Origin: Thermoanaerobacteraceae bacterium
GTDB taxonomy: Bacteria; Bacillota; JADQBR01
Length of the DNA: 64,000 nt
Assembly (NCBI GenBank): GCA_017656305.1
Contig: JACDOG010000002.1
Location: 104,121-168,120, forward strand
Direction: 5' to 3'
Under the pieces are notes generated by a model. The model did no database searches. It saw nothing but the letters and a program-made list of their open reading frames with translations, and had not been told where the DNA came from. A program made the translations under genes and the position numbers. This document shows, one piece after another, positions 1 to 64,000 of this stretch (positions within the stretch are counted from its first letter, which is position 1; each line of letters opens with the position of its first letter).

Positions 1-1
1 T

Positions 2-217
2 AATTATCTGGACAGCAGCTTGCGCGTTTCCGTGACTTGTGTAGCGAAGGAGTGCCGGGATGTGTTACAGCGTGAAATTGGTTTGCTGCAGCAGGGATTG
101 CAGGCGGCGGGGTATCAAGTTGGACAGGTTGACGTCAAAGTTCGTGATGTCCAGACGGTATTTGATTTTATCCCCGGTCCTGACAGGGAAATCGCTGGGG
201 TTAACTTCAAGGTGTAA
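2..217 (+). CDS. FliK-like hook-length control protein, C-terminal fragment
   Basis: The reading frame is open from the left edge and ends at TAA 215-217, so only about 71 C-terminal residues are visible. They resemble the C-terminal Flg_hook domain of FliK proteins: an RVSV beta strand, a helix containing LQREIGLLQQGLQAAGYQ, then a strand VDVKV, the pattern in which this domain inhibits an export switch. A TTG at 20 could be an internal start but has no clear ribosome site. A terminator follows, so it is a separate unit from the flgB operon although it probably belongs to the same flagellar region. A second, full-length FliK-like gene lies at 6765. Family assignment is moderate because most of the protein is missing. 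Confidence 0.5.
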   Translation, partial: NYLDSSLRVSVTCVAKECRDVLQREIGLLQQGLQAAGYQVGQVDVKVRDVQTVFDFIPGPDREIAGVNFKV

Positions 218-283
218 TTTTTAGCATGGATTCTTTATGAGAATGACGGGTACTGTAAGTTTGTTTTATGACTTATGGTTAAC

Positions 284-307
284 GCCTGGCGTGGTCCGGG
301 CTTTTTT
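284..307 (+). terminator. Rho-independent terminator after the FliK-like gene
   Basis: GCCTGG and CCGGGC pair across a 6-base loop (one G-T pair) and are followed at once by six T residues. It ends the upstream transcript before the flgB operon. Confidence 0.65.
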
Positions 308-321
308 CTATGGGTTGAAAA

Positions 322-354
322 AATTCACATTGAGAACCGTCCCCAATGTGAATT
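322..354. repeat. 11-bp perfect inverted repeat in the flgB leader
   Basis: AATTCACATTG at 322-332 and its exact reverse complement at 344-354 flank an 11-base loop containing GAACCGTCCCC. No T-run follows in the plus direction, so it is not a typical terminator. The remaining leader (355-484) is AT-rich; I see no convincing sigma-A or sigma-D promoter in it. Confidence 0.6.
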
Positions 355-498
355 GGAAGAAAAAGGATAGCAGATACCGGTAAAAAAAATGTTGAGAAAT
401 GCAGGAGTTGCCTGTTTTTTGTTGAATTTTTCGTTAGGCGGTTAGTGTCTATTTTTGGGGAAACTGGCAAGCGGCCCGTTTTTATAGGAGGTGGCTTT

Positions 499-882
499 GT
501 GAATAGTATATTTAGTGACGTTACAATCCAGCTGTTGGAAAAAGCCCTGGATGTTGCCGTTCTGAGACAAAGAGTAATCAGTAATAATATTGCCAATATC
601 AATACACCGGGTTTCAAGCGCTCTTACGTGACGTTTGAAGAAGAACTGCAGAAAGCGCTGCGCGATAATAAAGGAGAGAATCTGCAGACGGGCATCGCAC
701 ATCTTCAGCCTGAGGTGCATAAGGATACAGCTTCTTCCATGCGCAGTGACGGTAATAACGTGGATATGGATCAGGAAATGACCAAGCTTGCCATGAATGC
801 CATCAATTACAACACAGCGGTAAAGCAGTTGAACAAGAAATTTGCTATGCTGCGCTACGTTATCAGTGAAGGGAGGAGATAG
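499..882 (+). CDS. flgB: Flagellar basal-body rod protein FlgB
   Basis: FlgB forms the proximal rod that joins the MS ring to the rest of the flagellar axis and is exported by the flagellar type III system. The protein (127 aa) has the rod-family N-terminal signature with NNIANINTPGFKR and a C-terminal coiled helix (DMDQEMTKLAMNAINYN). The GTG at 499 was chosen over an upstream in-frame ATG (445) because TAGGAGGT lies 7 bases before it and the protein then starts at the normal place for the family. It is the first gene of the large flagellar operon, with flgC 2 bases downstream. Confidence 0.93.
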   Translation: MNSIFSDVTIQLLEKALDVAVLRQRVISNNIANINTPGFKRSYVTFEEELQKALRDNKGENLQTGIAHLQPEVHKDTASSMRSDGNNVDMDQEMTKLAMNAINYNTAVKQLNKKFAMLRYVISEGRR

Positions 883-884
883 CA

Positions 885-1301
885 ATGAAGCTGCTTCAGT
901 CAATGGCCATTAGTGCCAGCGCGCTGACGGCGGAAAGGCTGCGGATGGACTTGATTGCCAGCAATATTGCCAACATAAATACCACCCGTACGGAAGACGG
1001 CGGGCCGTACCGGAGAAAAGTGGCCGTGTTTGAGGAAGTGCTGCAAAAGAACATGCAGGGACAGGTTGAAGGAGCCGGTGTACGTGTGGTGGCCATTAAA
1101 GAAGACCCGTCACCTTTCCAGATGAAGTACGACCCGACACATCCCGATGCCAACGAAGAAGGCTACGTGGCTATGCCGAACGTGAACATAGTGAAAGAAA
1201 TGGTGGACCTGATTGCCACCACCAGGGCCTATGAGGCCAATGTTACCGTGCTAAATGCCAGTAAAAACATGGCTGTCCAGGCTCTCAAAATCGGCAGTTA
1301 G
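885..1301 (+). CDS. flgC: Flagellar basal-body rod protein FlgC
   Basis: A proximal rod subunit of 138 aa. The N-terminus carries the rod/hook motif SNIANINTTRTEDGGPYRRK, typical of FlgC, and the C-terminus has the family's MPNVNIVKEMVDLIATTRAYEAN helix. It is preceded by GGGAGGAG and sits between flgB and fliE, the usual Firmicute order flgB-flgC-fliE-fliF. Length and both terminal helices are complete. Confidence 0.95.
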   Translation: MKLLQSMAISASALTAERLRMDLIASNIANINTTRTEDGGPYRRKVAVFEEVLQKNMQGQVEGAGVRVVAIKEDPSPFQMKYDPTHPDANEEGYVAMPNVNIVKEMVDLIATTRAYEANVTVLNASKNMAVQALKIGS

Positions 1302-1313
1302 GGGGATTAACCG

Positions 1314-1616
1314 ATGAAAGTGGATTTGACCAAACCAATCCCTCAGGTTACTAAGGATTTGGATACCGGGAAGAAGACTGACCGGAAACAGGAGGGGCCC
1401 AGCTTTGCTGAGCAGGTGAAAAACGCCCTTGAAGTGGTTAATGACCTGCAGGTTGAAGCGGACAGGATTACGCAGCAATATTTTGCAGGCCAAGTACAGG
1501 ATTTGCACCAGGTGATGATAGCTGCGGAAAAGGCAGATTTGGCGCTGCAGTTGACGGTACAGATACGCAACAAAATCATAGAGGCGTACAAAGAAATTTC
1601 CCGGATGCAGATATGA
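1314..1616 (+). CDS. fliE: Flagellar hook-basal body protein FliE
   Basis: FliE is the small adaptor between the FliF ring and the FlgB rod, and an early export substrate. The product is 100 aa, a normal length. The C-terminal half has the FliE pattern QDLHQVMIAAEKADLALQL followed by a helix that runs into RNKIIEAYKEI. A GGGG-rich ribosome site precedes the ATG, and the gene is 12 bases after flgC. Confidence 0.95.
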   Translation: MKVDLTKPIPQVTKDLDTGKKTDRKQEGPSFAEQVKNALEVVNDLQVEADRITQQYFAGQVQDLHQVMIAAEKADLALQLTVQIRNKIIEAYKEISRMQI

Positions 1617-1645
1617 TTTTATAGCCTGCTGGGGGGAGTGGGGAT

Positions 1646-3220
1646 ATGGATTTGAATAAATTGGTGCGACAGATATCAGAAAAGTGGTCTTCGCTATCGA
1701 CGGCAAAAAAGTCGGCGGCACTAGTTATGGGTATTGCCTTCGTTTTATCCTTAATAATGCTCTCCCGGTGGGTGAGTGACACCAGCTACGCACCATTGTT
1801 CACTGATTTGGATGCCAGGGATGCCTCGGCGGTGGTTGAAAAATTAAAGGAAGCGGGTGTTGCCTATAAACTGGCGGATCAGGGCAGTACCGTGCTGGTT
1901 CCAGAAGACCGGGTTTATGAATTGAGATTACAGCTGGCCAGTGCCGGAATTATGCCCATCGGCGGCATGGGGTTTGAGCTGTTTGATGAAACAAAGCTGG
2001 GCATGACGGACTTTGAGCTCCGCTTGAATTACCAGCGTGCATTGCAGGAAGAATTGCGGCGCACCATCGTGGCTATGGAAGAGGTGGAGCAGGCCAGGGT
2101 GCACCTGGTAATTCCCGAGCCAAGCGTTTTTATTGAAGAACAGGCGGAAGCCTCGGCGTCAGTGGTGATAAAACTGCATCCTTTGGCTAAATTGAAACCG
2201 GAGCAGGTCAAAGGAATTATTTTTTTAGTGGCCAACAGCGTGGAGAACTTGAAGCCGGAAAATGTCAATGTTATTGACATGTCCGGTAATATTCTCTCCG
2301 AAGAGGTGGCACTGGAGGGCGACACCGGGCTGGCTATAAGCCGGCTGAAACAGCAGGAATTGAAGCGCGAGTTTGAAAAGAACCTGGAAAGCCGGGTGCA
2401 GCGGATGCTGGAACGCATTTTTGGTCCGGGTAAAGTGGTGACCATGATAACAGCAGATTTAAACTTTGATACGCGCCAGGTCACCAGGATTGAGTACGGA
2501 AACGACGGCGTGGTTAAAAGTGAACAAATTGTGAGAGAGGAATCAGTCTCCAACAGCAATTCAGCCGGGGGTAGTGCAGGGACTGATTCTAATCTTACTA
2601 CATACCCCGGGTTGGACCGGGCGGGAGAGAGCAGTAACCACTCCAGTGAAAGTATCCAACGGCAGTATGAATTGGATAAGGCGCAGGAAACGGTGATTTA
2701 CGCTCCGGGCGAGGTGGAACGGCTGTCCACGGCGGTGACTGTGGACGGACAGCTGACAGACCAGCAGATAGCCCAGATAAAGGAACTGGTAACGGCGGCT
2801 ATCGGCTACTATCCGGACCGGGGCGACCAGATTACCGTAATGAGCATGGCTTTTGACAGGAGTTTTGCCGAGGAAGCCAGGGCCGAAATGGAGCAACAGG
2901 CAGCCAGGGAGGCGGAACAGAAACGCGTGCGCCAGTACATATATGCGGCCCTGACGGCTTTTGCCTTGCTTCTGGCATTTATCCTTATTCTTACTGCCCG
3001 GCGCCGGGCCGGGAGACTAGATGTTGCTATTGAGGATGTCGTTCCCGTCCAGGATGTCAGTGCAGTTCCCATTGAGGAAGAGGAAGGACCGCAGTTAGAC
3101 CCAGAAAAAGAAAGAAAGATTAAGATGAGAGAGAAGAAGCGTCAGGACGTCAGGAAAATAGTAGAAGAAAATCCCAAAGAGGCGGCGGAATTGATAAGAA
3201 CCTGGCTCAGCGAAAGTTAG
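1646..3220 (+). CDS. fliF: Flagellar MS-ring protein FliF
   Basis: FliF (524 aa) builds the membrane MS ring on which the export gate and C ring assemble. There is a first membrane helix at about residues 23-43, a periplasmic ring-building region, and a second membrane helix near 430-450 followed by an arginine-rich stop. The C-terminal cytoplasmic tail ends in an acidic-basic helix that contacts FliG, the next gene. A strong GGGGGAG site precedes ATG 1646. Length and layout are standard. Confidence 0.97.
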   Translation: MDLNKLVRQISEKWSSLSTAKKSAALVMGIAFVLSLIMLSRWVSDTSYAPLFTDLDARDASAVVEKLKEAGVAYKLADQGSTVLVPEDRVYELRLQLASAGIMPIGGMGFELFDETKLGMTDFELRLNYQRALQEELRRTIVAMEEVEQARVHLVIPEPSVFIEEQAEASASVVIKLHPLAKLKPEQVKGIIFLVANSVENLKPENVNVIDMSGNILSEEVALEGDTGLAISRLKQQELKREFEKNLESRVQRMLERIFGPGKVVTMITADLNFDTRQVTRIEYGNDGVVKSEQIVREESVSNSNSAGGSAGTDSNLTTYPGLDRAGESSNHSSESIQRQYELDKAQETVIYAPGEVERLSTAVTVDGQLTDQQIAQIKELVTAAIGYYPDRGDQITVMSMAFDRSFAEEARAEMEQQAAREAEQKRVRQYIYAALTAFALLLAFILILTARRRAGRLDVAIEDVVPVQDVSAVPIEEEEGPQLDPEKERKIKMREKKRQDVRKIVEENPKEAAELIRTWLSES

Positions 3221-3234
3221 GGGGAGTGGGTTAA

Positions 3235-4245
3235 TTGCGAGAGACAAGCAGGTATTCTGGGATAAAGAAGGCGGCCATATTTATGGTTGCCCTGGGTTCA
3301 GACCTGTCATCCAAATTATTAAAACAGCTGTCCAATGAGGAAATTGAAAAGATAACATATGAAATTGCCAATATGGGTAAAATTGACCAGTCAATGCAGC
3401 AGAAAGTTATTGAAGATTTCCTGCAGCTGCACGAAGCCAGGGAATACCTGATGCACGGGGGTATCAAGTACGCGCGGGAAGTTCTGGAAAAGTCGCTGGG
3501 GGCGCACAAAGCCAATGAAATCATCAAAAAACTGGTGGCGAATACCAAGAGCCGGCCTTTTTCCATGATCCGCAAGACAGACCCCAAACACCTGGTTAAC
3601 TTTATCCAGAACGAGCATCCCCAGACCATTGCGCTGATTCTCTCGTATATTGAGCCGGAGCAGGCAGCGGTGGTACTGAACAGCCTACCGGAAGAAAAAC
3701 GTAGTGATATTGCCAAACGCATCGCCATGATGGACCGTACGCCGCCTGAGGTTATCAGGGAGATTGAAAGCGTATTGGAGAAGAAACTGTCTTCCATAGC
3801 GGAGCATGATTTTGCCGAAGCCGGCGGCATCAACACGCTGGTGGAAATTTTAAACCGGGTGGACCGGAGCACGGAAAAAGTAATCCTGGAAGATTTGGAA
3901 GCAGAAGACGTGGAACTGGCGGAAGAAGTGCGCAAGCGGCTGTTTGTCTTTGAAGATATCATCACCCTGGATGACGCGTCCATTCGCAGGTTGCTGCAGG
4001 AAATTGACATGAAAGATTTGCCGCTGGCACTCAAGGGTGCCAGCGATGAGGTTACCGCACGCATCTTCAAGAATCTATCCAAACGCGCCGGCGAAATGCT
4101 CAGGGAAGATATTGAGTTTTTGGGGCCGGTACGGCTGCGTGACGTGGAAGAAGCACAACAGCGTATTGTCAATGTTATCCGGCAGCTTGAAGAGTCCGGG
4201 GAAATCATCATTTCGCGCGGTGGGGAGGATACCATAGTTGTCTAA
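3235..4245 (+). CDS. fliG: Flagellar motor switch protein FliG
   Basis: FliG (336 aa) is the C-ring protein that receives torque from the stator and sets rotation direction. It contains the middle-domain EHPQTIALILSYIEPEQAA helix pair and the C-terminal charged torque helix near DDASIRRLLQEIDMKDLPLALKGA. The TTG at 3235 is used because GGGGGAG sits just upstream and the first residues match the family start; the stop of fliF is 14 bases away. Its end overlaps fliH by 8 bases, implying translational coupling. Confidence 0.96.
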   Translation: MRETSRYSGIKKAAIFMVALGSDLSSKLLKQLSNEEIEKITYEIANMGKIDQSMQQKVIEDFLQLHEAREYLMHGGIKYAREVLEKSLGAHKANEIIKKLVANTKSRPFSMIRKTDPKHLVNFIQNEHPQTIALILSYIEPEQAAVVLNSLPEEKRSDIAKRIAMMDRTPPEVIREIESVLEKKLSSIAEHDFAEAGGINTLVEILNRVDRSTEKVILEDLEAEDVELAEEVRKRLFVFEDIITLDDASIRRLLQEIDMKDLPLALKGASDEVTARIFKNLSKRAGEMLREDIEFLGPVRLRDVEEAQQRIVNVIRQLEESGEIIISRGGEDTIVV

Positions 4246-4975
4246 AATTCTGCGCAAGTCCAACATTGGTGACCAGAGTCAGGAGATAACCGTTCGCCGT
4301 CACTTTCAGACCGTAACGGGGGTCCGGAGAAAAAACGCGGACGGGGACGATATGGTCAAATTACAACAAAAGAAGCAGCAGCTGCAGGCTGAAATTGAAG
4401 TGATGCTGGCGGAGGCGAAAAAACAGGCCGAGCAGATTGTTGCTGAAGCCCGGGCGGAAAAAGAGGCGGTACTGGCGGAAGCCAGGGAGTATGGCTTTCA
4501 GCAGGGGTACGAAGAAGGCCTGGCAGCGGGAAAAGAAGAAGCTCAGAAACTTCGCCGGGAGGCGGAGGAAGTGCTGCAACAGGCTCGCACGTGGTACAGG
4601 CAGACGGTGGCGGAAAACGAAGAGAAAATTATTGACCTGGCTGTTGCCATAGCCAGCAAGCTGCTGCACGTTCAACTGGAGTTGTCTCCCCAGCAGATAA
4701 ATATTATCGCGCAGGAAGCGCTGCAGAAGGTGCGCGGGGGCAAAAATTACGTTATTTATGCTCACCCCCGGGATGCTGAAATATTGCGGTCGCACAAGGA
4801 TATGCTGCTGCAGGACCTGCCTGAGGAAATATCACTACGCGTGATAGCGGATAAGGGATTGACTCCCGGTGGTTGCGTGGTAGATACGGAAGAGGGTCAA
4901 ATAGAAGTTACTATTGAGGGACAGCTGGACCGGGTAAAACAGGTTTTGCTGGGAAGGGAGCAAAGTGACAGTTAG
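4238..4975 (+). CDS. fliH: Flagellar assembly protein FliH
   Basis: FliH (245 aa) binds the export ATPase FliI and anchors it at the export gate. The N-terminal half is a long Lys/Glu/Ala-rich coiled coil; a GYEEGLAAGKEE segment marks the glycine-repeat region typical of FliH. The C-terminal half resembles the V-ATPase E subunit fold. It starts with TTG at 4238 inside the end of fliG and overlaps fliI by 11 bases. Confidence 0.9.
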   Translation: MSKILRKSNIGDQSQEITVRRHFQTVTGVRRKNADGDDMVKLQQKKQQLQAEIEVMLAEAKKQAEQIVAEARAEKEAVLAEAREYGFQQGYEEGLAAGKEEAQKLRREAEEVLQQARTWYRQTVAENEEKIIDLAVAIASKLLHVQLELSPQQINIIAQEALQKVRGGKNYVIYAHPRDAEILRSHKDMLLQDLPEEISLRVIADKGLTPGGCVVDTEEGQIEVTIEGQLDRVKQVLLGREQSDS

Positions 4976-6281
4976 TTTACCGTGGGACTGGTACCTTGAA
5001 AAACTGGAAGTAGCAGACCTAGCCCAACCCCGCGGCAAAGTTACCCGGGTGGTGGGTTTGACCGTGGAAGTTCGCGGGATTGATGCTTCCATCGGTGAGG
5101 TGTGCCATATCTACCCGCCGGGTAACGGTGTGGTGCGTGCGGAGGTTGTGGGTTTTCGCGAGGGCGTGTCTCTCCTGATGCCCCTGGGGCCTTTGGAAGG
5201 AATTGCTCCCGGGTGTTTGGTTGTGCCTATGGGGCAGCCTCTCCAGGTGAGTGTTGGTCCCCACCTGCTGGGGCAGGTTCTGGACGGTTTGGGGCGTCCC
5301 ATGGAACAACGGCAGGAGTTTACTGAAAGCGGCCGCAAATACCCGGTGGACAATGCGCCGCCCAATCCCCTGACCCGCAGGCGAATTTCCCAGGTTGTGG
5401 AGACGGGTATCAAAGCCATTGACGGGCTGCTGACCTGCGGTATGGGACAGAGGGTAGGTATCTTTGCCGGCAGCGGCGTGGGAAAAAGTACGCTGCTGGG
5501 GATGATAGCCCGCAAGAGCAATGCCGACATCAACGTTATAGCCCTGATAGGCGAGCGGGGCAGGGAAGTGCTGGAGTTTTTGGAAAAGGACCTGGGGCCC
5601 GAGGGGCTGCGGCGGTCGGTGGTGGTGGTGGCTACTTCCGACCAGCCGGCGCTGGTTAGAATTAAAGGTGCCATGGTGGCTATGGCAATTGCCGAGTATT
5701 TTCGGGACCAGGGAAAACAGGTCATGCTAATGATGGATTCCTTGACCCGGTTTGCTATGGCACAGCGTGAGGTCGGGCTGGCTATTGGTGAGCCCCCGGC
5801 TACCAGGGGTTACACACCGTCGGTGTTTGCCGTGCTGCCCCGGCTGTTGGAGAGAGCAGGAAATGCGGCTGCAGGTTCCATTACGGGGCTTTATACCGTG
5901 CTGGTGGACGCCGACGACATGAACGAGCCCATAGCTGACGCCGTGCGCGGGATTTTGGACGGGCACATTGTCCTGTCCCGCAGGCTGGCTGCGAAAAACC
6001 ATTTTCCGGCCATAGATGTTTTGGAAAGCGTTAGCAGGTTGATGCCAGACCTGGCCAGCCGGGAACACCAGCAACTGGCAGCCCGGGCGAAGCATCTGCT
6101 GGCCACATACCGGCAGTCAGAGGACCTCATCAGTGTCGGGGCTTACGAAAAAGGGTCCAACCCTGGTGTTGATGAGGCGATTAAATATTACGACCGTATC
6201 AACCAGTTTTTACAGCAGGGTATAGATGAAAGTTTTTCCCTGGAGGAGACCCTAAAGCTGTTGCAAGAGGCTATATTTTAA
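4965..6281 (+). CDS. fliI: Flagellum-specific ATPase FliI
   Basis: FliI (438 aa) is the hexameric ATPase that unfolds and delivers export substrates. A Walker A loop GSGVGKST, Walker B VMLMMDSLTRFA and the F1-like ALIGERGREVLEFLE and GEPPATRGYTPSVFA segments are all present. The GTG start at 4965 overlaps fliH, and a GGGAAGGGAG site lies upstream. The length is normal for FliI; the gene order fliH-fliI-fliJ removes doubt about F1 beta or SctN alternatives. Confidence 0.97.
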   Translation: MTVSLPWDWYLEKLEVADLAQPRGKVTRVVGLTVEVRGIDASIGEVCHIYPPGNGVVRAEVVGFREGVSLLMPLGPLEGIAPGCLVVPMGQPLQVSVGPHLLGQVLDGLGRPMEQRQEFTESGRKYPVDNAPPNPLTRRRISQVVETGIKAIDGLLTCGMGQRVGIFAGSGVGKSTLLGMIARKSNADINVIALIGERGREVLEFLEKDLGPEGLRRSVVVVATSDQPALVRIKGAMVAMAIAEYFRDQGKQVMLMMDSLTRFAMAQREVGLAIGEPPATRGYTPSVFAVLPRLLERAGNAAAGSITGLYTVLVDADDMNEPIADAVRGILDGHIVLSRRLAAKNHFPAIDVLESVSRLMPDLASREHQQLAARAKHLLATYRQSEDLISVGAYEKGSNPGVDEAIKYYDRINQFLQQGIDESFSLEETLKLLQEAIF

Positions 6282-6293
6282 GGAGTGAGGGCG

Positions 6294-6728
6294 GTGTTTA
6301 GGTTCAGATTACAGAAGGTGCTGGACTACAAGCAGTCAATAGAGGAGGAAAAAAAGCTGGAACTGGGATATGCTTACCGGCTGCGGCAGCAGGAGGCAGC
6401 CCGGCTGAAGCGATACCAGCAGCAGAAGGAACGGGCCCTTGTTTCCAGCCGGACTGGTAAGCTGGACCTGGTTTCCTTGCGACAGCGGCAGCAGTATCTG
6501 GATGTCATGGACAAAAAGATAGCCAGCCAGGTTGAACGTCTTGAGGCGGCTGAGAAACGTGTCAGCGAAAAACAAGTTGAACTGCGGCAGGCTATGCAGG
6601 AACGCAAGGCGTTTGACAGGCTGAAAGAGCGCCAGAAACAACAATTTGCTTATGAGTTTAACAGACAGCAGCAGAAACTGCTGGATGAGGTGGCAACTGC
6701 TTCCTTCGTGAGAAGGGAGAGTTTATAA
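6294..6728 (+). CDS. fliJ: Flagellar export chaperone FliJ
   Basis: FliJ (144 aa from this start) is a coiled-coil stalk that links FliI to FlhA and recycles chaperones. The product is almost entirely charged heptad helix rich in Gln, Arg and Glu, starting FRFRLQKVLDYK as in the family. GTG 6294 was preferred over GTG 6285 because AAGGAG (6280-6284) has proper spacing only to the former. It follows fliI by about a dozen bases. Confidence 0.88.
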   Translation: MFRFRLQKVLDYKQSIEEEKKLELGYAYRLRQQEAARLKRYQQQKERALVSSRTGKLDLVSLRQRQQYLDVMDKKIASQVERLEAAEKRVSEKQVELRQAMQERKAFDRLKERQKQQFAYEFNRQQQKLLDEVATASFVRRESL

Positions 6729-6764
6729 ATATTGCAGTAACCATACTGGAAAGGAGGTGACAGG

Positions 6765-8177
6765 GTGAATGCAGCAGGCTTCGTAATGGGCCAGGTGGCG
6801 CAGGGTGTCGGCCTGCGGAATTCTGCTGAACCGGCTGGTAGCATTAATCAAGGTGCGAAGCCGCAGGGTGATTTTGCCGGCTTGCTGGCCATGGCGCTCA
6901 AGGCGGCCGGGGGAGAGTGGCAGCCGGGCCAAGGTATAAAAGACCTTACAGGTGACGTGCAGGACTTGCCAGGTAAAAAACTGCAGCAGATGTTACAGCG
7001 AATCAGGCAAATGCAGGGCGAGGTTGGCAGCCAGGAAGTGCAGGAGCTGCTACAATCGCTAGCGACGCTGGTCAGCTTCATTTTCAACGGCCTGCAGCCG
7101 GAAAAACTGGTGGCCAGTGGGGAAAGCCAACGGCAGGCAGCAGCACAGAACCTGGTGAGCCGGTGGCCTTATGCAACCGTCATGACCGGAACCGCTACTG
7201 CCAAAACGGTTAACTATGGCAGGACTTACAGTAATTTTAGCGCACATACAACCGTCATAACTGAAACCGTTACTGCCAAAATGCGCCAGGCACTGCAAGT
7301 GTTAAATTCATTGGGGTTTACGGCAGCAGAGAAAACCGAATTGATGCAGTTTTTGGAGCAGGTCCAGCGGGCAGATGACATGGACGTGGCCAAAGTTTTG
7401 ACAATGGCGGAAAAAGTCATTAAACAAGCTGTGCAGGTGCAGCAACTCCAGGAAACAGGTGTGCCCGCAGCAAAGGCCGGTTATTTGAGCGGCAGCCACC
7501 AGATTAAAGAACTGGAACAGCCGGGCCAGACCGTAACTGCCGCTGGCTACCGGGGTGAACAGGTCACGGTTATTCGGGTAATGGATGATTCTGACAACGG
7601 GGACGGTGCTCAAACCGGAACCCGGGAAAACAACAACCACCATGTTCAGTTCAAAGAACAGCCCGTAACAGCCAACCTGTACAGCAGGGCAGACAATGCT
7701 GCCATTTCCCGGGTATTCCAGCAGGTTAGCCACAGTAGAACTGGAGAGCAGATTTTCCAGCAACTGGTACAGAAGACTCACCTGCTGGTAGCTGAGGGAA
7801 AGCAGGAAATTCATGTGCAGCTGAAACCGGATTATCTCGGCAGGCTGTCCTTTAAAGTGGAGCATGCAGATAGCGGTATTGTTGCCAGGCTGGTGGTGGA
7901 AAGTCAGAAAGTGCAGGAAATGATCAGACAACATTTGCCCCAGTTGCAGCAAGCACTGCAGGAACAGGGTATTAAAGTTGACCAAATGGAAGTCGCCGTA
8001 CAGGAACATGGTGCCCAGGGACAGCAATTTTTCCAGTCCATGAACCGGCAGGGTTCGGGACGGCGCGGGTCTTACGGCTACAACTCCGGAAGGTTTGGCG
8101 CGGAAAACGGTGGCGAGAATTTGGCTGCAAGCTTGCAGTCAGCCGGCAGCAATCAACTGGTGGATTACCTGGCATAG
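6765..8177 (+). CDS. fliK: Flagellar hook-length control protein FliK
   Basis: FliK (470 aa) measures hook length and flips the export specificity of FlhB. The first 330 residues are Gln/Ala-rich and weakly conserved, as expected for the ruler part. The C-terminal Flg_hook domain is clear at about residues 340-420 with QEIHVQLKPDYLGRLSFKV and LPQLQQALQEQGIKVDQMEV. GTG 6765 follows a perfect AAAGGAGGTGA site. It lies directly before flgD, the hook cap gene, in the usual order. Confidence 0.88.
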   Translation: MNAAGFVMGQVAQGVGLRNSAEPAGSINQGAKPQGDFAGLLAMALKAAGGEWQPGQGIKDLTGDVQDLPGKKLQQMLQRIRQMQGEVGSQEVQELLQSLATLVSFIFNGLQPEKLVASGESQRQAAAQNLVSRWPYATVMTGTATAKTVNYGRTYSNFSAHTTVITETVTAKMRQALQVLNSLGFTAAEKTELMQFLEQVQRADDMDVAKVLTMAEKVIKQAVQVQQLQETGVPAAKAGYLSGSHQIKELEQPGQTVTAAGYRGEQVTVIRVMDDSDNGDGAQTGTRENNNHHVQFKEQPVTANLYSRADNAAISRVFQQVSHSRTGEQIFQQLVQKTHLLVAEGKQEIHVQLKPDYLGRLSFKVEHADSGIVARLVVESQKVQEMIRQHLPQLQQALQEQGIKVDQMEVAVQEHGAQGQQFFQSMNRQGSGRRGSYGYNSGRFGAENGGENLAASLQSAGSNQLVDYLA

Positions 8178-8190
8178 GAGGTGAAGCAGG

Positions 8191-8805
8191 GTGAAGGTGG
8201 ATAGCAGCAATTCAGCCGGCCAAGGAATACAAAACACCGGCAATGCGGGAAGAAGGCAGCAGTTGCTGGGAAAGGATGAGTTTCTGCAGCTACTGGTAAC
8301 GCAGCTGCGCTACCAGGACCCGATGGAACCGATGAAGGATAACGAATTTATTGCCCAGTTGGCCCAGTTCAGCACCCTGGAACAGATGAAAAACGTGGCG
8401 CAGGGTATCGAGCAATTAAACGATAACTTCTCCGGCTATGATGACAGGTTTAGCCAGTTTAGCAGCAGTTTTACCCAGTATCTTAACGAACAACGCAGTG
8501 ATTACAGCAGCAAGTTTTTCGGGGCGTTATCCCTGCTGGGCAAGGAGGTGTCCGGAACTGGCGGCTCCGGAGAATTGATTACGGGCGTCGTGACCAGTGT
8601 GAAGATGAGTGACGGGGAACCGACAATTTTTGTGGGCGATGTGGCCCTCAGCTGGCGGGACATTGTGGAAGTCAACCTGCCGCTGGAACCGGAACCCACT
8701 TCTGCAGCAGGTGATACCGGAGGTGACAGTAATGACGGGCAAGATCAACCTGTACCAACCGCTGACACTGCAGGTTCAGCCGGGGAAACAGGTACAACAG
8801 GTTAA
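8191..8805 (+). CDS. flgD: Flagellar hook capping protein FlgD
   Basis: FlgD (204 aa) is the scaffold cap for hook polymerisation. The conserved N-terminal block [21 protein letters not shown] plus [10 protein letters not shown] is diagnostic. The C-terminal part has short beta segments ([20 protein letters not shown]) and then a Gly/Asp/Thr-rich low-complexity tail that overlaps the next gene by 74 bases. It starts with GTG after GGAGGTGAAGCAGG. Confidence 0.93.
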
Positions 8806-9121
8806 AGATAAGCAGCCTGCGAAAGGCACAGCTTTTCAGGACGTATTTCAGGAAGTCCTTGAGTCCCAAAGTATTAAGTTTTCCAAGCATGCCAAGCAGC
8901 GGCTGAGCAGCAGGAACATTTCCCTGGGACCGCAGCAGGTTGCGAAACTCAATGAGGCCGTGGAAAAGGCCAGCAAAAAAGGCGCAAAAGAATCCTTGAT
9001 ACTGATGAACGATGTGGCGTTTATTGTCAGTGTCAGGAACCGCACCGTTGTCACGGCAGTTGACGGACAGAGCTTGAAGGAAAATGTGTTTACCAACATT
9101 GACAGTGCGGTTATCTTGTAA
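8732..9121 (+). CDS. TIGR02530-type flagellar operon protein
   Basis: A 129-aa soluble protein of the small family usually found between flgD and flgE in Clostridia and Bacilli; its exact role in hook assembly is not established. The conserved block is [16 protein letters not shown] followed by [20 protein letters not shown] and [18 protein letters not shown] 8732 has CCGGAGGTGA in front of it. This places the start 74 bases inside flgD, read in another frame, so flgD's disordered tail and this gene's leader share DNA. Confidence 0.82.
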
Positions 9122-9210
9122 ACAAGGGCTGGACCTCTAGGAGGAAGCCCGCGGCCGCTGACCGACAGAGGCGGCTGCACAGTGAAATCTTTTAATGGAG
9201 GTCGATTGTT

Positions 9211-10461
9211 ATGTTGCGTTCCTTGTATTCCGGAGTATTGGGATTGAAGGCACATCAGGTGCGTATGGACATAATTGGCAACAATATTGCCAATGTAAAT
9301 ACACTGGGTTTCAAAAAGAGCCGCGTCACTTTCAAGGATGCGTTTTACCAGATGCTCAAGAGCGGCAACCGGTCCGAGGGGGACCAGGGTGGTGTCAACC
9401 CGTCCCAGGTCGGCCTGGGTGTTACCCTGGGCAGTGTGGAGACTATGCACACTCAGGGAAACTTGCAAAATACGGGCAAGAGTACCGACCTGGCTATTGA
9501 CGGTGAAGGGATGTTTATCCTGAAAGACCCCCGTGGCGGCTGGGTTTACACGCGGGTAGGCAATTTTGACTTTGATGCCAAGGGTTTTCTGGTAAATGAC
9601 CAGGGCTTTAAGGTGCAGGGTTATAATGCTGTAAACGGTTCCTTGAGCAGTACCTTGGGAGATATTGTAATTTCCGAATACCTGCAGCCCAAGGCTACTA
9701 CGGAAATAAAATTCAAAAATAACCTGGACGCCGATGCTTCTCCTGGAACTACCGTAACGCTTTCCAAAGAAATATTTGACTCCGTGGGTCATTCCCATGT
9801 GATTGACATAACACTGGTGAAAGAGAACACTGCAAATACATGGAAATACACTATTTCACATGCGGACGGGCTGGGCATTACCAATCTCGACGGATATCTC
9901 GTGTTTGATACAAACGGCAAAATAGACCAAACCCAAACCAGTCTAGCCAACGGCACGACACTACCTCAATTATTTAAAAATTTCAGCTTTGATCCAGCGG
10001 ACCCAGATGCGGATGTGGTTAGTGTTTACCCCGACTTCAGTGAAGTTACTCAGTTTGGTTCGGATTCGACCATAATTGCTTTTTCTCAAGACGGTAATGC
10101 ATCGGGTACTCTCAACGAAATAACAGTCCAGACCGATGGTACCATCATCGGTGATTTTGAAGGCGGGGTTCGCCGGATAATCGGTCAAATAGCTCTTGCT
10201 TCTTTTACCAACCCGGCAGGCTTGCAGAAAGTGGGCAACAGCCTGTACCGGGAGACGGAAAACTCCGGTGAAGGTATTCCCGGATCGCCGCAGACTTTGG
10301 GACGCGGTACCATAGTTGCCAATGCCCTGGAGATGTCCAACGTTGATCTGGCGCAGGAGTTTACAGATATGGTGGTTACTCAGCGGGGTTTCCAGGCAAA
10401 TTCGCGGACCATCACTATTTCTGATGAGCTGCTGCAGGAACTGGTAAACTTGAAGCGGTAG
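9211..10461 (+). CDS. flgE: Flagellar hook protein FlgE
   Basis: FlgE (416 aa) polymerises into the hook. Both ends carry the axial-protein signatures: MLRSLYSGVLGLKAHQ with IGNNIANVNTLGFKKSR at the N-terminus and NVDLAQEFTDMVVTQRGFQANS at the C-terminus; the variable middle domain lies between about 150 and 310. ATG 9211 follows AATGGAGG. The gap to the next gene (10462-10608) holds no convincing gene; an FlbD homologue, common at this place, is not visible. Confidence 0.95.
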   Translation: MLRSLYSGVLGLKAHQVRMDIIGNNIANVNTLGFKKSRVTFKDAFYQMLKSGNRSEGDQGGVNPSQVGLGVTLGSVETMHTQGNLQNTGKSTDLAIDGEGMFILKDPRGGWVYTRVGNFDFDAKGFLVNDQGFKVQGYNAVNGSLSSTLGDIVISEYLQPKATTEIKFKNNLDADASPGTTVTLSKEIFDSVGHSHVIDITLVKENTANTWKYTISHADGLGITNLDGYLVFDTNGKIDQTQTSLANGTTLPQLFKNFSFDPADPDADVVSVYPDFSEVTQFGSDSTIIAFSQDGNASGTLNEITVQTDGTIIGDFEGGVRRIIGQIALASFTNPAGLQKVGNSLYRETENSGEGIPGSPQTLGRGTIVANALEMSNVDLAQEFTDMVVTQRGFQANSRTITISDELLQELVNLKR

Positions 10462-10608
10462 TAAACGGCACTGCTTAGGTTGGTTAGTGCAGGAGGCGGT
10501 GGGGGCGGCTGCCCCTGCTGCTTTCCGGTATACATAATTTTCGCTGCAGTTCCAAACTGGTGTTTGAAAAAGACTTTTGCAAGTGCCATGGCACAGAGGT
10601 GAGAATAC

Positions 10609-11412
10609 ATGCGTTTAGATATGATGACAATTATCGGTATAGTTGCAGGACTGGCCGTAATCATTATCGCCATTGTCTTAGGTGGAAATATTGGACTATT
10701 TATCAATATCCAGGGAATTTTGATTACGCTATTTGGATCATTTGCCGCGCTGCTGATAAACTTTAACTTCAATCAGATAAGCAAGGTATTTGCCACTGTT
10801 AAGCAGGTGTTTATCGCCGAACCTTCACAACCGCTGGATATAGTGGAAAGGTTTTCCGAGCTGGCCAAGCGGGCTCGACGTGAGGGACTGCTGGCGCTGG
10901 AAGATGAGATTGATGAGGAAGCAGACCCCTTTTTTGCCAAAAGTATACAACTGATGGTAGATGGGCTGGAACCGGAATTGATACGGGAAATCATGGAAAA
11001 CAATATGGAGAATATGCGCAAGCGGCACGAGCTGGGACAGCGTGTTATCAATACCTGGGCCGAGTTGGCACCGGCGTTTGGTATGATTGGTACCTTGATA
11101 GGACTTATTCAAATGCTGTCCAAACTTGATGACCCCAGCGCCCTGGGCCCAAGCATGTCAGTAGCTTTACTGACAACTTTTTACGGTGCACTGCTGGCTA
11201 ATCTGATATTGATTCCTATTGCCGGGAAGTTGGCTTTGAAAAACGAGGAAGAGATGCTGGAAAAACGCATTATTTTGGAGGGTGTTTTGGGGATTCAGTC
11301 CGGCATGAACCCGCGCATTCTGGAAGAAAAGCTGAAAGTGTTTATCCCTCCCTCGGAGAGGGAAAAGGAACAGTCCCTGGAAGGGGAGGAGTTAGAAGAT
11401 GTCACAAGATAA
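10609..11412 (+). CDS. motA: Flagellar motor stator protein MotA
   Basis: MotA (267 aa) forms with MotB the ion channel that drives rotation. Four membrane helices are readable: two near the N-terminus (IIGIVAGLAVIIIAIVLGG and a second near 35-50) and two near 150-210, including the conserved LAPAFGMIGTLIGLI segment. The cytoplasmic loop carries the charged residues that contact FliG. It overlaps motB by 14 bases. Confidence 0.93.
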   Translation: MRLDMMTIIGIVAGLAVIIIAIVLGGNIGLFINIQGILITLFGSFAALLINFNFNQISKVFATVKQVFIAEPSQPLDIVERFSELAKRARREGLLALEDEIDEEADPFFAKSIQLMVDGLEPELIREIMENNMENMRKRHELGQRVINTWAELAPAFGMIGTLIGLIQMLSKLDDPSALGPSMSVALLTTFYGALLANLILIPIAGKLALKNEEEMLEKRIILEGVLGIQSGMNPRILEEKLKVFIPPSEREKEQSLEGEELEDVTR

Positions 11413-12157
11413 AAAAGGTGCACCGGCCTGGATGGTTACTTATTCGGACCTGGTGACGCTGCTTTTGGTGTTTTTTGTACTGCTCTATTCCTTCTCCGTG
11501 CTGGATGTGCAGAAATTTAAAGCCTTCCTGATATCTTTTCAGGGGGTGGGTATTTTGGAGAAAGGCTCCAGTATTTTAGAAAACATTGAGGCAAACAGGG
11601 ACCAGATGGAAGAGTTGAGTGAAGGAATGGACGAAATCAGTGAAAACGCCAGACTGCTGGAAGTGTACACCGTCATCAAGGCGTTTTTAAAGAATAACGG
11701 GTTAGAGGACGATATTTCCGTGAGGTATGAAGAACGGGGCGTGGTCTTAACCATCAAGGAAAAGATTCTTTTTGATTCGGGTAAGGCTGACTTAAAACCG
11801 CATGCAAAAAAAATTCTTGCGCAGCTGGGTAACCTGTTTAAGCAGCTGCCAAATCAAATTTCAGTGGAAGGGCATACGGACAACAGGCCCATTAATACTA
11901 TCGAGTTTCCTTCTAACTGGGAGTTGTCGGCGGCGCGTTCCGCCCGGGTGGTACGTTATTTAACCAGGGAGCACAACCTGGACCCCAGGAGGTTTGTTGC
12001 CGTGGGGTTTGGTGAATATTATCCGGTGGCTTCCAATGATACTCCCGAGGGACGTGCCCGAAACCGTCGTGTTGTGATAGTAATAAATTCAAAAAATATT
12101 TATGAAAGTGGAGGAAACATCGGTGAGGAGACAGGAACAAAAAGCGGAACAAACTGA
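11399..12157 (+). CDS. motB: Flagellar motor stator protein MotB
   Basis: MotB (252 aa) anchors the stator to peptidoglycan. The single membrane helix contains the ion-binding aspartate in TYSDLVTLLLVFFVLLYSFS, and an OmpA-like peptidoglycan-binding domain with GHTDNRPI and SNWELSAARSARVVRYL spans about residues 110-235. Whether H+ or Na+ is used cannot be decided from the sequence. Its 3' end overlaps fliL by 35 bases. Confidence 0.94.
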   Translation: MSQDKKGAPAWMVTYSDLVTLLLVFFVLLYSFSVLDVQKFKAFLISFQGVGILEKGSSILENIEANRDQMEELSEGMDEISENARLLEVYTVIKAFLKNNGLEDDISVRYEERGVVLTIKEKILFDSGKADLKPHAKKILAQLGNLFKQLPNQISVEGHTDNRPINTIEFPSNWELSAARSARVVRYLTREHNLDPRRFVAVGFGEYYPVASNDTPEGRARNRRVVIVINSKNIYESGGNIGEETGTKSGTN

Positions 12158-12599
12158 AACAGGCAAGAAAGGCGGACACATGAAAAGAATCTTAATATGG
12201 GGTTTGCTGGTGGTTCTGCTGCTGGCCAGTGCAGTGGGAGCTACCTATTACATAGCCACAGGGAAAAACGGCGACGGGAGTAAGAAAGACAAGCCGGAAA
12301 ACATATATAAATTTGAGTTGATGCCGTTTACGGTCAATTTGGCAGATATGGGTTACCGCCGTTTCCTGCGGGTGCAGATTACGCTGGAGTATACCAATAA
12401 AAGCCTGGGTCGGGAACTGGAAGAAAAACGGCACCGTATTCGCGATGAAATCATTAATATTTTGCGCAGCAAGCGGGTTTCCGATTTGGACAGCCTGGAG
12501 AAGACCACCCGGCTTCGCCAGGAATTGCTGACCGGTATCAACCAATTGCTGTCGGATAAGATACAGGGCATTTATTTTAAAGACTTTATAATCCAGTAA
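12123..12599 (+). CDS. fliL: Flagellar basal-body associated protein FliL
   Basis: FliL (158 aa) is a single-span membrane protein that surrounds the stator and supports torque. A basic N-terminus is followed by one membrane helix (about residues 21-40) and a periplasmic stomatin-like domain with FTVNLADMGYRRFLRVQITLEY. GTG 12123 was chosen because GGAGG lies 8 bases upstream; an ATG 21 bases earlier has no such site. It overlaps motB. Confidence 0.9.
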   Translation: MRRQEQKAEQTETGKKGGHMKRILIWGLLVVLLLASAVGATYYIATGKNGDGSKKDKPENIYKFELMPFTVNLADMGYRRFLRVQITLEYTNKSLGRELEEKRHRIRDEIINILRSKRVSDLDSLEKTTRLRQELLTGINQLLSDKIQGIYFKDFIIQ

Positions 12600-12683
12600 A
12601 CACCAGAAAGAAAGTTGCCTGCGGCTTGGTATTTCTTAAAGAAGGGTTTTGATTTTTTTAAGGCCAGAAGGGGAGATTGCGGT

Positions 12684-13058
12684 ATGGGTTTTAGCAATAT
12701 ATCCGAAGAGGAAATCAAGTCCATGCTTGAAGGAGTGGCAAGAGACAGCTCCGTGGTTAAAAAAGCCAAGTTTGTCCCGTTACAGGAAGTAGATACGGAA
12801 GATGCTGAACACGACATTGGCTTTTTGGGAGATATTAACGTTGAGCTGACCGTGGAACTGGGTGAAACCACGAAAACTGTCAGGGAAGTGCTGGAGCTGG
12901 AAAAAGGTAGCGTGTTTCCCATTAACCGCCTGGCTGGCGAGCATGCAGATATTATCATCAACGGTGTGCCGTTTGCTTCAGGAGAGGTGGTCGTTATTAA
13001 CGAGGTATTGGGAGTACGGATTAACACGTTGATTGACCCGGAGGAATACAATGAGTGA
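12684..13058 (+). CDS. fliN: Flagellar motor switch protein FliN (short form)
   Basis: A 124-aa C-ring protein made mainly of one SpoA/FliN domain: DINVELTVELGETTKTVREVLELEKGSV followed by GEVVVINEVLGVRI. It corresponds to the C-terminal domain of FliY only. ATG 12684 follows AGGGGAGA. A full FliY with the same terminal domain is encoded at 28482, so this genome has two FliN-type proteins. The gene sits between fliL and fliO, where Clostridia normally have fliM-fliY; fliM is displaced to 27488. Confidence 0.9.
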   Translation: MGFSNISEEEIKSMLEGVARDSSVVKKAKFVPLQEVDTEDAEHDIGFLGDINVELTVELGETTKTVREVLELEKGSVFPINRLAGEHADIIINGVPFASGEVVVINEVLGVRINTLIDPEEYNE

Positions 13059-13413
13059 ATTGACCGCAGCAGTAATCAGATTGCTTATTACCCTACCCCT
13101 GGTACTGGTGCTGCTGTATTTTTTTCTGAAGTACGGTTTGGGGAAAAAAGGATTTATCCCGGGTGGCGCTTTAAAGATTGTAGACCAAATACCTTTGGGG
13201 GGAAAAAATTTTCTGGTGGTGGTGAAGGTCAAGGAACAGTACATGCTGCTGGGTGTAAGTGAGAAAGGAATCCAGCTCTTGGAGCGATACGACGACTACC
13301 CCGAACGTGACAGCAATGTTTCCCGCATGTTTAATCACAACATGCAGCGCTGGTTAAAAGCTTTTTTGCGGGGTTCAGTCGGGCAGAATGAAGGTGACCG
13401 GGATGAGAAATAG
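13051..13413 (+). CDS. fliO: Flagellar biosynthesis protein FliO
   Basis: FliO (120 aa) helps FliP assemble into the export gate. It has one N-terminal membrane helix (about residues 7-28) and a small cytoplasmic domain with VDQIPLGGKNFLVVVKVKEQYMLLGVSEKGI, the FliO/FliZ pattern. ATG 13051 overlaps the end of fliN and follows GGAGGAA. It precedes fliP directly, the standard order. Confidence 0.88.
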   Translation: MSELTAAVIRLLITLPLVLVLLYFFLKYGLGKKGFIPGGALKIVDQIPLGGKNFLVVVKVKEQYMLLGVSEKGIQLLERYDDYPERDSNVSRMFNHNMQRWLKAFLRGSVGQNEGDRDEK

Positions 13414-14158
13414 ATGGGTGCTTGTGGGTGTACTGGTTGTGGTGGCGGTTGTGGCATGGGGTAGTCCCGGTTATGCGCAGCCGGTGCCCGTGCCCGATGT
13501 CAACATCAATATCGGTCAAAGTGAAGACCCGAAGCAGGTAGTCGATAGTCTGCGCATTTTGGTAGTACTGACCATTTTAGCACTGGTACCGGCTATTCTG
13601 GTGATGATGACTTCTTTTACCCGGATTGTAGTGGTGCTGTCCTTCGTGCGCAATGCACTTTCGACGCAGCAAACTCCGCCCAACCAGGTGCTAATCGGGT
13701 TGGCATTATTCCTGACCTTTTTCACCATGATGCCGGTATACCGGGATATCAAGGCAAATGCCATTGACCCGTACCTGGCAGAAGAAATCAGCCAGGAAGA
13801 TGCCATTGAGGCGGGAACCAGGCCGTTGCGTGAATTCATGCTGAAACAGACCAGGGATAAAGACCTGGCTTTGTTTATCAATATTGCCGGGCAGCAGCGA
13901 CCGGTCAGCAAAGAGGACGTTCCGCTGTCCACCTTGATACCGGCATTTATAATCAGTGAGTTAAAAACAGCGTTTCAAATGGGTTTTATCATCTTTATTC
14001 CCTTTCTGATTATAGATATGGTGGTGGCTAGTACTTTGATGTCCATGGGGATGTTCATGCTACCGCCGGTAATGATTTCGCTGCCGTTCAAATTGCTGCT
14101 TTTTGTCATGGTGGACGGCTGGTATCTGGTGGTTAAGAGCCTGATTGAAAGTTTCTAG
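13403..14158 (+). CDS. fliP: Flagellar export gate protein FliP
   Basis: FliP (251 aa) forms the core of the export gate with FliQ and FliR. A signal peptide ending near GSPGYAQ, then membrane segments with MTSFTRIVVVLSFVRNALSTQQTPPNQVLIGLALFLTFF and a C-terminal pair (GFIIFIPFLIIDMVVAS, LPPVMISLPFKLLLFVMVDGW), are all typical. ATG 13403 has AAGGTGA just upstream; an in-frame ATG at 13388 lacks a site. It overlaps the 3' end of fliO. Confidence 0.95.
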   Translation: MRNRWVLVGVLVVVAVVAWGSPGYAQPVPVPDVNINIGQSEDPKQVVDSLRILVVLTILALVPAILVMMTSFTRIVVVLSFVRNALSTQQTPPNQVLIGLALFLTFFTMMPVYRDIKANAIDPYLAEEISQEDAIEAGTRPLREFMLKQTRDKDLALFINIAGQQRPVSKEDVPLSTLIPAFIISELKTAFQMGFIIFIPFLIIDMVVASTLMSMGMFMLPPVMISLPFKLLLFVMVDGWYLVVKSLIESF

Positions 14159-14170
14159 GGGGGAGGACCC

Positions 14171-14440
14171 TTGACCCAGGAATACATCATCCATCTGGCC
14201 AGGGAGGCGCTGACTACGGCCTTACTGCTATCGGCGCCTACTCTCGGCTTCGGGCTGGTAGTGGGTTTAACCGTAGCGGTGCTGCAGGCCACAACGCAGA
14301 TACAGGAGCAAACCCTGACGTTTGTTCCTAAAATTGTTGCCGTAATGCTGGCATTGCTGGTTTTTGGCTCCTGGATGCTCAATGTCATGGTGGGCTTTAC
14401 TCAGAACCTGTTTGGTGACCTGAGCAATATTATGCGCTAG
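14171..14440 (+). CDS. fliQ: Flagellar export gate protein FliQ
   Basis: FliQ is an 89-aa two-helix membrane protein of the export gate. The segments ALLLSAPTLGFGLVVGLTVAVLQATTQIQEQTL and FVPKIVAVMLALLVFGSWML match the family. It starts at TTG 14171 behind a GGGGGGAGG site, 12 bases after fliP, and is followed by fliR. Confidence 0.95.
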   Translation: MTQEYIIHLAREALTTALLLSAPTLGFGLVVGLTVAVLQATTQIQEQTLTFVPKIVAVMLALLVFGSWMLNVMVGFTQNLFGDLSNIMR

Positions 14441-14450
14441 GAGTGCTGTT

Positions 14451-15212
14451 ATGCTGGATTTTCAACTATGGCTTGTTGGACTGCTGGTGTTTGCCAGGAT
14501 TTCCTCCTTTACGGTTGCTGCCCCGTTTTTTGATATCAGGGGAATTCCTACACTGGCCAAAATAGGTTTTGCGGCAGTTTTAACAATTCTGGTTGTCCCT
14601 TTTGTGCCGGGTCCTACCGGTTTCAATGGCCTGTTGGCCTACATGCTTCATGTGATTAATGAAGTGTTGACAGGCCTGCTGCTAGGTTTTGCGGCTTCGC
14701 TGATTTTTCATTTTGTCAGGGTTGGTGGTGAGCTTATAGATCTGCAGATGGGTTTTGCCATGGCTAGAGTGATGGATCCACAGGGTGAGGCCCAGGTAAC
14801 ACTGATGGGTAACCTGCAGTACATATTTGCCATACTGTTATTTTTCACGTTAAACGGCCATCACACATTGATAGCAGCCCTGATAAAGAGTTTCCAATTG
14901 GTGCCTTTGGCAACAGGTTCTTTGACCGGCGGGCTGGTTGAGCAGCTGGTAAACATTTTTGTCAGCATGTTTGCACTGGCGTTTAAAATTGCCGCTCCGG
15001 TGCTGGCAGTCCTGCTGATTAGTGATTTGTCCCTGGGACTGGTAGCGCGGACGGTTCCCCAGCTCAATGTGTTTATGCTGGGGTTTCCGTTAAAGGCCGG
15101 TTTGGGCATGCTGGTTGTGGCATTGATTCTTCCCATGTTGTCGGGAATTGTCAGCGACATGCTGCTGCAGATGAAAAAAGACCTGTTGCTCATAATGAGG
15201 AGTCTGGGTTAA
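14451..15212 (+). CDS. fliR: Flagellar export gate protein FliR
   Basis: FliR (253 aa) completes the FliPQR pore. It is strongly hydrophobic with six or so membrane segments; ARISSFTVAAPFFDIRGIP and ELIDLQMGFAMARVMDPQ are recognisable family blocks. It lies between fliQ and flhB, one base before the latter, as in other Firmicutes. Confidence 0.94.
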   Translation: MLDFQLWLVGLLVFARISSFTVAAPFFDIRGIPTLAKIGFAAVLTILVVPFVPGPTGFNGLLAYMLHVINEVLTGLLLGFAASLIFHFVRVGGELIDLQMGFAMARVMDPQGEAQVTLMGNLQYIFAILLFFTLNGHHTLIAALIKSFQLVPLATGSLTGGLVEQLVNIFVSMFALAFKIAAPVLAVLLISDLSLGLVARTVPQLNVFMLGFPLKAGLGMLVVALILPMLSGIVSDMLLQMKKDLLLIMRSLG

Positions 15213-15213
15213 A

Positions 15214-16314
15214 ATGCTTGATTTGTCCTTAAAACCTTCCAGGCAGATACACCTGCAGCTGTTTAGCGAAGAAAAGACGGAGAAGCCGACGCCAAAACGA
15301 AAGCGGGAGGCCCGGGAAAAAGGACAGGTTGCTAAGAGTACTGATGTGAATGCAGCATTTGTACTGCTGGTGGTGCTGCTGGTTTTATACCTGATGCGGC
15401 AGCACTACCTGTGGGAATTCAACAGGATGGTTTCCTTCTTTTTGAGCAGTCGCCTGGCATGGGAACTGTCCCAGGCAAATCTCATGGTGCTGGTACAGGA
15501 AATCATGTACAGCTTTGTCAAACTGATGGCACCGATCCTTGCAGCAGCCACTGCCGCTGCCCTGATAAGCAATTTTGCCCAGGTAGGTTTCCTGGTAGCA
15601 CCTGAAGCCATCAAGCCCAAATTGGAAAATATTAATCCCGTACAGGGCTTCAAGCGCATAGTTTCCAAAAAAGCGTTGGTTGAGCTGGTTAAGGCTCTGG
15701 TTAAAATCATTGTTGTCGGTGTTGTGACTTACTACCTGGTACTGGGACGTGTTACCGACCTGTTGCTGGTGATGCAGGCAGGAGCCTTGGAGACTTACAG
15801 TGTGGTATCTTCTGTGGTGTTTCGTGTGGCCGGCGGGGCTGTCGGCATTTTTGCCGGTATCGCCATTTTGGATTACATCTTTCAGCGATACGAACATGAA
15901 CAGCGGTTGAAGATGAGCAGGCAGGAAGTTAAGGAGGAATATAAACAAACGGAAGGTGATCCGCAGGTAAAATCCAGGTTAAAAGAGAGACAGCGTGAGC
16001 TGGCTACCAGCCGGATGATGCAGGCAGTACCTGAAAGTACTGTGGTTATCACCAACCCGACTCATTTGGCAGTCGCTTTGAAGTATGACCCCAATGAACA
16101 AAATGCCCCGGTTGTGGTGGCCAAGGGGGCTGATTATATAGCGCAGAAGATTGTGGAAGTGGCCAGGGAACATGAAATACCGGTAGTTGAAAATAGGGAA
16201 GTGGCATGGTTTCTGCATGATAACGTAGAAATCGGTGAGGAAATACCCGAGGAACTTTACCAGGCAGTGGCAGAGATACTGGTCATGCTGTATCGTTTGG
16301 GAAAAAAGCACTAG
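15214..16314 (+). CDS. flhB: Flagellar export switch protein FlhB
   Basis: FlhB (366 aa) controls the change from hook to filament export by self-cleavage in an NPTH loop. The N-terminal EEKTEKPTPKRKREAREKGQ tail, four membrane helices and the cytoplasmic NPTHLAVALKY site are present, so autocleavage should be intact. The substrate of this switch, FliK, is encoded upstream. ATG 15214 starts one base after fliR. Confidence 0.96.
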   Translation: MLDLSLKPSRQIHLQLFSEEKTEKPTPKRKREAREKGQVAKSTDVNAAFVLLVVLLVLYLMRQHYLWEFNRMVSFFLSSRLAWELSQANLMVLVQEIMYSFVKLMAPILAAATAAALISNFAQVGFLVAPEAIKPKLENINPVQGFKRIVSKKALVELVKALVKIIVVGVVTYYLVLGRVTDLLLVMQAGALETYSVVSSVVFRVAGGAVGIFAGIAILDYIFQRYEHEQRLKMSRQEVKEEYKQTEGDPQVKSRLKERQRELATSRMMQAVPESTVVITNPTHLAVALKYDPNEQNAPVVVAKGADYIAQKIVEVAREHEIPVVENREVAWFLHDNVEIGEEIPEELYQAVAEILVMLYRLGKKH

Positions 16315-16352
16315 CTTGATGATTCAACTACTTAATTGTAAGGGGTATCTTT

Positions 16353-18437
16353 ATGGCAACAGAACCCGGAAGACTGAACATAATACTGAAACAAGCGATA
16401 AAAAACAATGATTTACTGATTGCTGCACTGGTGATTGCAGTAGTCGTAATCATTGTGATGCCTGTTCCTTCTGGGCTGCTGGATATCCTTCTGGTAATCA
16501 GCCTCACGGTCAGTGCTGTTATTTTGCTGACCACCATGTTTACCACGGGCCCCCTGCAGTTTTCGGTGTTTCCATCACTGCTTCTGGTGGTTACGCTGTT
16601 TCGGCTGTCGCTAAATATTAGTTCCACCAAATTAATTTTAAACCATGCTCAGGCAGGAAAGGTGATACAGGCTTTTGGCGACTTTGTCGTAGGTGGCAAC
16701 TATGTTGTGGGTTTTATCATATTTATTATCATTACCGTGATTCAATTTGTGGTGATTACCAACGGTGCAGGCCGGGTTGCCGAAGTGGCTGCCCGGTTTA
16801 CGCTGGATGCCATGCCCGGCAAGCAGATGAGTATTGACGCGGACCTTAATTCTGGTTTGATTACCGAACAGGAGGCCAAAGAGAGACGACAGCAGTTGCA
16901 GCGAGAGGCGGATTTTTTTGGTGCCATGGACGGTGCCAGCAAGTTTGTGAAAGGTGATGCTATTGCCGGCGTTGTTATAGCCGTTGTCAATATCCTGGGC
17001 GGTTTTATCATTGGAGTGTGGCAATTAGGTATGCCCTTTAAGGATGCCTTACAGACCTACACGCTGTTGACCGTCGGTGACGGGCTGGTATCTCAGATAC
17101 CGGCCCTGCTGGTATCCACCGCTACCGGTATTTTGGTGACCAGGGTAAGCGGCGGCCAGAGCTTCGGTAAGGATTTATCCTCCCAGATAACCAGGTTTCC
17201 CAAGGTGATTGCCCTGGCTGCCGGGCTGTTGCTGGCCCTGGCGTTGATTCCCGGGCTGCCGTCACTGCCTTTTATGGTACTGGCGGCAGGTGCCGGTTAT
17301 GCGGCCTACTTACTGATTAAGGAAGAAAAGGAACGGGAAATCCTGGAACAGGAGCAGGAACTGCAGGAAGCAAAAAAAAGTGCCAGACAGCCTGAGAACG
17401 TGTTGTCCCTGCTGCAGGTGGATCCTTTGGAGGTGGAGATTGGCTACCAGTTGATTCCCCTTACCGATGAAAACCAGGGCGGGGACCTGCTGGAACGGTT
17501 GGCGGCGGTACGGCGGCAGTGCGCCACGGAACTGGGAATCTACGTGCGCCCCATTCGTATCAGAGATAATTTGCAACTGGGGCCCACTGAATACGTCTTT
17601 AAGATTCGCGGCAATGAGGTGGCCAAGGGGGAAATCCAGCCGGATTACTACCTGGCCATGAACCCCGGCGATGAGGAGTTTGATTTGCCGGGAACGCCAA
17701 CGACGGAACCTACTTTTGGACTGCCGGCATGGTGGATTAGCCAGGATATCAAGGAAGAAGCGGAAATTAGGGGCTTTACCGTTGTTGATGCTGAGACTGT
17801 CTTGATTACGCATTTGACTGAGTTCATTAAATCTCATGCCCACGAATTACTGGGGCGTCAGGAAGTAAAAGAACTACTGGATGTGGTCAAAGAAAGCAAT
17901 CCGGCTCTAATAGAAGATTTGGTTCCTGATATTTTGAGCACCGGTCAAATACAGAAGGTGCTCCAGAATTTACTGAAAGAGCAAATTCCCATCAGGGATA
18001 TGGTTGGGATTTTGGAATGTCTGGCCGACCATGCCACTCGCAGTAAGGATATTGATTATTTGACCGAAGTGGTACGGCAGTCCATGGCCCGGACCATATC
18101 GCGTTTATTTGCTCCTAACGGTAAATTGAACGTGCTGACAATACATCCTCACCTGGAGGAAATACTGGTGAACTCACTGCAGCAAACCCAGGAAGGGTCG
18201 TACCCGGTACTGGACCCCGAGACGACGCAGAAAATATTTGATAATCTGTCGGAACAAATTCAACAGGCCAACTTTGGGGACAACCCACCGATGGTCCTGT
18301 GCAGTGCCAGGTCGCGGTTGGCATTTAAGAGACTTACCGAGAGGTATTTGACAAACCTGGTGGTGCTGTCAATAAATGAACTAACGCCGAATTTGGATGT
18401 GGAAGCTGTTGGGGTGGTGAGTATCGATGAAAATTAA
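16353..18437 (+). CDS. flhA: Flagellar biosynthesis protein FlhA
   Basis: FlhA (694 aa) is the largest export-gate component, a nonameric ring that uses the proton motive force. Eight membrane helices occupy the first half with the cytoplasmic FHIPEP-type loop (NGAGRVAEVAARFTLDAMPGKQMSID). The C-terminal half is the cytoplasmic chaperone-docking ring. Length is normal. It overlaps flhF by 11 bases. Confidence 0.96.
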   Translation: MATEPGRLNIILKQAIKNNDLLIAALVIAVVVIIVMPVPSGLLDILLVISLTVSAVILLTTMFTTGPLQFSVFPSLLLVVTLFRLSLNISSTKLILNHAQAGKVIQAFGDFVVGGNYVVGFIIFIIITVIQFVVITNGAGRVAEVAARFTLDAMPGKQMSIDADLNSGLITEQEAKERRQQLQREADFFGAMDGASKFVKGDAIAGVVIAVVNILGGFIIGVWQLGMPFKDALQTYTLLTVGDGLVSQIPALLVSTATGILVTRVSGGQSFGKDLSSQITRFPKVIALAAGLLLALALIPGLPSLPFMVLAAGAGYAAYLLIKEEKEREILEQEQELQEAKKSARQPENVLSLLQVDPLEVEIGYQLIPLTDENQGGDLLERLAAVRRQCATELGIYVRPIRIRDNLQLGPTEYVFKIRGNEVAKGEIQPDYYLAMNPGDEEFDLPGTPTTEPTFGLPAWWISQDIKEEAEIRGFTVVDAETVLITHLTEFIKSHAHELLGRQEVKELLDVVKESNPALIEDLVPDILSTGQIQKVLQNLLKEQIPIRDMVGILECLADHATRSKDIDYLTEVVRQSMARTISRLFAPNGKLNVLTIHPHLEEILVNSLQQTQEGSYPVLDPETTQKIFDNLSEQIQQANFGDNPPMVLCSARSRLAFKRLTERYLTNLVVLSINELTPNLDVEAVGVVSIDEN

Positions 18438-19470
18438 ACGGTATGTAGTTCGTAATATGCAGGAGGCGCTTAGCTTAATACGCCGTGACCTGGGTCCCGA
18501 TGCAGTCATTATCAGCACCCGGAAGGTACGGGAACGCGGTCTGAGAGGGTATTTCACGCCCAAAAAACTGGAAGTTACCGCAGCAGTAGACAGCAAGACC
18601 GGCCACGTGGAAAAAAAACAGGAAACGCTGCAGAATAAGTTGGAACAAGAAGTGGCGGAAATGAAGGAGATGCTGCACAAACTCACAACGGGTTCGCAGC
18701 AGGAAACGCCGTCTGCGCGTCGCTGGCGTGAACTGTTATTGGAAGCGGAAATCAGCGAGGAAGTCACCAATTACCTGTTGCGGCATGTGGCCGCAGGTGA
18801 AGGGGACGATTCTCAACAGCAGCAAAAACTGGTGGAAGAGATGACTGCATTGCTGGAAAAGAAGCTGCCTACCAGGAGCAACATCATTACTTTTGTTGGT
18901 CCCACCGGTGTGGGTAAGACAACTACCATGGCAAAGCTGGCGGCACAGTTTGCACTGTATCAAAATAAAAACGTGGCCATGGTCACTATCGATACATACC
19001 GTATAGGCGCCGTGGAACAGTTAAAAACTTATGGTGAAATCATGGGGATTCCCATCGATGTTGTGATGACTCCCAGGGAACTTAAGCAGACAGTGGATAA
19101 GCATAACGATAAAGATGTCATCCTCATAGACACTGCTGGTAGGCCATCAAAAAATCACATGCAGATTCGGGAATTGCGAGGCTTTTTGGACCAGATTGAG
19201 CCGGTGGAAACCTGTCTGGTGCTGAGTTGTACTACGCGCGGTAAGGACCTGCTGCGTATCGCGGAAGATTTTAAAGAGACCAACTACAAAAGCCTGATTT
19301 TTACCAAATTGGATGAAACGGATATTTTGGGTCCCATTGTTGATGTGGTATACAGGACAAGTGCACCTGTCCGCTACATCACGAGCGGGCAAAACGTTCC
19401 CGATGACATTGAGGAGGCAACACCGGAAAAATTGGCAAAAATGATTTTAGGGGCTGCTAGCAATGCGTGA
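18427..19470 (+). CDS. flhF: Flagellar SRP-like GTPase FlhF
   Basis: FlhF (347 aa) is an SRP-family GTPase that sets the position of flagellar assembly. After a variable N-terminus (residues 1-130) the NG domain carries GPTGVGKTTTMAKLA, DTYRIGAVEQLKTY, DTAGRPSKN and TKLDET. ATG 18427 overlaps flhA, and the gene overlaps flhG, its activating ATPase, by 8 bases, so the pair is likely co-translated. Confidence 0.95.
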   Translation: MKIKRYVVRNMQEALSLIRRDLGPDAVIISTRKVRERGLRGYFTPKKLEVTAAVDSKTGHVEKKQETLQNKLEQEVAEMKEMLHKLTTGSQQETPSARRWRELLLEAEISEEVTNYLLRHVAAGEGDDSQQQQKLVEEMTALLEKKLPTRSNIITFVGPTGVGKTTTMAKLAAQFALYQNKNVAMVTIDTYRIGAVEQLKTYGEIMGIPIDVVMTPRELKQTVDKHNDKDVILIDTAGRPSKNHMQIRELRGFLDQIEPVETCLVLSCTTRGKDLLRIAEDFKETNYKSLIFTKLDETDILGPIVDVVYRTSAPVRYITSGQNVPDDIEEATPEKLAKMILGAASNA

Positions 19471-20350
19471 TCAAGCGTACCGGTTAAGAGAACTGGCAGG
19501 GAAAAAAATTATCAAGAAAAAGCCGTCAGGTGATAAAGAATTAAGAATAATTGCTGTGACCAGTGGCAAAGGCGGGGTGGGCAAAACAAATATTGTTGTA
19601 AACCTGGCTCTCAGCCTTGCCCAGACTGGCAAAAGGGTTATGATATTGGATGCAGACCTGGGGCTGGCAAATATTGATGTTCTCATGGGGCTGGTGCCCA
19701 AGTATACCCTGTACGAGGTTCTAAGAGGGGAAAAATTGCTGGACGAAATTATTTTAACCGGTCCATATGACTTGAAGGTGTTGCCAGGAGGCTCGGGGAT
19801 TCTGGAGTTGGCCAATTTGGACTACTATCAAAGAGAAAGATTGATTTCCGGCTTGCGTACGTTTGAAGATGTAGTGGACTTTCTCATAATTGATACCGGT
19901 GCTGGAATTTCTCGCAATGTGCTGGCATTTATCACAGCAGCGGATGAAGTGGTAGTAGTGTTAACACCAGAGCCCACTTCTATTACCGATGCATACGGTT
20001 TGATTAAAATACTGTCCAAATTTAATCTGCACGATGAGGTCAGCCTGATTGTCAATATGGTTTCCGGTGGTAATGAGGCCAAACACACAGCGAAAAAAAT
20101 TCAGACAGTGGCGGACAGTTTTCTGCAAATTAAAGTGAAGCACCTGGGATATGTTAGTGCCGACCCTGCGGTGGGCAAGGCGGTGCGCAGGCAGCAGCCG
20201 TTTACCCTGCTCTATCCAAAGACAAGAGCAACCAGTGATATAAACCAGATTGCGCAGCGTGTTATGGGTAAACGGGTAACGGAAAGCAGGGGGATGGACG
20301 GATTCGTTAACAAGCTGATGCGAATTTTTGACACTAAGAAGAAACACTGA
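19463..20350 (+). CDS. flhG: MinD/ParA-like flagellar number regulator FlhG
   Basis: FlhG (295 aa; YlxH in Bacillus) is a ParA-type ATPase that stimulates FlhF and controls flagellar number. A deviant Walker A TSGKGGVGKTNIVVNLA is preceded by a short basic N-terminal helix (RLRELAGKKIIKKK) that in the family activates FlhF. MILDADLGLANIDVLMGL and LIIDTGAGISRNV follow. Full length. Confidence 0.94.
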   Translation: MRDQAYRLRELAGKKIIKKKPSGDKELRIIAVTSGKGGVGKTNIVVNLALSLAQTGKRVMILDADLGLANIDVLMGLVPKYTLYEVLRGEKLLDEIILTGPYDLKVLPGGSGILELANLDYYQRERLISGLRTFEDVVDFLIIDTGAGISRNVLAFITAADEVVVVLTPEPTSITDAYGLIKILSKFNLHDEVSLIVNMVSGGNEAKHTAKKIQTVADSFLQIKVKHLGYVSADPAVGKAVRRQQPFTLLYPKTRATSDINQIAQRVMGKRVTESRGMDGFVNKLMRIFDTKKKH

Positions 20351-20388
20351 AACTAACGTGTTTATCATACGGAAGGAGAGACGGCCAG

Positions 20389-21075
20389 TTGGGTGTGGAC
20401 GTCAGATTAAACGTAAATCAACAGATAGAGGTACGTGCTTTAAAAGATAATAGTTCTGCAGTGTATAAAAGTATGGTTCAGGGAGTGGAAGACAACACAT
20501 TTACCATTCACGTGCCTACCAAAGGACGTGATAGACTGCTTCTGGATTCCGGTGAGCGGGTAAAAGTATCTTATTATGAAGAAGGAGCCAGTATTGTCTT
20601 TGAATCTACCGTCATATCAAGAACACTGGAAGGTAGTATCCCGCTGTACAGGCTGGCGCTGCCGGCGGAGGCCGAGCGGGTACAGCGGCGTGAACATGTG
20701 CGCCTGGATATTTCGTTAAACATTCGGTACCAAAAGGCAGAAATGGATGAAGATAATAACCCCGTTCCTGTGGAGCGCCCGCAAAAGGCGGTTACCCGTG
20801 ATCTCAGCGGCGGTGGACTGCAGCTGGTATCCAGGGAACGCCTGGAGGTAAATGATCTGATATTGGTATATTTGGATTTAAAAGATTGGAAAGGTAGGGA
20901 CAGGCACCTGCAGGTGCTGGCAGTAGTTAAGCGGGTAGAAATGCTTAACCAGCGCGGCCAGCAGTGCTGGGTCGCCGGAGTGGCGTTTAAGGAAATTAAT
21001 CCCAGAGACCAGGATGTTATCGTCAGTTTTATCTTTCGAAAAATGCTGGAACGCCGCCGCATGACTGACAGGTAG
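20389..21075 (+). CDS. PilZ-domain flagellar brake-like protein (YcgR/YpfA type)
   Basis: A 228-aa cytoplasmic protein with an N-terminal YcgR-like beta domain (about residues 1-95) and a C-terminal PilZ domain. The c-di-GMP motif is present: RREHVRLD around residue 100 and DLSGGGLQL around 140, equivalent to RxxxR and D/NxSxxG. Such proteins slow the motor when c-di-GMP is high. TTG 20389 was taken with AAGGAGAG upstream; GTG 20395 is an alternative. It stands between flhG and the sigma factor gene. Confidence 0.88.
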   Translation: MGVDVRLNVNQQIEVRALKDNSSAVYKSMVQGVEDNTFTIHVPTKGRDRLLLDSGERVKVSYYEEGASIVFESTVISRTLEGSIPLYRLALPAEAERVQRREHVRLDISLNIRYQKAEMDEDNNPVPVERPQKAVTRDLSGGGLQLVSRERLEVNDLILVYLDLKDWKGRDRHLQVLAVVKRVEMLNQRGQQCWVAGVAFKEINPRDQDVIVSFIFRKMLERRRMTDR

Positions 21076-21086
21076 GAGGGTGTTTC

Positions 21087-21833
21087 ATGGCACTATCCCG
21101 ACAAAAGTTATGGGATGCTTATTTGCGGGGGGAAGAAGTAAGAAATGAGCTGTTGGAGAGCTACCTGCCTCTGGTAAAAAAAGTAGTGGGCAGTCTGCAG
21201 GTGCGGCTGCCTGACGGCATGGAAGAAGAAGACCTGATTGGATACGGTGTATTGGGTTTGCTTGAAGCCATAAAGCGGTTTGACAGCTCGCGCGGTACAA
21301 AATTCGAAACGTACGCCAGCTCCAGAATTCGCGGTACCATTCTTGATGAACTGCGCCGCCAGGGCTGGGTACCGCGGTCGGTTATGGAACAAGTCAAACA
21401 GGTGCAAGAAACGGCTGAAAAGCTGGAGCAGGAACTCCAGCGGGAAGTCACGTGTGCAGATATTGCCAGTGCATTAAACATACCTGTAAAACAGGTGGCC
21501 GAAATTTTGGAGCAGGTGAACTTTATGTCAATCATTCATTTGGAAGAATTACTGACCGCTGAAGACAGCAAGCTGCAGGTACTGGATACCGTGCAGTCCA
21601 GGGAGCCTTTTCCTGAACAGCAAGTAATAGAAAAGGACTTGGAGGAACGCCTGAAAGAGGCGTTGGCACAGCTGCCGGAAAGAGAACGACTATTATTGTC
21701 CCTGTATTATTACGAGGAACTGACTTTAAAAGAAATCGGGGAGGTAATGGGGATAAGCGAATCCAGAGTGTCCCAAATTCATTCGCGAGCACTGCTGAGG
21801 CTTCGGAAAATATTGGCGGGAGTTGACAGTTGA
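21087..21833 (+). CDS. sigD: Flagellar sigma factor SigD/FliA (sigma-28)
   Basis: A 248-aa group 3 sigma factor that directs late flagellar, chemotaxis and autolysin genes. Region 2 (LIGYGVLGLLEAIKRFD, FETYASSRIRGTILDELR), region 3 and region 4 (LPERERLLLSLYYYEELTLKEIG, ISESRVSQIHSRALLRL) are complete. The R-G-T-I-L-D-E-L-R segment is typical of the FliA/WhiG class. Its stop overlaps the next gene as TGATG. No FlgM gene is visible nearby. Confidence 0.95.
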   Translation: MALSRQKLWDAYLRGEEVRNELLESYLPLVKKVVGSLQVRLPDGMEEEDLIGYGVLGLLEAIKRFDSSRGTKFETYASSRIRGTILDELRRQGWVPRSVMEQVKQVQETAEKLEQELQREVTCADIASALNIPVKQVAEILEQVNFMSIIHLEELLTAEDSKLQVLDTVQSREPFPEQQVIEKDLEERLKEALAQLPERERLLLSLYYYEELTLKEIGEVMGISESRVSQIHSRALLRLRKILAGVDS

Positions 21834-22303
21834 TGGCGTGGGTATTTCTTTTGGTGGGAATTTTTCTCCTGCTGCTTACTGTCCCACAGCTAATTAAGGA
21901 ACAAAAAGCAGATACCGGCGAGTCGTTGTCTTACTTACAGCGCCAGCTTAAGGAACTGAGCAGGGAAAAACAGCAACTGGAAGAACAGCTGGCAAAACAG
22001 CAGGAAACAGCCGTTGCTTTGGCGGCGGGCGTGGAAGAGCAGCTGGCGCTGGTGGTTGACAGTATTAACGCCCTGCAGGATAGAATGAAACGGTGGGAAA
22101 ATGTGTTGCACAACCTCAACAGCCCGCCGGAAAATTCCTTTCGCAATGTTATGGATGAAGTTTCCAAACAGTTGACGCTGTTTGAAGAAATATATCGGGA
22201 TTATGACCTGGGAAAAAGTGTCACGGAAATTGCCCAAAAGTATAACCGTGGAAAGGGGGAGATAGAATTAATTCTCTCTCTAAGAAAACAAGATGTTGGG
22301 TAA
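21833..22303 (+). CDS. SwrB/YlxL-like membrane-anchored coiled-coil protein
   Basis: A 156-aa protein with one N-terminal membrane helix (residues 2-18), a Gln/Glu-rich coiled coil to about residue 85, and a C-terminal helix-turn-helix-like end (YDLGKSVTEIAQKYNRGKGEIELIL). Position directly after sigD and this layout match YlxL/SwrB of Bacillus, which promotes basal-body maturation; similarity is in architecture rather than clear sequence identity. ATG 21833 overlaps the sigD stop. Confidence 0.65.
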   Translation: MAWVFLLVGIFLLLLTVPQLIKEQKADTGESLSYLQRQLKELSREKQQLEEQLAKQQETAVALAAGVEEQLALVVDSINALQDRMKRWENVLHNLNSPPENSFRNVMDEVSKQLTLFEEIYRDYDLGKSVTEIAQKYNRGKGEIELILSLRKQDVG

Positions 22304-22317
22304 TAAAATATAATCAG

Positions 22318-22770
22318 GTGTTGTTTGGTCTGGGTTTGGGCTTTTTCCTCACAGGACTGGTCTGGGCATTGCTGCCTGGCCCGCATCTCGCTGAGGAGGA
22401 AATCATTGCCGAGGCCCGTAAGCTGGGTATGGTGTTTCGGGAGGAAGTAGTTTTTCTCCCGGATGGTGACAGCAGTACCAATAGCCGAAATGAGGTTGGA
22501 GAACAGCAAAAGGTTTCCGCGCAAGAGAAGACTGAAGAAAAAACTGCGGGCAAGACGAATGTGTCCAATGAGGAAACCACCGTGGTAATCCCGGCGGGCA
22601 GTACACTGCTGGAAACAGCACAAATCCTGAGCGATGCCGGAATAGTTGATTATGAAGAGTTTCTGGCGGAAGCAAAAGCACAGGACATAGCACGTAGGAT
22701 TATCGCCGGGGAATACCGGATTCCTGCCGGGATAGGCACGGCAGAGGTTATTGACATGATAACAAGATAA
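22318..22770 (+). CDS. Short MltG/YceG-like membrane protein without catalytic domain
   Basis: About 150 aa: an N-terminal membrane helix, a low-complexity linker (residues 50-85), and a C-terminal segment with IPAGSTLLETAQILSDAGIV and AGEYRIPAGIGTAEVIDMITR. The last part resembles the LysM-like first subdomain of MltG endolytic transglycosylases, but the catalytic domain with its glutamate is absent, so no transglycosylase activity is expected. The start is uncertain: GTG 22318 has no good ribosome site and the frame is open back to 22240. Function in the flagellar operon unknown. Confidence 0.6.
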   Translation: MLFGLGLGFFLTGLVWALLPGPHLAEEEIIAEARKLGMVFREEVVFLPDGDSSTNSRNEVGEQQKVSAQEKTEEKTAGKTNVSNEETTVVIPAGSTLLETAQILSDAGIVDYEEFLAEAKAQDIARRIIAGEYRIPAGIGTAEVIDMITR

Positions 22771-22825
22771 AGGGGAAGCGGTTTTGCGTTTCTAAAATAA
22801 ACGGTGACAAAGGAGGGGTGCTGTG

Positions 22826-23572
22826 ATGCTTCGCGGGTTGTATACTGCGGCCTCGGGGATGGTGACACAGCAATTGAAGGAAGAAAACATTGCCAACAAT
22901 TTGGTCAATGCCAATACCCCGGGTTATAAGCGCCATGAAACAGTGCTGAAGAGTTTTCCTGAGGTTTTGCTGTGGCGTCTCGGCAACGGTGACCGGGAAA
23001 AAATAGGCAAGGTGGCCAACGGTACGCTGATAGACGAGACCGTTACCATCCACCAGCCAGGACCGGTAGAGGAGACCGGGCGTGCTTTAGATTTTGCTCT
23101 CATCGGCAAGGGATATTTTAGAATTGAAACCCCGCAGGGGATACGGTACACTAAAAATGGTCACTTCCGGCTCAACAGTGAGGGATACCTGGTAACGGAA
23201 GCGGGGTGTTTTGTACTGGGACGCAAAGGGCGGATAAAGCTAGGGACCGAGGACATCAAGGTAAATGAGCAGGGCAACATTGTGGTAGACGGCAGAACGG
23301 TGGACCGGTTGGATATAGCCCGACTGCATAATCCTGGTTCACTTGTTAAAGAAGGAAACTCTTTGTTCAGGGCAACGGCAGACACCGTAGAAGATGCGGA
23401 TGTTCCCGTAACAGTGAGGCAGCATATGCTGGAAAAGTCCAATGTCAACCTCATTAAGGAAATGGTTGATATGATGGCTGTACTCAGGTCTTTTGAGGCA
23501 AACCAAAAGGTTGTCCAGGCATATGACCAGGTCCTGGAAATGAGCGCCCGGGATATCGGCAGTTTACGATAA
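22826..23572 (+). CDS. flgF: Flagellar distal rod protein FlgF (FlhO)
   Basis: A 248-aa rod/hook-family protein. N-terminal MLRGLYTAASGMVTQQ with NNLVNANTPGYKR and C-terminal NVNLIKEMVDMMAVLRSFEANQKVVQAYDQ are the axial signatures; a middle domain with GKGYFRIETPQGIRYTKNGHF distinguishes FlgF/FlgG. ATG 22826 follows AGGAGGGG. With flgG 12 bases downstream it corresponds to the flhO-flhP pair of Bacillus. Confidence 0.9.
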   Translation: MLRGLYTAASGMVTQQLKEENIANNLVNANTPGYKRHETVLKSFPEVLLWRLGNGDREKIGKVANGTLIDETVTIHQPGPVEETGRALDFALIGKGYFRIETPQGIRYTKNGHFRLNSEGYLVTEAGCFVLGRKGRIKLGTEDIKVNEQGNIVVDGRTVDRLDIARLHNPGSLVKEGNSLFRATADTVEDADVPVTVRQHMLEKSNVNLIKEMVDMMAVLRSFEANQKVVQAYDQVLEMSARDIGSLR

Positions 23573-23584
23573 GGGGGTGATTAG

Positions 23585-24379
23585 ATGCTGAAGAACATGT
23601 GGATTGGTGCCGCCGGTATGAATGCTCAAATGCAGAAAATTGAAACCATTGCCAGTAATCTTGCCAACATTAATACTAATGGTTATAAAAAAAGCCGGGT
23701 TTCCTTTGCCGACCTTGTCTACCAGCAGCAGAACAAACAAGTTATGCCGGTGGCTAATTCTCAGCCGGGACCACAGTTTGGCACCGGGGTCAGGTTGAGT
23801 TCGGTGACGAAGGTGTTTCTGCAGGGCAGCCTGATACAGACCAACAGGGAACTGGACCTGGCTATCAAAGGAAAGGGTTTGTTTGCCGTTCGTCTAGCAG
23901 ACGGCAGGCTCGCTTATACCAGGGATGGAGTTTTTAACGTTGTTTTTGATGATGACGGAGAGGGACAGTTGGTTAACCAGGACGGGCTGCCGCTGGTGCT
24001 GGATGATGCCGAACCTGTTCCGGAAGATACGGAAAAAATAGTTGTTTCGCCCGAGGGAAGAGTTATTGCTGTAGATGGTCAAGGGAATGAAAAAGAGATA
24101 GGCACTATACGGCTCTATCTGGTGCGAAATTTAGCCGGTTTGAAAACAATTGGCCGTAATCTCTTCCAGACCACCGAGGCCAGTGGCGAAGCTGAAGTAT
24201 TAATCCCGGGCGAAGACGGAACGGGTGTTATCAGGCAAGGCTACTTGGAGGCTTCCAATGTTGACCTGGCGGAAGAGATGACCAGCATGATAATGGCACA
24301 AAGGGCCTATGAAATTAATTCCCGGGTCATCAGGACCGCTGATGAAATGTGGGGAATGGCAAACAATCTTAAACGGTAA
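23585..24379 (+). CDS. flgG: Flagellar distal rod protein FlgG (FlhP)
   Basis: FlgG (264 aa) forms the distal rod. The start WIGAAGMNAQMQKIETIASNLANINTNGYKKS and the end EASNVDLAEEMTSMIMAQRAYEINSRVIRTADEM are typical. GGGGGTGA precedes ATG 23585. It closes the flagellar operon; no strong terminator follows and the next gene converges from the other strand. Confidence 0.92.
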   Translation: MLKNMWIGAAGMNAQMQKIETIASNLANINTNGYKKSRVSFADLVYQQQNKQVMPVANSQPGPQFGTGVRLSSVTKVFLQGSLIQTNRELDLAIKGKGLFAVRLADGRLAYTRDGVFNVVFDDDGEGQLVNQDGLPLVLDDAEPVPEDTEKIVVSPEGRVIAVDGQGNEKEIGTIRLYLVRNLAGLKTIGRNLFQTTEASGEAEVLIPGEDGTGVIRQGYLEASNVDLAEEMTSMIMAQRAYEINSRVIRTADEMWGMANNLKR

Positions 24380-24391
24380 TAAATAGTAGTA

Positions 24392-24862
24392 TTATTTTTC
24401 CATTTTTCTACTGCGGAGACTGTGCAGCTTGGTCAAAGCCGTTTGCGCCTGCGTGTTGCCCGGGTCCAACTGCAGTAAATCTCGTAATTCTTTAACTGCA
24501 GCATCCAGTTTCTTCTGCCTGGCCAGACAGGCTGCCAGGTTAAGACGGGAAGGGATATGATAGGGATTTAGCTGTTTGGCTGCCAGCAGGCAGACGGCGG
24601 CTTTATCCAGTAACCCGTCCTTCAAATAGATAGTACCCAGGTTATACCAGGATAAATGGTGAGCGGGATTGTGCTGTACCACTGCTTCAAAATGCTGCCT
24701 GGCAAGGGTTATGTTGCCGCTATTATAATGCCGGCATCCCTGGTTGTAAATTGATGTCCAGGAAACGGTAACGTCCATCAGAGGGTAGCTGATTAGCTGA
24801 CCGCAGTGGGTACAGAAACGCAGTTTGTCAGGCACCTGATTGTAGCAGGACGTGCAAATCAT
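24392..24862 (-). CDS. Zinc-ribbon plus TPR protein
   Basis: A 156-aa soluble protein read towards flgG. Residues 3-20 form a zinc ribbon with two CxxC knuckles (CTSC and CTHC). The rest is three TPR-like repeats, e.g. WYNLGTIYLKDGLLDKAAVCLLAAKQLNP and AVKELRDLLQLDPGN. Such proteins act as interaction scaffolds; no specific function can be given. AAGGAGT precedes its ATG. It interrupts the otherwise plus-strand flagellar/chemotaxis block. Confidence 0.75.
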   Translation of the reverse strand: MICTSCYNQVPDKLRFCTHCGQLISYPLMDVTVSWTSIYNQGCRHYNSGNITLARQHFEAVVQHNPAHHLSWYNLGTIYLKDGLLDKAAVCLLAAKQLNPYHIPSRLNLAACLARQKKLDAAVKELRDLLQLDPGNTQAQTALTKLHSLRSRKMEK

Positions 24863-24973
24863 CTTGATTACTCCTTAAGGAAAAAGGTTTGCTCTTACAT
24901 TAGTATAGTACAGGTCATGGTAAATTATTCCGGTTTGAAGCACTTTAATTGAATGAAGATGGAGGATTTATAG

Positions 24974-25477
24974 GTGAAACAGTTAGATTTGACTGAAGAA
25001 GTTAAAGTAGGTATTGCGGATTGTAAAATAGCTCGAAGTCCCCAAAGAATTGTAACTTTAGGGTTGGGGTCATGTGTGGGTATTACCCTGTTTGACCCCA
25101 TAGCGAAAATCGGTGGCATGGCGCATATCATGCTTCCGGACAGCACGCAATTTACTACTGTTACAAATCCATTCAAGTTTGCCGATTTGGCTATTCCTAT
25201 TTTGATATCTCAATTGAAAGACACGGGGGCGGCTGTATCCCGCCTGAAAGCGAAAATTGCCGGCGGGGCGCAGATGTTTTCTTTTGGTGACCCCAAAAAG
25301 ACTATGTTAAATATTGGAGAAAGGAATGTTTGCAAGGTACGGGAAGTACTGAAAAAAGAGGGAATTCCCATTGTGGGAGAAGATGTGGGCGGCAACATCG
25401 GGCGTACTATGATCTTGGAAACGGAAACGGGAAAGGTGTTTATCCGCAGTACTGGTAAGTCTATCAAAGAAATCTAG
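24974..25477 (+). CDS. cheD: Chemoreceptor glutamine deamidase CheD
   Basis: CheD (167 aa) deamidates receptor glutamines and stimulates the CheC phosphatase. The catalytic cysteine in LGLGSCVGITLFDP and the histidine in GMAHIMLP are present, as is the GGNIGR loop. GTG 24974 follows GGAGG. It begins the second chemotaxis/motor block. Confidence 0.93.
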   Translation: MKQLDLTEEVKVGIADCKIARSPQRIVTLGLGSCVGITLFDPIAKIGGMAHIMLPDSTQFTTVTNPFKFADLAIPILISQLKDTGAAVSRLKAKIAGGAQMFSFGDPKKTMLNIGERNVCKVREVLKKEGIPIVGEDVGGNIGRTMILETETGKVFIRSTGKSIKEI

Positions 25478-25499
25478 AAAAAAAAACTTGGGAGGAACC

Positions 25500-26267
25500 A
25501 TGGATTTCAATCAATTTAAAGATAGGATAAATAAAAGATTTAACATCAATCTCAACGGGTATAAGGAACGTCAGTTGAAGCGGCGTATAGACAGCCTCAT
25601 GCAGTCTCAGGGTTTTACCGACTATGCGAAATATTTCCGCGCCCTGGAGGCAGACGAAAAACTGTGGGCGCAATTTATGGACAAAGTAACTATCAACGTT
25701 TCGGAATTTTTCCGCAATCCGGATATATTTAAGGTGCTGGAAGAGAAAGTGATACCGTACCTCTTGAGTAAATTTACAAATCTCAAAGTTTGGAGTGCAG
25801 CCTGTTCTAACGGAGCGGAACCCTATTCTATTGCCATGATACTGGCAGAAGCTGGTGGTAAGCACCAGATACATGCTACCGACATGGATGAAAAGATACT
25901 GGCTGTTGCCAAAACCGGACGGTATCCGGAGAATATGGTGAAAAACGTCTCTGAGCGTCGTAAGCAAAAATATTTTTACAGGGAAAATGGTGAGTACCAG
26001 CTGCTGGACCCTATTCGTTCAATGGTCAGGTTTCGCAGGCACGATTTGCTGATGCAAGAATATGATACCGGCTACCACTTGATAGTGTGCCGTAACGTAA
26101 CAATTTATTTTACGCGGGAAGCACAAACGGAACTTTACCGGAAATTTCACAACTCACTGGTTGAAGGTGGAATTTTGTTTATCGGCGCTACAGAAAACAT
26201 TATCAACTATCAGGAACTGGGTTACGAAAAATTCTTATCCTGGTTTTACCAGAAGGTGTCTAAATAA
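25500..26267 (+). CDS. cheR: Chemotaxis protein methyltransferase CheR
   Basis: CheR (255 aa) methylates receptor glutamates using S-adenosylmethionine. The N-terminal helical domain contains YKERQLKRRIDSLM; the SAM domain has VSEFFRNPDIF, VWSAACSNGAEPYSIAMIL and IVCRNVTIYFT (usually CRNVLIYF). ATG 25500 is preceded by GGGAGGAA; the in-frame TTG at 25488 would leave no site. A 142-base AT-rich gap before cheC carries no clear gene. Confidence 0.92.
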   Translation: MDFNQFKDRINKRFNINLNGYKERQLKRRIDSLMQSQGFTDYAKYFRALEADEKLWAQFMDKVTINVSEFFRNPDIFKVLEEKVIPYLLSKFTNLKVWSAACSNGAEPYSIAMILAEAGGKHQIHATDMDEKILAVAKTGRYPENMVKNVSERRKQKYFYRENGEYQLLDPIRSMVRFRRHDLLMQEYDTGYHLIVCRNVTIYFTREAQTELYRKFHNSLVEGGILFIGATENIINYQELGYEKFLSWFYQKVSK

Positions 26268-26409
26268 AATTGTCGGATATAATATTTGGGTTATATATAT
26301 TTGCTTCAGGTGTGTTTGATTTTTAAAATACGACCCAAAATACAAGGATTTTTGTGAGATTTATTGAAATATGAACTAATAATACTTGGTAAAGGAAGGA
26401 TAAAACGGT

Positions 26410-27021
26410 ATGACAACAAGTTGGGATGACCTGCAGACCATTCATTTGAGTGCGTTACAGGAAATAGGGAATATCGGTGCCGGTAATGCTGCCACTGCCC
26501 TCGCACAGATGCTGAATACTACCATTAACATGTCTGTGCCCAAATCCGGTGTGCTGCCTATTGAGGATATGTTAAAGCTGGTAGGAAAGGAAGAGGATAT
26601 TGTCGCCTGTACTTACTGTCAGATAATGGGAGATGTAAAAGGAAGCATTTTCTTTCTTCTAACGGAAGAGAGTGCCTACAAGCTGGTCAGGCTGCTGGCA
26701 GGCGATGCTATCCTGGACAATCAGGAGATGACTATGTCAGCTTTACAGGAAATCGGAAATATTCTTGCCGGCAATTTCCTTACTGCCTTTACTCAGTTTA
26801 CCAATCTGAGCCTGACTCAATCTGTGCCGGCCCTGGCTTTTGACATGCTGGGTGCTGTTTTGAGTGGAGCCCTGCTGGAAGGAGGGCACTGGGCTGATAA
26901 AGTTTTAATCATAGAAACCGAATTTTTCGCTCAAGGTGATGCTCTCAACGGGCATTTCTTTTTGGTACCGACTATGGATTCTCTGAAAAAAATTCTTAAT
27001 GCGCTAGGTTTGGAAATATAA
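26410..27021 (+). CDS. cheC: CheY-P phosphatase CheC
   Basis: CheC (203 aa) dephosphorylates CheY-P. It holds two copies of the active-site helix, ALQEIGNIGAGNAATAL near residue 15 and ALQEIGNILAGNFLTAF near 113, each with the E and N residues that position the attacking water. The same fold forms the body of FliY and FliM encoded downstream. AAGGAAGG precedes the ATG. Confidence 0.92.
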   Translation: MTTSWDDLQTIHLSALQEIGNIGAGNAATALAQMLNTTINMSVPKSGVLPIEDMLKLVGKEEDIVACTYCQIMGDVKGSIFFLLTEESAYKLVRLLAGDAILDNQEMTMSALQEIGNILAGNFLTAFTQFTNLSLTQSVPALAFDMLGAVLSGALLEGGHWADKVLIIETEFFAQGDALNGHFFLVPTMDSLKKILNALGLEI

Positions 27022-27054
27022 CATTGATACCAATATTAGGGGGAGGTATAACCA

Positions 27055-27420
27055 ATGGGTAAAAGAGTATTGATAGTGGATGACGCAGCTTTTATGCGCA
27101 TGATGATTAAGGATATTTTGACAAAAAACGGGTATGAAGTGGTTGCGGAAGCGGAAAACGGTGCTGTGGCGGTAGAACTTTACAAAGAACATAAACCGGA
27201 TGTAGTGACCATGGATATCACCATGCCGGAAATGGATGGAATTCAGGCGGTGAAAGCCATTAGAGCATTTGACCCGTCTGCCAATATTATCATGTGCAGT
27301 GCCATGGGACAGCAGGCCATGGTAATGGAAGCCATTCAGGCGGGGGCCAAGGACTTTGTAGTCAAGCCGTTCCAGCAGGATAGGGTGCTTCAGGCTGTGG
27401 CGAGAGCTACCGGGAGCTAA
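27055..27420 (+). CDS. cheY: Chemotaxis response regulator CheY
   Basis: A single receiver domain of 121 aa. Asp9/Asp10, phospho-acceptor Asp54 in VTMDITMPEMDG, Ser82 and Lys104 in VVKPF are in place. It lies directly before fliM and fliY, whose products bind and dephosphorylate it. GGGGGAGG precedes ATG 27055. Confidence 0.94.
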   Translation: MGKRVLIVDDAAFMRMMIKDILTKNGYEVVAEAENGAVAVELYKEHKPDVVTMDITMPEMDGIQAVKAIRAFDPSANIIMCSAMGQQAMVMEAIQAGAKDFVVKPFQQDRVLQAVARATGS

Positions 27421-27487
27421 AGAAAATTTAACCTTTTTCCAAACCTTGTAATGGTATTCTGCTAAGGAGAAAGGTGGTGGCGTCACC

Positions 27488-28489
27488 GTGGAGGAAGTTC
27501 TCTCACAAGCAGAAATAGATATGCTTTTAAATGCAATGTCGTCAGGAGAGATGGACGCGGAAGAAATAAGAAAAGAGTTTAGCCAGGAAAAAGTACGTAC
27601 GTACGATTTTAGACGACCTAATAAATTTTCCAAGGACCAGTTGCGAACGTTGCACATGATTCATGACCATTTTGCCCGGCTGTTGTCCAACTTCTTATCA
27701 GCATATTTACGTACGAGTATTCAGATAAAAATCGCTTCCGTAGACCAGCTGACCTATGAGGATTTTATCCTGTCAGTTCCGACGCCTACGCTGATGACCA
27801 TTTTTTCCATGGAGCCGTTGAACGGAACTGCCATTTTGGAAACAAATCCGGCATTTTTTTTTCCGACCATAGACCTCTTGTTCGGCGGTAGGGGCACCAT
27901 GATTGACGAGAAAGACGAGCGAGAGTTAACCGACATAGAGCGGACTGTCTTGCGTAAGTTAAATGCCAAAATACTGGATAACCTGGCTATTGCATGGTCG
28001 GATATATTTGAGTTTACGCCGAAGATTGAGTCGCTAGAGACCAACCCGCAGTTTAACCAGATTATTTCACCAAGCGAGACTGTGGCCCTGGTGACACTGA
28101 CCAGCAACATAGGCAGTGCCGAGGGTTACATGAATATTTGCCTACCGTATATAACCCTGGAGGCTGTTATTTCTAAACTGTCCGCTCAATACTGGTTTTC
28201 CAATACTGCAAGTAAGCAGCAGGAAAACTATGTTAAATTGGCCAGGAAAAACCTGAGTAACGTACCAGTGGAAGTTACTGCCGTTTGCGGAGAAACATAC
28301 ATCACGGTCAGGGATTTTCTGCAACTGCAGAAAGGGGATAGCCTGATACTGGACCAGCCGGTCAATGAGGATTTAGATATTTTGATAGAAGGTCGTAAAA
28401 AGATGAAGGCACAGCCCGGGTTGAAGGGAAATAATTTGGCTGTACAGATTACTGCTGTAGAAATTGAGGGAGTTGTTGCTGATGAATGA
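27488..28489 (+). CDS. fliM: Flagellar motor switch protein FliM
   Basis: FliM (333 aa) is the C-ring protein that binds CheY-P. The N-terminal CheY-binding peptide LSQAEIDMLLNAM is followed by a CheC-like middle domain and a C-terminal SpoA domain. GTG 27488 follows AAGGTGGTGG. In most relatives fliM lies in the main operon after fliL; here it is in this second block, next to cheY. It overlaps fliY by 8 bases. Confidence 0.95.
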   Translation: MEEVLSQAEIDMLLNAMSSGEMDAEEIRKEFSQEKVRTYDFRRPNKFSKDQLRTLHMIHDHFARLLSNFLSAYLRTSIQIKIASVDQLTYEDFILSVPTPTLMTIFSMEPLNGTAILETNPAFFFPTIDLLFGGRGTMIDEKDERELTDIERTVLRKLNAKILDNLAIAWSDIFEFTPKIESLETNPQFNQIISPSETVALVTLTSNIGSAEGYMNICLPYITLEAVISKLSAQYWFSNTASKQQENYVKLARKNLSNVPVEVTAVCGETYITVRDFLQLQKGDSLILDQPVNEDLDILIEGRKKMKAQPGLKGNNLAVQITAVEIEGVVADE

Positions 28490-29612
28490 TTCGTTTTTAT
28501 CACAGGAAGAAATTGATGCTTTGCTCAGGCAAACCAATGAAGACGACGAGCAGTACAAACAAGAACAAACAGGTGATACGGGTAATAACGGTGGGCAAGA
28601 TGAAGGTGCGGCTGAATTGACAACCATTGAAGAAGATGCCCTTGGTGAGATCGGTAATATTTCCATGGGTTCGGCAGCAACTACCTTATCACAACTGCTC
28701 AACCAGAAAGTCACCATTACTACTCCCAGGGTGTCGTTAAGTAACACTAGGGACTTATGTAAGAACTTCAGCAGGCCCTTCCTGTTGATTGAGATTAAAT
28801 TTACACAGGGTTTAGAAGGCTCAAATGTCCTGATAATGCACTCCAAAGACGCTGCCATTATTGCCGATTTGATGATGGGCGGTGACGGTACCAACGTTTC
28901 CGAGGAATTATCCGAATTTCATACCAGTGCCGTGGCCGAGGCCATGAATCAAATGATGGGATCGGCCGCCACTTCCATGTCTACCATGTTTAACAAGTCC
29001 ATCAATATTACGCCGCCCGAGGTGACCCCGGTGGATTTTTCGCAGGACGTGGGAAATCCCTTTAAGTATCCTGACGACTTGCCGCTGGTAGTGGTTTCCT
29101 TTGAACTGGTAATTGGTGACCTTGTAAACAGTGAAATTATGCAGATTATTCCCGTAGAAATTGCCAAGCAGCAGACGCAGTTGCTGTTATCCTCGTCAGG
29201 CGGTAATGCTGAGGAGCAAACCGCAGAGCCGCAGGAAACAGTTGAGGAACCGGGAAACGTACAAAACAGGCAGGATTCGGCGCAATCCTTTTCCGAGGGG
29301 TTCGACAATCGAGAGGACTCCTGGCGTTACGGCGGAGAGGAGCAGCCGCGAAATCTGGATTTAATTTTGGATGTACCGCTGCGGATTTCCGTGGTGCTGG
29401 GAAAAACCAGAAAACCTATTAAAGAGGTTTTGAAGATGATGCCCGGGGCTATAGTTGAGCTGGACAAGTTGGTCAACGAACCGGTGGAGATTTATGTAAA
29501 TGGAAAGTTGATTGCCGAAGGAGAGGTAGTGGTTATTAACGAGAATTTTGGTGTCCGGCTGACCCATATTATCAGCCCGAGAGAACGTTTGGAAAACCTG
29601 GCAAAAGAGTAA
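28482..29612 (+). CDS. fliY: Flagellar motor switch phosphatase FliY
   Basis: FliY (376 aa) combines a FliM-like N-terminal peptide (LSQEEIDALLRQ), a CheC-like phosphatase domain with EEDALGEIGNISMGSAATTLSQLLNQ and AVAEAMNQMMGSAAT, a variable linker (about 245-295) and a C-terminal FliN domain (LDVPLRISVVLGKTRKPIKEVL). ATG 28482 was chosen over TTG 28464 on ribosome-site spacing. It is the last gene before a terminator. Compare the separate short FliN at 12684. Confidence 0.95.
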   Translation: MNDSFLSQEEIDALLRQTNEDDEQYKQEQTGDTGNNGGQDEGAAELTTIEEDALGEIGNISMGSAATTLSQLLNQKVTITTPRVSLSNTRDLCKNFSRPFLLIEIKFTQGLEGSNVLIMHSKDAAIIADLMMGGDGTNVSEELSEFHTSAVAEAMNQMMGSAATSMSTMFNKSINITPPEVTPVDFSQDVGNPFKYPDDLPLVVVSFELVIGDLVNSEIMQIIPVEIAKQQTQLLLSSSGGNAEEQTAEPQETVEEPGNVQNRQDSAQSFSEGFDNREDSWRYGGEEQPRNLDLILDVPLRISVVLGKTRKPIKEVLKMMPGAIVELDKLVNEPVEIYVNGKLIAEGEVVVINENFGVRLTHIISPRERLENLAKE

Positions 29613-29614
29613 AA

Positions 29615-29634
29615 AAAGCCCCAAACGGGGCTTT
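29615..29634. terminator. Bidirectional terminator between fliY and ypeB
   Basis: AAAGCCCC and GGGGCTTT pair across a 4-base loop, preceded by an A-run and followed by CTTTAATT, so it can end both the fliY and the converging ypeB transcripts. Confidence 0.8.
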
Positions 29635-29640
29635 AATTGG

Positions 29641-31002
29641 TTACAGGGCCAGCTGTCCGTTATCGTTGGTTATTATCTGAAAGATCTGTTCTTCGTTGCC
29701 GTTTAAGGCATTGATGTAGATAAAGAACGTATCTCCACCGTAGGCTCCCCGTAATTCCCAGGCCAGAACTTCTTTTCCGGATCTTAAAGGAATAACTGCC
29801 AGATTGACAGCCTGGACCTTAAACTTTTCGTTGACCAGCTTCCGTGCTTCGTCCCTGGTAACCTTCGGTTCCGGCAAATCTCGTTTGTGGTGTGCCATCA
29901 AAAAGCCCAGGGCTTCGTATCCCACCACCTGCCCGTTGTCCAGGGCAACTTCCACCTTGACCTGATCGGGATAGAGCACCACGTCGTCTTGCAGGGGTAC
30001 CAGGACCACCGTTACGGTGTACTGGTTAATTTTCATGAAGGAGGTCTTGACACGGAAAAATCCTTTCTTTTTCATGAAGGCAACAGCCTTTTCCCTGGCT
30101 GTCTCCGGTTTTAATTTTGGCTTGCCAAAAGGCCTGTTTATTGCCATCCACACTATATGCCCGCCTTTTTTACTCACGTCTGCAATTATTTCCGCTTTTC
30201 CATTGGTAGCCTGCAGTTTCAAGGAGTAAGCCGGGATTTTTCCGCCGGGATTACTTTGGGTATTGGTTCGCATCTTCCAATTTTTGTCTTCTGGTGATAT
30301 ATCCAGGAAGTCATAGAGAATGGACTTGGCTTCATCCGGGCTGACATTTTTTTCAGCCAGCCCTTTTGGCTGTACCATCTCCAGGTGGTCGGAAAATGGG
30401 CCGTCGTAGATGAGAACCGGCTGGTCCTGCATTATTTCCTGGTCTATATCGCGAAAGGTTTTTTCCCCGGGCGGAATCTCACCTTTTGGGAGCTTATCCT
30501 TACCGTGCTCTTTTATTTCCACCCAGGATACTTTGCCGTCCGTGACCAGACTGCGAATTGCCTGCAGCTTTTTGGTTAAGGCCAGCATCTGGTTGTGTAG
30601 AGACGTTATTTGGTCCAACTGCTTATCTGTTAGGGGTTTACCCAAATCAAACTGTCTTAACAGGGAATAACTGTAATCGCCTACCTGCGTTAAAAACTTG
30701 GCAGTATGTCCCAGAATGGGTTGTGATATGGGCAACTGGTTGAGGTTTTCCTGGGCCGCATTGGCTTCGTACCACACGTCGCTTAAAAGAGCTGTCCGCT
30801 GCTTGGGAGAACTGGTCAGTAAGATTTTGGCGAGCAGCACTTGATTCTGTTCCACGTGTTCTAGAAGATTCAAAAACGCCTGCTGGTACCTGGAATTCAA
30901 AAGGTTTTCCAGGCGCTGCCGCTGCGTGTACTGCTGGTATCCCCCAAATAATGATCCTACTACCACCAAGCCGGCAAGTACAATCCATAATTTGTTGCGC
31001 AT
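29641..31002 (-). CDS. ypeB: Germination protein YpeB
   Basis: YpeB (453 aa) is needed to place or stabilise the cortex-lytic enzyme SleB in the spore. It has an N-terminal membrane anchor (residues 5-22), an alpha-helical region to about 200, and C-terminal PepSY-like repeats (for example TRDEARKLVNEKFKV). Length and layout match the family. It is transcribed right after sleB with a 12-base gap, the usual bicistronic pair, presumably under a forespore sigma factor. Confidence 0.93.
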   Translation of the reverse strand: MRNKLWIVLAGLVVVGSLFGGYQQYTQRQRLENLLNSRYQQAFLNLLEHVEQNQVLLAKILLTSSPKQRTALLSDVWYEANAAQENLNQLPISQPILGHTAKFLTQVGDYSYSLLRQFDLGKPLTDKQLDQITSLHNQMLALTKKLQAIRSLVTDGKVSWVEIKEHGKDKLPKGEIPPGEKTFRDIDQEIMQDQPVLIYDGPFSDHLEMVQPKGLAEKNVSPDEAKSILYDFLDISPEDKNWKMRTNTQSNPGGKIPAYSLKLQATNGKAEIIADVSKKGGHIVWMAINRPFGKPKLKPETAREKAVAFMKKKGFFRVKTSFMKINQYTVTVVLVPLQDDVVLYPDQVKVEVALDNGQVVGYEALGFLMAHHKRDLPEPKVTRDEARKLVNEKFKVQAVNLAVIPLRSGKEVLAWELRGAYGGDTFFIYINALNGNEEQIFQIITNDNGQLAL

Positions 31003-31014
31003 TAACCTAACCTC

Positions 31015-31698
31015 CTATTTTGCAAAAACATGGTTGCCGATTCGTCTTACTATGGTTCTTCGCCAAACCCAGGGGTTTCTGGCTGTGGCCGGGTTCCAAA
31101 AATACAGGCAGCCATACGTTGGATCCCAACCGCTTAAAGCCAGGTTAGCCGCCCGGATAGCTTCGGGTACCGGTGGATTGTAGATAGTGCCGTTCATGAC
31201 CGGTTCAAAAGCCAGAGGTTGGTAAATGACTCCGGCCAGCGTGTTGGGGAAAGCGGCGCTTTCCACCCTGTTTAAAATGACCGCTCCCACCGCAACCATG
31301 CCTTCAAAAGGTTCTCCCCTGGCTTCAGCACTAATCAGTTGGGCCAGCAGATAAGTGTTCTGCCCGGTGGCACGGGCGCGGCCCTGGTAGGAAACGGGTT
31401 TTACCGGTTCACCCAGTGCCTGCCACGTCTGCCTGCCCACAATGCCGTCTACTTTTAAACCGTTTTTTTGCTGGAACAGGCGCACCGCTTGAAAGGTCTT
31501 GCCGCCGTAATAACCGTCAATGGGACCATCGTAGTATCCCCAATTTCTCAGCTTTTGCTGCACCACCCGGACATCCTCGCCCGTAGAGCCGTAATAAAGG
31601 GTGGAGCGGTAGCGCGCTTCAGCAAATAAGGAATAAAAGCCCACGACTAAGAGCAAAATAGACATGATTGTTGCCGCAATCAATAATTTTTTCCGCAA
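31015..31698 (-). CDS. sleB: Spore cortex-lytic enzyme SleB
   Basis: SleB (227 aa) is a lytic transglycosylase stored in the dormant spore that degrades cortex on germination. An N-terminal signal/anchor segment, a peptidoglycan-binding domain (GEDVRVVQQKLRNWGYYDGPIDG) and a C-terminal Hydrolase_2 catalytic domain (LLAQLISAEARGEPFEGMVAVGAVILNR, with the catalytic Glu) are all visible. It starts with TTG at 31698 behind GAAGGAGG. Confidence 0.95.
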   Translation of the reverse strand: MRKKLLIAATIMSILLLVVGFYSLFAEARYRSTLYYGSTGEDVRVVQQKLRNWGYYDGPIDGYYGGKTFQAVRLFQQKNGLKVDGIVGRQTWQALGEPVKPVSYQGRARATGQNTYLLAQLISAEARGEPFEGMVAVGAVILNRVESAAFPNTLAGVIYQPLAFEPVMNGTIYNPPVPEAIRAANLALSGWDPTYGCLYFWNPATARNPWVWRRTIVRRIGNHVFAK

Positions 31699-31714
31699 TG
31701 TTCCTACCTCCTTC

Positions 31715-31730
31715 GAACAGTAGTCTGTTC
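31715..31730. promoter_or_regulatory. Palindrome just upstream of sleB
   Basis: GAACAG-TAGT-CTGTTC is a perfect 6-4-6 inverted repeat about 17 bases before the sleB start, next to its ribosome site. It resembles a repressor half-site pair but the spacing does not fit a Bacillus LexA box. Could affect sleB translation or expression. Confidence 0.35.
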
Positions 31731-31782
31731 AAAAAACAAAAAAAATATTACCTGAACGAGCAGATTTTACAAAGATGTTTGC

Positions 31783-31809
31783 AAAAAAATACCGGGGTGT
31801 AAACCCCGG
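31783..31809 (-). terminator. Terminator of the spore protein gene
   Basis: On the minus strand CCGGGG and CCCCGG pair across TTTACA and are followed by TATTTTTTT. It separates the small spore protein gene from sleB, so the two have separate transcripts. Confidence 0.8.
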
Positions 31810-31825
31810 AGTTACCTGTGTAGTA

Positions 31826-32008
31826 TTATTGTTTCCGGTTTTGGGCCATGGCCTGCTCAGCTTTTTCAATGGCCAATCTTACAAGGTTACCGCAATCTCT
31901 AGACGGCACGCCTCCCCACCCTTCATTAGCCAGAATGCCGTCTACACCAAGCTCTTTAGCCAGCTCATACTTAAGCTCTTCGGACATGATGCCCCGTCTT
32001 TTAGCCAT
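31826..32008 (-). CDS. Alpha/beta-type small acid-soluble spore protein
   Basis: A 60-aa DNA-binding protein of the kind that coats and protects spore DNA. The two family blocks are present: LKYELAKELGVD, which contains the germination-protease cleavage region, and GWGGVPSRDCGNLVRLAIEKAEQ, a divergent form of the usual G-x-T/S-S-R-x-x-G-x-x-V-x-x-L-I block. AAAGGAGG precedes its ATG. Its neighbours are spore germination genes. Confidence 0.9.
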   Translation of the reverse strand: MAKRRGIMSEELKYELAKELGVDGILANEGWGGVPSRDCGNLVRLAIEKAEQAMAQNRKQ

Positions 32009-32145
32009 GAAAAAACCTCCTTTGATTTTGCGCTGGTTACTACACAGGTACTATTAATAGTTTGTGAACTAAAGAGTTATTAATGCTATTGAAAGAATAG
32101 CAGTCAAGAGATATCTTAACAAATATGCAAAATGGAGTGATGGTT

Positions 32146-32988
32146 ATGCGTACCATGTGGAAGGGAGCTATTTCCTTCGGGTTGGTTAATATTCCCATCA
32201 AGATGTATACTGCTACCGAAATTAAGAGTATCAGGTTTAATTACCTTCATGCCGAATGTAAGACACCGATCAAGTATGAAAAAGTATGCCCGGCTTGCGG
32301 CCGTGAGGTAGCCAACGATGAGATTGTGCGCGGTTTTGAATATGAAAAAGGCAAGTATGTCGTATTAATGGACGAAGATTTAGAACATTTGCCCTTGAAT
32401 ACTTTGAAAACTATTGATATATTGGATTTTGTGGACCTGGAGGAAATAGACCCAATTTATTTCATAAAATCGTACTTTTTGGTGCCAGAGAATTTTGGGC
32501 AAAAAGCTTACAAATTGCTTTACAGGGCACTGGCAGAAACCGGAAAAATTGCTGTTGCCAAGGTATTTTTAAGGTCCAAAGAGAGCCTGGCGGCTTTACG
32601 CATATATGAAAACGTCATTTTACTGCATACCATGTTTTTTCCCAACGAAATTCGGGCTGCCGGAGAGTTGCCGGACCTGGAGAACGTGGAATTACACGAT
32701 AATGAGATAAAAATGGCTATCAGCCTGGTAAAAAACTTATCTGCCTCCTTTGAACCGGAGAAATACACCAGCGAGTACCGTCAGGCTTTAATGGAATTAA
32801 TCCAAGCGAAAATTGACAGGGAGGAAATTTCCATTCCAGAACGGACTGAAGTTCCCAAAGTTGTTGACTTGATGGAAGCTTTAAAGAAAAGTGTTGAGGC
32901 AGCCAGGCAGGAAAATCAGGCTAAAGGTATAACTCAAAAGAAAGTAGCGAAAAAAAAGAAAACAAAACGTAAAAGAGCCACAAGCTAG
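32146..32988 (+). CDS. ku: Ku family DNA end-binding protein
   Basis: Bacterial Ku (280 aa) binds double-strand ends and recruits ligase D in non-homologous end joining. The start MRTMWKGAISFGLVNIPIKMY, the zinc-like CxxC segments around residue 35-45, and the core domain to about 230 match the family; the C-terminus is a lysine-rich DNA-binding tail. ATG 32146 was chosen over two upstream ATGs because GGAG is at the right distance. No ligD is in the window. Its place beside spore genes fits a role in repairing spore DNA. Confidence 0.93.
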   Translation: MRTMWKGAISFGLVNIPIKMYTATEIKSIRFNYLHAECKTPIKYEKVCPACGREVANDEIVRGFEYEKGKYVVLMDEDLEHLPLNTLKTIDILDFVDLEEIDPIYFIKSYFLVPENFGQKAYKLLYRALAETGKIAVAKVFLRSKESLAALRIYENVILLHTMFFPNEIRAAGELPDLENVELHDNEIKMAISLVKNLSASFEPEKYTSEYRQALMELIQAKIDREEISIPERTEVPKVVDLMEALKKSVEAARQENQAKGITQKKVAKKKKTKRKRATS

Positions 32989-33062
32989 GTGAAAAAATAA
33001 CATATATCCAGACAGCTTGGCAAACTTAAAATGTTTGTAACTGAGGGGGAGAAACTGTATCT

Positions 33063-33848
33063 ATGGTTAAAGAGTGCTTCTCGGTAAAACAGGTAACCGA
33101 TGGGAAATTGCAGGAAAAGGATTATTTTGTAGCTCAGGAAGTTCCTGTAACTATCTGTATCAATCAAACCCAGGTTGTTACGTTCTTATGTACGCCGCAG
33201 CATTTGGACGAATTGGCCCTTGGTTATTTGCTGGGGGAAGGCATTGTCAAAAAGATAGATGATATAGAGGAAATTCAACAGGATGTAAAATCGGGAATGA
33301 TTTACGTGGCTGCAAAAGAATATAACAAGACGGCTGTGCAAACATTGGGCAAGCGTTATTTGACTACCGGTTGCGGCGGGGGCACCAGCTTTTACTCGCT
33401 GATGGACCGGAAACAAACCAGCCGTGTTTCTGTTGACCATGTGTTTCCGTTAAGTCAACTACAGGAAGCTATGCGGTATGTTAGCAGTAATTCTGAATTG
33501 TATGCCAGCACCGGTGGCGTGCACACCTGTGCCCTCTTTTCCGGCAAAAAGTTGCTGGTAATGCGTGAGGATGTGGGCAGGCATAACGCCGCAGATAAAG
33601 TACTGGGATGGTTTTACCGCCGGCAGTTAAACCCTGCCCGAACTTATTTTGTGACCACGGGGCGCATTTCTTCCGAAATTTTGTTGAAAGTTACCAAGGC
33701 ACAGATACCCTTGGTGCTCTCGAGAACTGCTCCCACTTCGCTGGCAGTGAAGCTGGCAAGAGAGCTAAACGTTACTGTGATCGGTTATATGCGGGGGTCC
33801 AGAGCCAATATTTATGCCGCAGCAGAGAGAATAAAGGTAGATTGTTAA
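33063..33848 (+). CDS. fdhD: Formate dehydrogenase accessory sulfurtransferase FdhD
   Basis: FdhD (261 aa) delivers sulfur from IscS to the molybdenum/tungsten cofactor of formate dehydrogenase. The blocks EVPVTICINQ, DELALGYLLGEGI, ALFSGKKLLVMREDVGRHNAADKV and TTGRISSEILLK are diagnostic. The loop that carries two cysteines in E. coli FdhD has only Cys104 here (CGGG). No formate dehydrogenase gene is in the window. GAGGGGGA precedes the ATG. Confidence 0.93.
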   Translation: MVKECFSVKQVTDGKLQEKDYFVAQEVPVTICINQTQVVTFLCTPQHLDELALGYLLGEGIVKKIDDIEEIQQDVKSGMIYVAAKEYNKTAVQTLGKRYLTTGCGGGTSFYSLMDRKQTSRVSVDHVFPLSQLQEAMRYVSSNSELYASTGGVHTCALFSGKKLLVMREDVGRHNAADKVLGWFYRRQLNPARTYFVTTGRISSEILLKVTKAQIPLVLSRTAPTSLAVKLARELNVTVIGYMRGSRANIYAAAERIKVDC

Positions 33849-33883
33849 GGCAAAAGTCAGGGAAGCAAGCCCTGACTTTTGCC
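33849..33883. terminator. Bidirectional terminator between fdhD and the stress protein gene
   Basis: A perfect 14-bp stem (GGCAAAAGTCAGGG with its complement) around a 7-base loop starts at the fdhD stop codon and serves two converging genes. The stem itself supplies the A/T stretch. Confidence 0.8.
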
Positions 33884-33886
33884 GTA

Positions 33887-34387
33887 TTACTGGTTTTCAC
33901 CGTGCACCTGAATGTTTTCGCCTTCATATTGACGGAGCAGGTTGACGGCTTCATCTTTCTTTTGGTTGGTTGTCTCAATGGCAACCAGAGTTTTACCCTG
34001 TCTGACATCTTCCTCATATTGTCGTCCCGCGGCTTCAGGGATTCCCCAGTCAACCAGGCCGCCTGCAATACCCCCGGTTGCGGCACCGGAAAGCAGACCG
34101 GCAATGGGACCGGCAGCTATTAAGGGTCCAAGACCGGGTACTGTGATAGCACCTGCGCCTAGAGCCAGGCCTGCTAGACCGCCCAGCACGCCGCCGGCAG
34201 TGACGCCATCTCCCACTGAATCGGTATCAGCAGTCATGGTGGCTTGTCCGATATCCTCGGTTTCGCCCTGTTGTTCCGCGTTTTTAGTCAAGACAGATAT
34301 TTCTCTGTCAAATCCGGCGTCACGCAGCGCCTTCACCGCCTCTTCTGCCTGACCTCTGTCACTGAAAACAGCTAACACTTTTACCAT
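33887..34387 (-). CDS. YflT-like general stress protein with glycine-rich centre
   Basis: A 166-aa protein. The N-terminal ferredoxin-like domain (VKVLAVFSDRGQAEEAVKALRDAGFDREISVL) resembles the YflT/heat-induced stress domain; the middle (about residues 60-120) is a Gly/Ala-rich, membrane-like or glycine-zipper stretch; the C-terminus has another small alpha-beta unit (KTLVAIETTNQKKDEAVNLLRQY). The ATG at 34387 follows GGAGG and is preferred to an upstream in-frame start. Role probably protective; not certain. Confidence 0.65.
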   Translation of the reverse strand: MVKVLAVFSDRGQAEEAVKALRDAGFDREISVLTKNAEQQGETEDIGQATMTADTDSVGDGVTAGGVLGGLAGLALGAGAITVPGLGPLIAAGPIAGLLSGAATGGIAGGLVDWGIPEAAGRQYEEDVRQGKTLVAIETTNQKKDEAVNLLRQYEGENIQVHGENQ

Positions 34388-34544
34388 TTTTGTTACCTCC
34401 TTTCTATGATTCTTTAATATTATTTGGTTAATTTTAATTTTTATAAGCACCAAAGCTTTTCAGGAAAAACACAATTTGTAATTGTTAACACCAATTTAAT
34501 AGTGTAACTAGCATTGTGCGGGAAACATTAAATAATGACAAAGC

Positions 34545-34577
34545 AAAAAAACAGCTTTCCTTACTACAAGGAAAGCT
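34545..34577 (-). terminator. Distal terminator of the geranylgeranyl-reductase-like gene
   Basis: On the minus strand AGCTTTCCTT and AAGGAAAGCT pair around a 5-base loop and are followed by TGTTTTTTT. It backs up the hairpin at 34590. Confidence 0.7.
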
Positions 34578-34589
34578 TTCAGATAAATC

Positions 34590-34619
34590 AAATTGGGATC
34601 CGCTGCCGGATCCCAATTT
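34590..34619 (-). terminator. Proximal hairpin after the geranylgeranyl-reductase-like gene
   Basis: A perfect 13-bp stem (AAATTGGGATCCG with its complement, CTGC loop) lies directly after the stop codon. Its outer A/T pairs make it terminator-like in either direction. Confidence 0.55.
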
Positions 34620-34627
34620 AAATTGCT

Positions 34628-35752
34628 TTATTTTATGTTTCCCAAAGGCAGGTTAGCCTTAAGCAAGCTTTTAATAAGATTAGTGTAGTTTTCCGCTCCG
34701 TAAACCACTTCCACCAGCATTCTTGCCAAACTGCTGTTTTTTGCAATTAAATTATGGATGGTGCCCGGGAGAGTATAAACAATTCTGGCTACTCGCTTTG
34801 CCTGGCGCAGTTCGGGTAGTACCTGGCCATTGACAGCCTGTGAATAAGCGCTCAGGTTTTCCTGCAGTAAACTGTGGCAGGCCAGGTCCGCGCTTTTTAG
34901 CGCATAGTAGATTCCTTCCCCGGTCATGGGATCGGCTAGGCCTGCCGCATCACTCACCAGCAGCATACGGTCATTGTGTAACTTTACTTTCCGCTGTGCC
35001 GGGGTGGGAATAATATGTCCCCTGGTTATTCTTGGAGTGTGCGGGATATTTAACCCGTTTAAAAATTGATCCAGGTGCTCCCGGTACTTTCTTACCGCCG
35101 GGGAAAAGGAACCGATGCCTATTGACAAGTGGTTGCGCTTGGGAAACACCCACCCGTAACCTTCATTAATGTGCCCGTGGTCCAGCTGGACCATTCCTTT
35201 AAACCGACCGGTATCTGGTGAGTCCAGCTCACATTCAACGGCAAAACCCAGGCGCTTTTTAACCGGCTGTCCCATGGCTTTGGCTACCATACTGCTTGCT
35301 CCATCGGCACCAACCAGGTATTTTGCTTTAAAGTTACCCTGAGAAGTTTTTATGTCGACTTTATCGCTCAGGTCAACTATCTCCTGAAACTTGCATTTCG
35401 GGTAAAATTCTGCTCCTGTTTCCTGCGCGTAGCGGCGCAGCAAGTCGTCAAACTCATCCCGCATGACCATGTCAATTACCGTATCGTCAAAGTCCACTGT
35501 AACAGGCTGTGCGCATTGTTTGGTAAAGACTACTCTTGTTACCCGGTCTTGAACCACCGGCGCAAAATCTATTCCCGAACCTTGAAGCAGTTTTGCTGTT
35601 TTGGCCGAGATACCGCCGCCGCAGGGCTTGTATCGGGGAAAGGACTGCCGGTCAATTAATGCCACGGGACGTCCCTCGCTAGCCAACCTGTATGCCAAAA
35701 ATGCCCCTGCGGGACCTGCTCCCACGATGACGGCAAAGTATTCTTTTGACAT
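34628..35752 (-). CDS. Geranylgeranyl-reductase family FAD oxidoreductase
   Basis: A 374-aa flavoprotein. The dinucleotide fold VIVGAGPAGAFLAYRLASEG, the family block PRYKPCGGGIS, the LVGADGASS motif and the second FAD contact LLVSDAAGLADPMTGEGIYYAL match the group that saturates isoprenoid side chains (menaquinone, lipid or quinone-like substrates). Which isoprenoid is reduced cannot be inferred. GAGGTGAG precedes the ATG at 35752; a GTG three codons upstream is less likely. A small ORF lies just upstream on the same strand. Confidence 0.85.
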   Translation of the reverse strand: MSKEYFAVIVGAGPAGAFLAYRLASEGRPVALIDRQSFPRYKPCGGGISAKTAKLLQGSGIDFAPVVQDRVTRVVFTKQCAQPVTVDFDDTVIDMVMRDEFDDLLRRYAQETGAEFYPKCKFQEIVDLSDKVDIKTSQGNFKAKYLVGADGASSMVAKAMGQPVKKRLGFAVECELDSPDTGRFKGMVQLDHGHINEGYGWVFPKRNHLSIGIGSFSPAVRKYREHLDQFLNGLNIPHTPRITRGHIIPTPAQRKVKLHNDRMLLVSDAAGLADPMTGEGIYYALKSADLACHSLLQENLSAYSQAVNGQVLPELRQAKRVARIVYTLPGTIHNLIAKNSSLARMLVEVVYGAENYTNLIKSLLKANLPLGNIK

Positions 35753-35829
35753 GCAACTCACCTCGGTCTTAGCTTATATGACAGAAGAGCTCTTGTCAAA
35801 TGGTGGCAGCTTGTGTAGGATTTTGGTTA

Positions 35830-35949
35830 CTACCTGCCGGAGAGCAGCCACCATTTTTCCTCCCATACTGCAGACAGACTGTGCCTGATAAGCCACCTAC
35901 CGGAAAAGAAAAGCACAGGCCCTGCCGGTAGGAGAAGCATTTGCCACAT
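35830..35949 (-). CDS. Possible 39-aa hydrophobic small protein
   Basis: An ATG at 35949 stands 8 bases after AAGGAGG on the minus strand and opens a 39-codon frame ending in TAG. The peptide is rich in Leu and Trp (starts MWQMLLLPAGPVLFF and ends EEKWWLLSGR), which would suit a membrane peptide. It is about 80 bases upstream of the geranylgeranyl-reductase-like gene on the same strand. No homologue recognised; the region also holds short inverted repeats, so it may be non-coding. Confidence 0.35.
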   Translation of the reverse strand: MWQMLLLPAGPVLFFSGRWLIRHSLSAVWEEKWWLLSGR

Positions 35950-36061
35950 GCCCGTATCCTCCTTAGTGTTTCCTTAGATTATTATGTAATATACCGGTAA
36001 ATGGAAGGCACAGAAAAGATTTAATTTTTTTTATAAATTGAAAAAACTACCTTGAGGGTAA

Positions 36062-36094
36062 ACAGTTCTTAACTGTCAAGATGGTGAATATAAT
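36062..36094 (+). promoter_or_regulatory. Putative promoter with overlapping operator upstream of hdrC
   Basis: ACAGTT-CTT-AACTGT (36062-36076) is a perfect inverted repeat. It overlaps the place where a -35 box (TTCTTA, weak) would lie for a TATAAT at 36089-36094, 17 bases on. The leader to hdrC is then about 180 bases and AT-rich. The rest of 35950-36282 shows no gene. Confidence 0.35.
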
Positions 36095-36282
36095 GGTCTT
36101 GTTCGGTACTTAAGAATTTTGGAAATTATTAACTTGATTACTAAGAATTTTTAGAGAATTTTGCAGGATTTTAAGGGCGGTTAACGAATTATATTTCTGA
36201 TGTGGGTTTTTTTTTTGGGGACAGACTTGTGTTCAACCTTGTATTAGATAGTGCATTTTATTTTTGTGAAGAGGGGGATAGT

Positions 36283-36855
36283 ATGGAGCGGTTGAATTTA
36301 AGTGCGGCCTTTACTGAAGGTCAGGATTTTCGGGACAAAATCAAGGCTTTCAGTGGGGTGGATGTTAAAGATTGCTACCAGTGTGGAAAATGTACTGCCG
36401 GGTGCCCGGTGGCCTTTGCCATGGACTACACACCGCGGCAGGTAATGCGCCTGCTACAATTGGGGCTGAAGGAAGAAGCCTTGAAATGCCGGAGCATTTG
36501 GCTATGTGCTCACTGTGAAACATGTTATGCCCGTTGTCCCAAAGAGATAGACCTGGCCAAAGTTATGGAAGCTTTAAGAATTGAGGCTAAAGGTCTGGGT
36601 TATGTACCGGAAAAGAATATCAACTTATTTAACGACCTGTTTCTTGAGTCCGTGGAAAAGTACGGGCGTGTTCATGAAATGGGCTTAATTTTAAACTTCA
36701 ATTTGAGAAGCGGTCAGCCGTTTAAGGATGCCGGATTGGGACCCAAGCTGCTTTCCAACGGCAAAATACACATAACGGCAGAAAAAATAGAGGATAACGG
36801 TGCGGTCAAACGTATTTTTGAAAATGTGCGGCGCATGGGAGGTGAGGTTGAATGA
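36283..36855 (+). CDS. hdrC: Heterodisulfide reductase-like subunit C
   Basis: HdrC (190 aa) is the electron-wiring subunit with two [4Fe-4S] clusters, seen here as CYQCGKCTAGCP near residue 30 and CAHCETCYARCP near 73. It relays electrons between HdrA and the catalytic HdrB. ATG 36283 follows GAGGGGGA; an upstream in-frame start at 36202 would add an unsupported hydrophobic leader. The stop overlaps hdrB by 4 bases. Confidence 0.93.
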   Translation: MERLNLSAAFTEGQDFRDKIKAFSGVDVKDCYQCGKCTAGCPVAFAMDYTPRQVMRLLQLGLKEEALKCRSIWLCAHCETCYARCPKEIDLAKVMEALRIEAKGLGYVPEKNINLFNDLFLESVEKYGRVHEMGLILNFNLRSGQPFKDAGLGPKLLSNGKIHITAEKIEDNGAVKRIFENVRRMGGEVE

Positions 36856-37751
36856 AGTTTGCATATTATCCCGGGTGTTCTCTCAATTCCACCGGTGTTG
36901 AATACAATATTTCTGCCAAAGCGGTAGCGAAACACCTGGGACTGGAATTGTGGGAAATACCGGAATGGAACTGCTGCGGCGCTTCGGCGGCGCACAATAC
37001 GGACCACCTGCTGGCTCTGGCTTTGCCTGCCAGGAACCTGGCCCTAGCGGAACAACAGGAACTGGACGTGGCGGTTCCCTGTGCAGCCTGTTTCAACCGG
37101 CTAAAAGCTACGGAGCAGGCGGTACGCGAATCCGCCGCTACAAGGGAAAAAGTCAACAAGGTAATTGAGATGGATTACCAGGCAAATAACAGCGTACGCC
37201 CGCTGCTGGACGTCATGGCCAATGCCCTGGGAATGAATGCGGTTAAGGAAAAGGTGGTTCGACCCTTGGATGATTTGCAGGTCGCTGCCTACTACGGCTG
37301 CCTGCTGGTGAGACCGCCGGCGGTAACCCGGTTTGATGACCCCGAGGACCCGCAGACAATGGACCGGTTGATGGGTACCATCGGTGCTATCCCTGTGGAG
37401 TGGTCCTTTAAGGTGGAATGCTGCGGGGCCGGACACTCCACAACCACACCGCAGGTAGGCCTGCCTATGATAGACAGCATCCTAGCCAATGCCAGGGAAA
37501 ACGGTGCGGACTGCATTGTGACGGCTTGCCCGTTATGCTTCCTCAACCTGGATATGCGGCAAAAAGAAATTGAGCAGAAATATAACCGGTCCTACAACCT
37601 GCCCATCTTCTACTTTACGGAACTGATGGGACTGGCATTTGGATATTCACCCAAGGACATGGGCATTACCAAGCATTTTGTAGACCCCATGCCGCTGCTG
37701 GAAGGTAAAGACTTGTTAAAACATCCGGCCACAAGGAGGGATGAAGCATGA
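36852..37751 (+). CDS. hdrB: Heterodisulfide reductase-like subunit B
   Basis: HdrB (299 aa) carries the unusual non-cubane [4Fe-4S] clusters that reduce a disulfide. Both CCG modules are complete: Cys9, Cys41-Cys42 (NCCGAS), CAAC, then a cysteine near 153, ECCGAGHS and CPLC. In methanogens the substrate is CoM-S-S-CoB; this bacterium has no sign of those cofactors, so another disulfide (DsrC-like or other) is likely. Starts at ATG 36852 inside the end of hdrC. Confidence 0.94.
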   Translation: MKFAYYPGCSLNSTGVEYNISAKAVAKHLGLELWEIPEWNCCGASAAHNTDHLLALALPARNLALAEQQELDVAVPCAACFNRLKATEQAVRESAATREKVNKVIEMDYQANNSVRPLLDVMANALGMNAVKEKVVRPLDDLQVAAYYGCLLVRPPAVTRFDDPEDPQTMDRLMGTIGAIPVEWSFKVECCGAGHSTTTPQVGLPMIDSILANARENGADCIVTACPLCFLNLDMRQKEIEQKYNRSYNLPIFYFTELMGLAFGYSPKDMGITKHFVDPMPLLEGKDLLKHPATRRDEA

Positions 37752-39730
37752 AACGAATAGGTGTTTTTGTTTGCCACTGCGGAACCAATATCGCAGCTGC
37801 TGTGGACGTGGCTCGTGTTGCTGAAGTAGCGCGCACTTTCCCCGGTGTGGTTTTTGCAACCGATTACAAGTACATGTGCTCCGAACCGGGGCAGGGAGAA
37901 ATTCGCAAGGCTATCAAGGAACATAAACTGACTGGCGTGGTAGTTGCTTCCTGTACACCGCGGCTGCACGAACCTACCTTCCGTAAGACCGTGGAAAGCG
38001 CCGGGTTGAACCCCTACATGCTGGAAATAGCAAACATCCGCGAGCAGTGCGCCTGGGTGCACTCCAAGGAAAAGGAAGCAGCCACCCGGAAGGCAATCGA
38101 TCTGGTGCGGATGGCTGTTGCCAAGGCTTTGAAGAATGAAGAGCTGCATGCCGCCAGCATTCCCATTACCAAGAGGGCGCTGGTAATAGGAGCCGGAATT
38201 GCCGGTATGCAGGCGGCTTTGGACATAGCCGATGCCGGTTACGAAGTGGTGCTGGTGGAAAGAGAAAGCACCATTGGCGGCAAGATGGCCATGCTGGATA
38301 AGACTTTCCCGACTTTGGACTGCTCGGCCTGAATTAGTACACCGAAAATGGTTGCTGCGGCGCAGCACCCCAATATTACTCTGATGACTTATTCCGAAGT
38401 GGAGAAGGTAGACGGTTATGTCGGCAATTTTGAAGTCACCATCCGGCAGAAGGCCAAGTATGTGGATTATGACAAATGTACCGGCTGTGGTGTTTGCGAG
38501 ACCAAGTGTCCCAAGAAGGTAATCAGCGAGTACAACCTGGGTTTGGGCAAACGGAAGGCCATTTACAAGCCCTTTGCCCAGGCGGTGCCCAACAAACCGA
38601 TCATTGACGACAAGAACTGCCGTAAGATTAACGAAGACAAGTGCGGCGTCTGTGCCAAGGTTTGTCCTGTTGGTGCTATTAACTACGAGGATGAGGATAA
38701 ACTGGTTACGGAAAAGTTTGGCGCCATTGTTATGGCTACCGGTTATGACCTGTTTGAATGGGAAAAGGTTTACGGCGAGTATGGTTATGGCAAGTACCCT
38801 GATGTCATAACCGGGTTGCAGTTTGAACGTATGTCCAATGCTTCTGGTCCAACGGACGGTAAGATTATACGGCCCTCCGACGGTAAAGAACCCAAGTCCG
38901 TGGTCTTTATCAAGTGTGTGGGGTCTCGTGATGAGGCCAAGGGCAAAAGTTACTGCTCAAGGACTTGCTGTATGTACACTGCCAAGCACGCACACCAGGT
39001 GCTGGATAAGATTGAAGACTCCCAGGCGTATGTTTTCTACATGGACGTACGTACACCCGGTAAAGCCTATGAGGAATTTTACCAGCGTTCGCTGGATGAC
39101 GGCGCAGTCTATATCCGCGGCCGGGTATCAAAAATTTACCCGAAGGGTGACAGGTTAATCGTTTGTGGAGAAGACTCCTTAATCGGCAGGCCGGTAGAGG
39201 TGGAGGCAGACCTGGTTGTGCTGGCCACTGCAATGGTACCGGCTGTGGGTTCAGAAAAAATTGCCAACATCGTTGGTTTCCAAACTGACAAGGACGGTTT
39301 CTTCCAGGAAGCTCACCCCAAGCTGGGGCCGGTAGAAACTCATACTGCCGGTGTATTCCTGGCCGGTGCCTGCCAGGGACCGAAAGACATCCCCGATACC
39401 GTGGCGCAGGCCAGTGCGGCGGCAGTTAAGGTCTGCAGCCTGTTTTCCAAGGATGAGCTGGCAACCGCCCCGATGATCAGTGCTGTTAATGAGAGTATCT
39501 GCTCGGGCTGCGGCTTGTGTAAGCCCATTTGCCCGTACGGTGCTATTGAAATGAAGACCATTGAGGAACGTGCCCACGGCAAGACCATTGAAAGACAGGT
39601 TGCTTCGGTAAATAAAGGCCTATGCCAGGGTTGTGGAGCTTGTACGGTAGCATGTCGCTCCGGAGCAATTAACCTGAAAGGCTTCACCAACGAACAAATA
39701 CTCGCGGAGGTGGATGCAGTATGTCTGTAG
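37748..39730 (+). CDS. hdrA: Heterodisulfide reductase-like subunit A, selenoprotein
   Basis: HdrA (660 aa) holds the bifurcating FAD. The frame is continuous except for TGA at 38330-38332, codon 195, in the context C192-S-A-U-I-S-T-P-K-M where the family has a cluster-binding cysteine; the residues on both sides match HdrA, so I read selenocysteine. A hairpin fitting a bacterial SECIS follows (38350-38369). Other features: FAD motif GAGIAG at 148-153, inserted ferredoxin sites [12 protein letters not shown] and CGVCAKVCP, and C-terminal [12 protein letters not shown] and [11 protein letters not shown]. Neighbours are hdrB (4-base overlap) and mvhD (10-base overlap). Confidence 0.95.
38350..38369 (+). 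promoter_or_regulatory. SECIS-like hairpin of hdrA
   Basis: It begins 17 bases after the TGA. GGTTGCTGC pairs with GCAGCACC around a GGC loop, with one T bulged from the 5' arm. The lower stem (GGTTGC / GCACC with bulged U) is the same as in the E. coli fdhF SECIS as I remember it. Confidence 0.75.
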
Positions 39731-40173
39731 AACAAACAGCTCAGGCCACCCGGGAACAGGAATGGACACCGAAGATTGTGGCTTTTTGCTGCAACTGGTG
39801 TGCCTATGCTGGAGCGGATTTGGCTGGATTGAACCGTATGCAGTACCCGCCTAATGTGCGGGTTATCAGGGTTCCTTGTTCCGGGCGGACAAACCCCCAG
39901 TTTGTGCTTCGTGCATTCCAGCGGGGAGCTGATGCCGTACTGGTGGCAGGTTGACACCCGGGTGACTGCCACTATGTTAGTGGCAATTACTTTACACGCA
40001 GGCGTTACCTGTTAATGCAGCGCTTGCTGGAGTTTGTCGGTATTGATCCCCAGCGTTTTCAGGCACGGTGGATTTCCGGTTCTGAGGCGGCTAAATTTGC
40101 AGAAACTATTACCAATCTGACCGAACAGATTAAGCCTTTAGGACCAAATAGGAAGTTGAGGGATGATGTATGA
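39721..40173 (+). CDS. mvhD: MvhD/FlxD-type [2Fe-2S] electron-transfer subunit, selenoprotein
   Basis: This 150-aa protein (called FlxD when linked to Flx) passes electrons from the input module to HdrA. TGA at 39952-39954 (codon 78) falls at the family's conserved cysteine in VAG-U-HPGDCHY; the frame continues with normal MvhD sequence to TGA 40171. Cys23, Cys24, Cys27, Cys53 and Cys83 are retained. A hairpin 12 bases after the TGA may be its SECIS. The two pieces are in one frame, which excludes a frameshift. Confidence 0.94.
39967..39985 (+). promoter_or_regulatory. SECIS-like hairpin of mvhD
   Basis: TGCCACTA and TAGTGGCA pair perfectly around TGT, starting 12 bases after the selenocysteine TGA. 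A short CACCCGGGTG palindrome lies between the TGA and the stem. Confidence 0.65.
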
Positions 40174-41066
40174 TGGATTTGACACAAAAAATGCGTGATA
40201 AGGCCAGGGAGTTGTTGGAGAAGGAAGAAGTGAAGTATGTCATTGGGTGGGAAAAGGGTACCTTCTGGTACCAGTCGCCGCCGGTATTTATCAGCAGACC
40301 GGAAGATGTGGACAAATTGGTATGGGACCAGTTTTGCATAAACAATTTAAGCAAGTACCTGCTTGATTTCAAGCACCTGGAAGGTAAGATTGCCCTATTT
40401 GTCAAGGGATGTGATTCCCGCGGCATCAACCGTTTGCTGCAGGACCAGCAGGTGCAGCGTGATGCGTTTATAGTCATCGGTGTTCCCTGTCCGGGAATGA
40501 AGGATCCTGAAAAAGCTAAAGGGCTATCTGAAGATAAAGCTGACCAGCTGCAGCTGGCGGAAAAGTGTGCTACCTGTACGACGCCCAATCCCGTGATTTA
40601 CGATGAATTGCTCGGTGATGAGGTGGCCGCTGCCCAGGTGGATGACGTTGAGCGGTTTGCCAGGGTTAACGAGCTGGAACAGAAGGATCCCGATGAAAAA
40701 TATGATTTCTGGAAGAGACAGTACGATAAGTGCATTCGCTGTTTTGCTTGCCGCAACGTGTGCCCGGCATGCAACTGCCGCGAGTGTGTCTTTGACCAGG
40801 CGGAACCTGAGTGGTTGGGCAAACGGGTGGTTTCTTCGGAAAACCAGTTTTTTGCCTTGACCAGAGCCATGCATGTGGCCGGACGTTGTATTGAGTGCGG
40901 CGAGTGCGAGCGGGTTTGTCCCATGGGCATTCCCATCATGAGCCTAAACAGAAAGATTATTAAGGATATAAATAACCTGTTTGGCAGTTATGACGCCGGT
41001 ATGAACCTTGAGGATCAGCCTCCTCTTGGTAAGTATGATGTAAACGATCCAGAGGAATTTATGTAG
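40170..41066 (+). CDS. Flx-type iron-sulfur subunit (FrhB/FdhB-like N-terminus)
   Basis: A 298-aa cytoplasmic protein. The N-terminal half (IGWEKGTFWYQSPPVF, LFVKGCDSRGINRLLQ, VIGVPCPGM) resembles the beta subunit of F420-reducing hydrogenase and related proteins. The C-terminal half binds iron-sulfur clusters: CIRCFACRNVCPACNCREC and CIECGECERVCPMG. It overlaps the mvhD stop as ATGA. In context it is one of the two iron-sulfur wiring subunits (FlxB/FlxC) of an NAD(P)H-oxidising Flx-Hdr complex; which letter applies is not settled here. Confidence 0.82.
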   Translation: MMDLTQKMRDKARELLEKEEVKYVIGWEKGTFWYQSPPVFISRPEDVDKLVWDQFCINNLSKYLLDFKHLEGKIALFVKGCDSRGINRLLQDQQVQRDAFIVIGVPCPGMKDPEKAKGLSEDKADQLQLAEKCATCTTPNPVIYDELLGDEVAAAQVDDVERFARVNELEQKDPDEKYDFWKRQYDKCIRCFACRNVCPACNCRECVFDQAEPEWLGKRVVSSENQFFALTRAMHVAGRCIECGECERVCPMGIPIMSLNRKIIKDINNLFGSYDAGMNLEDQPPLGKYDVNDPEEFM

Positions 41067-41085
41067 GTAAGGAGGAGGTGCGGCC

Positions 41086-42084
41086 ATGAAAATTTTGAAC
41101 AAACAAAAGCTAAAAGACCTGTTGAATAGTCTTGCTGCTGACGCAACAGTTTATGCTCCGGTGAAGCAAGACGGTGTAATCAGGTTTCAAGCCTGGAACG
41201 GCGACCAGGAAATAGATTTAACTGACAACGCGTTGCTCCCGCCGAAAGATTTGCTGTTTCCACAGACTGAGGTGATGTACAAATATACGGCCAACGGCAT
41301 GCGGGCGGAAATCACGGAAGTTGCGGCTACGGCAGAAAAGCAGGTAATTTTCGGCATGCGTCCCTGTGACGTTAAAAGTCTTTCCATGATGGATGACGTA
41401 TTCCTTACTAAAGGTTACGAGGATGACTATTATAAAAGCAAGCGGGAAAATACGGTGATCATTTCTTTGGGCTGTAACGAGCCGGCACCAACCTGCTTTT
41501 GCTCCTCCATGGGTGTCGACATGACCGAGGCAGAGGGTGCCGACGTGATGATGTTTGACCTGGGTGATAAACTGGCCCTGGAAGCCAAAACTGAGATAGG
41601 TGAAAACCTGCTGGCCAGCGCATCCGGCCTGGAAGACGGGTCGGCGGATAAGCCGGCAGGAGGCCAGTGCCAGCTTAAGGTGGAACCGGACGGGTTGGCG
41701 GAGAAACTGGCCAAAATGTTTGAACATCCCTACTGGGAAGAGTTATGCCGCAAGTGTCTGGGCTGCGGGGCATGTACCTATCTCTGTCCTACCTGTCACT
41801 GTTTTGATATTCGCAGGAAAAACATTGGTGAGAAGGGCTTCCAGTTTCGTTGCTGGGATTCCTGCATGTTTTCCGAATATACGAGAATGGCCGGAGGCCA
41901 CAACCCCAGACCGTCCAAAAAAGAACGGGTGCGCAACCGTTTCCTGCACAAGTTGCAGTATTTCCCCGAGCGTTACGGCAAGGTTGCTTGTGTAGGCTGC
42001 GGTCGGTGCCTGGCCAAGTGTCCGGTTAATATGGACATAACCCGTATTATCAAGGAATTAGGGGAGGTGGCTATCAATGAGTGA
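41086..42084 (+). CDS. Flx-type iron-sulfur subunit (AsrA/HydB-like)
   Basis: A 332-aa protein of the anaerobic sulfite reductase A / sulfhydrogenase beta type. It has MRPCDVKSLSMMDDVF, a cysteine group CNEPAPTCFCSSMG, and two ferredoxin sites (CRKCLGCGACTYLCPTCHC and CVGCGRCLAKCP). It passes electrons between the flavin subunit encoded next and MvhD/HdrA. AAGGAGGAGG precedes the ATG; it overlaps the next gene by 8 bases. Confidence 0.85.
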   Translation: MKILNKQKLKDLLNSLAADATVYAPVKQDGVIRFQAWNGDQEIDLTDNALLPPKDLLFPQTEVMYKYTANGMRAEITEVAATAEKQVIFGMRPCDVKSLSMMDDVFLTKGYEDDYYKSKRENTVIISLGCNEPAPTCFCSSMGVDMTEAEGADVMMFDLGDKLALEAKTEIGENLLASASGLEDGSADKPAGGQCQLKVEPDGLAEKLAKMFEHPYWEELCRKCLGCGACTYLCPTCHCFDIRRKNIGEKGFQFRCWDSCMFSEYTRMAGGHNPRPSKKERVRNRFLHKLQYFPERYGKVACVGCGRCLAKCPVNMDITRIIKELGEVAINE

Positions 42085-42919
42085 TCCGGTCAGAAAGCAG
42101 CTGGAGGCACACCCGCTGGTTCCGGTGGTTGGTGAAATAATCAAAATAGTGGAAGAAACTCCCGATGTTAAGACGTTTCACGTGACCACCGAACACGGGA
42201 AACCATTTACTCCCATGCCCGGGCAGCTCGCCATGCTGTCGCTCCTCCCCGTGGGTGAAGCCATGTTTTCTATTACTACCCAGGGTGAGGACCACCTGGA
42301 GTTCAGTATTAAGAAAACCGGTATGCTTACCGATGCTCTGCACGAAGCAGAAGTAGGGCAGAAAGTGGGTATTCGCGGTCCCTACGGTAATGGTTTTCCG
42401 GTGGATTTCTGCAAGGGTAAGAATATGCTGTTTATCGGCGGTGGTATCGGGTTGGCACCGGTTCGTTCCATGATCTATCACTGCATCAACAACCGTGATG
42501 AATACGGCAAGATGCAGATTATTTACGGTGCTCGCTCACCGCAGGACTTAGTGTTTAAAGAAGATTTGTTTGAAAACTGGCCCAAAGTCTCTGACTGTGA
42601 AGTAAATGTCACGGTGGACAGGGGAGATGACCGATGGGACGGTCACGTTGGTTTTGTTCCTCAGTTTATAGAAGAATTGGGGCCGAAACCGGAAAACACG
42701 GTGGCAATCATCTGCGGCCCGCCGATTATGATTAAATTCACGCTGCCAATCATGGAAAAACTAGGCTTTACCGACGAACAGATCATTACCACATTGGAGA
42801 TGCGCATGAAATGCGGTATCGGCAAGTGTGGTCGCTGCAATATCGGTAGCTGTTACGTTTGCCTGGATGGGCCGGTATTCAGCTTGGCGCAGTTGAAAAA
42901 TATGCCTAATGAATATTAA
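42077..42919 (+). CDS. FAD/NAD(P)-binding subunit of the Flx complex (FlxA/AsrB-like)
   Basis: A 280-aa ferredoxin-reductase-type protein. An N-terminal FAD barrel (with GQLAMLSLLPVGEAMFSI) is followed by an NAD(P) domain (FIGGGIGLAPVRSMIYH and IICGPPIMIKFTLPIM) and a C-terminal cysteine group (MKCGIGKCGRCNIGSCYVC) for a [2Fe-2S] cluster. It is the likely entry point for NADH or NADPH. With no hydrogenase genes nearby, NAD(P)H rather than H2 is the inferred donor. It ends the operon; a terminator follows. Confidence 0.87.
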   Translation: MSDPVRKQLEAHPLVPVVGEIIKIVEETPDVKTFHVTTEHGKPFTPMPGQLAMLSLLPVGEAMFSITTQGEDHLEFSIKKTGMLTDALHEAEVGQKVGIRGPYGNGFPVDFCKGKNMLFIGGGIGLAPVRSMIYHCINNRDEYGKMQIIYGARSPQDLVFKEDLFENWPKVSDCEVNVTVDRGDDRWDGHVGFVPQFIEELGPKPENTVAIICGPPIMIKFTLPIMEKLGFTDEQIITTLEMRMKCGIGKCGRCNIGSCYVCLDGPVFSLAQLKNMPNEY

Positions 42920-42929
42920 TTGGCACAGC

Positions 42930-42954
42930 AACCCCGGGGTATCCGGGGTTTTTT
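42930..42954 (+). terminator. Terminator of the hdr-flx operon
   Basis: AACCCCGG and CCGGGGTT pair across GGTAT, followed by a T-run. Confidence 0.9.
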
Positions 42955-43104
42955 CTGGTGTTAATAACAGTTAAATATTGCGATAATTAACTACGGCTTT
43001 TTAGCTATTTCAAGTCGCATAAAAAGTAATGCGCTAGAGACAATAATTCTACGAGGTACGTTAACAGAGCAAATAAAGAATAATAAAAAGTGGGGTTAAA
43101 GGTT

Positions 43105-44109
43105 ATGCTGGATATCGCATTATTACTTATCAGTCTGGGTATTATTTTGCTCGGTGCCGAAGTATTTACCAACGGTATTGAATGGTTGGGAAAAAAACTG
43201 AACCTTTCTGAAGGTGCCGTGGGGAGTATTTTGGCTGCCGTGGGAACGGCGCTGCCGGAAACCATGATTCCTGTTATAGCTATCCTCTTCGGGCCCGGTG
43301 ATGCCGGGCACGAAATAGGCATCGGTGCTATATTGGGCGCCCCGTTCATGCTGTCTACCCTGGCCTTTTTTCTAGTAGGACTGGCGGCAATGCTTTACAA
43401 AAATCGCCGCTGCAATATCTTCAAGATGAAAGTTGACGTCACTACCATGAACCGGGATTTGAGTTTTTTCCTGATTGTTTATACGGTGGCGATGCTGACT
43501 GCCTTATTACCGAGCCATGGCCTGAAATTGCTGGTTATTATCTTTCTTGTGGGTGCTTACGCGTATTACGTGTGGAGCACCCTGCGTGAAGAGGGCGATT
43601 TGGGTGAAGACCATGACTTGAGCCCGTTATTTTTCAGCCATAAAAGTCCTGACCCGGATTTGAAAATTGTTGTCTTACAGGTGCTGGTAGCACTGGGGTT
43701 AATCATTTTTGGTGCCCATGAATTTGTGGCCAGCATTGAGCACCTGGCGGAAATGCTGGGCGTACCCCGGTTTATTCTGGCGTTAATCATCGCTCCCGTT
43801 GCTACGGAGCTGCCTGAAAAATTTAACAGTATTATTTGGGTTAGCAAAGGAAAAGATACTTTGGCACTGGGGAATATTACTGGGGCTATGGTCTTTCAAA
43901 GCTCCCTGATTCCGGCGCTGGGCATCGGGCTCACCGAGTGGAAACTAACTTTTCCCGCCATGATCAGTGCGGTACTGGCGCTGGCGTCCGCTTTTATCGT
44001 CTACCTACAGCTGCGCCAGCGGAAATATCTTACCCCGTATTCCCTGATGATCGGAGGAGCTTTTTACCTGGTCTTCGTTGTTCTGGTTGTAACCGGCGTC
44101 ATCCGCTGA
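43105..44109 (+). CDS. Sodium/calcium exchanger family membrane protein
   Basis: A 334-aa membrane protein with about ten helices in two inverted halves, the CaCA layout. The first alpha repeat is GSILAAVGTALPETMIPVIAI and the second ALIIAPVATELPEKFNSIIW, both with the conserved acidic residue. A short hydrophilic loop near 170-190 joins the halves. Ion specificity cannot be read. ATG 43105 is used; a GTG 15 bases upstream is possible. It is a single gene between two terminators. Confidence 0.88.
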   Translation: MLDIALLLISLGIILLGAEVFTNGIEWLGKKLNLSEGAVGSILAAVGTALPETMIPVIAILFGPGDAGHEIGIGAILGAPFMLSTLAFFLVGLAAMLYKNRRCNIFKMKVDVTTMNRDLSFFLIVYTVAMLTALLPSHGLKLLVIIFLVGAYAYYVWSTLREEGDLGEDHDLSPLFFSHKSPDPDLKIVVLQVLVALGLIIFGAHEFVASIEHLAEMLGVPRFILALIIAPVATELPEKFNSIIWVSKGKDTLALGNITGAMVFQSSLIPALGIGLTEWKLTFPAMISAVLALASAFIVYLQLRQRKYLTPYSLMIGGAFYLVFVVLVVTGVIR

Positions 44110-44130
44110 TGGCGGTACTAAATTGTCTGT

Positions 44131-44154
44131 ACCAGCTTCGCGCTGGTTTTTTTT
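44131..44154 (+). terminator. Terminator of the exchanger gene
   Basis: ACCAGC and GCTGGT pair across TTCGC and run into eight T residues. Confidence 0.88.
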
Positions 44155-44286
44155 ATTTTTGGGAGAAAATGCTGCCGGGTTGTTACATAAACCATGTTTT
44201 TCGTTTTCATACTAACAAACACATAGTAACTAAAGAGTTTAAGTTTAAAGGCTGGAAGGGAGCTGTTTGGAGAAAGGAGGGAATTT

Positions 44287-44730
44287 ATGAGTGCAATTGA
44301 CCCTTACCAGGCCGGCATGTTCAAAAGTAATCCGTATGCCAAAAAAAGAGATATCCTTGGTTCACTGGTAGTGGTGCTGGACGGTCGTTTGGAGGAACGC
44401 AACCTCCAGTTGATTGCCCCCATTTCACGGGCGGTATTACAGGGCGAGATCCACGAGCTGATTTTAACTGATGAACCTGAGGTGGGGCCAAAGAAAAAAG
44501 TTAACAAAATTGCCTACCTGGGCTTTTTTGAGGTCAGCCAGGGTGGAGTCATGGTTGTTGGCGACGAACTGTCTGTGGCCGAGAAAAAAGTGGGGACCGT
44601 TGCCGGTTTTGATGAGACCCATATGCCCAATCATTTGAACATTATTATTGCTACCGATCAGCGAGTCAGCGGACTGGAAAGAGGACTGGAACTGGGCATG
44701 AAAATATGTTGCAGTAAAGCCAACGCATAA
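44287..44730 (+). CDS. Unrecognised conserved-looking 147-aa protein
   Basis: No family assigned. The protein is soluble and mixed alpha-beta: a strand LGSLVVVLDGR near residue 28, an amphipathic helix LQLIAPISRAVLQGEI, a lysine-rich turn near 67-72, strands VNKIAYLGFFEVSQGGVMVVGDE and a C-terminal helix ending in two adjacent cysteines (ICCSKANA). AAAGGAGGG precedes the ATG. It is first in a four-gene run with RidA, a PLP enzyme and a FAD enzyme, so it probably serves the same pathway. A domain of unknown function such as DUF6917 is a possibility from memory only. Confidence 0.6.
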   Translation: MSAIDPYQAGMFKSNPYAKKRDILGSLVVVLDGRLEERNLQLIAPISRAVLQGEIHELILTDEPEVGPKKKVNKIAYLGFFEVSQGGVMVVGDELSVAEKKVGTVAGFDETHMPNHLNIIIATDQRVSGLERGLELGMKICCSKANA

Positions 44731-44817
44731 TGTTGCCAGCAAAGAAAATAATAAACCAGGAAGATTATAAAAAAATTCAATATTTAAGTCAACAAGACCA
44801 GTGAAAGGAGGACGGAC

Positions 44818-45276
44818 ATGTCTTTTGAACAAAAAGTGCAGGAGTTGGGATTGACCGTCCCGGAGGCTCCCAAGCCCGTGGCAGCGTACGTGCCTGCTGT
44901 TAAAGTGGATAACTATGTGTACACAGCGGGTCAAATTCCGTTTGTCAACGGGGAATTAAAATACAAGGGTAAGGTAGGAAAAGACCTAACTTTGGAACAG
45001 GGATACGAAGCAGCAAAAATCTGCGCGCTAAACTGTCTGGCGGCAATTAAGGGTCAGATTGGCAGTCTGGACAATATTGAAAAGATAGTAAAAATTACTG
45101 GTTTTGTCAGCAGTGCTCCGGGTTTTAACGACCAGCCGAAAGTAATCAATGGCGCTTCAGAACTAATCGGCCAGATATTTGGCGAACAGGGCCAGCATGC
45201 CCGGGCGGCTGTTGGTGTCAATGAATTACCTGTGGATGCAGCAGTTGAAGTGGAAATGATAGTAAAAGTTAAATAA
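44818..45276 (+). CDS. RidA-family enamine/imine deaminase-like protein
   Basis: A 152-aa RidA/YjgF protein. The family hydrolyses reactive enamines and imines released by PLP or flavin enzymes. The sequence VDNYVYTAGQIPFVNGE, the trimer-core helix and the carboxylate-binding arginine (Arg129 in HARAAVGVNELP) with VEVE behind it are present, so activity is plausible. It is 14 bases before a PLP enzyme and in one operon with a flavoenzyme, the two enzyme types that make such intermediates. AAAGGAGG precedes the ATG. Confidence 0.88.
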   Translation: MSFEQKVQELGLTVPEAPKPVAAYVPAVKVDNYVYTAGQIPFVNGELKYKGKVGKDLTLEQGYEAAKICALNCLAAIKGQIGSLDNIEKIVKITGFVSSAPGFNDQPKVINGASELIGQIFGEQGQHARAAVGVNELPVDAAVEVEMIVKVK

Positions 45277-45289
45277 GGAGGTTCAATCA

Positions 45290-46750
45290 ATGGCTCACAA
45301 ATATAAGTTTCAAATGTACAAAGACCTGCATGCCAATATAGCCAATATTTATGCTGATTTACGGAAAGCGGCCGATGATATCGGTATTCCCCAGGATATA
45401 CGCGGCAAGTTTGGTTTGACCGGTGCCATTTCCGGATGCCCGGCACCGCTGCGCAAGGACATCCTGGAAGCCAGTGAAAAGGGAGCCAAGGAAGTTATTC
45501 CTCTAGCTATACTGATGGACCAGATTCGGGAACTGGTAAAGGAAGTATATGGCGACGAGTATGATGCAGCGGCTACCAGCACCTGTGAAGCGGCATTATG
45601 GGTAACTTTCGATGCACTGTTCACTCCGCCCATGCAGGGGCGCGGGGACAGTTACCGTGCGCGTTACATTGCGCCCTACGAAAAGCACCTGCATCACCAG
45701 GGCAGTTACGGGCGGCCATTCCCGGGAAGGTTTAAGGATATTTTTGCGGACAGGGGTTCAACACCAGGTGAGTTAGGCTTTTATGGCAAGAGACAGAATA
45801 ACACCGACACGGTAATAGTACCGCTGGAAGGTGCTGACTACAGCGTTCACGGTATCAAGTATCACCCCGTACCGTTGCTGACTGGCGTGGACCCGGAAGC
45901 TTCCATTGAAAAGATGGCGCTCCATGCTGAAATTCACGAATCTATGCTTACCGGATTCACCTCTTTGGGATATGAGACTCCGGGTTACGGTTACGGAGCT
46001 AAGGACGAAGACGGTACTCCGCTGCTTCAGAAATTTATTGCTGACCTGGCTCATTCCTACGACCTGCCGTACGTTGTGGACAATGCATGGGGATTGCCCT
46101 TTGTTGGTCATGACCCGAGAAAAAGCGGAGCAGATGTCATTGTCTACAGTATGGATAAGGCGGCGGGTGCTGCCACCAGCGGTTTGATTATCGGTAAGGA
46201 AGAGTTTATGGTACTCATTCGCCGGGCGCTGGGTATGCACGGAGACCGCTGGGGAACTCCTGCCAGCTACGGTAAGGCAGCTTATGTAACCTTTGACCCG
46301 GGTAAAGAGGCACTGTTAACTCAGGTGCAAACGCTGAAAGTGCTGAAAGACAATCCGGAAGTATTTACAAAACCGGTAGATGATTTGGAGCGGATTATCA
46401 AGGAAGAGTTTGAAGCTCTGGATCCCAAGCTCAGAGAAGGTATCATTATCAGCAAGTCTTATAACTCCAAGGCAGTGGAAATCAACTACGAAGGCACCTG
46501 GAAGGACGGTAAAATGGGCATCCCAATCTTCTCCATCGAAGATATGTATGCCGGTACCAACCTGATTCAGACCGGCCTCAAGCAGATGGGTGTCATCCCG
46601 ACGGTAGCCTATGACGGAAACATCTATATCTCACCTGACTTGGGAACTACTGACGAAAACGGGCAGTTAAAAGAAGACATTATGCGTTATGGTATCAAGG
46701 CACTGGTTAAGCTGATTGAAATTCTCTGCAAGTATGCCGGTGTTCTCTAG
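45290..46750 (+). CDS. Fold-type I PLP-dependent enzyme of unknown specificity
   Basis: A 486-aa soluble protein. A PLP site is readable: Asp264 in YVVDNAWG, placed to contact the pyridine nitrogen, and Lys290 in VIVYSMDKAAGAATSG as Schiff-base lysine. The first 130 residues contain a glycine/cysteine segment (GLTGAISGCPAPLRKD) and TSTCEAALWV in the cofactor-loop position. The C-terminal small domain runs from about 340. It does not match a named aminotransferase, decarboxylase or SelA-like enzyme that I can recognise. The adjacent RidA and flavoenzyme suggest amino-acid chemistry through an enamine or imine. AAGGAGG precedes the ATG. Confidence 0.75.
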   Translation: MAHKYKFQMYKDLHANIANIYADLRKAADDIGIPQDIRGKFGLTGAISGCPAPLRKDILEASEKGAKEVIPLAILMDQIRELVKEVYGDEYDAAATSTCEAALWVTFDALFTPPMQGRGDSYRARYIAPYEKHLHHQGSYGRPFPGRFKDIFADRGSTPGELGFYGKRQNNTDTVIVPLEGADYSVHGIKYHPVPLLTGVDPEASIEKMALHAEIHESMLTGFTSLGYETPGYGYGAKDEDGTPLLQKFIADLAHSYDLPYVVDNAWGLPFVGHDPRKSGADVIVYSMDKAAGAATSGLIIGKEEFMVLIRRALGMHGDRWGTPASYGKAAYVTFDPGKEALLTQVQTLKVLKDNPEVFTKPVDDLERIIKEEFEALDPKLREGIIISKSYNSKAVEINYEGTWKDGKMGIPIFSIEDMYAGTNLIQTGLKQMGVIPTVAYDGNIYISPDLGTTDENGQLKEDIMRYGIKALVKLIEILCKYAGVL

Positions 46751-46767
46751 GCAAAAGGAGGATTAGC

Positions 46768-48051
46768 ATGAAAATTGTTGTAGTTGGCGGTGGCTGGGCT
46801 GGTTGTGCAGCCAGCATTACGGCTAAAAAAGCCGGAGCTGACGATGTTACGCTGCTGGAACGTACCGATATGCTGTTGGGAACAGGACTGGTAGGCGGCA
46901 TTATGCGTAATAACGGCCGGTTTACTGCCACGGAAGAAATGATAGCCATGGGTGGTAGCGACATGTTTGCGGCTACTGATGAAAAAGCACGCCACACCAA
47001 CGTGGAGTTTCCCGGCCACAAGCATGCCAGCCTCTATGACGTGGCGGAAATAGAACCGGCAGTGAAGAAAAGACTGCTGGATGCCGGTGTCAACGTCAAA
47101 ACCAAAACCAGGGTAAAAAATGTGGAAACTGACGGCAAGCGCATCACGGCAGTGATAACGGATAACGGGGAACGCTACGAAGCAGATGTTTTTGTAGAAA
47201 CTACCGGTACTTCCGGGCCGCAGGGCAACTGTTCCAAATACGGCAACGGCTGTGCCATGTGCATTTACCGCTGCCCCACTTTTGGACCGCGGATTAGTCT
47301 CGCTGCTAAAGCTGGTGCCGAAGAATTCATGGGTAGAAAAGGAGACGGCTCCATTGGCGCCATGAGCGGTTCTTGCAAGCTGCATAAGGAATCGCTTGCG
47401 GAGGACATTGTGCACCAGTTAAATGAAACCGGCGTAGCCTTAGTACCCATTCCCGAACATTTACGAAAAGGTGAAGAGGCTTTGGCTACCAAGGCGTGCC
47501 AGCAGTATGCCCTGAAGGAGTTTGATGAAAACGTGATACTTCTGGATACCGGCCATGCCAAATTAATGGCGCCATTCTACCCGCTGGATACCCTGAGACA
47601 GATTCCCGGGTTTGAAAATGCCAGGTTTGAGGACCCCTATGCCGGCGGCATAGGTAACTCCATACGTTACCTGGCCATTTCCTATCGGGATAATACTCTC
47701 AAAGTGGAAGGACTGGAGAACCTGTTTTGCGGCGGTGAAAAAGCAGGGCTGTTGGTTGGCCACACGGAAGCGATCTGTACCGGTACTCTGGCCGGTCACA
47801 ATGCCGTACGTTATGCTGCCAACAAGGATCTCCTGACGCTGCCTGACAGTTTGGCAGTGGGAGATGCCATCAATTACGTGGGCCAGCAGATGCGTACGGA
47901 AGAGGGTATTACCAAGAAATACACGTTCTCCGGTTCCGTATATTTCAACAGGATGAAGGAGAAAAACCTGTACACTACCGATATCGATGCAATAAAACAA
48001 CGGGTTGAAAGTGCCGGGCTGACCAACGTCTTCAGCCAGCCCGTAGTTTGA
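46768..48051 (+). CDS. FAD-dependent oxidoreductase (MnmG/TrmFO-like fold) with cysteine cluster
   Basis: A 427-aa flavoprotein. The FAD fold IVVVGGGWAGCAASITAKKAG starts at residue 3 and the second FAD contact is FCGGEKAGLLVGHTEAICTGTLAGHNAV near 320-345, as in the GidA/TrmFO group. Between them Cys155-x6-Cys162-x2-Cys165-x3-Cys169-Pro looks like a [4Fe-4S] site, unusual for that fold and arguing against a tRNA-modifying role. It is the last gene of the RidA-PLP operon and may oxidise an amine or amino acid to an imine. AAAGGAGG precedes the ATG. Confidence 0.75.
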   Translation: MKIVVVGGGWAGCAASITAKKAGADDVTLLERTDMLLGTGLVGGIMRNNGRFTATEEMIAMGGSDMFAATDEKARHTNVEFPGHKHASLYDVAEIEPAVKKRLLDAGVNVKTKTRVKNVETDGKRITAVITDNGERYEADVFVETTGTSGPQGNCSKYGNGCAMCIYRCPTFGPRISLAAKAGAEEFMGRKGDGSIGAMSGSCKLHKESLAEDIVHQLNETGVALVPIPEHLRKGEEALATKACQQYALKEFDENVILLDTGHAKLMAPFYPLDTLRQIPGFENARFEDPYAGGIGNSIRYLAISYRDNTLKVEGLENLFCGGEKAGLLVGHTEAICTGTLAGHNAVRYAANKDLLTLPDSLAVGDAINYVGQQMRTEEGITKKYTFSGSVYFNRMKEKNLYTTDIDAIKQRVESAGLTNVFSQPVV

Positions 48052-48068
48052 TAGGGAAACTACCTGAC

Positions 48069-48098
48069 CCGGTACTCGAAAGCGAGTACCGGTTTTTT
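48069..48098 (+). terminator. Terminator of the RidA-PLP-FAD operon
   Basis: A perfect 10-bp stem CCGGTACTCG / CGAGTACCGG with an AAAG loop, followed by six T residues, 17 bases after the stop codon. Confidence 0.92.
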
Positions 48099-48149
48099 GG
48101 ACAAAATTCGCTAAAATTCGAGGAATTTTTAACTTAAAGGGCCTGTTAG

Positions 48150-48333
48150 AAAAGTATTACGTCGGTTTACGAAAACATTCACTCGCTGGCCGCAATAGCA
48201 CAGGAAAACGGTGCGGCCACGGAGAAAATGAGTGCCATGGTTACGGAATCTCGGATAGGGTCAAGGAATGAGCGGATACATCGAGCGGCTTGAGGACCTG
48301 TCCGGCGAATTCGAGGAAGACCGGCAGTATTAA
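48150..48333 (+). pseudogene. Remnant of a methyl-accepting chemotaxis protein, C-terminus
   Basis: One frame from 48150 reads VYENIHSLAAIAQENGAATEKMSAMV, the end of a chemoreceptor signalling domain, then turns into nonsense and stops. A second frame from 48274 reads YIERLEDLSGEFEED and ends in TAA at 48331-48333, where a terminator starts. A small deletion of receptor sequence with frame change best explains this. No start codon, ligand domain or hairpin tip remains, so it is not functional. Confidence 0.75.
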
Positions 48334-48350
48334 AGCTGCCGGTTCTTTTA
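48320..48350 (+). terminator. Terminator of the chemoreceptor remnant
   Basis: ACCGGCAG and CTGCCGGT pair across an 8-base loop holding the old stop codon, then TCTTTTATTT. It survives from the intact receptor gene. Confidence 0.7.
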
Positions 48351-48351
48351 T

Positions 48352-49149
48352 TTAGGTAAACAGATTTGTGTTTAACATGGCAATTTGTAAGGACTGTTTG
48401 GAACTGACCTGCTTCAGCAGCTGCCTGTGCTGGGTGTGATTTCCCAGACTGACCAGCTGTCTAAAATTCCTTGGGGCTACTTTTTCAGCAGTAACTTGCC
48501 ATTTGTTCAGGCGTTGCTCTAGCAGGGACGGTAACTGCAGGCAGGAAATTGTCACTGCACTTCTGGCAAACCGTTTTGCCACCGGTTCTACTAGCAGTTT
48601 GCCAAAGTTGGATGCTACAATCAGGGTATTATGGGCGGGGGTTAATTTGTTCAAACTCAGGACTGAGGGTTGATTGGAAAGTCTGATTGTCAAGCGCTTG
48701 TTCTGCTCGAGGAAATATTTTTCCCGTACCGAGTATACGTTCAAGGCCAAAATTACTAGGTTCTGACCGGGGAAACAATCCACTACCACGCCGGGAATGC
48801 TGACGTACTGCGGCTGCTGGTAGTGTACCAGGTGAACTGTGGTCATGGGGGATAGAGAATTTATTAATGAAGAAGCGGTAAAAGCAAAATACAACATGCC
48901 GGTGCCCGGAAAATGAAAGCTTTTAACATGTTGCACGCAGGTTTCTTTTAGGTGCGGCGGCTGTACCGGGTTCTGAAACTTGAAATCCATGTAGACGCAC
49001 CTTCCTGCCCAGTTGCAGTCGTTGCAGTCAGCGGAATTTCCCAAATAACTGCAAATTGGGCAGTAATTAACCTGCGCCAAGACGCACGGACATTTATTGG
49101 TTTCAAAGTCGGCACAAAGTTCCCGGGTAAATGACCTTTTTACCCGCAT
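48352..49149 (-). CDS. Cysteine-rich protein, possibly related to ferredoxin-reductase-type electron carriers
   Basis: A 265-aa protein I do not recognise firmly. The first 52 residues hold nine cysteines (C-x7-C-x-C, then CPIC, CNDC and single cysteines), enough for metal or cluster binding. From about residue 60 the pattern of strands (MTTVHLVHYQQPQYVSIPGVVVDCFPGQNLVILALNVYSV) recalls the flavin barrel of ferredoxin-NADP reductases, but the FAD-binding RxYS/T motif and an NAD motif are not convincing. AAGGAG precedes its ATG. It is a lone minus-strand gene between two operons. Confidence 0.55.
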   Translation of the reverse strand: MRVKRSFTRELCADFETNKCPCVLAQVNYCPICSYLGNSADCNDCNWAGRCVYMDFKFQNPVQPPHLKETCVQHVKSFHFPGTGMLYFAFTASSLINSLSPMTTVHLVHYQQPQYVSIPGVVVDCFPGQNLVILALNVYSVREKYFLEQNKRLTIRLSNQPSVLSLNKLTPAHNTLIVASNFGKLLVEPVAKRFARSAVTISCLQLPSLLEQRLNKWQVTAEKVAPRNFRQLVSLGNHTQHRQLLKQVSSKQSLQIAMLNTNLFT

Positions 49150-49289
49150 TATCTGTCAACTCCTTGCTGCTAATCATATTTTGTGAGATGTTACACATTA
49201 TGCAGCAAGTGTCAGAATGTGAGCGTGTTTGCATAAATGTAAGGAATGGAATTCATAATAAATAAAGTAGTCACGATACAGGAGCCAGA

Positions 49290-49342
49290 AGTCAGAATAC
49301 AAAATTGGTTTCGTACCAAGTTTTGAATTCTGAATCCTGACT
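49290..49342. repeat. Imperfect palindromic intergenic repeat (AGTCAG/CTGACT type)
   Basis: AGTCAGAATACAAAATTGG and CCAAGTTTTGAATTCTGAATCCTGACT form an imperfect inverted repeat around TTTCGTA. Sequences of the AGAAGTCAGAAT kind recur in intergenic DNA of Desulfotomaculum-like genomes as I recall. No coding sequence is seen from 49150 to 49390. Confidence 0.5.
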
Positions 49343-49390
49343 GCTACCCTGAAAATACGTTACAACAAACAATCCGGACAGATTTCTAAT

Positions 49391-49588
49391 GGCTAATGGT
49401 ACCAAGATGGAACCATCGGGCCGACCCGTCATCAGTCATATGTAACGCAGCATCTTTTTCGTGCCCTGTACATACGGTGGCAAGAAAATTGCCTGGATAT
49501 GCTTGTTGGCTGAATGCCGGGCGGAAGCCGAGTGGGGAGCCTGTTACTGCTCCGCGCAGGTCTCCGGTGATGAGTGGTACCGTTAGCC
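49391..49588 (+). ncRNA. Candidate structured non-coding RNA bounded by a 14-bp helix
   Basis: GGCTAATGGTACCA at 49391 pairs over 14 positions with TGGTACCGTTAGCC at 49575 (one G-U), closing a 198-base domain. Inside are GGCAA-GAAAA-TTGCC (49479-49493), GGC-GGAA-GCC with a GNRA loop (49520-49529), and GGAGC/GCTCC (49536-49553). GNRA-like loops favour the plus strand. The 78-codon ORF through it has no codon character or ribosome site. The raiA-motif RNA of Firmicutes is one class to test. Alternatively the ends are the inverted repeats of a small mobile element. Confidence 0.5.
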
Positions 49589-49631
49589 TGGCGTTAAATT
49601 TTCATATACATTTGTGCCGACTTGCGGCATA

Positions 49632-49690
49632 GGAATCTAACTTCTAAGTTCTGTCTTTTGCCTTCTGATTTCTGTATTCTCACTTCCAGA
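49632..49690. repeat. Second TTCTGTATTCTCACTTCC-type intergenic repeat
   Basis: Pyrimidine-rich sequence of repeated TTCTG/CTTCT units resembling, in inverted orientation, the repeat at 49290. The two flank the structured-RNA candidate. Confidence 0.4.
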
Positions 49691-49705
49691 AAGGAGGAGA
49701 AAAAA

Positions 49706-49954
49706 GTGAGCAAGTTGTTGGACTATGTCATGGACGCCTTGGACGTGGAGACGTTCCTGATATGCGATACGGAAGAGGAAGGACGCACCCTGGTGCTGGA
49801 ACTGATGAAAGAAATGGGATTTAGCGATATAGATGTTATCAACCTGGATTTTCAGGGGGTAGGAGCCCGTGTGAGAGTGCGGGCTTACATTCACCGCTCC
49901 GGGGATGAGTACGGTTGGCTGCAGTTGGATGGGGAGGCGAATGCCAATGGGTGA
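49706..49954 (+). CDS. 82-aa small partner of the B12 mutase-like protein
   Basis: A small acidic protein. It has an N-terminal helix, VETFLICDTEEEGRTLVLELMKEMGFSDIDVIN and a strand pair GVGARVRVRAYIHRSGDEYGWLQL. GTG 49706 follows AAGGAGGAG; a longer reading from 49622 runs through the upstream repeat and is rejected. The segment with LELMKEMGF and the strands after it faintly recalls the N-terminal dimerisation part of KamE (lysine 5,6-aminomutase beta), which the downstream fusion protein lacks. It overlaps that gene by 8 bases, so a complex is likely. No firm family. Confidence 0.55.
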   Translation: MSKLLDYVMDALDVETFLICDTEEEGRTLVLELMKEMGFSDIDVINLDFQGVGARVRVRAYIHRSGDEYGWLQLDGEANANG

Positions 49955-51776
49955 GAAGAAAAAAGTATTGCTGGCACCGTTTGATCCGGTTCATGACATC
50001 GGACTGAAGATGATCCGGCGTGGTTTGGAGGAAGCGGGTCATGAAACATACCTCCTGCCTCCTGACCTGCCTGCGGAGGAAATTGTCCAGGCAATCATGG
50101 ATAAAGAAGTGGATATGGTACTTATCAGTAGAACGCTGGGCTATGGTGTTGCCGAGCTCCTGTCCCGCTTTGCAGACCTGGTGGATGCCGCCGGTTTGCG
50201 TGACAAGGTGACTTTGGGAATAGGCGGTATGGCTATACGGCCCGAGCTGGCCGCAGAACTGGGCTTTGACGCCGGCTTCGGACCCGGCACAACCGTGGAA
50301 GAAGCCGTGGCTTTTGTTGAGGGGCGGGAATATAAAAAAGACGATGCCGGAGTCAAAAAGGAAAAACAGGATATCACCAGCGGCTATTCGTACAAGTTTG
50401 TCAATGAGAGACTGGGTGAAAAACTGGAACGGGTTGTCGATTTAATAGAACAATGGGTTAAGGATAAAACCAGCCCCGGGGTAAGAAGGGCGGTTGCCAG
50501 GGAAGAACTGTGGGATGTGGACCGCTGGCGCAACCGTGAAGGTAATCCCGAGTTTGACAAGGAGTATCCGCAGCTGTGCGGTGAGCAGCCGAAAAACTTT
50601 TATTTGAAGGGTGAACTGCACCCCAAAACCAGGCGCTTTACCAGAGAGGAAGTTAGGGCGCTGGAGGAATTCTTGGAGGAAACCAAGCAGCGGATAGTAT
50701 TAAATAAAGTACAGCACACCAGGGAGCGTCCCGTAGTTTTCAACCAGTACGGGACCGGCTGTCCCTTTATGGATATCGGGCATATCAAGGTCAGTGAAGC
50801 CTGGGGCGCCGACGGGGTGGTGCATTTTGACCCGTCCTGGGGAGCCAGAACTGAAGGGTTCTTTGACGGCTTCCTAACCCACCAGGAGGACGGTACGGTT
50901 ATTACTCCGGCAAATCTCAACCGGATTCATGCGGCACTGGAACCGTCAACCCTGTGGCAGGTACGGGCGCACCGGGGTTTAAATACTCCGGAGACCGTGG
51001 TGCTGGCCGGGAAAATTGGCGCTGACATGACCAAAATCAACATCTCTTACGGTTCCCTGAGTGCGGGGACGGATCCGGAACGGCTAACTGTGGACGGCTA
51101 CTATGCCATGCGGTACGCGGCCAAATACAATATGCCCTTTGACGTGGTTACCAATGAAGAACTAGCAGGGGTTCCGGCTCATAAGGCCTTTGCCGGCATG
51201 TTAATCGTGGCCACCCTTGGTATTCGACTGGGAGGCAGGCCCATACTGCAGCCGCTTTTTGCCTATTCTCCCGAGGCCATGATTGGTGAACAGATGGAAG
51301 ACAACTACGTGGACTTTAATGCGGCAAAAATCTATGCCCTGAAAAGCATCATTGACGCGCCCATTTGGCCGGGAGCACCTATCGGCTTTCTAACACAGAC
51401 GGAAGACCGGGTGCAGTCTTCCATGACTACGGGACTGCATGCGTGCCTTGCTGCTTCCCTGGGTGTTGACGCCATTTCCATAGCGTCCTCCGATGAGGCG
51501 TATTCCGGCGGGCCTATTGCTGTGCCTTCACGCACGGACACCTTACAGGCAGTTCAGGAAGGCTTTCGTTTTTTCGGTTCTACGGGTATCAGCCCGTCGG
51601 ATAACGCCAGGAAGTGGGGCGAAGAAATGGTAGTGCAAATTGAGCGGGTAGTTGATGATGTCATCAAAATGGGAGATTTTGTCCAGGCTCTGTATGAAGG
51701 CGTGTTGGGTACTCGTGAAGAGGGTGCTTACCCCGGAAGAACCGGCAGAGGAACAGTGGAAACCTCGGTGGATTAG
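49947..51776 (+). CDS. Cobalamin-dependent aminomutase-like protein, KamE-type B12 domain fused before a KamD-type barrel
   Basis: A 609-aa protein. Residues 5-125 are a B12-binding domain close to KamE/OraE (AGLRDKVTLGIGG, ELGFDAGFGPGT), with His16, Gly19 and Ser61 in the ligand-loop positions; the aspartate is three instead of two residues before the histidine. Residues about 150-600 resemble KamD (TEGFFDGF, NLNRIHAAL and a TIM-barrel pattern). OraE has the opposite domain order. The family's PLP lysine, 11 residues after the histidine, is Leu27 here. Substrate unknown; aminomutase or other radical mutase chemistry is inferred. ATG 49947 follows GGGGAGG. Confidence 0.75.
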   Translation: MGEKKKVLLAPFDPVHDIGLKMIRRGLEEAGHETYLLPPDLPAEEIVQAIMDKEVDMVLISRTLGYGVAELLSRFADLVDAAGLRDKVTLGIGGMAIRPELAAELGFDAGFGPGTTVEEAVAFVEGREYKKDDAGVKKEKQDITSGYSYKFVNERLGEKLERVVDLIEQWVKDKTSPGVRRAVAREELWDVDRWRNREGNPEFDKEYPQLCGEQPKNFYLKGELHPKTRRFTREEVRALEEFLEETKQRIVLNKVQHTRERPVVFNQYGTGCPFMDIGHIKVSEAWGADGVVHFDPSWGARTEGFFDGFLTHQEDGTVITPANLNRIHAALEPSTLWQVRAHRGLNTPETVVLAGKIGADMTKINISYGSLSAGTDPERLTVDGYYAMRYAAKYNMPFDVVTNEELAGVPAHKAFAGMLIVATLGIRLGGRPILQPLFAYSPEAMIGEQMEDNYVDFNAAKIYALKSIIDAPIWPGAPIGFLTQTEDRVQSSMTTGLHACLAASLGVDAISIASSDEAYSGGPIAVPSRTDTLQAVQEGFRFFGSTGISPSDNARKWGEEMVVQIERVVDDVIKMGDFVQALYEGVLGTREEGAYPGRTGRGTVETSVD

Positions 51777-51778
51777 CC

Positions 51779-52831
51779 ATGGCACTGCGTTACCAGGTTA
51801 TTGGTATTGCCGGCACTGCCAAAAACACGGGGAAAACTACCACCACCAACTTTTTGCTGGAACAATTAAAGGAAAGGGGATTGGTCCCCGGGTTGACCAG
51901 TATCGGGTATGATGGTGAACGGCTGGACAACGTCACCGGTTTGCCGAAGCCGCGCATTCCGGTCGATCCCGGTACCGTGGTGGCGGTTGCTTGCCGGTGC
52001 CTGCCCGTCAGTACGGCCCAGGTTGAAGTAATGGAGGAGACGGATATCGGTACTCCGCTGGGCAGCGTCGTGTTGGGAAAGGTTACCGGGGCGGGACAGG
52101 TGGTGGTGGCAGGCCCCAACAAGAGCAGCGGGCTGCGAGAGGTGCTGGAGAAACTGAAAAAGCTGGGGCCGGATCTGATCCTGGTGGATGGGGCATTAAA
52201 CCGGCTGGCCCCCATGATTGAAACCCAGGGCTTCATTCTTGCAACCGGTGCTGCACGTACTGCGGACATCACCCGTCTGGCCTATGAGACGCACAGTCTG
52301 AATTACCTTTTTAACTTCCCGCCAGCGTCAGATAACAACAGGTATTCTTCAGTGACTCTGGTCACTGGCGAAAAAAGGCACCAGTTTAACTTCAGTTCCA
52401 TCTTTACTTCCGGCCAGCTGGGCGAAGTGATAGAAAGGCTGTCTGTGGAAACGCAAAAAATTATCATACCCGGTGTGGTGCGGGAGGAACTGTGGAAACA
52501 GCTGGGAAAGGAGTTAATGACGGCCGGCATTAGTCCCGTAATTTGTGTATCCGATCCCATCAAACTGGCTCTGGCGGGTAGTGTGGGCAACCTGCACCGG
52601 TTGTTTGAGGAACTGGAAGAGAAGGGTATTAGGATTGAGGTAAACCGGCCCCTGCCGCTGCTGGCTATTACCGTAAATCCTTTTTACCCGAAATACCGTT
52701 TTGAGGTTGAAGACTATGAACCGGCCTATATCGATGCCGGGCAGCTGCTCAGTGCTATTAGAAAGGTAGTAACCGTTCCTGCTGTTGATGTTAAACAAAA
52801 CGGGAGGGACTTGATGAAAGTGCTGCTGTAA
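51779..52831 (+). CDS. KamB-like reactivase P-loop protein
   Basis: A 350-aa protein with Walker A GTAKNTGKT (residues 12-20), LTSIGYDGERLDNVTGLPKPRI, and LILVDGALNRLAP. This pattern resembles KamB, one subunit of the factor that exchanges damaged cobalamin in lysine 5,6-aminomutase; the memory-based match is moderate. It starts 2 bases after the mutase gene and is surely co-expressed. No KamC-like second subunit is seen next to it, so it may work alone or with a partner elsewhere. Confidence 0.68.
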   Translation: MALRYQVIGIAGTAKNTGKTTTTNFLLEQLKERGLVPGLTSIGYDGERLDNVTGLPKPRIPVDPGTVVAVACRCLPVSTAQVEVMEETDIGTPLGSVVLGKVTGAGQVVVAGPNKSSGLREVLEKLKKLGPDLILVDGALNRLAPMIETQGFILATGAARTADITRLAYETHSLNYLFNFPPASDNNRYSSVTLVTGEKRHQFNFSSIFTSGQLGEVIERLSVETQKIIIPGVVREELWKQLGKELMTAGISPVICVSDPIKLALAGSVGNLHRLFEELEEKGIRIEVNRPLPLLAITVNPFYPKYRFEVEDYEPAYIDAGQLLSAIRKVVTVPAVDVKQNGRDLMKVLL

Positions 52832-52842
52832 ATTGAAGTAAA

Positions 52843-52894
52843 AAAGTGCTGTGCGATGGTCAGGTGCGGCAGCATCGGAACATTGCACACTTGT
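52843..52894 (+). terminator. Likely terminator of the B12 mutase operon
   Basis: AAGTGCTGTGCGATG and CATTGCACACTT form an imperfect stem followed by GTTTTT. Weak but well placed. Confidence 0.4.
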
Positions 52895-52896
52895 TT

Positions 52897-53073
52897 TTAA
52901 ATGATTGGACAGTCTGGGTTCACATGAGGGTCTGAACTGTCCGTTTCTTCTGTTTCTGTTTCGGTATCGGGATTGAAGGCGGCAAGTTCTTCCTCGGTGG
53001 CATCTAGGGGCCCGGCAAATTCATAATGCGGGTCAAAGGCTTCGTTTTTAATCCAGGGGATTTTTTTAGGCAT
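52897..53073 (-). CDS. Small acidic protein of unknown function (58 aa)
   Basis: ATG 53073 stands after GAGGAGGAAG on the minus strand. The peptide starts MPKKIPWIKNEAFDPHYEF, continues with a Glu/Thr-rich run (residues 30-46) and ends DPHVNPDCPII with one cysteine. It has no membrane segment and no recognised family. It converges with the mutase operon. The good ribosome site and strongly acidic composition support a real gene. Confidence 0.5.
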   Translation of the reverse strand: MPKKIPWIKNEAFDPHYEFAGPLDATEEELAAFNPDTETETEETDSSDPHVNPDCPII

Positions 53074-53168
53074 GGACTTCCTCCTCTGCATTGTTTTATT
53101 TATAGTGTGTGGTAGGAGGAATAAATTTATTCCCGGTATTATGCCGTTTTATAAGGAGGACTTTTTTG

Positions 53169-53204
53169 ATGAAACTAGAATATCATGGTATTGAAATATC
53201 CTGA
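53169..53204 (+). other. 11-codon ORF with strong ribosome site ending in TGA
   Basis: AAGGAGG stands 9 bases before an ATG that opens MKLEYHGIEIS followed by TGA and then 24 further open codons to a TGA inside the ylbF start. It may be a leader peptide, a decayed gene, or a tiny selenoprotein; no SECIS-quality hairpin follows the first TGA. Confidence 0.3.
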
Positions 53205-53268
53205 GAGGCCATTTACTTATATTTTGCAGTAAACTACAAGTTTAGCAGTACAAGGAGGTATCGGTTTT

Positions 53269-53631
53269 ATGGAAACCTATGACTTGGCGCATAAACTTGC
53301 AAGAGCCCTGGCGGAAAGCGATGAATATAAAGAGTTTGTTAAGGCGAAAGCTAAAGTGGAAGAAGATGACAATAACGTGAAGATGCTCAGGGATTTTCGT
53401 ACCAAACAGCTGGAGGTCCAAATGGCCCAGGCTACCGGTCAGATGGTTCCCGAAGAACAGGTAGAACAATTGGAAAGAATGTACCAGATGCTTTCGTTAA
53501 ATAACAATATCAACGAGTATTTAACCGCCGAGTACCGGTTATCCCGGTTAATGGCTGACATCCAAAAAATTCTGGGAGATGCCGTTAAGGAGTGGTTTGA
53601 CCTGGGCGAGGGAGAAACCAATCTCAATTAG
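53269..53631 (+). CDS. YlbF-family regulator
   Basis: A 120-aa all-helical protein of the YlbF/YmcA family. In Bacillus, these proteins work with YaaT to modulate RNase Y and affect sporulation and competence. MLRDFRTKQLEVQMAQATGQMVPEEQVEQLERMYQ is the family core. There is only one member in the window and no cysteine for the Fe-S form. ACAAGGAGG precedes the ATG. Confidence 0.8.
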   Translation: METYDLAHKLARALAESDEYKEFVKAKAKVEEDDNNVKMLRDFRTKQLEVQMAQATGQMVPEEQVEQLERMYQMLSLNNNINEYLTAEYRLSRLMADIQKILGDAVKEWFDLGEGETNLN

Positions 53632-53693
53632 ATTGAAAAACCTGTTAAGCGGCGGCAGGGTTTGCTCCGGGTAAATTATATTTTGCCTGACAT

Positions 53694-53737
53694 TTGCGTA
53701 TTTCCCGGGAATAAGATATAATAATTGTAACAATTAT
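53694..53737 (+). promoter_or_regulatory. Sigma-A promoter with PerR/Fur-type box
   Basis: TTGCGT (53694), a 17-base spacer and TATAAT (53717-53722) form a promoter. Starting inside the -10 box is the perfect palindrome ATAATTGT-A-ACAATTAT (53721-53737), a good PerR/Fur-family operator, placed to repress transcription of the regulator gene that follows. Confidence 0.8.
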
Positions 53738-53753
53738 CAATAAGGAGCATCAT

Positions 53754-54137
53754 ATGTCCAAACACCGCATGACCAAACAAAAGAAATTAATATTGGATAT
53801 AGTCAAAGGTACCAAGTGTCATCCCACTGCCGATTGGGTGTATCAAGAGGCCAGAAAAGTTATGCCCAAGATTAGCCTGGGCACTGTTTACCGGAACTTG
53901 CGCCTGCTGGTGGAAATGGGCGAAATTATGGAACTGAATTATGGCAGTTCTTACAGCAGGTTTGACGGCAATCCAGAGAATCATTATCATTTTGTGTGTG
54001 TTAAGTGCGGTGAGGTTTCCGATATAGATATGACCGATATGCCGGCTCTGAACTCTCTGGTCAGGGACCAGGGATTGGATGTTCTGTACCACAGGTTGGA
54101 ATTTTACGGATACTGCAGCAAATGCAAAAGTGAATAG
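53754..54137 (+). CDS. Fur-family regulator, probably PerR-like
   Basis: A 127-aa Fur-family repressor. The winged helix includes HPTADWVYQEARKVMPKISLGTVYRNLRLL; the dimer domain has two CxxC pairs (CVKCGE and CSKC), the structural zinc site, and HYHFVC as in PerR. Its own operator overlaps its promoter, so it is autoregulated. Peroxide sensing is inferred from the operator type and from the bacillithiol genes behind it. AAGGAG precedes ATG 53754. Confidence 0.85.
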   Translation: MSKHRMTKQKKLILDIVKGTKCHPTADWVYQEARKVMPKISLGTVYRNLRLLVEMGEIMELNYGSSYSRFDGNPENHYHFVCVKCGEVSDIDMTDMPALNSLVRDQGLDVLYHRLEFYGYCSKCKSE

Positions 54138-54160
54138 ACCGGGGGGTATCCCCGGTTTTT
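54138..54160 (+). terminator. Terminator of the Fur-family gene
   Basis: ACCGGGG and CCCCGGT pair across GGTAT and are followed by TTTTTCTTTT. Confidence 0.88.
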
Positions 54161-54221
54161 CTTTTAACATTGGAGCTTTTCCTTACCAGCAAATCTTTTG
54201 GTTTTTAAGGAGAGACGCTTA

Positions 54222-55844
54222 ATGTACAGCAAACGTGTTCTACCCTTGACGGGGACAGCCATTGTGCATGATTATTACTTTAACTGGCAAAAATTGCAGA
54301 GCCGGTTTGCTGAAGAACCCGGCCTAAGCGGATGTCTAAGACAGGCACCCCGGGTCAACAAGAGCCTGCACCACCGACAAAAGCTGTCTAGCTGTCTGGT
54401 TACATACAACCGGCAGCTGGGTGCGGGAGAAAAAGCCCTTGCCAATGCACAGTTGTTGGAAAGGGAAAATTGCCTGGCGGTGGTGACAGGACAGCAGACA
54501 GGTTTGTTTACCGGTCCGGCACTGACTGTTTACAAGGCCATGACTGCGGTTGCGCTGGCACAACAATTGACTGAGGAATTGTCCCAGCCGGTGGTGCCGG
54601 TTTTTTGGATGGCCAGCGAAGACCATGATTACCCCGAGGTAAACCGTTTGTACGTAATAACGGCCAAGAGAAGGCGCAGGCTGTTATCCCTGAACCATGT
54701 GCCCCGGGGACGTCCCTCGGTGGGCTGTATTTCCTTGACCGGTATTGATGAATTTCTTAACCGGGTGGCTGCTGCAGTGCCGGATGACGACTTTAACAAA
54801 AAGCTGCTGGCGGAACACCGGTCCATGATGCATGAGTCCCGGAGTATCTGCCAGTGGTTTGCCCGGTGTATGCTGAAACTGTTTGATGATTACGGGCTGG
54901 TAATGCTGGATCCCATGCTGCCGGAACTGCGACAGTTGGCGGCGCCGGTTATCCGGAGAGCTATCGTGGAAAGCCCGAAAGTTCAGGAAGAAGTTGCCGC
55001 CGGTGGGCAGAAGCTGGCGGCTTTAGGATATGAGCCGGTTATCATCAAAGAACCCGGGCACATGCACCTGTTTTACTACCACGGGGGTGACCGGCTGCCC
55101 CTGCACCTGAATGACTGTCAGGTGACCACCCGCCGGGGCCTGGCGTCCTGGAGCATCTCTTTAAAAGAACTTGCCGCGCTGAATGAAACTGCTCCCGAAA
55201 AGTTCAGCCCGGGCGTGGCCCTGCGCCCGGTGGTCCAGGACTACCTGTTACCTACGGTGGCTTTTGTGGCCGGGCCTGGCGAAATCAACTATCTTGCCCA
55301 GTTAAAAGAGGTTTACCGGGGATGCGGCGTACCCATGCCGCCAGTTTACCCGCGGGCTCAGCTAACGGTCTTGGGCAGCAGGGAACGGGAAGTATTGGAC
55401 ATGCTGCAGGCAGATGAAAACTGGCTGCACCGGGGCCTGGACGGTTACCTGGCCAGTTATTTAAATGAACGGGATCACTTGGGTGTCAGAGATCTGGTTG
55501 CAGGCACGCGACAGGAAATGTACAGCCAATACCAGAATTTACTGGAACAGTTGCGGCAGGTGGACGCCAAGCTGGAAACAACAGGCATGAACCGGTGGAA
55601 CCGGATCGCTGGCCACCTGGAATACCTGCAGAAAAAGGCCTGGCAGAGTTTTAAAAAGCAGCATCAGGGTTTTATCCGGGAAGTTAAGGCCGTACAGGAC
55701 GTGTTACTGCCGGGCGGAAACAGCCAGGAATCCACTTATAGTTTTTATTCACTGCTGTTTTATTATGGTGAAGACCTGTTACGGGTGTTTGACAGGGTAG
55801 ATTTTACCGATGCATGGGTTCACCAGCTGTTTTACGTGGACTGA
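54222..55844 (+). CDS. bshC: Bacillithiol biosynthesis cysteine-adding enzyme BshC
   Basis: BshC (540 aa) adds cysteine to GlcN-malate to make bacillithiol. The blocks VVTGQQTGLFTGPALTVYKAMTAV, VPVFWMASEDHDYPEVNRLY and PRAQLTVL are typical; the C-terminal coiled coil is present and length is normal. ATG 54222 follows AAGGAGAG. The next gene encodes the deacetylase BshB1, so two steps of the pathway are adjacent; the glycosyltransferase gene bshA is not in the window. Confidence 0.94.
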   Translation: MYSKRVLPLTGTAIVHDYYFNWQKLQSRFAEEPGLSGCLRQAPRVNKSLHHRQKLSSCLVTYNRQLGAGEKALANAQLLERENCLAVVTGQQTGLFTGPALTVYKAMTAVALAQQLTEELSQPVVPVFWMASEDHDYPEVNRLYVITAKRRRRLLSLNHVPRGRPSVGCISLTGIDEFLNRVAAAVPDDDFNKKLLAEHRSMMHESRSICQWFARCMLKLFDDYGLVMLDPMLPELRQLAAPVIRRAIVESPKVQEEVAAGGQKLAALGYEPVIIKEPGHMHLFYYHGGDRLPLHLNDCQVTTRRGLASWSISLKELAALNETAPEKFSPGVALRPVVQDYLLPTVAFVAGPGEINYLAQLKEVYRGCGVPMPPVYPRAQLTVLGSREREVLDMLQADENWLHRGLDGYLASYLNERDHLGVRDLVAGTRQEMYSQYQNLLEQLRQVDAKLETTGMNRWNRIAGHLEYLQKKAWQSFKKQHQGFIREVKAVQDVLLPGGNSQESTYSFYSLLFYYGEDLLRVFDRVDFTDAWVHQLFYVD

Positions 55845-55873
55845 GGCTAAAAATTATAAAGGGGAGTAGTGGC

Positions 55874-56584
55874 ATGACAAAAGAAACTGTTTATGAGACG
55901 GATTTACTGGTCTTTGGTGCGCATCCTGACGATATAGAGATTGGTGCCGGTGGTTTGGTGGCGAAACAAGCTGCCCAAGGCCGGCGGGTAGTTTTAGTGG
56001 ACTTGACCAAGGGGGAAATGGCCTCCAACGGAACCGTGGAGGAAAGAAGCAAGGAAGCGGAAAAGGCGGCGGCCATTCTGGGGGTTGCGGACAGGGTTAA
56101 CCTGGGGTTACCGGACAGCCGCATTGAAGTGAAGGAGGAATTTTTGGAACCCGTTGTGCGGGTGATCAGGCGTTTTAAACCCAGAATTATTCTGGCGCCG
56201 GACAGCCGCGACCGGCACCCGGACCATATTGCCACCAGTAATCTGGTTACCCAGGCCATGTTTATTGCCGGCCTGTGGAAAAGATATCCCGACCAGCCGC
56301 CCCACCGGCCGCAGAAGCTCTTCTACTATTTTCTGCACTATACCCGGGAACCTTCTTTTGTGGTCGATATTACCGACGTGTACCGGAAAAAACAGGAGGC
56401 TATCATGGCTCATGTATCCCAGTTCGGTACCTGGCCGGATCAGAATCCCACCGAATTGCCACACTTATTGAAGCGGGTAGAGGCCAGAAATGGTTATTTT
56501 GGCAGTTTGATTAAGGTGGAATATGGAGAAGGTTTTTACTCGGCGGAGCCGTTGAAAATAGATGATGTATTGACTCTGGTTTGA
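55874..56584 (+). CDS. bshB1: Bacillithiol biosynthesis deacetylase BshB1
   Basis: A 236-aa LmbE-type zinc hydrolase that deacetylates GlcNAc-malate. The metal sites are FGAHPDDIEIGAGG and DRHPDHIATS; GEMASNGTVEERSKEAEKAAAILG and FYYFLHY are BshB1-like. ATG 55874 follows GGGGAG; an upstream in-frame start would overlap bshC and lacks a site. It lies 29 bases after bshC. Confidence 0.92.
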   Translation: MTKETVYETDLLVFGAHPDDIEIGAGGLVAKQAAQGRRVVLVDLTKGEMASNGTVEERSKEAEKAAAILGVADRVNLGLPDSRIEVKEEFLEPVVRVIRRFKPRIILAPDSRDRHPDHIATSNLVTQAMFIAGLWKRYPDQPPHRPQKLFYYFLHYTREPSFVVDITDVYRKKQEAIMAHVSQFGTWPDQNPTELPHLLKRVEARNGYFGSLIKVEYGEGFYSAEPLKIDDVLTLV

Positions 56585-56608
56585 TGTGTGAGAAATGGGG
56601 GAATAATC

Positions 56609-57310
56609 TTGTTAGCCTACCAGTGGCTGAAGCAGTTGGTTCCAGCCCGATTTATACAGCGGGATAATCGTTTTGTTGCTCAGGTTGAAGTGAACGGCAG
56701 GAGAGAGCTGGCCCACGTGCCAAATTCCGGCAGGATGCGGGAACTGCTGGTTGAGGGTAGCCGGGTATACTTGCTGCCTACTCCGGGGAAAAACAGGGCT
56801 ACCCGGTATCAGCTGGCGCTGGTCCGGTATGGCGACCACTTGGTAGCCATTAACTCACAACTACCCAACAAGCTGGTTGAGCAGCAACTACAACACAATG
56901 CCTTTCCCTGGCTAAACTATAAGGAGTACCGGCGTGAGGTGATGTACAAGGATAGCCGGTTTGATTTTCTGGTAACGGGAGATGATGTCCGGACTTACCT
57001 GGAAGTGAAATCCGTGACACTGGTTGAGGGCAAAACGGCCATGTTTCCCGATGCGCCGACGGAAAGGGGACGCAAACATTTGCAGCACTTGATAGACGCT
57101 GTGAACAATGGTTACGGCGCTGCTGTGATCTTTATTGTTCAGCGGGCCGATGCTGAAAAATTTGCGCCCAATAAGGCAACTGATCCCGCCTTTGCCGTGA
57201 CCTTTGCTGCCGCTGTCAGATCAGGAGTTACGGCAAAAGCATATCGATATCAGGTAGATACTAACGGGATAACTTTTGCAGGAGAAATTCCCGTTACCAT
57301 GGACAGTTAA
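56609..57310 (+). CDS. sfsA: SfsA family DNA/RNA nuclease-like protein
   Basis: A 233-aa protein of the SfsA family (sugar fermentation stimulation protein), with an OB-like N-terminal part and a nuclease-like C-terminal domain. Key blocks: RREXAHVPNSGRM (read here as RRELAHVPNSGRM), DFLVTGDDVRTYLEVKSVTLVE and FPDAPTERGRKHLQHL. TTG 56609 has GGGGGA at good distance and gives the usual start; GTG 56588 is an alternative. The biological role of the family is unsettled. The gap 57311-57446 shows no gene. Confidence 0.9.
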   Translation: MLAYQWLKQLVPARFIQRDNRFVAQVEVNGRRELAHVPNSGRMRELLVEGSRVYLLPTPGKNRATRYQLALVRYGDHLVAINSQLPNKLVEQQLQHNAFPWLNYKEYRREVMYKDSRFDFLVTGDDVRTYLEVKSVTLVEGKTAMFPDAPTERGRKHLQHLIDAVNNGYGAAVIFIVQRADAEKFAPNKATDPAFAVTFAAAVRSGVTAKAYRYQVDTNGITFAGEIPVTMDS

Positions 57311-57446
57311 GCTGCTGGTGGCAACATATTGCATGCAGTCCAGGGAGGTCACACGCGGCTATTTTTTTCAAAAAATATTAATGTGAGCTGGAACACACTT
57401 ATTCACGGATGGCTGTGATATAATTTAATCAAAGGAGGGATCAAGG

Positions 57447-58091
57447 TTGGAAATAAAAAACATGGTGGTACTGGAAACCTGCCGTGCGGCCCAGGGCTGT
57501 CCCAACAGTTGTTTTGAGATGACGGAAGTAGTCAAACAATTAAAGGAGTTGACCGCTAAGCGGGAAATAAACGAGCAGTTGCGGCAAAAGGCGCCGGGTA
57601 AGGCCTTGTACCACCATATCTTTCGTGTGTCCGTATCCGGCTGTCCCAACAGCTGCTCCCAGCCCCAGATAAAAGATATCGGCTTGCAGGGGCAGCAGGT
57701 GGTAGCGGTGCAGCGTGACAGGTGCACAGCCTGCCGTGGTTGTATCCGGGTATGTCCCGATAAGGCAATTCGAATATCTGATGGAACAGCGGTAATAGAT
57801 AGAAGCAGGTGTTTAAACTGCGGTATCTGTGCCAGAGCCTGTCCGGCAAAAGCCATGGTTGTGGAGGATACCGGATTTAGAGTTTTGGTTGGGGGTAAGC
57901 TAGGAAGGAGACCCCATTTGGCCGATGAAATCTATCCCCTGGTAAAAAAGGAAGAGGTGGTACCGCTGGTTGACTCGTTATTACAAATATATCTAAAAGA
58001 GGCCCATCCGGGCGAAAAGTTTGCTGGTTTGGTAAATCGGCTGGGTTTGGAGTACTTACGAAAGCGGGAAGGTGAACTGAATGCTAGTTGA
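57447..58091 (+). CDS. Half sulfite/nitrite-reductase domain fused to a two-cluster ferredoxin
   Basis: A 214-aa protein. Two GCPNSC motifs occur, TCRAAQGCPNSC near residue 11-22 and VSGCPNSCSQPQIKDIGLQG near 62-81; the latter matches the siroheme-[4Fe-4S] loop of sulfite and nitrite reductases. CTACRGCIRVCP and CLNCGICARACP then give two ferredoxin clusters. The siroheme-binding arginines and the other half of a reductase are absent, so it is either an electron carrier or a partner subunit. TTG 57447 follows AAAGGAGGG. It overlaps the MoxR gene by 11 bases. Confidence 0.72.
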   Translation: MEIKNMVVLETCRAAQGCPNSCFEMTEVVKQLKELTAKREINEQLRQKAPGKALYHHIFRVSVSGCPNSCSQPQIKDIGLQGQQVVAVQRDRCTACRGCIRVCPDKAIRISDGTAVIDRSRCLNCGICARACPAKAMVVEDTGFRVLVGGKLGRRPHLADEIYPLVKKEEVVPLVDSLLQIYLKEAHPGEKFAGLVNRLGLEYLRKREGELNAS

Positions 58092-58974
58092 TAAGGATTG
58101 GTTGTGGAAGGAGTTCGCTGCTCAAGGGTACATTTGTGACCGGCAGTTGATCACTACAGTTTACCTGGCACTCCGTTTGGAAAAACCGCTGCTCATTACC
58201 GGTGCCCCCGGCGTGGGGAAAACGGAAATTGCCAAAGTGCTCAGCCGCTGTTTTCGGACCAACTTAATCCGGTTGCAGTGTTACGAGGGACTGGATGAAA
58301 ATAAGGCGCTGTATGAATGGAACTACCAAAAACAGTTGCTGCGCATTCAGTTGAGTGAAAATTCGGAAAAAGAACAGCTTGACGAAGACACCCTGTTTTC
58401 CTCCGATTACTTGCTGGAGCGGCCTTTACTGCAGGCTATTCGCGGGGATAAAAAGCAGGTGCTGTTGATTGACGAGATTGATAAAACTGATGAGGAGTTT
58501 GAAGCGTTTCTCTTTGAAGTATTGTCCGATTTCCAGGTGTCCATCCCGGAAATGGGAACTATTACGGCAAAGGAGATTCCCATAGTTGTGCTGACCAGTA
58601 ACGGTGAGCGGGAATTGTCTGACGGTCTCAAGCGGCGGTGTATCTTCCTGTACATTGATTACCCGTCGGTGGAAAAAGAGTTGCAGATTATTAACAGCCG
58701 GGTTCCTGAAGCCGGCGAAAAACTGTCTCAAGAAGTTGCGTTGGCCATGTCCTTTATCCGCAGGGAGGTAGAGCTGAAAAAGACTCCTGCCATAGCGGAG
58801 ACCATTGACTGGGTGCGGGCTTTGATGGCTCTTGATGCAGACCGGTTATCCCCGGAGGTCATTGCTGATACCGAGACGGTCATTTTCAAAGATCAGGACG
58901 ATGTGGTGAATTTCGAAAAACAGGTTGGTCCGGAGGGACTGTATCGTTATGTACGGCAATGTTCGGAATTATAG
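58081..58974 (+). CDS. MoxR-family AAA+ ATPase
   Basis: A 297-aa AAA+ ATPase with Walker A GAPGVGKTEIAKVL, Walker B VLLIDEIDKTDEEFEAFL, sensor 1 VVLTSNGERELSDGLKRRC and a winged C-terminal part. MoxR proteins work with VWA proteins to insert metal centres or remodel enzymes; the next gene is such a VWA protein and overlaps by 26 bases. CbbQ, NorQ and CoxD are relatives. Confidence 0.88.
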   Translation: MLVDKDWLWKEFAAQGYICDRQLITTVYLALRLEKPLLITGAPGVGKTEIAKVLSRCFRTNLIRLQCYEGLDENKALYEWNYQKQLLRIQLSENSEKEQLDEDTLFSSDYLLERPLLQAIRGDKKQVLLIDEIDKTDEEFEAFLFEVLSDFQVSIPEMGTITAKEIPIVVLTSNGERELSDGLKRRCIFLYIDYPSVEKELQIINSRVPEAGEKLSQEVALAMSFIRREVELKKTPAIAETIDWVRALMALDADRLSPEVIADTETVIFKDQDDVVNFEKQVGPEGLYRYVRQCSEL

Positions 58975-60313
58975 CCAAATAACTGATAAAAGCTATATCG
59001 AGGTCAACCTGCTCCGGTTTGTACACCTGCTACGCCACAGCGGTTTGCGCATTAGTTCCGCTGAGAGTGTGGAAGCGCTGCAGGCACTAACTGCAGTGGA
59101 TATCAAGGACAGGGCGGAGGTAAAAGCCGCCCTGCAGGGTACCCTGGTAAAGGACAGAGAATATATCAGTACTTTTGAACGGCTTTTTGACAGCTTTTTT
59201 GTTCCGGAAACAGCCAAACAGGACATCATGCAAAAACACCGGCAGCGGTTGGACAAACGACAGGAGCAACTGGAAAAAGCCAAAGAAGACCTGCAGTTTC
59301 AAGAGGAAAGTTTGGATTTGACGGAGGAGGAACAGCTGGCCTACAGCGAAATGTCGCCGGAAGAACAGGAGCGCCTGAAAAACTTTTTACACGAAACCAG
59401 CCAGGGAAAAAATGTAACGGAGAAATTCAAACCGCTTGTGGAAAGCCTGGTAAAGGGGCATCTACAGCGCTGGCAGCAAAACCGGGGTTTCAAAGCCGTG
59501 CAGTTGGAAAGCATCGGCGATGAATATTTGGATGCCTTACTGGCTGAGCTGAACTTTAATGGCCCGCAGGAGAAAAATCTGCTACGTCAGGACATGGGAA
59601 GTATTGAGGAAAAAGACATACCGCATATGAACCAGGTGATCCGTAAGCTGTCCCGCAACCTGGCCACAAGGATTTCCCGGCGGTACGAAAACTCGAAAAA
59701 AGTAAAACAAATTGATATCCGCAGAACCATTCGTTCAAATTTGCGTTATGGTGGAATCCCCCTGGACTTAAGGTACCGGGAAAAACGGGTTAGGAAACCG
59801 GATTTACTATTGATCTGTGATGTGTCTGGTTCCATGGCTCGCTATTCCACTTTTGCCATGCTGTTTGTGGCCGGACTGGTTTCCACGGTGCGGAAATTGC
59901 AGGTTTTCCTGTTTTCTGAAGACCTGGAACAGGTACAGCTTTCCCGACATGCAGCCGGCAAGGATATGGAGAAATTTGCCAGAAAAATGCAAACAGACAG
60001 CAGTGTTTGGGGTGAAGGAACCAACCTCAATTTGTCGTTGCACCGCCTGCTGACACAATACTTTTCAGCCCTGGGAAGCAATACCTTAGTGATAATCATC
60101 AGTGACACCAAAACCCTGCAGCCTTTAAAAGCAGCTGAAAAGCTGAGACGTGTCAAAAACGTGGTCAGGGAGGTCTTGTGGTTAAACCCAATGCCCGCGG
60201 AACAATGGGAAAAACACCAAACGGTGGCGATTTTTCAAAGACACTGTAAAATGTATCTCTGCAATACCCTGGGGCAACTGGAAAGAATAATTGGAAGAAA
60301 ACTGCTTAAATGA
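58949..60313 (+). CDS. CoxE-like VWA domain protein
   Basis: A 454-aa protein. Residues 1-270 are helical with a charged coiled coil (about 95-140); the C-terminal VWA domain has the metal-ion-dependent adhesion motif DVSGSMARYS and a later IIISDTKTL. It pairs with the preceding MoxR ATPase as CoxE with CoxD. The target may be the siroheme/ferredoxin protein encoded first in this operon or an enzyme elsewhere. ATG 58949 has GGAGGG upstream. Confidence 0.85.
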   Translation: MYGNVRNYSQITDKSYIEVNLLRFVHLLRHSGLRISSAESVEALQALTAVDIKDRAEVKAALQGTLVKDREYISTFERLFDSFFVPETAKQDIMQKHRQRLDKRQEQLEKAKEDLQFQEESLDLTEEEQLAYSEMSPEEQERLKNFLHETSQGKNVTEKFKPLVESLVKGHLQRWQQNRGFKAVQLESIGDEYLDALLAELNFNGPQEKNLLRQDMGSIEEKDIPHMNQVIRKLSRNLATRISRRYENSKKVKQIDIRRTIRSNLRYGGIPLDLRYREKRVRKPDLLLICDVSGSMARYSTFAMLFVAGLVSTVRKLQVFLFSEDLEQVQLSRHAAGKDMEKFARKMQTDSSVWGEGTNLNLSLHRLLTQYFSALGSNTLVIIISDTKTLQPLKAAEKLRRVKNVVREVLWLNPMPAEQWEKHQTVAIFQRHCKMYLCNTLGQLERIIGRKLLK

Positions 60314-60345
60314 TTAGTTAGCACCGGTAATGGTCATCCTTACTA

Positions 60346-60406
60346 TTGACAAGCCTTGTTATTTAGTGTACGATTAGCTTGTATATACACCCTATGGGTA
60401 TGTATA
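60346..60406 (+). promoter_or_regulatory. Promoter and operator-like repeat of the triple-HTH gene
   Basis: TTGACA (60346) and TACGAT (60369) with a 17-base spacer form a good sigma-A promoter. TATATACACCC-TAT-GGGTATGTATA (60382-60406), an inverted repeat with two mismatches, covers the expected start site and fits an autoregulatory operator. Confidence 0.65.
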
Positions 60407-60419
60407 GGGGGCGTTGATT

Positions 60420-61205
60420 ATGATAATTTTAGGTGAGAAAATCCGAGAGTTAAGAGAGGAAAGAAATTATACATTAAGTGATCTCGCGGAACGAGCAGGT
60501 CTGTCTGTTTCGTATCTCAGCGAGATTGAGCGGGGCGCCAAGCGGCCTTCAATAAAGACCCTGGACAAGATTTCCAACGCTCTCAATGTGTCTCGCAACA
60601 TGCTGATTGATCTAGGAGGAAATGAATTGAAGGTATCCATGGGTGATAAAATTCGCATGTTACGGGAAGATAAGGGGCTTACCCTGGGAGCGCTGGCAGA
60701 AAAGGTTGGTATTTCACCCAGTTATCTCAGTGAAATAGAGCGGGAAAGTGTTCACCCATCGGTCAATACTATCAAGATGATTGCCAAGGCGCTGGAGGTG
60801 CCTGTTTCCACGCTGATGCACAGTCACGAAAACACTATTGGGTTGAAGCTTCGTTCCATCCGTGAAGAACAGGGGCTAACCCAGGCAGACCTGGCAAAAA
60901 AAGCAGGGATTTCTGCCGGCCTGGTAGGTCAGATTGAGAACGGCAGGGTACAGCCTTCCCTAAAGACATTGGAAAGTGTTGCGGAAGTCTTGGGTGTATC
61001 TCCGTGTTATTTTGTCTTGGATAATGACAGCATCGAGGAGATGCTTCCCAGCTTTTCGCCTGAGCTAAGGAAGTTGCTGGCGGATGAAAACGTGCAGTCC
61101 GTACTGCGGTTGATTTGCAACCTTAATGAAGAGGAACTGCGTTTTGTGTTGAATTTCATTCAGCTCTTCAAAAAAGCCAAAATTACGGATTTTAGACGAG
61201 ATTAA
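60420..61205 (+). CDS. Transcription regulator with three tandem XRE-type HTH domains
   Basis: A 261-aa protein with three full HTH_3 domains at about residues 4-64, 74-134 and 141-202, each with its own recognition pattern (LSVSYLSEIERG, ISPSYLSEIERE, ISAGLVGQIENG), then a 60-residue helical tail. Most relatives have one. Three domains would read a long or multi-part operator, such as the repeat upstream. ATG 60420 follows TAGGGGG; TTG 60414 is possible. A terminator follows. Confidence 0.9.
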   Translation: MIILGEKIRELREERNYTLSDLAERAGLSVSYLSEIERGAKRPSIKTLDKISNALNVSRNMLIDLGGNELKVSMGDKIRMLREDKGLTLGALAEKVGISPSYLSEIERESVHPSVNTIKMIAKALEVPVSTLMHSHENTIGLKLRSIREEQGLTQADLAKKAGISAGLVGQIENGRVQPSLKTLESVAEVLGVSPCYFVLDNDSIEEMLPSFSPELRKLLADENVQSVLRLICNLNEEELRFVLNFIQLFKKAKITDFRRD

Positions 61206-61207
61206 GG

Positions 61208-61228
61208 GGATGGGGCACCATCCTTTTT
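61208..61228 (+). terminator. Terminator of the triple-HTH gene
   Basis: GGATGG and CCATCC pair across GGCA, followed by five T residues, shortly after the stop. Confidence 0.8.
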
Positions 61229-61258
61229 CAATTTTTTTGGTAAAAGAGGTGGCGTATA

Positions 61259-61948
61259 GTGGGTATAAAGGTGCTTTTTGCCGATGATGAACAGAAGATG
61301 CGTAACCTAGTGAAAATGTACCTGGAAAAGGAAGGCTTTGAGGTAGAAGAAGCGGCAGACGGGGAAACCGCCATATCCATGGCGCGCGAAAACGATTATG
61401 ACCTTATTATTTTGGATATTATGATGCCCGAACAGGACGGCTTAAGTGTCTGTCGTTCCATCCGTCAGTTTTCTCACGTGCCCATAATCATGCTCACGGC
61501 CCGTGGTGAGGAAATTGACCGGGTACTGGGCTTTGAGCTGGGTGCCGATGATTATGTCGTTAAGCCTTTCAGCCCGCGGGAACTGGTGGCAAGAGTGAGG
61601 GCGCTGCTACGGCGAACCAGGGAGTTCGGTAGCAAGCAGACTCAGGAAGAAAATGTTCTCCGGTTCAAGGGATTATCCATTGATGTCGCAGCGCGTAAGG
61701 TACTTTACGAAGGAGAAGAAATTGCCCTGACGCCAAAAGAATATGATTTGCTCCTGTTTCTCGCCAAGAATCAAGGAAAGGTCTTTACCCGTGAGGCAAT
61801 TTTGGAACGAGTATGGGGTTACGATTATTTCGGGGATTTACGGACTGTGGATACGCATATCAAAAAGCTGCGGGAGAAGTTAAGCAAGGGGCCGGATAAA
61901 TTTATTCATACCGTGTGGGGTGTAGGCTATAAGTTTGAGGTGACGTAA
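61259..61948 (+). CDS. OmpR/PhoB-type response regulator
   Basis: A 229-aa two-domain regulator. Receiver: acidic pair FADDE, phospho-acceptor Asp53 in ILDIMMPEQDG, and KPFSPRELVARV. DNA-binding winged helix: LTPKEYDLLLFLAKNQGKVFTREAILERVWGYDYFGDLRTVDTHIKKLREKL. GTG 61259 follows AGAGGTGG. It lies 2 bases before its cognate kinase gene. The pair resembles ResD/ResE or PhoP/PhoR in layout; the signal is unknown. Confidence 0.93.
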   Translation: MGIKVLFADDEQKMRNLVKMYLEKEGFEVEEAADGETAISMARENDYDLIILDIMMPEQDGLSVCRSIRQFSHVPIIMLTARGEEIDRVLGFELGADDYVVKPFSPRELVARVRALLRRTREFGSKQTQEENVLRFKGLSIDVAARKVLYEGEEIALTPKEYDLLLFLAKNQGKVFTREAILERVWGYDYFGDLRTVDTHIKKLREKLSKGPDKFIHTVWGVGYKFEVT

Positions 61949-61950
61949 CC

Positions 61951-63702
61951 ATGTACTTAATGCGCAGTGTAGTGGGCAAAATGTGGTTGGGCGTGGTAGC
62001 TTTGGTGCTGGTAACGCTTTTGGTATTGGGTATCTTTTTGACTCAGATGCTGGAAGATTTTTACTACGATCACAAAGAACAGGAAATGGTGCGCAACGGC
62101 ATGCGTATTGCCAATGCCATTGCCCGCGGGGATGAATATGCCATTAGCCATTTGGATTTGCTTGAAGAATTTCTCGGGTCTTCGGTGATGGTTGTTAACA
62201 ATAATGGGCTGGTTCGCTCCTGTAGCGGCATGATGGGTATGCAGCCCGGCACACGCTTTTACAGCAGTGAGGTGGAGCGGGTACTGCGTGGAGAAATTGT
62301 CACTTCGCGCGGCTATCACGAGCGGTTTGACATGGCGATGCTTAATGCTGCGGTGCCCATTAAACGGAGCGGACAGGTTATCGGTGCCGTTTTGATTTAC
62401 ATGCCGGTGGAACCTATTAGTCAGACCATTGCTGATATACGGCGGATAGTCATTTTTACCGGTTTTGGAGCGGTGCTCTTGGCCACAGTTTTGGGCTTTT
62501 TTACAACTAGGAGATTGTCGCTACCGCTGCTGCAGATGAAGAATATTGCTCACCGTATGGCCAACGGTGATTTTAAGGGACGCGTGAAGGTGGAAACAGA
62601 AGACGAAATCGGGCTGCTGGGTAAATCTCTTAATTATATGGCAGCGCAATTGGAAAGTTATACCCAGGCCCTATCGGAGGAAAAGGAAAAGCTTGCCAAC
62701 GTGGTGGGTAGTATGTCAGACGGTATTATAACTTTTGAAGCTTCCGGTAACATTATGTTCCTTAACGAACAGGCGAAACGTCTGTTGGACTGGCAGGAAA
62801 CTGCTTCACAGGAGAAATTGAAGGGTGAATTTAGTGATTGGGTTCAAAAAGTGCTGGAAAATGGTGCTGCCTTAAAAGAAGAGCTGGCTACGGGAAACAG
62901 GGTTATTGCAGTACGCATGTCGCCGCTGGGTGCCCATGACAAACCCAGCGGGGTAGTGGCTATTCTGCAGGATGTGACCAAAGAAAGAGAACTGGAAAGA
63001 CTGCGGAAAGAATTTTTAGCTAGTGTGTCCCATGAACTGCGTACCCCGCTGACGTACCTGCAGGGTTATGCCGAAGCCATGCAGGACGGTTTGGCGGACA
63101 GCCCGGAAGAACGAGAGCAGATTATCAAAATTTTTCTGGACGAAACTCTGCGACTGCGGCGGCTGGTAAATGATCTGATGGATTTGACGCAAATGGAAAA
63201 CGGCCGGTTAAATATGAATATGGATGTCATTGACCTCTGTGCCATTGCCGGACAGGTCAGGGAAAAAATGCAGCCGCTGGCGAGGGAAAAGGGTATCCGG
63301 CTGGAGACGGAAGTGCCCCAGGAGAAAGTCTGGATTGTGGGTGATGCGGACAGGATGCAACAGGTTCTGGTCAATCTGGTGGACAACGCCCTGCGGCATA
63401 CCCCTGCTGGCGGTAGTGTTACGGTAACCGTGTCCAAGGATGAGCAGGCCAGGGTGAGTGTCAGGGATACGGGCTCCGGTATTCCCAAAGAGGAACTGGA
63501 GTATATTTGGGAGCGCTTTTACAAAGTTGACAAAGCGCGTACCCGTCAACACGAGCACAGCGGTACGGGACTGGGCCTGGCCATTGTGAAAAATATTGTT
63601 CAGGCCCACGGTGGTACGGTATCCGTTACCAGTGAACTGGGCCAAGGAACGGAATTTTCCTTCAGCATTCCGCTGGCAGAACGGGAAATGCAGGTCAGCT
63701 AG
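61951..63702 (+). CDS. Membrane sensor histidine kinase
   Basis: A 583-aa kinase. Order: membrane helix (about 12-32), extracellular sensor with a Cys and several Met near residue 90-100, second membrane helix (about 165-190), HAMP, PAS (about 245-330), dimerisation domain with phospho-accepting His in SVSHELRTPLTYLQGYAEAM, and ATPase domain (NLVDNALRHT, DTGSGIP, GTGLGLAIVK). Complete. The downstream MerT-like gene has its own promoter and may be a target. Confidence 0.93.
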   Translation: MYLMRSVVGKMWLGVVALVLVTLLVLGIFLTQMLEDFYYDHKEQEMVRNGMRIANAIARGDEYAISHLDLLEEFLGSSVMVVNNNGLVRSCSGMMGMQPGTRFYSSEVERVLRGEIVTSRGYHERFDMAMLNAAVPIKRSGQVIGAVLIYMPVEPISQTIADIRRIVIFTGFGAVLLATVLGFFTTRRLSLPLLQMKNIAHRMANGDFKGRVKVETEDEIGLLGKSLNYMAAQLESYTQALSEEKEKLANVVGSMSDGIITFEASGNIMFLNEQAKRLLDWQETASQEKLKGEFSDWVQKVLENGAALKEELATGNRVIAVRMSPLGAHDKPSGVVAILQDVTKERELERLRKEFLASVSHELRTPLTYLQGYAEAMQDGLADSPEEREQIIKIFLDETLRLRRLVNDLMDLTQMENGRLNMNMDVIDLCAIAGQVREKMQPLAREKGIRLETEVPQEKVWIVGDADRMQQVLVNLVDNALRHTPAGGSVTVTVSKDEQARVSVRDTGSGIPKEELEYIWERFYKVDKARTRQHEHSGTGLGLAIVKNIVQAHGGTVSVTSELGQGTEFSFSIPLAEREMQVS

Positions 63703-63723
63703 CTTTTACGGTGTGTGCTGATA

Positions 63724-63752
63724 TTGACAGCGTAATTTTTTATTAGTATAAT
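63724..63752 (+). promoter_or_regulatory. Perfect-consensus sigma-A promoter
   Basis: TTGACA and TATAAT are both exact, 17 bases apart, about 30 bases before the MerT-like gene. No obvious operator overlaps it. Confidence 0.88.
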
Positions 63753-63783
63753 AAAAAGAAAGCTTTAAGAGGAGTTACTGGTA

Positions 63784-64000
63784 ATGAAGGAAAAATTGGC
63801 GAGTATCGGAGCAGTCGTTGCCGCATTCTTTTCGTGTATAACCTGACTTTTGCCGCTTGTGTTTGCTGCCCTCGGGTTGAGTGGCGCCGGATTGGGTTCG
63901 CTGGCCGTGTTTGCAAAGTACAAGATTGTCTTTGTGGTCTTGACTGTGGTTTTGCTTGGTGTAGCTTATTATTTAATTTATTATAAGTCCAAGACCAGCA
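63784..64000 (+). CDS. MerT-like membrane protein with in-frame TGA, probable selenoprotein (partial at window edge)
   Basis: ATG 63784 follows AGAGGAG. After 20 codons TGA (63844-63846) interrupts a frame that stays open to the end of the window (72 codons) and reads as a MerT-type transporter: AVVAAFFSCIT-U-LLPLVFAALGLSG, then GSLAVFAKYKIVFV and a second helix ending AYYLIYYKSK. In MerT the position has the second cysteine of the mercury-binding CC pair; here Cys18-x-x-Sec21 is formed. Sec reading is supported by conservation after the TGA and by other selenoproteins in the window. The SECIS is not obvious: a weak stem may lie at 63850-63890. The gene may extend beyond 64000. Confidence 0.72.

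Follow-up and report, generated by a model that had tools for sequence, protein, structure and literature searches.

A conserved seven-gene set of oxygen-avoiding bacteria, with a B12 mutase of the aminomutase group and an undescribed PLP enzyme family, probably for amino-acid degradation

The scheme for oxidative ornithine fermentation comprises Orr, OraS/OraE, Ord and OrtA/OrtB, and few natural adenosylcobalamin (AdoCbl) mutase reactions are, to our knowledge, established. The combination of B12 with PLP is described as a rarity, found in lysine 5,6-aminomutase and ornithine 4,5-aminomutase (PMC3958899). Imines produced by FAD amine oxidases and PLP enzymes are hydrolysed by Rid proteins (PMC4433059, PMC5619798), the imine deaminase activity of which needs the arginine, and Rid genes are known to form clusters with those of both enzyme types (PMC4433059). 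Literature searches returned no published description of the system presented here, and no paper joining RidA to a B12 aminomutase. Its genes lie in the window, i.e., the whole 64,000-nucleotide stretch of DNA from a Thermoanaerobacteraceae bacterium that was analysed, where the following features were assigned:

43090..44109, + strand, Na+/Ca2+ exchanger (PF01699, 107 bits)
44287..44730, + strand, DUF6917 protein, 147 aa (Pfam PF21891, 166.5 bits, cut-off 27)
44818..45276, + strand, RidA-family imine/enamine deaminase, 152 aa (PF14588, 86 bits; PF01042, 70 bits)
45290..46750, + strand, fold-type-I PLP enzyme of an undescribed family, 486 aa, with Asp264/Lys290 (AF2 model)
46768..48051, + strand, FAD oxidoreductase with MnmG/GidA-like fold, 427 aa (PF01134, 124 bits)
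48069..48092, + strand, intrinsic terminator of the four-gene unit, 10-bp stem and T6 tail
49706..49954, + strand, mutS, small subunit like the KamE N-terminal domain, GTG start assumed (hhalign)
49947..51776, + strand, mutL, AdoCbl-type mutase with N-terminal B12 domain and KamD-like TIM barrel (B12-binding, 58 bits)
51779..52831, + strand, KamB-type reactivase (NF052386, 231.9 bits, equivalog cut-off 210)

The four genes from DUF6917 to the FAD enzyme are separated by 87, 13 and 17 nt, and each start is preceded by a Shine-Dalgarno sequence (GGAGGGAATTTATG, GGAGGACGGACATG, GGAGGTTCAATCAATG and GGAGGATTAGCATG). The terminator consists of the stem CCGGTACTCG-AAAG-CGAGTACCGG followed by TTTTTT; the original prediction of a one-strand four-gene set with strong ribosome sites and a single terminator is confirmed by these reading frames, ribosome sites and stem. 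Promoter-like sites in the scanned region occur at chance level (9 found, 8.5 expected), and the window has no Rfam match to a cobalamin riboswitch at gathering score. The mutase cassette (49706-52831) is a separate transcription unit about 1.65 kb downstream of the four genes, with an opposite-strand gene (48352-49149) in between. The Na+/Ca2+ exchanger adjoins the pathway in 6 of 80 related loci and is also found beside stand-alone FAD genes; it is probably a lineage-specific neighbour outside the pathway. Among other neighbours, an NhaC-like antiporter is present in Ignavibacterium locus L110 and near the second cluster of genome G001, and no Pfam or NCBIfam family reaches its cut-off for a 464-aa transporter (c8), for which reason an attempt to infer the substrate from this protein was dropped. 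Aspartate-family biosynthesis genes lie near the cluster in Sporomusa, Heliorestis and Atribacteria, where they are inseparable from the ordinary chromosomal neighbourhood.

Synteny was assessed in 80 related loci holding the PLP gene, 50 of them with full 8-kb flanks. The PLP gene is accompanied by DUF6917, its near-constant partner, in 71 of the 80 loci, by mutS in 61, mutL in 58, the KamB-type reactivase and the FAD enzyme in 48 each, and RidA in 45; the genes are co-directional in 48 of the 50 full-length loci, and in many loci the members of the mutase cassette and of the four-gene unit are interleaved. The window's genome carries a second complete copy, contiguous and in the order DUF6917-FAD-mutS-mutL-RidA-PLP-KamB. 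Among 101 relatives, the full-length PLP family occurs in 11, and mutL and DUF6917 in the same 10, all within those 11 (Fisher p 6e-13 for PLP versus mutL); where mutL is absent from the sampled PLP locus, it is present elsewhere in 19 of the 21 genomes checked. The divergences of the PLP enzyme, mutL, KamB and DUF6917 are correlated (Spearman 0.65-0.83), and in minimal clusters of the type regulator-mutS-mutL-PLP the last two genes are direct neighbours (e.g., L069, L072 and L178). The mutase branch is present in cultured genera including Sporomusa, Heliorestis, Tepidanaerobacter and Desulfosporosinus.

The original prediction would have been refuted had the four genes never been neighbours elsewhere; all of them occur together in 21 of the 50 loci with full flanks, which is not a chance association. 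A self-contained set of four is not supported, since the FAD family is broader (33 of 101 genomes, mostly without the pathway) and the mutase is tied more tightly to the PLP gene than RidA or the FAD enzyme is. DUF6917, the PLP enzyme and the mutase form the core, to which RidA and the FAD enzyme are frequently added. The further suggestion that the B12 cassette serves the same pathway is upheld by the shared 10 relatives, the contiguous second copy and the synteny, and we are highly confident that the seven genes, widely conserved in oxygen-avoiding bacteria, constitute one functional unit. About 40% of the loci lack RidA, and about 40% lack the FAD enzyme; the oxidative step is thus not uniform. 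Two genomes, G108 and G112, carry DUF6917-PLP-RidA with no mutL detected, so this module may have a role of its own.

No Pfam or NCBIfam family recognises the PLP enzyme above its cut-off. Asp264 and Lys290, singled out in the original prediction, do not vary among 51 homologues and correspond in alignments to the PLP Asp and Lys of OAH sulfhydrylase-type enzymes. The AF2 model (pLDDT 89) has a generic type I fold with Z of about 22 to many fold-I enzymes, and the best matches are tied among aldolase, transaminase and desulfurase types, which defeated an attempt to derive the substrate from the predicted fold. In these sequence and fold comparisons the enzyme fell into none of the known clades, those of aminotransferases included, in line with the original view that it has no recognisable specificity. 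The FAD enzyme meets the broad GIDA Pfam domain; its identity with MnmG is ruled out (38 bits against an equivalog cut-off of 524.85), and it is not recognisable as an amine oxidase or any characterised enzyme. Cys155, Cys162, Cys165 and Cys169 are invariant in 29 sequences from inside and outside the clusters, and its conserved residues are identical in relatives outside the pathway. RidA exceeds the cut-offs of PF01042 (70.1 versus 27.3 bits) and PF14588 and falls below that of TIGR00004 (52 versus 106), which marks it as a divergent family member; its HAR-AVGV motif with the putative catalytic arginine is conserved in 39 sequences. DUF6917 is fused to RidA in L036, L065 and L078. No convincing solved structural relative was found for it, and the literature search found no paper that names it.

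Judged from its sequence, the mutase adds a new branch to the lysine 5,6-/ornithine 4,5-aminomutase group, with swapped domain order: the B12 domain of mutL is N-terminal to the barrel, whereas it is separate in KamE and C-terminal in OraE. The B12 domain matches that of KamE (hhalign 99%, E 3e-19) and contains the base-off motif DxHxxG in the form DPVHDIG, of which the D, H and G are unchanged across 45 sequences. The barrel superimposes on KamD (8t0v_A; Z 32.9, rmsd 2.8, 384 residues aligned), on GlmE (6h9e_B; Z 26.9) and on 3kp1_A (Z 26.8), and hhalign relates mutL to KamD with E 8e-6 over 402 columns. The small subunit mutS matches KamE with 91% probability (E 9e-7) and scores below cut-off for OAM_dimer (13.7 bits). 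In alignments at 14-38% identity, mutL appears to lack the PLP site of its known relatives. The segment with the Schiff-base lysine (Lys144 beta/Lys629) is deleted in alignments to OraE and KamE, and the hhalign alignment to KamD places the PLP-phosphate loop RxxGQS in a gap of 9 residues and pairs Ser238 with Arg; the roles of the loop residues and Ser238 are taken from PMC3958899. Several arginines (R301, R340, R343 and R379) are invariant in mutL, but an identity of 11% allows no safe match to the substrate-binding arginines of GlmE. A corrinoid methyl-transfer role for mutL is unlikely, because the best barrel matches are AdoCbl mutases and the adjacent gene encodes a KamB-type reactivase. 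KamD, the usual partner of KamB, was not found in the window's genome, nor was OraE over cut-off.

The pathway probably degrades an amino acid. In the scheme we propose, with a tentative order of steps, mutS-mutL would, like glutamate mutase, work without PLP and use AdoCbl to rearrange the carbon skeleton of an amino acid; the KamB-type reactivase would keep the mutase active. Oxidative deamination would follow, with the FAD enzyme forming an imine that RidA hydrolyses, and the PLP enzyme and DUF6917 would then carry out a cleavage or elimination, in the position of OrtA/OrtB in ornithine fermentation. The imine or enamine intermediate of the original prediction is plausible, given the arginine retained in RidA and the known clustering of Rid genes. 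The Ignavibacteria and Atribacteria genomes tested yielded no FAD enzyme; in its place they have a diaminopimelate (DAP) dehydrogenase, a DapF epimerase of a divergent type or a complex of the amine-oxidase type. In lineages of this kind the deamination could fall to the DAP-dehydrogenase-type enzyme or the amine-oxidase complex. We consider the chances evenly balanced that DUF6917, RidA, the PLP and FAD enzymes, mutS, mutL and the reactivase form a conserved pathway of anaerobic amino-acid catabolism operating by this chemistry. The individual assignments (B12 rearrangement, oxidative deamination via an imine, PLP/DUF6917 cleavage or elimination) are tentative and rather more open to doubt than to trust. 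That an aminomutase scaffold has lost PLP to become a PLP-independent AdoCbl carbon-skeleton mutase, with the new-family PLP enzyme and DUF6917 cleaving next, falls somewhat short of an even chance.

Several rival readings were considered. The KamB annotation would suggest an ordinary lysine 5,6- or ornithine 4,5-aminomutase pathway, to which the score of the reactivase over the equivalog cut-off and the KamD-like barrel of mutL both point; we reject it as having only the slimmest chance, given that neither KamD nor OraE over cut-off was found in the genome and that the alignments show deletions where the PLP lysine and the phosphate loop would lie. Moreover, three genomes (G001, G002 and G076) carry KamD in addition to this mutase, so the two probably do different jobs. 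Alternatively, the aminomutase may be split: the mutase would still move an amino group, and the separate fold-type-I enzyme would have taken over the PLP chemistry and hold or hand over the substrate. Such a division would suit both the tight pairing of PLP enzyme and mutL in the minimal clusters and the membership of mutL in the aminomutase group without its PLP site, but the known enzymes hold the substrate as an external aldimine with PLP inside the mutase itself (PMC3958899), and there is no fusion or interface evidence for the pair, which leaves this arrangement improbable. It is very improbable that the mutase is unrelated to the four genes and that DUF6917-RidA-PLP-FAD is a separate enamine-handling operon: the separate transcription units of the window and the two genomes in which mutL was not detected would fit, but the distribution over the same 10 of 101 relatives, the contiguous second copy and the interleaved gene orders speak against it.

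A further reading concerns the substrate, which could be 2,6-diaminopimelate, the peptidoglycan amino acid, or a close diaminodicarboxylate, with a DapF-type epimerase and DAP dehydrogenase acting alongside the mutase and PLP steps. DAP dehydrogenase is encoded within the operon in four Ignavibacteria loci; an Atribacteria run combines the mutase, DAP dehydrogenase and a second, divergent DapF, the canonical DapF being located elsewhere; the same DapF subfamily (51% identity) recurs in the relative G001, close to its second cluster, and two further pathway genomes have DAP dehydrogenase-DapF pairs. Against this, no more than 4 of 50 pathway genomes have the divergent DapF (at least 44% identity), the ordinary DapF is the only one in the window's genome, relatives of DapF and DAP dehydrogenase can act on other amino acids, and the dehydrogenase could serve lysine synthesis. 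Moreover, we are aware of no chemistry by which B12 would rearrange DAP. This substrate is a candidate, though an unlikely one; were it correct, the genes would provide a dedicated route for the use of peptidoglycan-derived DAP in anoxic sediments.

Returning to the proposed PLP-free mutase pathway, mutL would represent a third branch of the aminomutase group, one that appears to have dropped PLP, and its presence in cultured genera makes it directly testable. With this pathway, DUF6917 and an unnamed PLP family would acquire a function, as would part of a flavoenzyme family that is likewise unnamed. The set also carries a caution for annotation: lysine aminomutase was not found in the window's genome, yet the reactivase gene is scored as one of its subunits.

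Compared with ornithine fermentation, the set likewise has a B12 mutase with small subunit and a PLP enzyme with small partner and, in some lineages, a DAP-dehydrogenase-type dehydrogenase with an epimerase or racemase, and an NhaC-like antiporter in L110 and G001. It differs in that the mutase appears to lack a PLP site and carries the B12 domain N-terminally, the PLP enzyme is of fold type I, an FAD enzyme and RidA are added, and OrtA/OrtB are not recognised. With D-lysine 5,6-aminomutase (KamD/KamE) it shares the KamD-like barrel, the KamE-like B12 domain, the small subunit like the KamE N-terminus and the KamB-like reactivase; however, KamE is split here, with its B12 part fused ahead of the barrel, and in the alignment PLP Lys144 and the RxxGQS loop are deleted and the Ser238 position is Arg. 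Glutamate mutase (GlmS/GlmE) is likewise a PLP-free B12 mutase, a property that the alignments suggest for mutL, and the GlmE barrel is the next fold match (Z 26.9), but here the B12 domain is fused to the barrel and the reactivase is KamB-type. As in the described Rid systems (PMC4433059), RidA stands beside PLP and flavin enzymes; here, in contrast, the PLP and FAD enzymes come from uncharacterised families and a B12 mutase belongs to the set.

The four open reading frames of the 44287-48051 unit, with the spacing, ribosome sites and terminator of the original prediction, were borne out on ORF and sequence inspection. Family profile searches identify the first product as DUF6917, the second as a RidA-family deaminase and the fourth as an FAD protein with an MnmG-like fold that is not MnmG; the third, the PLP enzyme, matched no family above cut-off. 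The B12-mutase cassette, mutS-mutL-KamB, lies approximately 1.65 kb beyond the four-gene unit, past one gene on the opposite strand:

48352-49149, minus strand: FAD/NAD electron-transfer-like protein, PRK05802-like below cut-off, located between both units, with relatives in five loci.

A scan with the PLP protein yielded 80 loci at 62% identity or more, and the partners near the PLP gene are DUF6917 (71 loci), mutS (61), mutL (58), FAD and KamB (48 each) and RidA (45). Pathway genes are co-directional in 48 of the 50 loci with full flanks, among which gene order is highly variable. All seven genes are contiguous in a second cluster in the window's own genome, and a DUF6917-RidA fusion occurs in three genomes. 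Eleven of the 101 related genomes searched encode a full-length PLP enzyme, and the same ten of those carry both mutL and DUF6917. mutL was present in 19 of 21 genomes checked, mostly ones without mutL at the sampled PLP locus, the copies of Sporomusa ovata and G116 being read as two pieces. The distances of PLP, mutL, KamB and DUF6917 are mutually correlated at 0.65-0.83, and most pairs with RidA or FAD at 0.43-0.64, all uncorrected for the species tree. There is good support for reading the genes as a single functional unit centred on a new mutase branch that lacks PLP.

According to record titles, the PLP loci span several Bacillota lineages, Atribacteria, Ignavibacteria, Candidatus Adiutrix and one spirochaete. 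One record labelled Candidatus Sumerlaeota (L075) matches G026, a genome assigned to the same phylum as the window, and its label is probably wrong. The S. ovata mutL (L057, G121:C4:726559-728371) is split into two pieces that overlap, the second of which contains in-frame stops. A PLP relative at 60% identity (L129, genome G051) has no adjoining partner genes, and L094 and L109 carry RidA-DUF6917-PLP with a DUF1805 protein nearby; mutL was not found in any of these genomes.

The FAD family occurs in 33 of the 101 relatives. Cluster-type members (66% identity or more) are present in about nine, eight of which also encode the PLP enzyme and mutL. Members at 53-60% occur singly, close to sporulation or Fe-S genes. 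Because four cysteines are invariant throughout the family, a putative Fe-S cluster is suggested. Solitary relatives at 45-60% identity (L112-L126) occupy a conserved locus near dacB, spmA/spmB-like and rluB-like genes, or lie near Fe-S and Na/Ca exchanger genes; one small genome (G021/G116; L127, L128) has about 16 stretches matching the family, some of them next to genes for SsuC-type ABC transporters.

None of the Ignavibacteria and Atribacteria genomes tested yielded an FAD gene. In Ignavibacteria, DAP dehydrogenase (DAPDH) directly precedes DUF6917. One Atribacteria contig encodes a YheO regulator, RidA, DUF6917, PLP, and TRAP and Liv transporters, then a CuyA-like PLP enzyme, DAPDH, a second DapF, mutS, mutL and KamB; in another, the gene run includes a racemase and an amine-oxidase-type complex. 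The subfamily of this second DapF also occurs near the second cluster of a Bacillota relative (G001), and beside DAPDH in two further pathway genomes. Of the divergent DapF loci L168, L191, L194 and L195, three have a PAS-type regulator and three DAPDH, and several of their genomes also carry an ordinary DapF.

According to PMC4433059 and PMC5619798, Rid proteins hydrolyse the imines that PLP enzymes and FAD amine oxidases generate. The chemistry proposed for the pathway is modelled on the fermentations of ornithine and glutamate. DAPDH, the second DapF, the racemase and the amine-oxidase-type complex, which would stand in for RidA and FAD, fit an epimerisation and oxidative deamination step. 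2,6-Diaminopimelate is a candidate substrate because DAPDH and the second DapF occur in or near pathway clusters, but the second-DapF subfamily is present in just 4 out of 50 pathway genomes.

The PLP enzyme model (pLDDT 89) adopts fold type I and matches many structures equally well: SelA and SepCysS lead in Foldseek, and threonine aldolase, PhnW, NifS and SHMT are tied in VIA-align. No clade was assignable from these matches. Asp264 and Lys290 are invariant, and a His-rich stretch (His133, 135, 136) is notable.

The B12 domain of mutL can be aligned with KamE (hhalign 99%) and also with OraE, but lacks the segment that carries the PLP lysine in both. In the predicted structure (pLDDT 88.5) the B12 domain comes first, followed by a barrel whose best match is lysine 5,6-aminomutase alpha (Z 32.9), ahead of glutamate mutase (26.9) and OraE (26.8). 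When mutL is aligned with KamD, a gap in mutL faces the PLP-phosphate loop RxxGQS, and an invariant arginine stands at the Ser238 position; the roles of the loop and Ser238 in PLP binding are taken from PMC3958899. mutS is similar to the N-terminal part of KamE (hhalign). The reactivase (51779-52831) exceeds the lysine-aminomutase KamB cut-off, yet KamD was not found in the window's genome, an annotation trap. On the KamE, OraE and KamD alignments, the barrel fold and the likeness of mutS to KamE, mutS-mutL looks like a rearranged KamE/KamD; compared with KamE/KamD, it is divided differently, its domains follow another order, and the PLP site is, by alignment, missing.

Follow-up and report, generated by a model that had tools for sequence, protein, structure and literature searches.

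Three adjacent genes in a Thermoanaerobacteraceae genome encode what is apparently a conserved, undescribed B12 enzyme, in which the four modules of two known amino-acid-rearranging enzymes occur in a rotated order and vitamin B6 is apparently dispensed with. On balance we favour the reading that the 82-aa and 609-aa products form a PLP-free, AdoCbl-dependent radical mutase of the KamDE/OraSE/GlmES superfamily that acts on an amino acid and is associated with a downstream pathway. Its modules are arranged as D/B-S-T; D stands for the dimer domain, B for the B12 domain, S for the OraS-like helices and T for the barrel, and the slash separates the two chains. Known AdoCbl-dependent mutases number no more than a handful.

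The three genes lie on the + strand at positions 49706-52831 of the window, the whole stretch of 64,000 nucleotides analysed here, and they overlap or abut with gaps of at most 2 nt. Both their coordinates and their content agree with a preliminary description of this DNA. The gene for the 82-aa small subunit, a putative stand-alone OAM_dimer-like dimerisation domain (module D; 49706..49954, +), starts at GTG with the Shine-Dalgarno sequence AGGAGG upstream and overlaps by 8 nt the gene for the 609-aa protein (49947-51776, +). After a 2-nt gap follows the gene for a 350-aa P-loop protein (51779..52831, +), whose score of 231.9 bits against the KamB model NF052386 exceeds the cut-off of 210 and bears out the KamB-like reactivase proposed for it earlier. 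A KamB-versus-KamB profile comparison was discarded because its comparison set contained the mutase family's own members. No cobalamin riboswitch was matched by Rfam between positions 40000 and 56000 of the window or in the loci of seven relatives, where RNase P and T-box were the sole matches, and a plasmid search gave no match.

Modular organization of the two proteins

Residues 1-125 of the 609-aa protein (49947..50321, +) form a B12-binding Rossmann domain, module B, that matches PF02310 in Pfam with 58 bits. Its best NCBIfam matches are KamE (52.8 bits) and OraE (43.6 bits, over the B12 domain only and far from the OraE equivalog cut-off of 800), and hhalign pairs it with KamE at a probability of 99.5, so that the KamE/OraE-like B12 domain indeed comes first. 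Corrinoid proteins such as MtgC also match it, with 39 bits. H16, D13, D17 and K21 are invariant in 58/58 family members. The B12 motif reads DPVHD(V/I)(G/A), with an invariant His and with the Asp at H-3 as opposed to H-2 in the canonical DxHxxG. His16 is the predicted Co ligand; since the canonical motif is altered to DPVHD, the mode of cofactor binding proposed below is likewise predicted. We consider it very probable that the mutase uses AdoCbl.

Past the B12 domain, no Pfam or NCBIfam match was found in the window protein, PF09043 included, and a sequence-only PDB profile search gave no significant match for the barrel (KamD, E 0.34). An AlphaFold model of the 609-aa protein built from a 46-sequence alignment (pLDDT 89.3, pTM 0.84) has as its nearest PDB folds in Foldseek KamD (1xrs_A, E 4.5e-16), OraE (5e-11) and glutamate mutase E, GlmE (7e-11), with acyl-CoA mutases ranked lower. 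The C-terminal part is thus closest to KamD, OraE and GlmE and not to an unrelated barrel such as that of a methyltransferase. The profile alignment to KamD covers residues 158-605 (412 columns) with a score of 53.0, while 40 KamD profiles with shuffled columns average 18.1 and reach at most 29.5. These values sustain the claim of a KamD-like barrel in second place (module T, residues 191-609; 50517..51776, +), though the relationship is remote at 20% sequence identity. Barrel scores against the OraE and GlmE profiles barely exceed their shuffled controls, and the weak profile similarity to GlmE lies in the C-terminal half of the protein. The start of the KamD alignment falls in a helical stretch marked by the motif KTSPGVxRA (residues 148-190; 50388..50516, +), assigned as module S from its hhalign score against OraS of 43.8 (shuffled maximum 22.8); PF16552 is weakly matched in 4/46 family members. 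With a B12 Rossmann domain and a mutase barrel both present, the protein has the domain make-up of the AdoCbl-dependent TIM-barrel mutase superfamily.

The small subunit was indeed found to accompany the 609-aa protein, and its identity can now be proposed: from predicted structure and remote sequence similarity, it is putatively the dimerisation domain of KamE/OraE, separately encoded. OraE and KamE occupy Foldseek ranks 1-5, with a best E of only 0.0097. PF16554 is weakly matched by 26/49 relatives of the 82-aa protein (best member E 0.0005; the next family by 5), and the window protein itself scores 13.6 bits, below the gathering score of 25. Against KamE residues 24-62 its hhalign score is 39.1 (shuffled maximum 23.0). 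A sequence-only PDB profile search of the small subunit returned nothing useful. The small subunit was also tried as an OraS homologue and rejected (hhalign probability 0.2). Each module assignment scores above all 40 of its shuffled controls, and those of the barrel and small subunit are to be read as resting on remote homology together with predicted structures.

The module orders are S-T/D-B in KamDE, S/T-D-B in OraSE and D/B-S-T in the window enzyme. On these assignments all three are rotations of the cycle S-T-D-B with different break points, the evolutionary route between them being conjectural. The domain order had been called inverted; the B12-first arrangement stands, but rotation of a shared four-module cycle is the better term.

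Absence of the known PLP site

KamDE and OraSE hold PLP through a lysine of the B12 domain, Lys144/Lys629, and through the barrel residues Arg184, Gly187-Gln188-Ser189, Arg268, Ser238, Tyr263 and Asn299 (PMC3958899). The insertion that carries the lysine is missing in 58/58 family members. In an alignment of ten members with six KamE and six OraE sequences its site corresponds to the junction Ile23/Arg24 of the window protein (50013..50018, +), and the preceding motif and the spacing are invariant in all 58. Residue equivalences in the barrel were taken from the KamD and OraE profile alignments. There, the PLP phosphate ligand Arg184 of KamD is replaced by Asp295 (50829..50831, +) and neither the GQS motif nor Arg268 is kept; the stacking Tyr263 is retained as Tyr368, and the invariant Arg343 takes the place of Ser238. 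Further invariant barrel residues are R301, R340, H342, R379, R488, H279, H312 and H498, together with Lys363 and Lys413. This Arg/His set would be well suited to binding a substrate that carries two or more carboxylates.

Judging from these sequences, the 609-aa enzyme probably works without PLP, as glutamate mutase does, and would be a PLP-free AdoCbl radical mutase; an enzyme with a re-sited PLP seems less likely. KamDE and OraSE are defined by a PLP site of which both halves are missing here, so the name aminomutase is not established, and its earlier use for this cassette is doubtful.

Comparison with known mutases

The KamDE system with KamB has the nearest barrel fold (KamD) and the nearest B12 domain (KamE), and it shares with the window cassette the dimer domain, the TSP-ER helical segment and the type of reactivase. 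It differs in module order, and the window enzyme lacks the PLP-lysine insertion, the PLP phosphate loop and a PF09043 match. OraSE resembles the window enzyme in having the barrel and the B12 domain in one chain and a small partner subunit. However, that partner, OraS, is module S whereas the one here is module D, the order again differs, and Lys629 of OraSE has no counterpart. Given the missing PLP site, the different subunit layout and scores short of the equivalog cut-offs, the enzyme should not be filed as a lysine or ornithine aminomutase. GlmES, the third-ranked fold group, is likewise an AdoCbl TIM-barrel mutase without PLP, but it consists of separate subunits and has no dimer or TSP-ER module. 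Its model TIGR01503 does not match the 609-aa protein; a search of the genome with this model finds a separate GlmE at G000:C6. The reactivase of GlmES is of the MutL/GlmL type. Pfam, NCBIfam and the open-licence papers searched offer no name for the fusion, in agreement with the earlier proposal. In the open-licence PMC literature, searches on DUF6917, aminomutase operons, B12 diaminopimelate catabolism and KamB found no description of the mutase family and no paper on DUF6917.

If a conserved family spread over several phyla combines rotated modules with the lack of any recognisable PLP site, the B12/PLP aminomutase scaffold also exists without PLP, and domain-swing models of AdoCbl catalysis gain in the rotated mutase a natural case for comparison.

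Distribution and conserved neighbours

Full-length homologues of the 609-aa protein were found in 38/398 Bacillota genomes and in 9/103, 4/50 and 8/395 genomes of the Thermotogota, Atribacteria and Ignavibacterium phyla, respectively, each phylum being named here after the MAG on which its genome set was centred. Named isolates with homologues include Desulfosporosinus, Desulfotomaculum and Desulfovirgula. The cassette recurs in a survey of gene neighbourhoods such as had been proposed earlier: the small gene is upstream in 54/58 loci and the reactivase downstream in 54/58. Since full-length homologues recur across Bacillota and other phyla, this gene layout is not due to chance.

Four further + strand genes lie at 44287-48051 of the window, separated from the mutase cassette by 1654 nt. 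They encode a DUF6917 protein (44287..44730; PF21891, E 2.8e-49), a RidA-family imine/enamine deaminase (44818..45276; PF14588 and PF01042), a PLP-dependent protein of 486 aa with the type I aminotransferase fold (45290..46750; weak Aminotran_5, SelA, DgaE and Cys_Met matches) and an FAD-dependent oxidoreductase with a GidA-like N-terminus (46768..48051; PF01134, E 8.5e-36). A terminator-like hairpin 3' of the FAD gene (48069..48098, +), a 10-pair stem followed by TTTTTT that was recognised by consensus match only, suggests that the gene set forms two transcription units in the window. In 56 loci surveyed, the recurrent neighbours were the PLP enzyme (46), DUF6917 (43), a FadR-type regulator (36), the FAD enzyme (34), RidA (23) and a permease (23). 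Because the four genes at 44287-48051 belong to this conserved set, the three-gene cassette is not the complete enzyme set that it had been taken for.

DUF6917 was present in 38/38 mutase genomes and in only one other (G386) among the 398 Bacillota genomes, and is therefore a near-obligate partner of the mutase. In G386, which has no mutase, the RidA-DUF6917-FadR-permease genes run into the contig end. DUF6917 would gain a functional setting from its association with the mutase, and the genes found with the two hint at an amino-acid pathway of anaerobes that is yet to be characterised.

Proposed mechanism and alternatives

In the mechanism that we propose, AdoCbl would be bound base-off/His-on through His16, and the dimer and B12 domains would bring it over the barrel in a swinging movement; there, the 5'-deoxyadenosyl radical would take a hydrogen from the substrate. 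This substrate is probably an amino acid that bears two or more carboxylates, and it would be held by the invariant R301, R340, H342, R343, K363, K413 and R488; there would be no PLP aldimine, and polar residues would take its place, as in glutamate mutase. Damaged cofactor would be exchanged by KamB. In what we infer to be the order of the downstream steps, the product would be oxidised by the FAD enzyme with RidA, or in other phyla by an enzyme of the meso-diaminopimelate dehydrogenase type, and then be taken further by the PLP enzyme together with DUF6917. The cluster probably breaks down an amino acid.

An aminomutase that depends on both PLP and AdoCbl, with its PLP lysine moved to the barrel (Lys363 or Lys413) and catalysing a 1,2-amino shift, would account for KamD being the closest fold, for the stacking tyrosine kept as Tyr368, for the invariance of both lysines, which lie at a predicted strand end and helix start, and for cluster members that resemble amino-acid enzymes. 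Yet the insertion with the PLP lysine, Arg184, the GQS loop and Arg268 are all missing, and we regard such an enzyme as unlikely. PLP-free AdoCbl amino eliminations do exist, as in ethanolamine ammonia-lyase, and together with RidA in 23/56 loci they speak for an AdoCbl-dependent eliminase of the ammonia-lyase or dehydratase type, whose enamine product RidA would remove. The nearest folds are nevertheless mutases and the reactivase is of the KamB type rather than the EutA/diol-dehydratase type, which makes an eliminase quite improbable. That the B12 domain also matches corrinoid proteins such as MtgC could hint at a sensor that binds B12, or at a corrinoid methyltransferase, in place of a radical enzyme; against the KamB reactivase, the KamD-like barrel, the OAM_dimer partner and recurrent neighbours among which no methyltransferase family was recognised, this interpretation has very little chance of being correct.

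Substrate of the enzyme

For the favoured PLP-free mutase, clues to the substrate come from other lineages. A putative meso-diaminopimelate dehydrogenase gene, Ddh, lies upstream in 9/9 loci of the Ignavibacterium phylum, all of which lack the FAD enzyme and RidA, and it also occurs in three Thermotogota loci and one Atribacteria locus. The Ddh of one Ignavibacterium locus is closely related to 3wb9, a meso-diaminopimelate dehydrogenase of the Symbiobacterium type with a solved structure, and aligns with it over its full length (E 7e-117). The Ddh neighbour also scores above the TIGR01921 cut-off, and in all four genomes with a passing protein the gene adjoins the cassette. RidA and Ddh were never found in one locus (RidA in 0/13 Ddh loci versus 23/43 others; Fisher 3e-4 with kinship ignored), an exclusion that would fit two routes to one deamination, by FAD enzyme and RidA or by Ddh. 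DapF is present in 9/9 Thermotogota loci, in Atribacteria locus L027 and in G001. In Bacillota loci, that of the window included, no Ddh lies beside the cassette, and no DapF except in G001. As a parallel with the OraSE system, the Ddh neighbour is a remote homologue of Ord (hhalign probability 95.5). A wider parallel with the ornithine pathway was dropped, as hhalign gave no signal for DUF6917 against OrtA or for the PLP enzyme against OrtB, and only Ddh against Ord held.

An amino dicarboxylate is a possible substrate, with somewhat less than an even chance, and diaminopimelate or a derivative is the best single guess, a weak and doubtful one because the window lineage lacks Ddh and DapF neighbours and the DapF at the cassette of G399 is the sole copy in that genome. 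There is close to an even chance that Ddh and DapF belong to lysine biosynthesis, came to lie there by displacement and are silent on the mutase substrate: DapF occurs in all 12 genomes searched, and the single G399 copy may serve biosynthesis from its place at the cassette. Displacement agrees less well with G398 and G001, where a second DapF that differs from the canonical one stands beside the cassette, and the two second copies group together (96/91 support). It likewise fits poorly with the constant position of Ddh next to the cassette in the Ignavibacterium phylum and in the four genomes passing the cut-off. Taken to its furthest, the favoured mutase would open an undescribed anaerobic degradation of diaminopimelate or a similar amino dicarboxylate, with dead-cell peptidoglycan as one conceivable source, and would bridge the PLP aminomutases and the PLP-free carbon-skeleton mutases; this extended proposal is unlikely as a whole.

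The same genome carries a second full cassette at G000:C3:191596, which is 66% identical to that of the window and has its own partner-gene set.

Other mutases and partner genes

The genome that carries the window (G000) holds a second complete mutase cassette on contig C3 (G000:C3:181600-201500, locus L065), composed of DUF6917, FAD, RidA, PLP enzyme, reactivase, two permease and mutase genes. Its mutase is 66% identical to that of the window, and the substrates of the two cassettes possibly differ. The same genome also encodes a conventional glutamate mutase E subunit as a separate gene (G000:C6:10616-12043), identified by its match to TIGR01503. A FadR-DUF6917-PLP-FAD-permease set in genome G302 (G302:C1:1560000-1576000, locus L243) has no adjoining mutase gene, and two mutase cassettes are located at other sites of that genome.

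Regions flanking the mutase cassette

In the window, the upstream gene group is separated from the mutase cassette by a minus-strand gene for a cysteine-rich protein of 265 aa (48352-49149), which is kept in seven loci (cluster 14 of the neighbour-gene clustering). A frame-broken remnant at 48140-48345 (IHSLAAIAQENGAATEKMSAMVTES) lies at the position that the permease gene takes up in two relatives (L066 and L072); its translation, read by eye, resembles a methyl-accepting chemotaxis protein tail.

Cassette loci L028 and L191, which come from the phyla of the Thermotogota and Atribacteria MAGs, have upstream genes that resemble sets for FAD/iron-sulphur dehydrogenases of amino acids or amines, together with a nearby gene that appears Asp/Glu-racemase-like; both assignments were made by reading alone.
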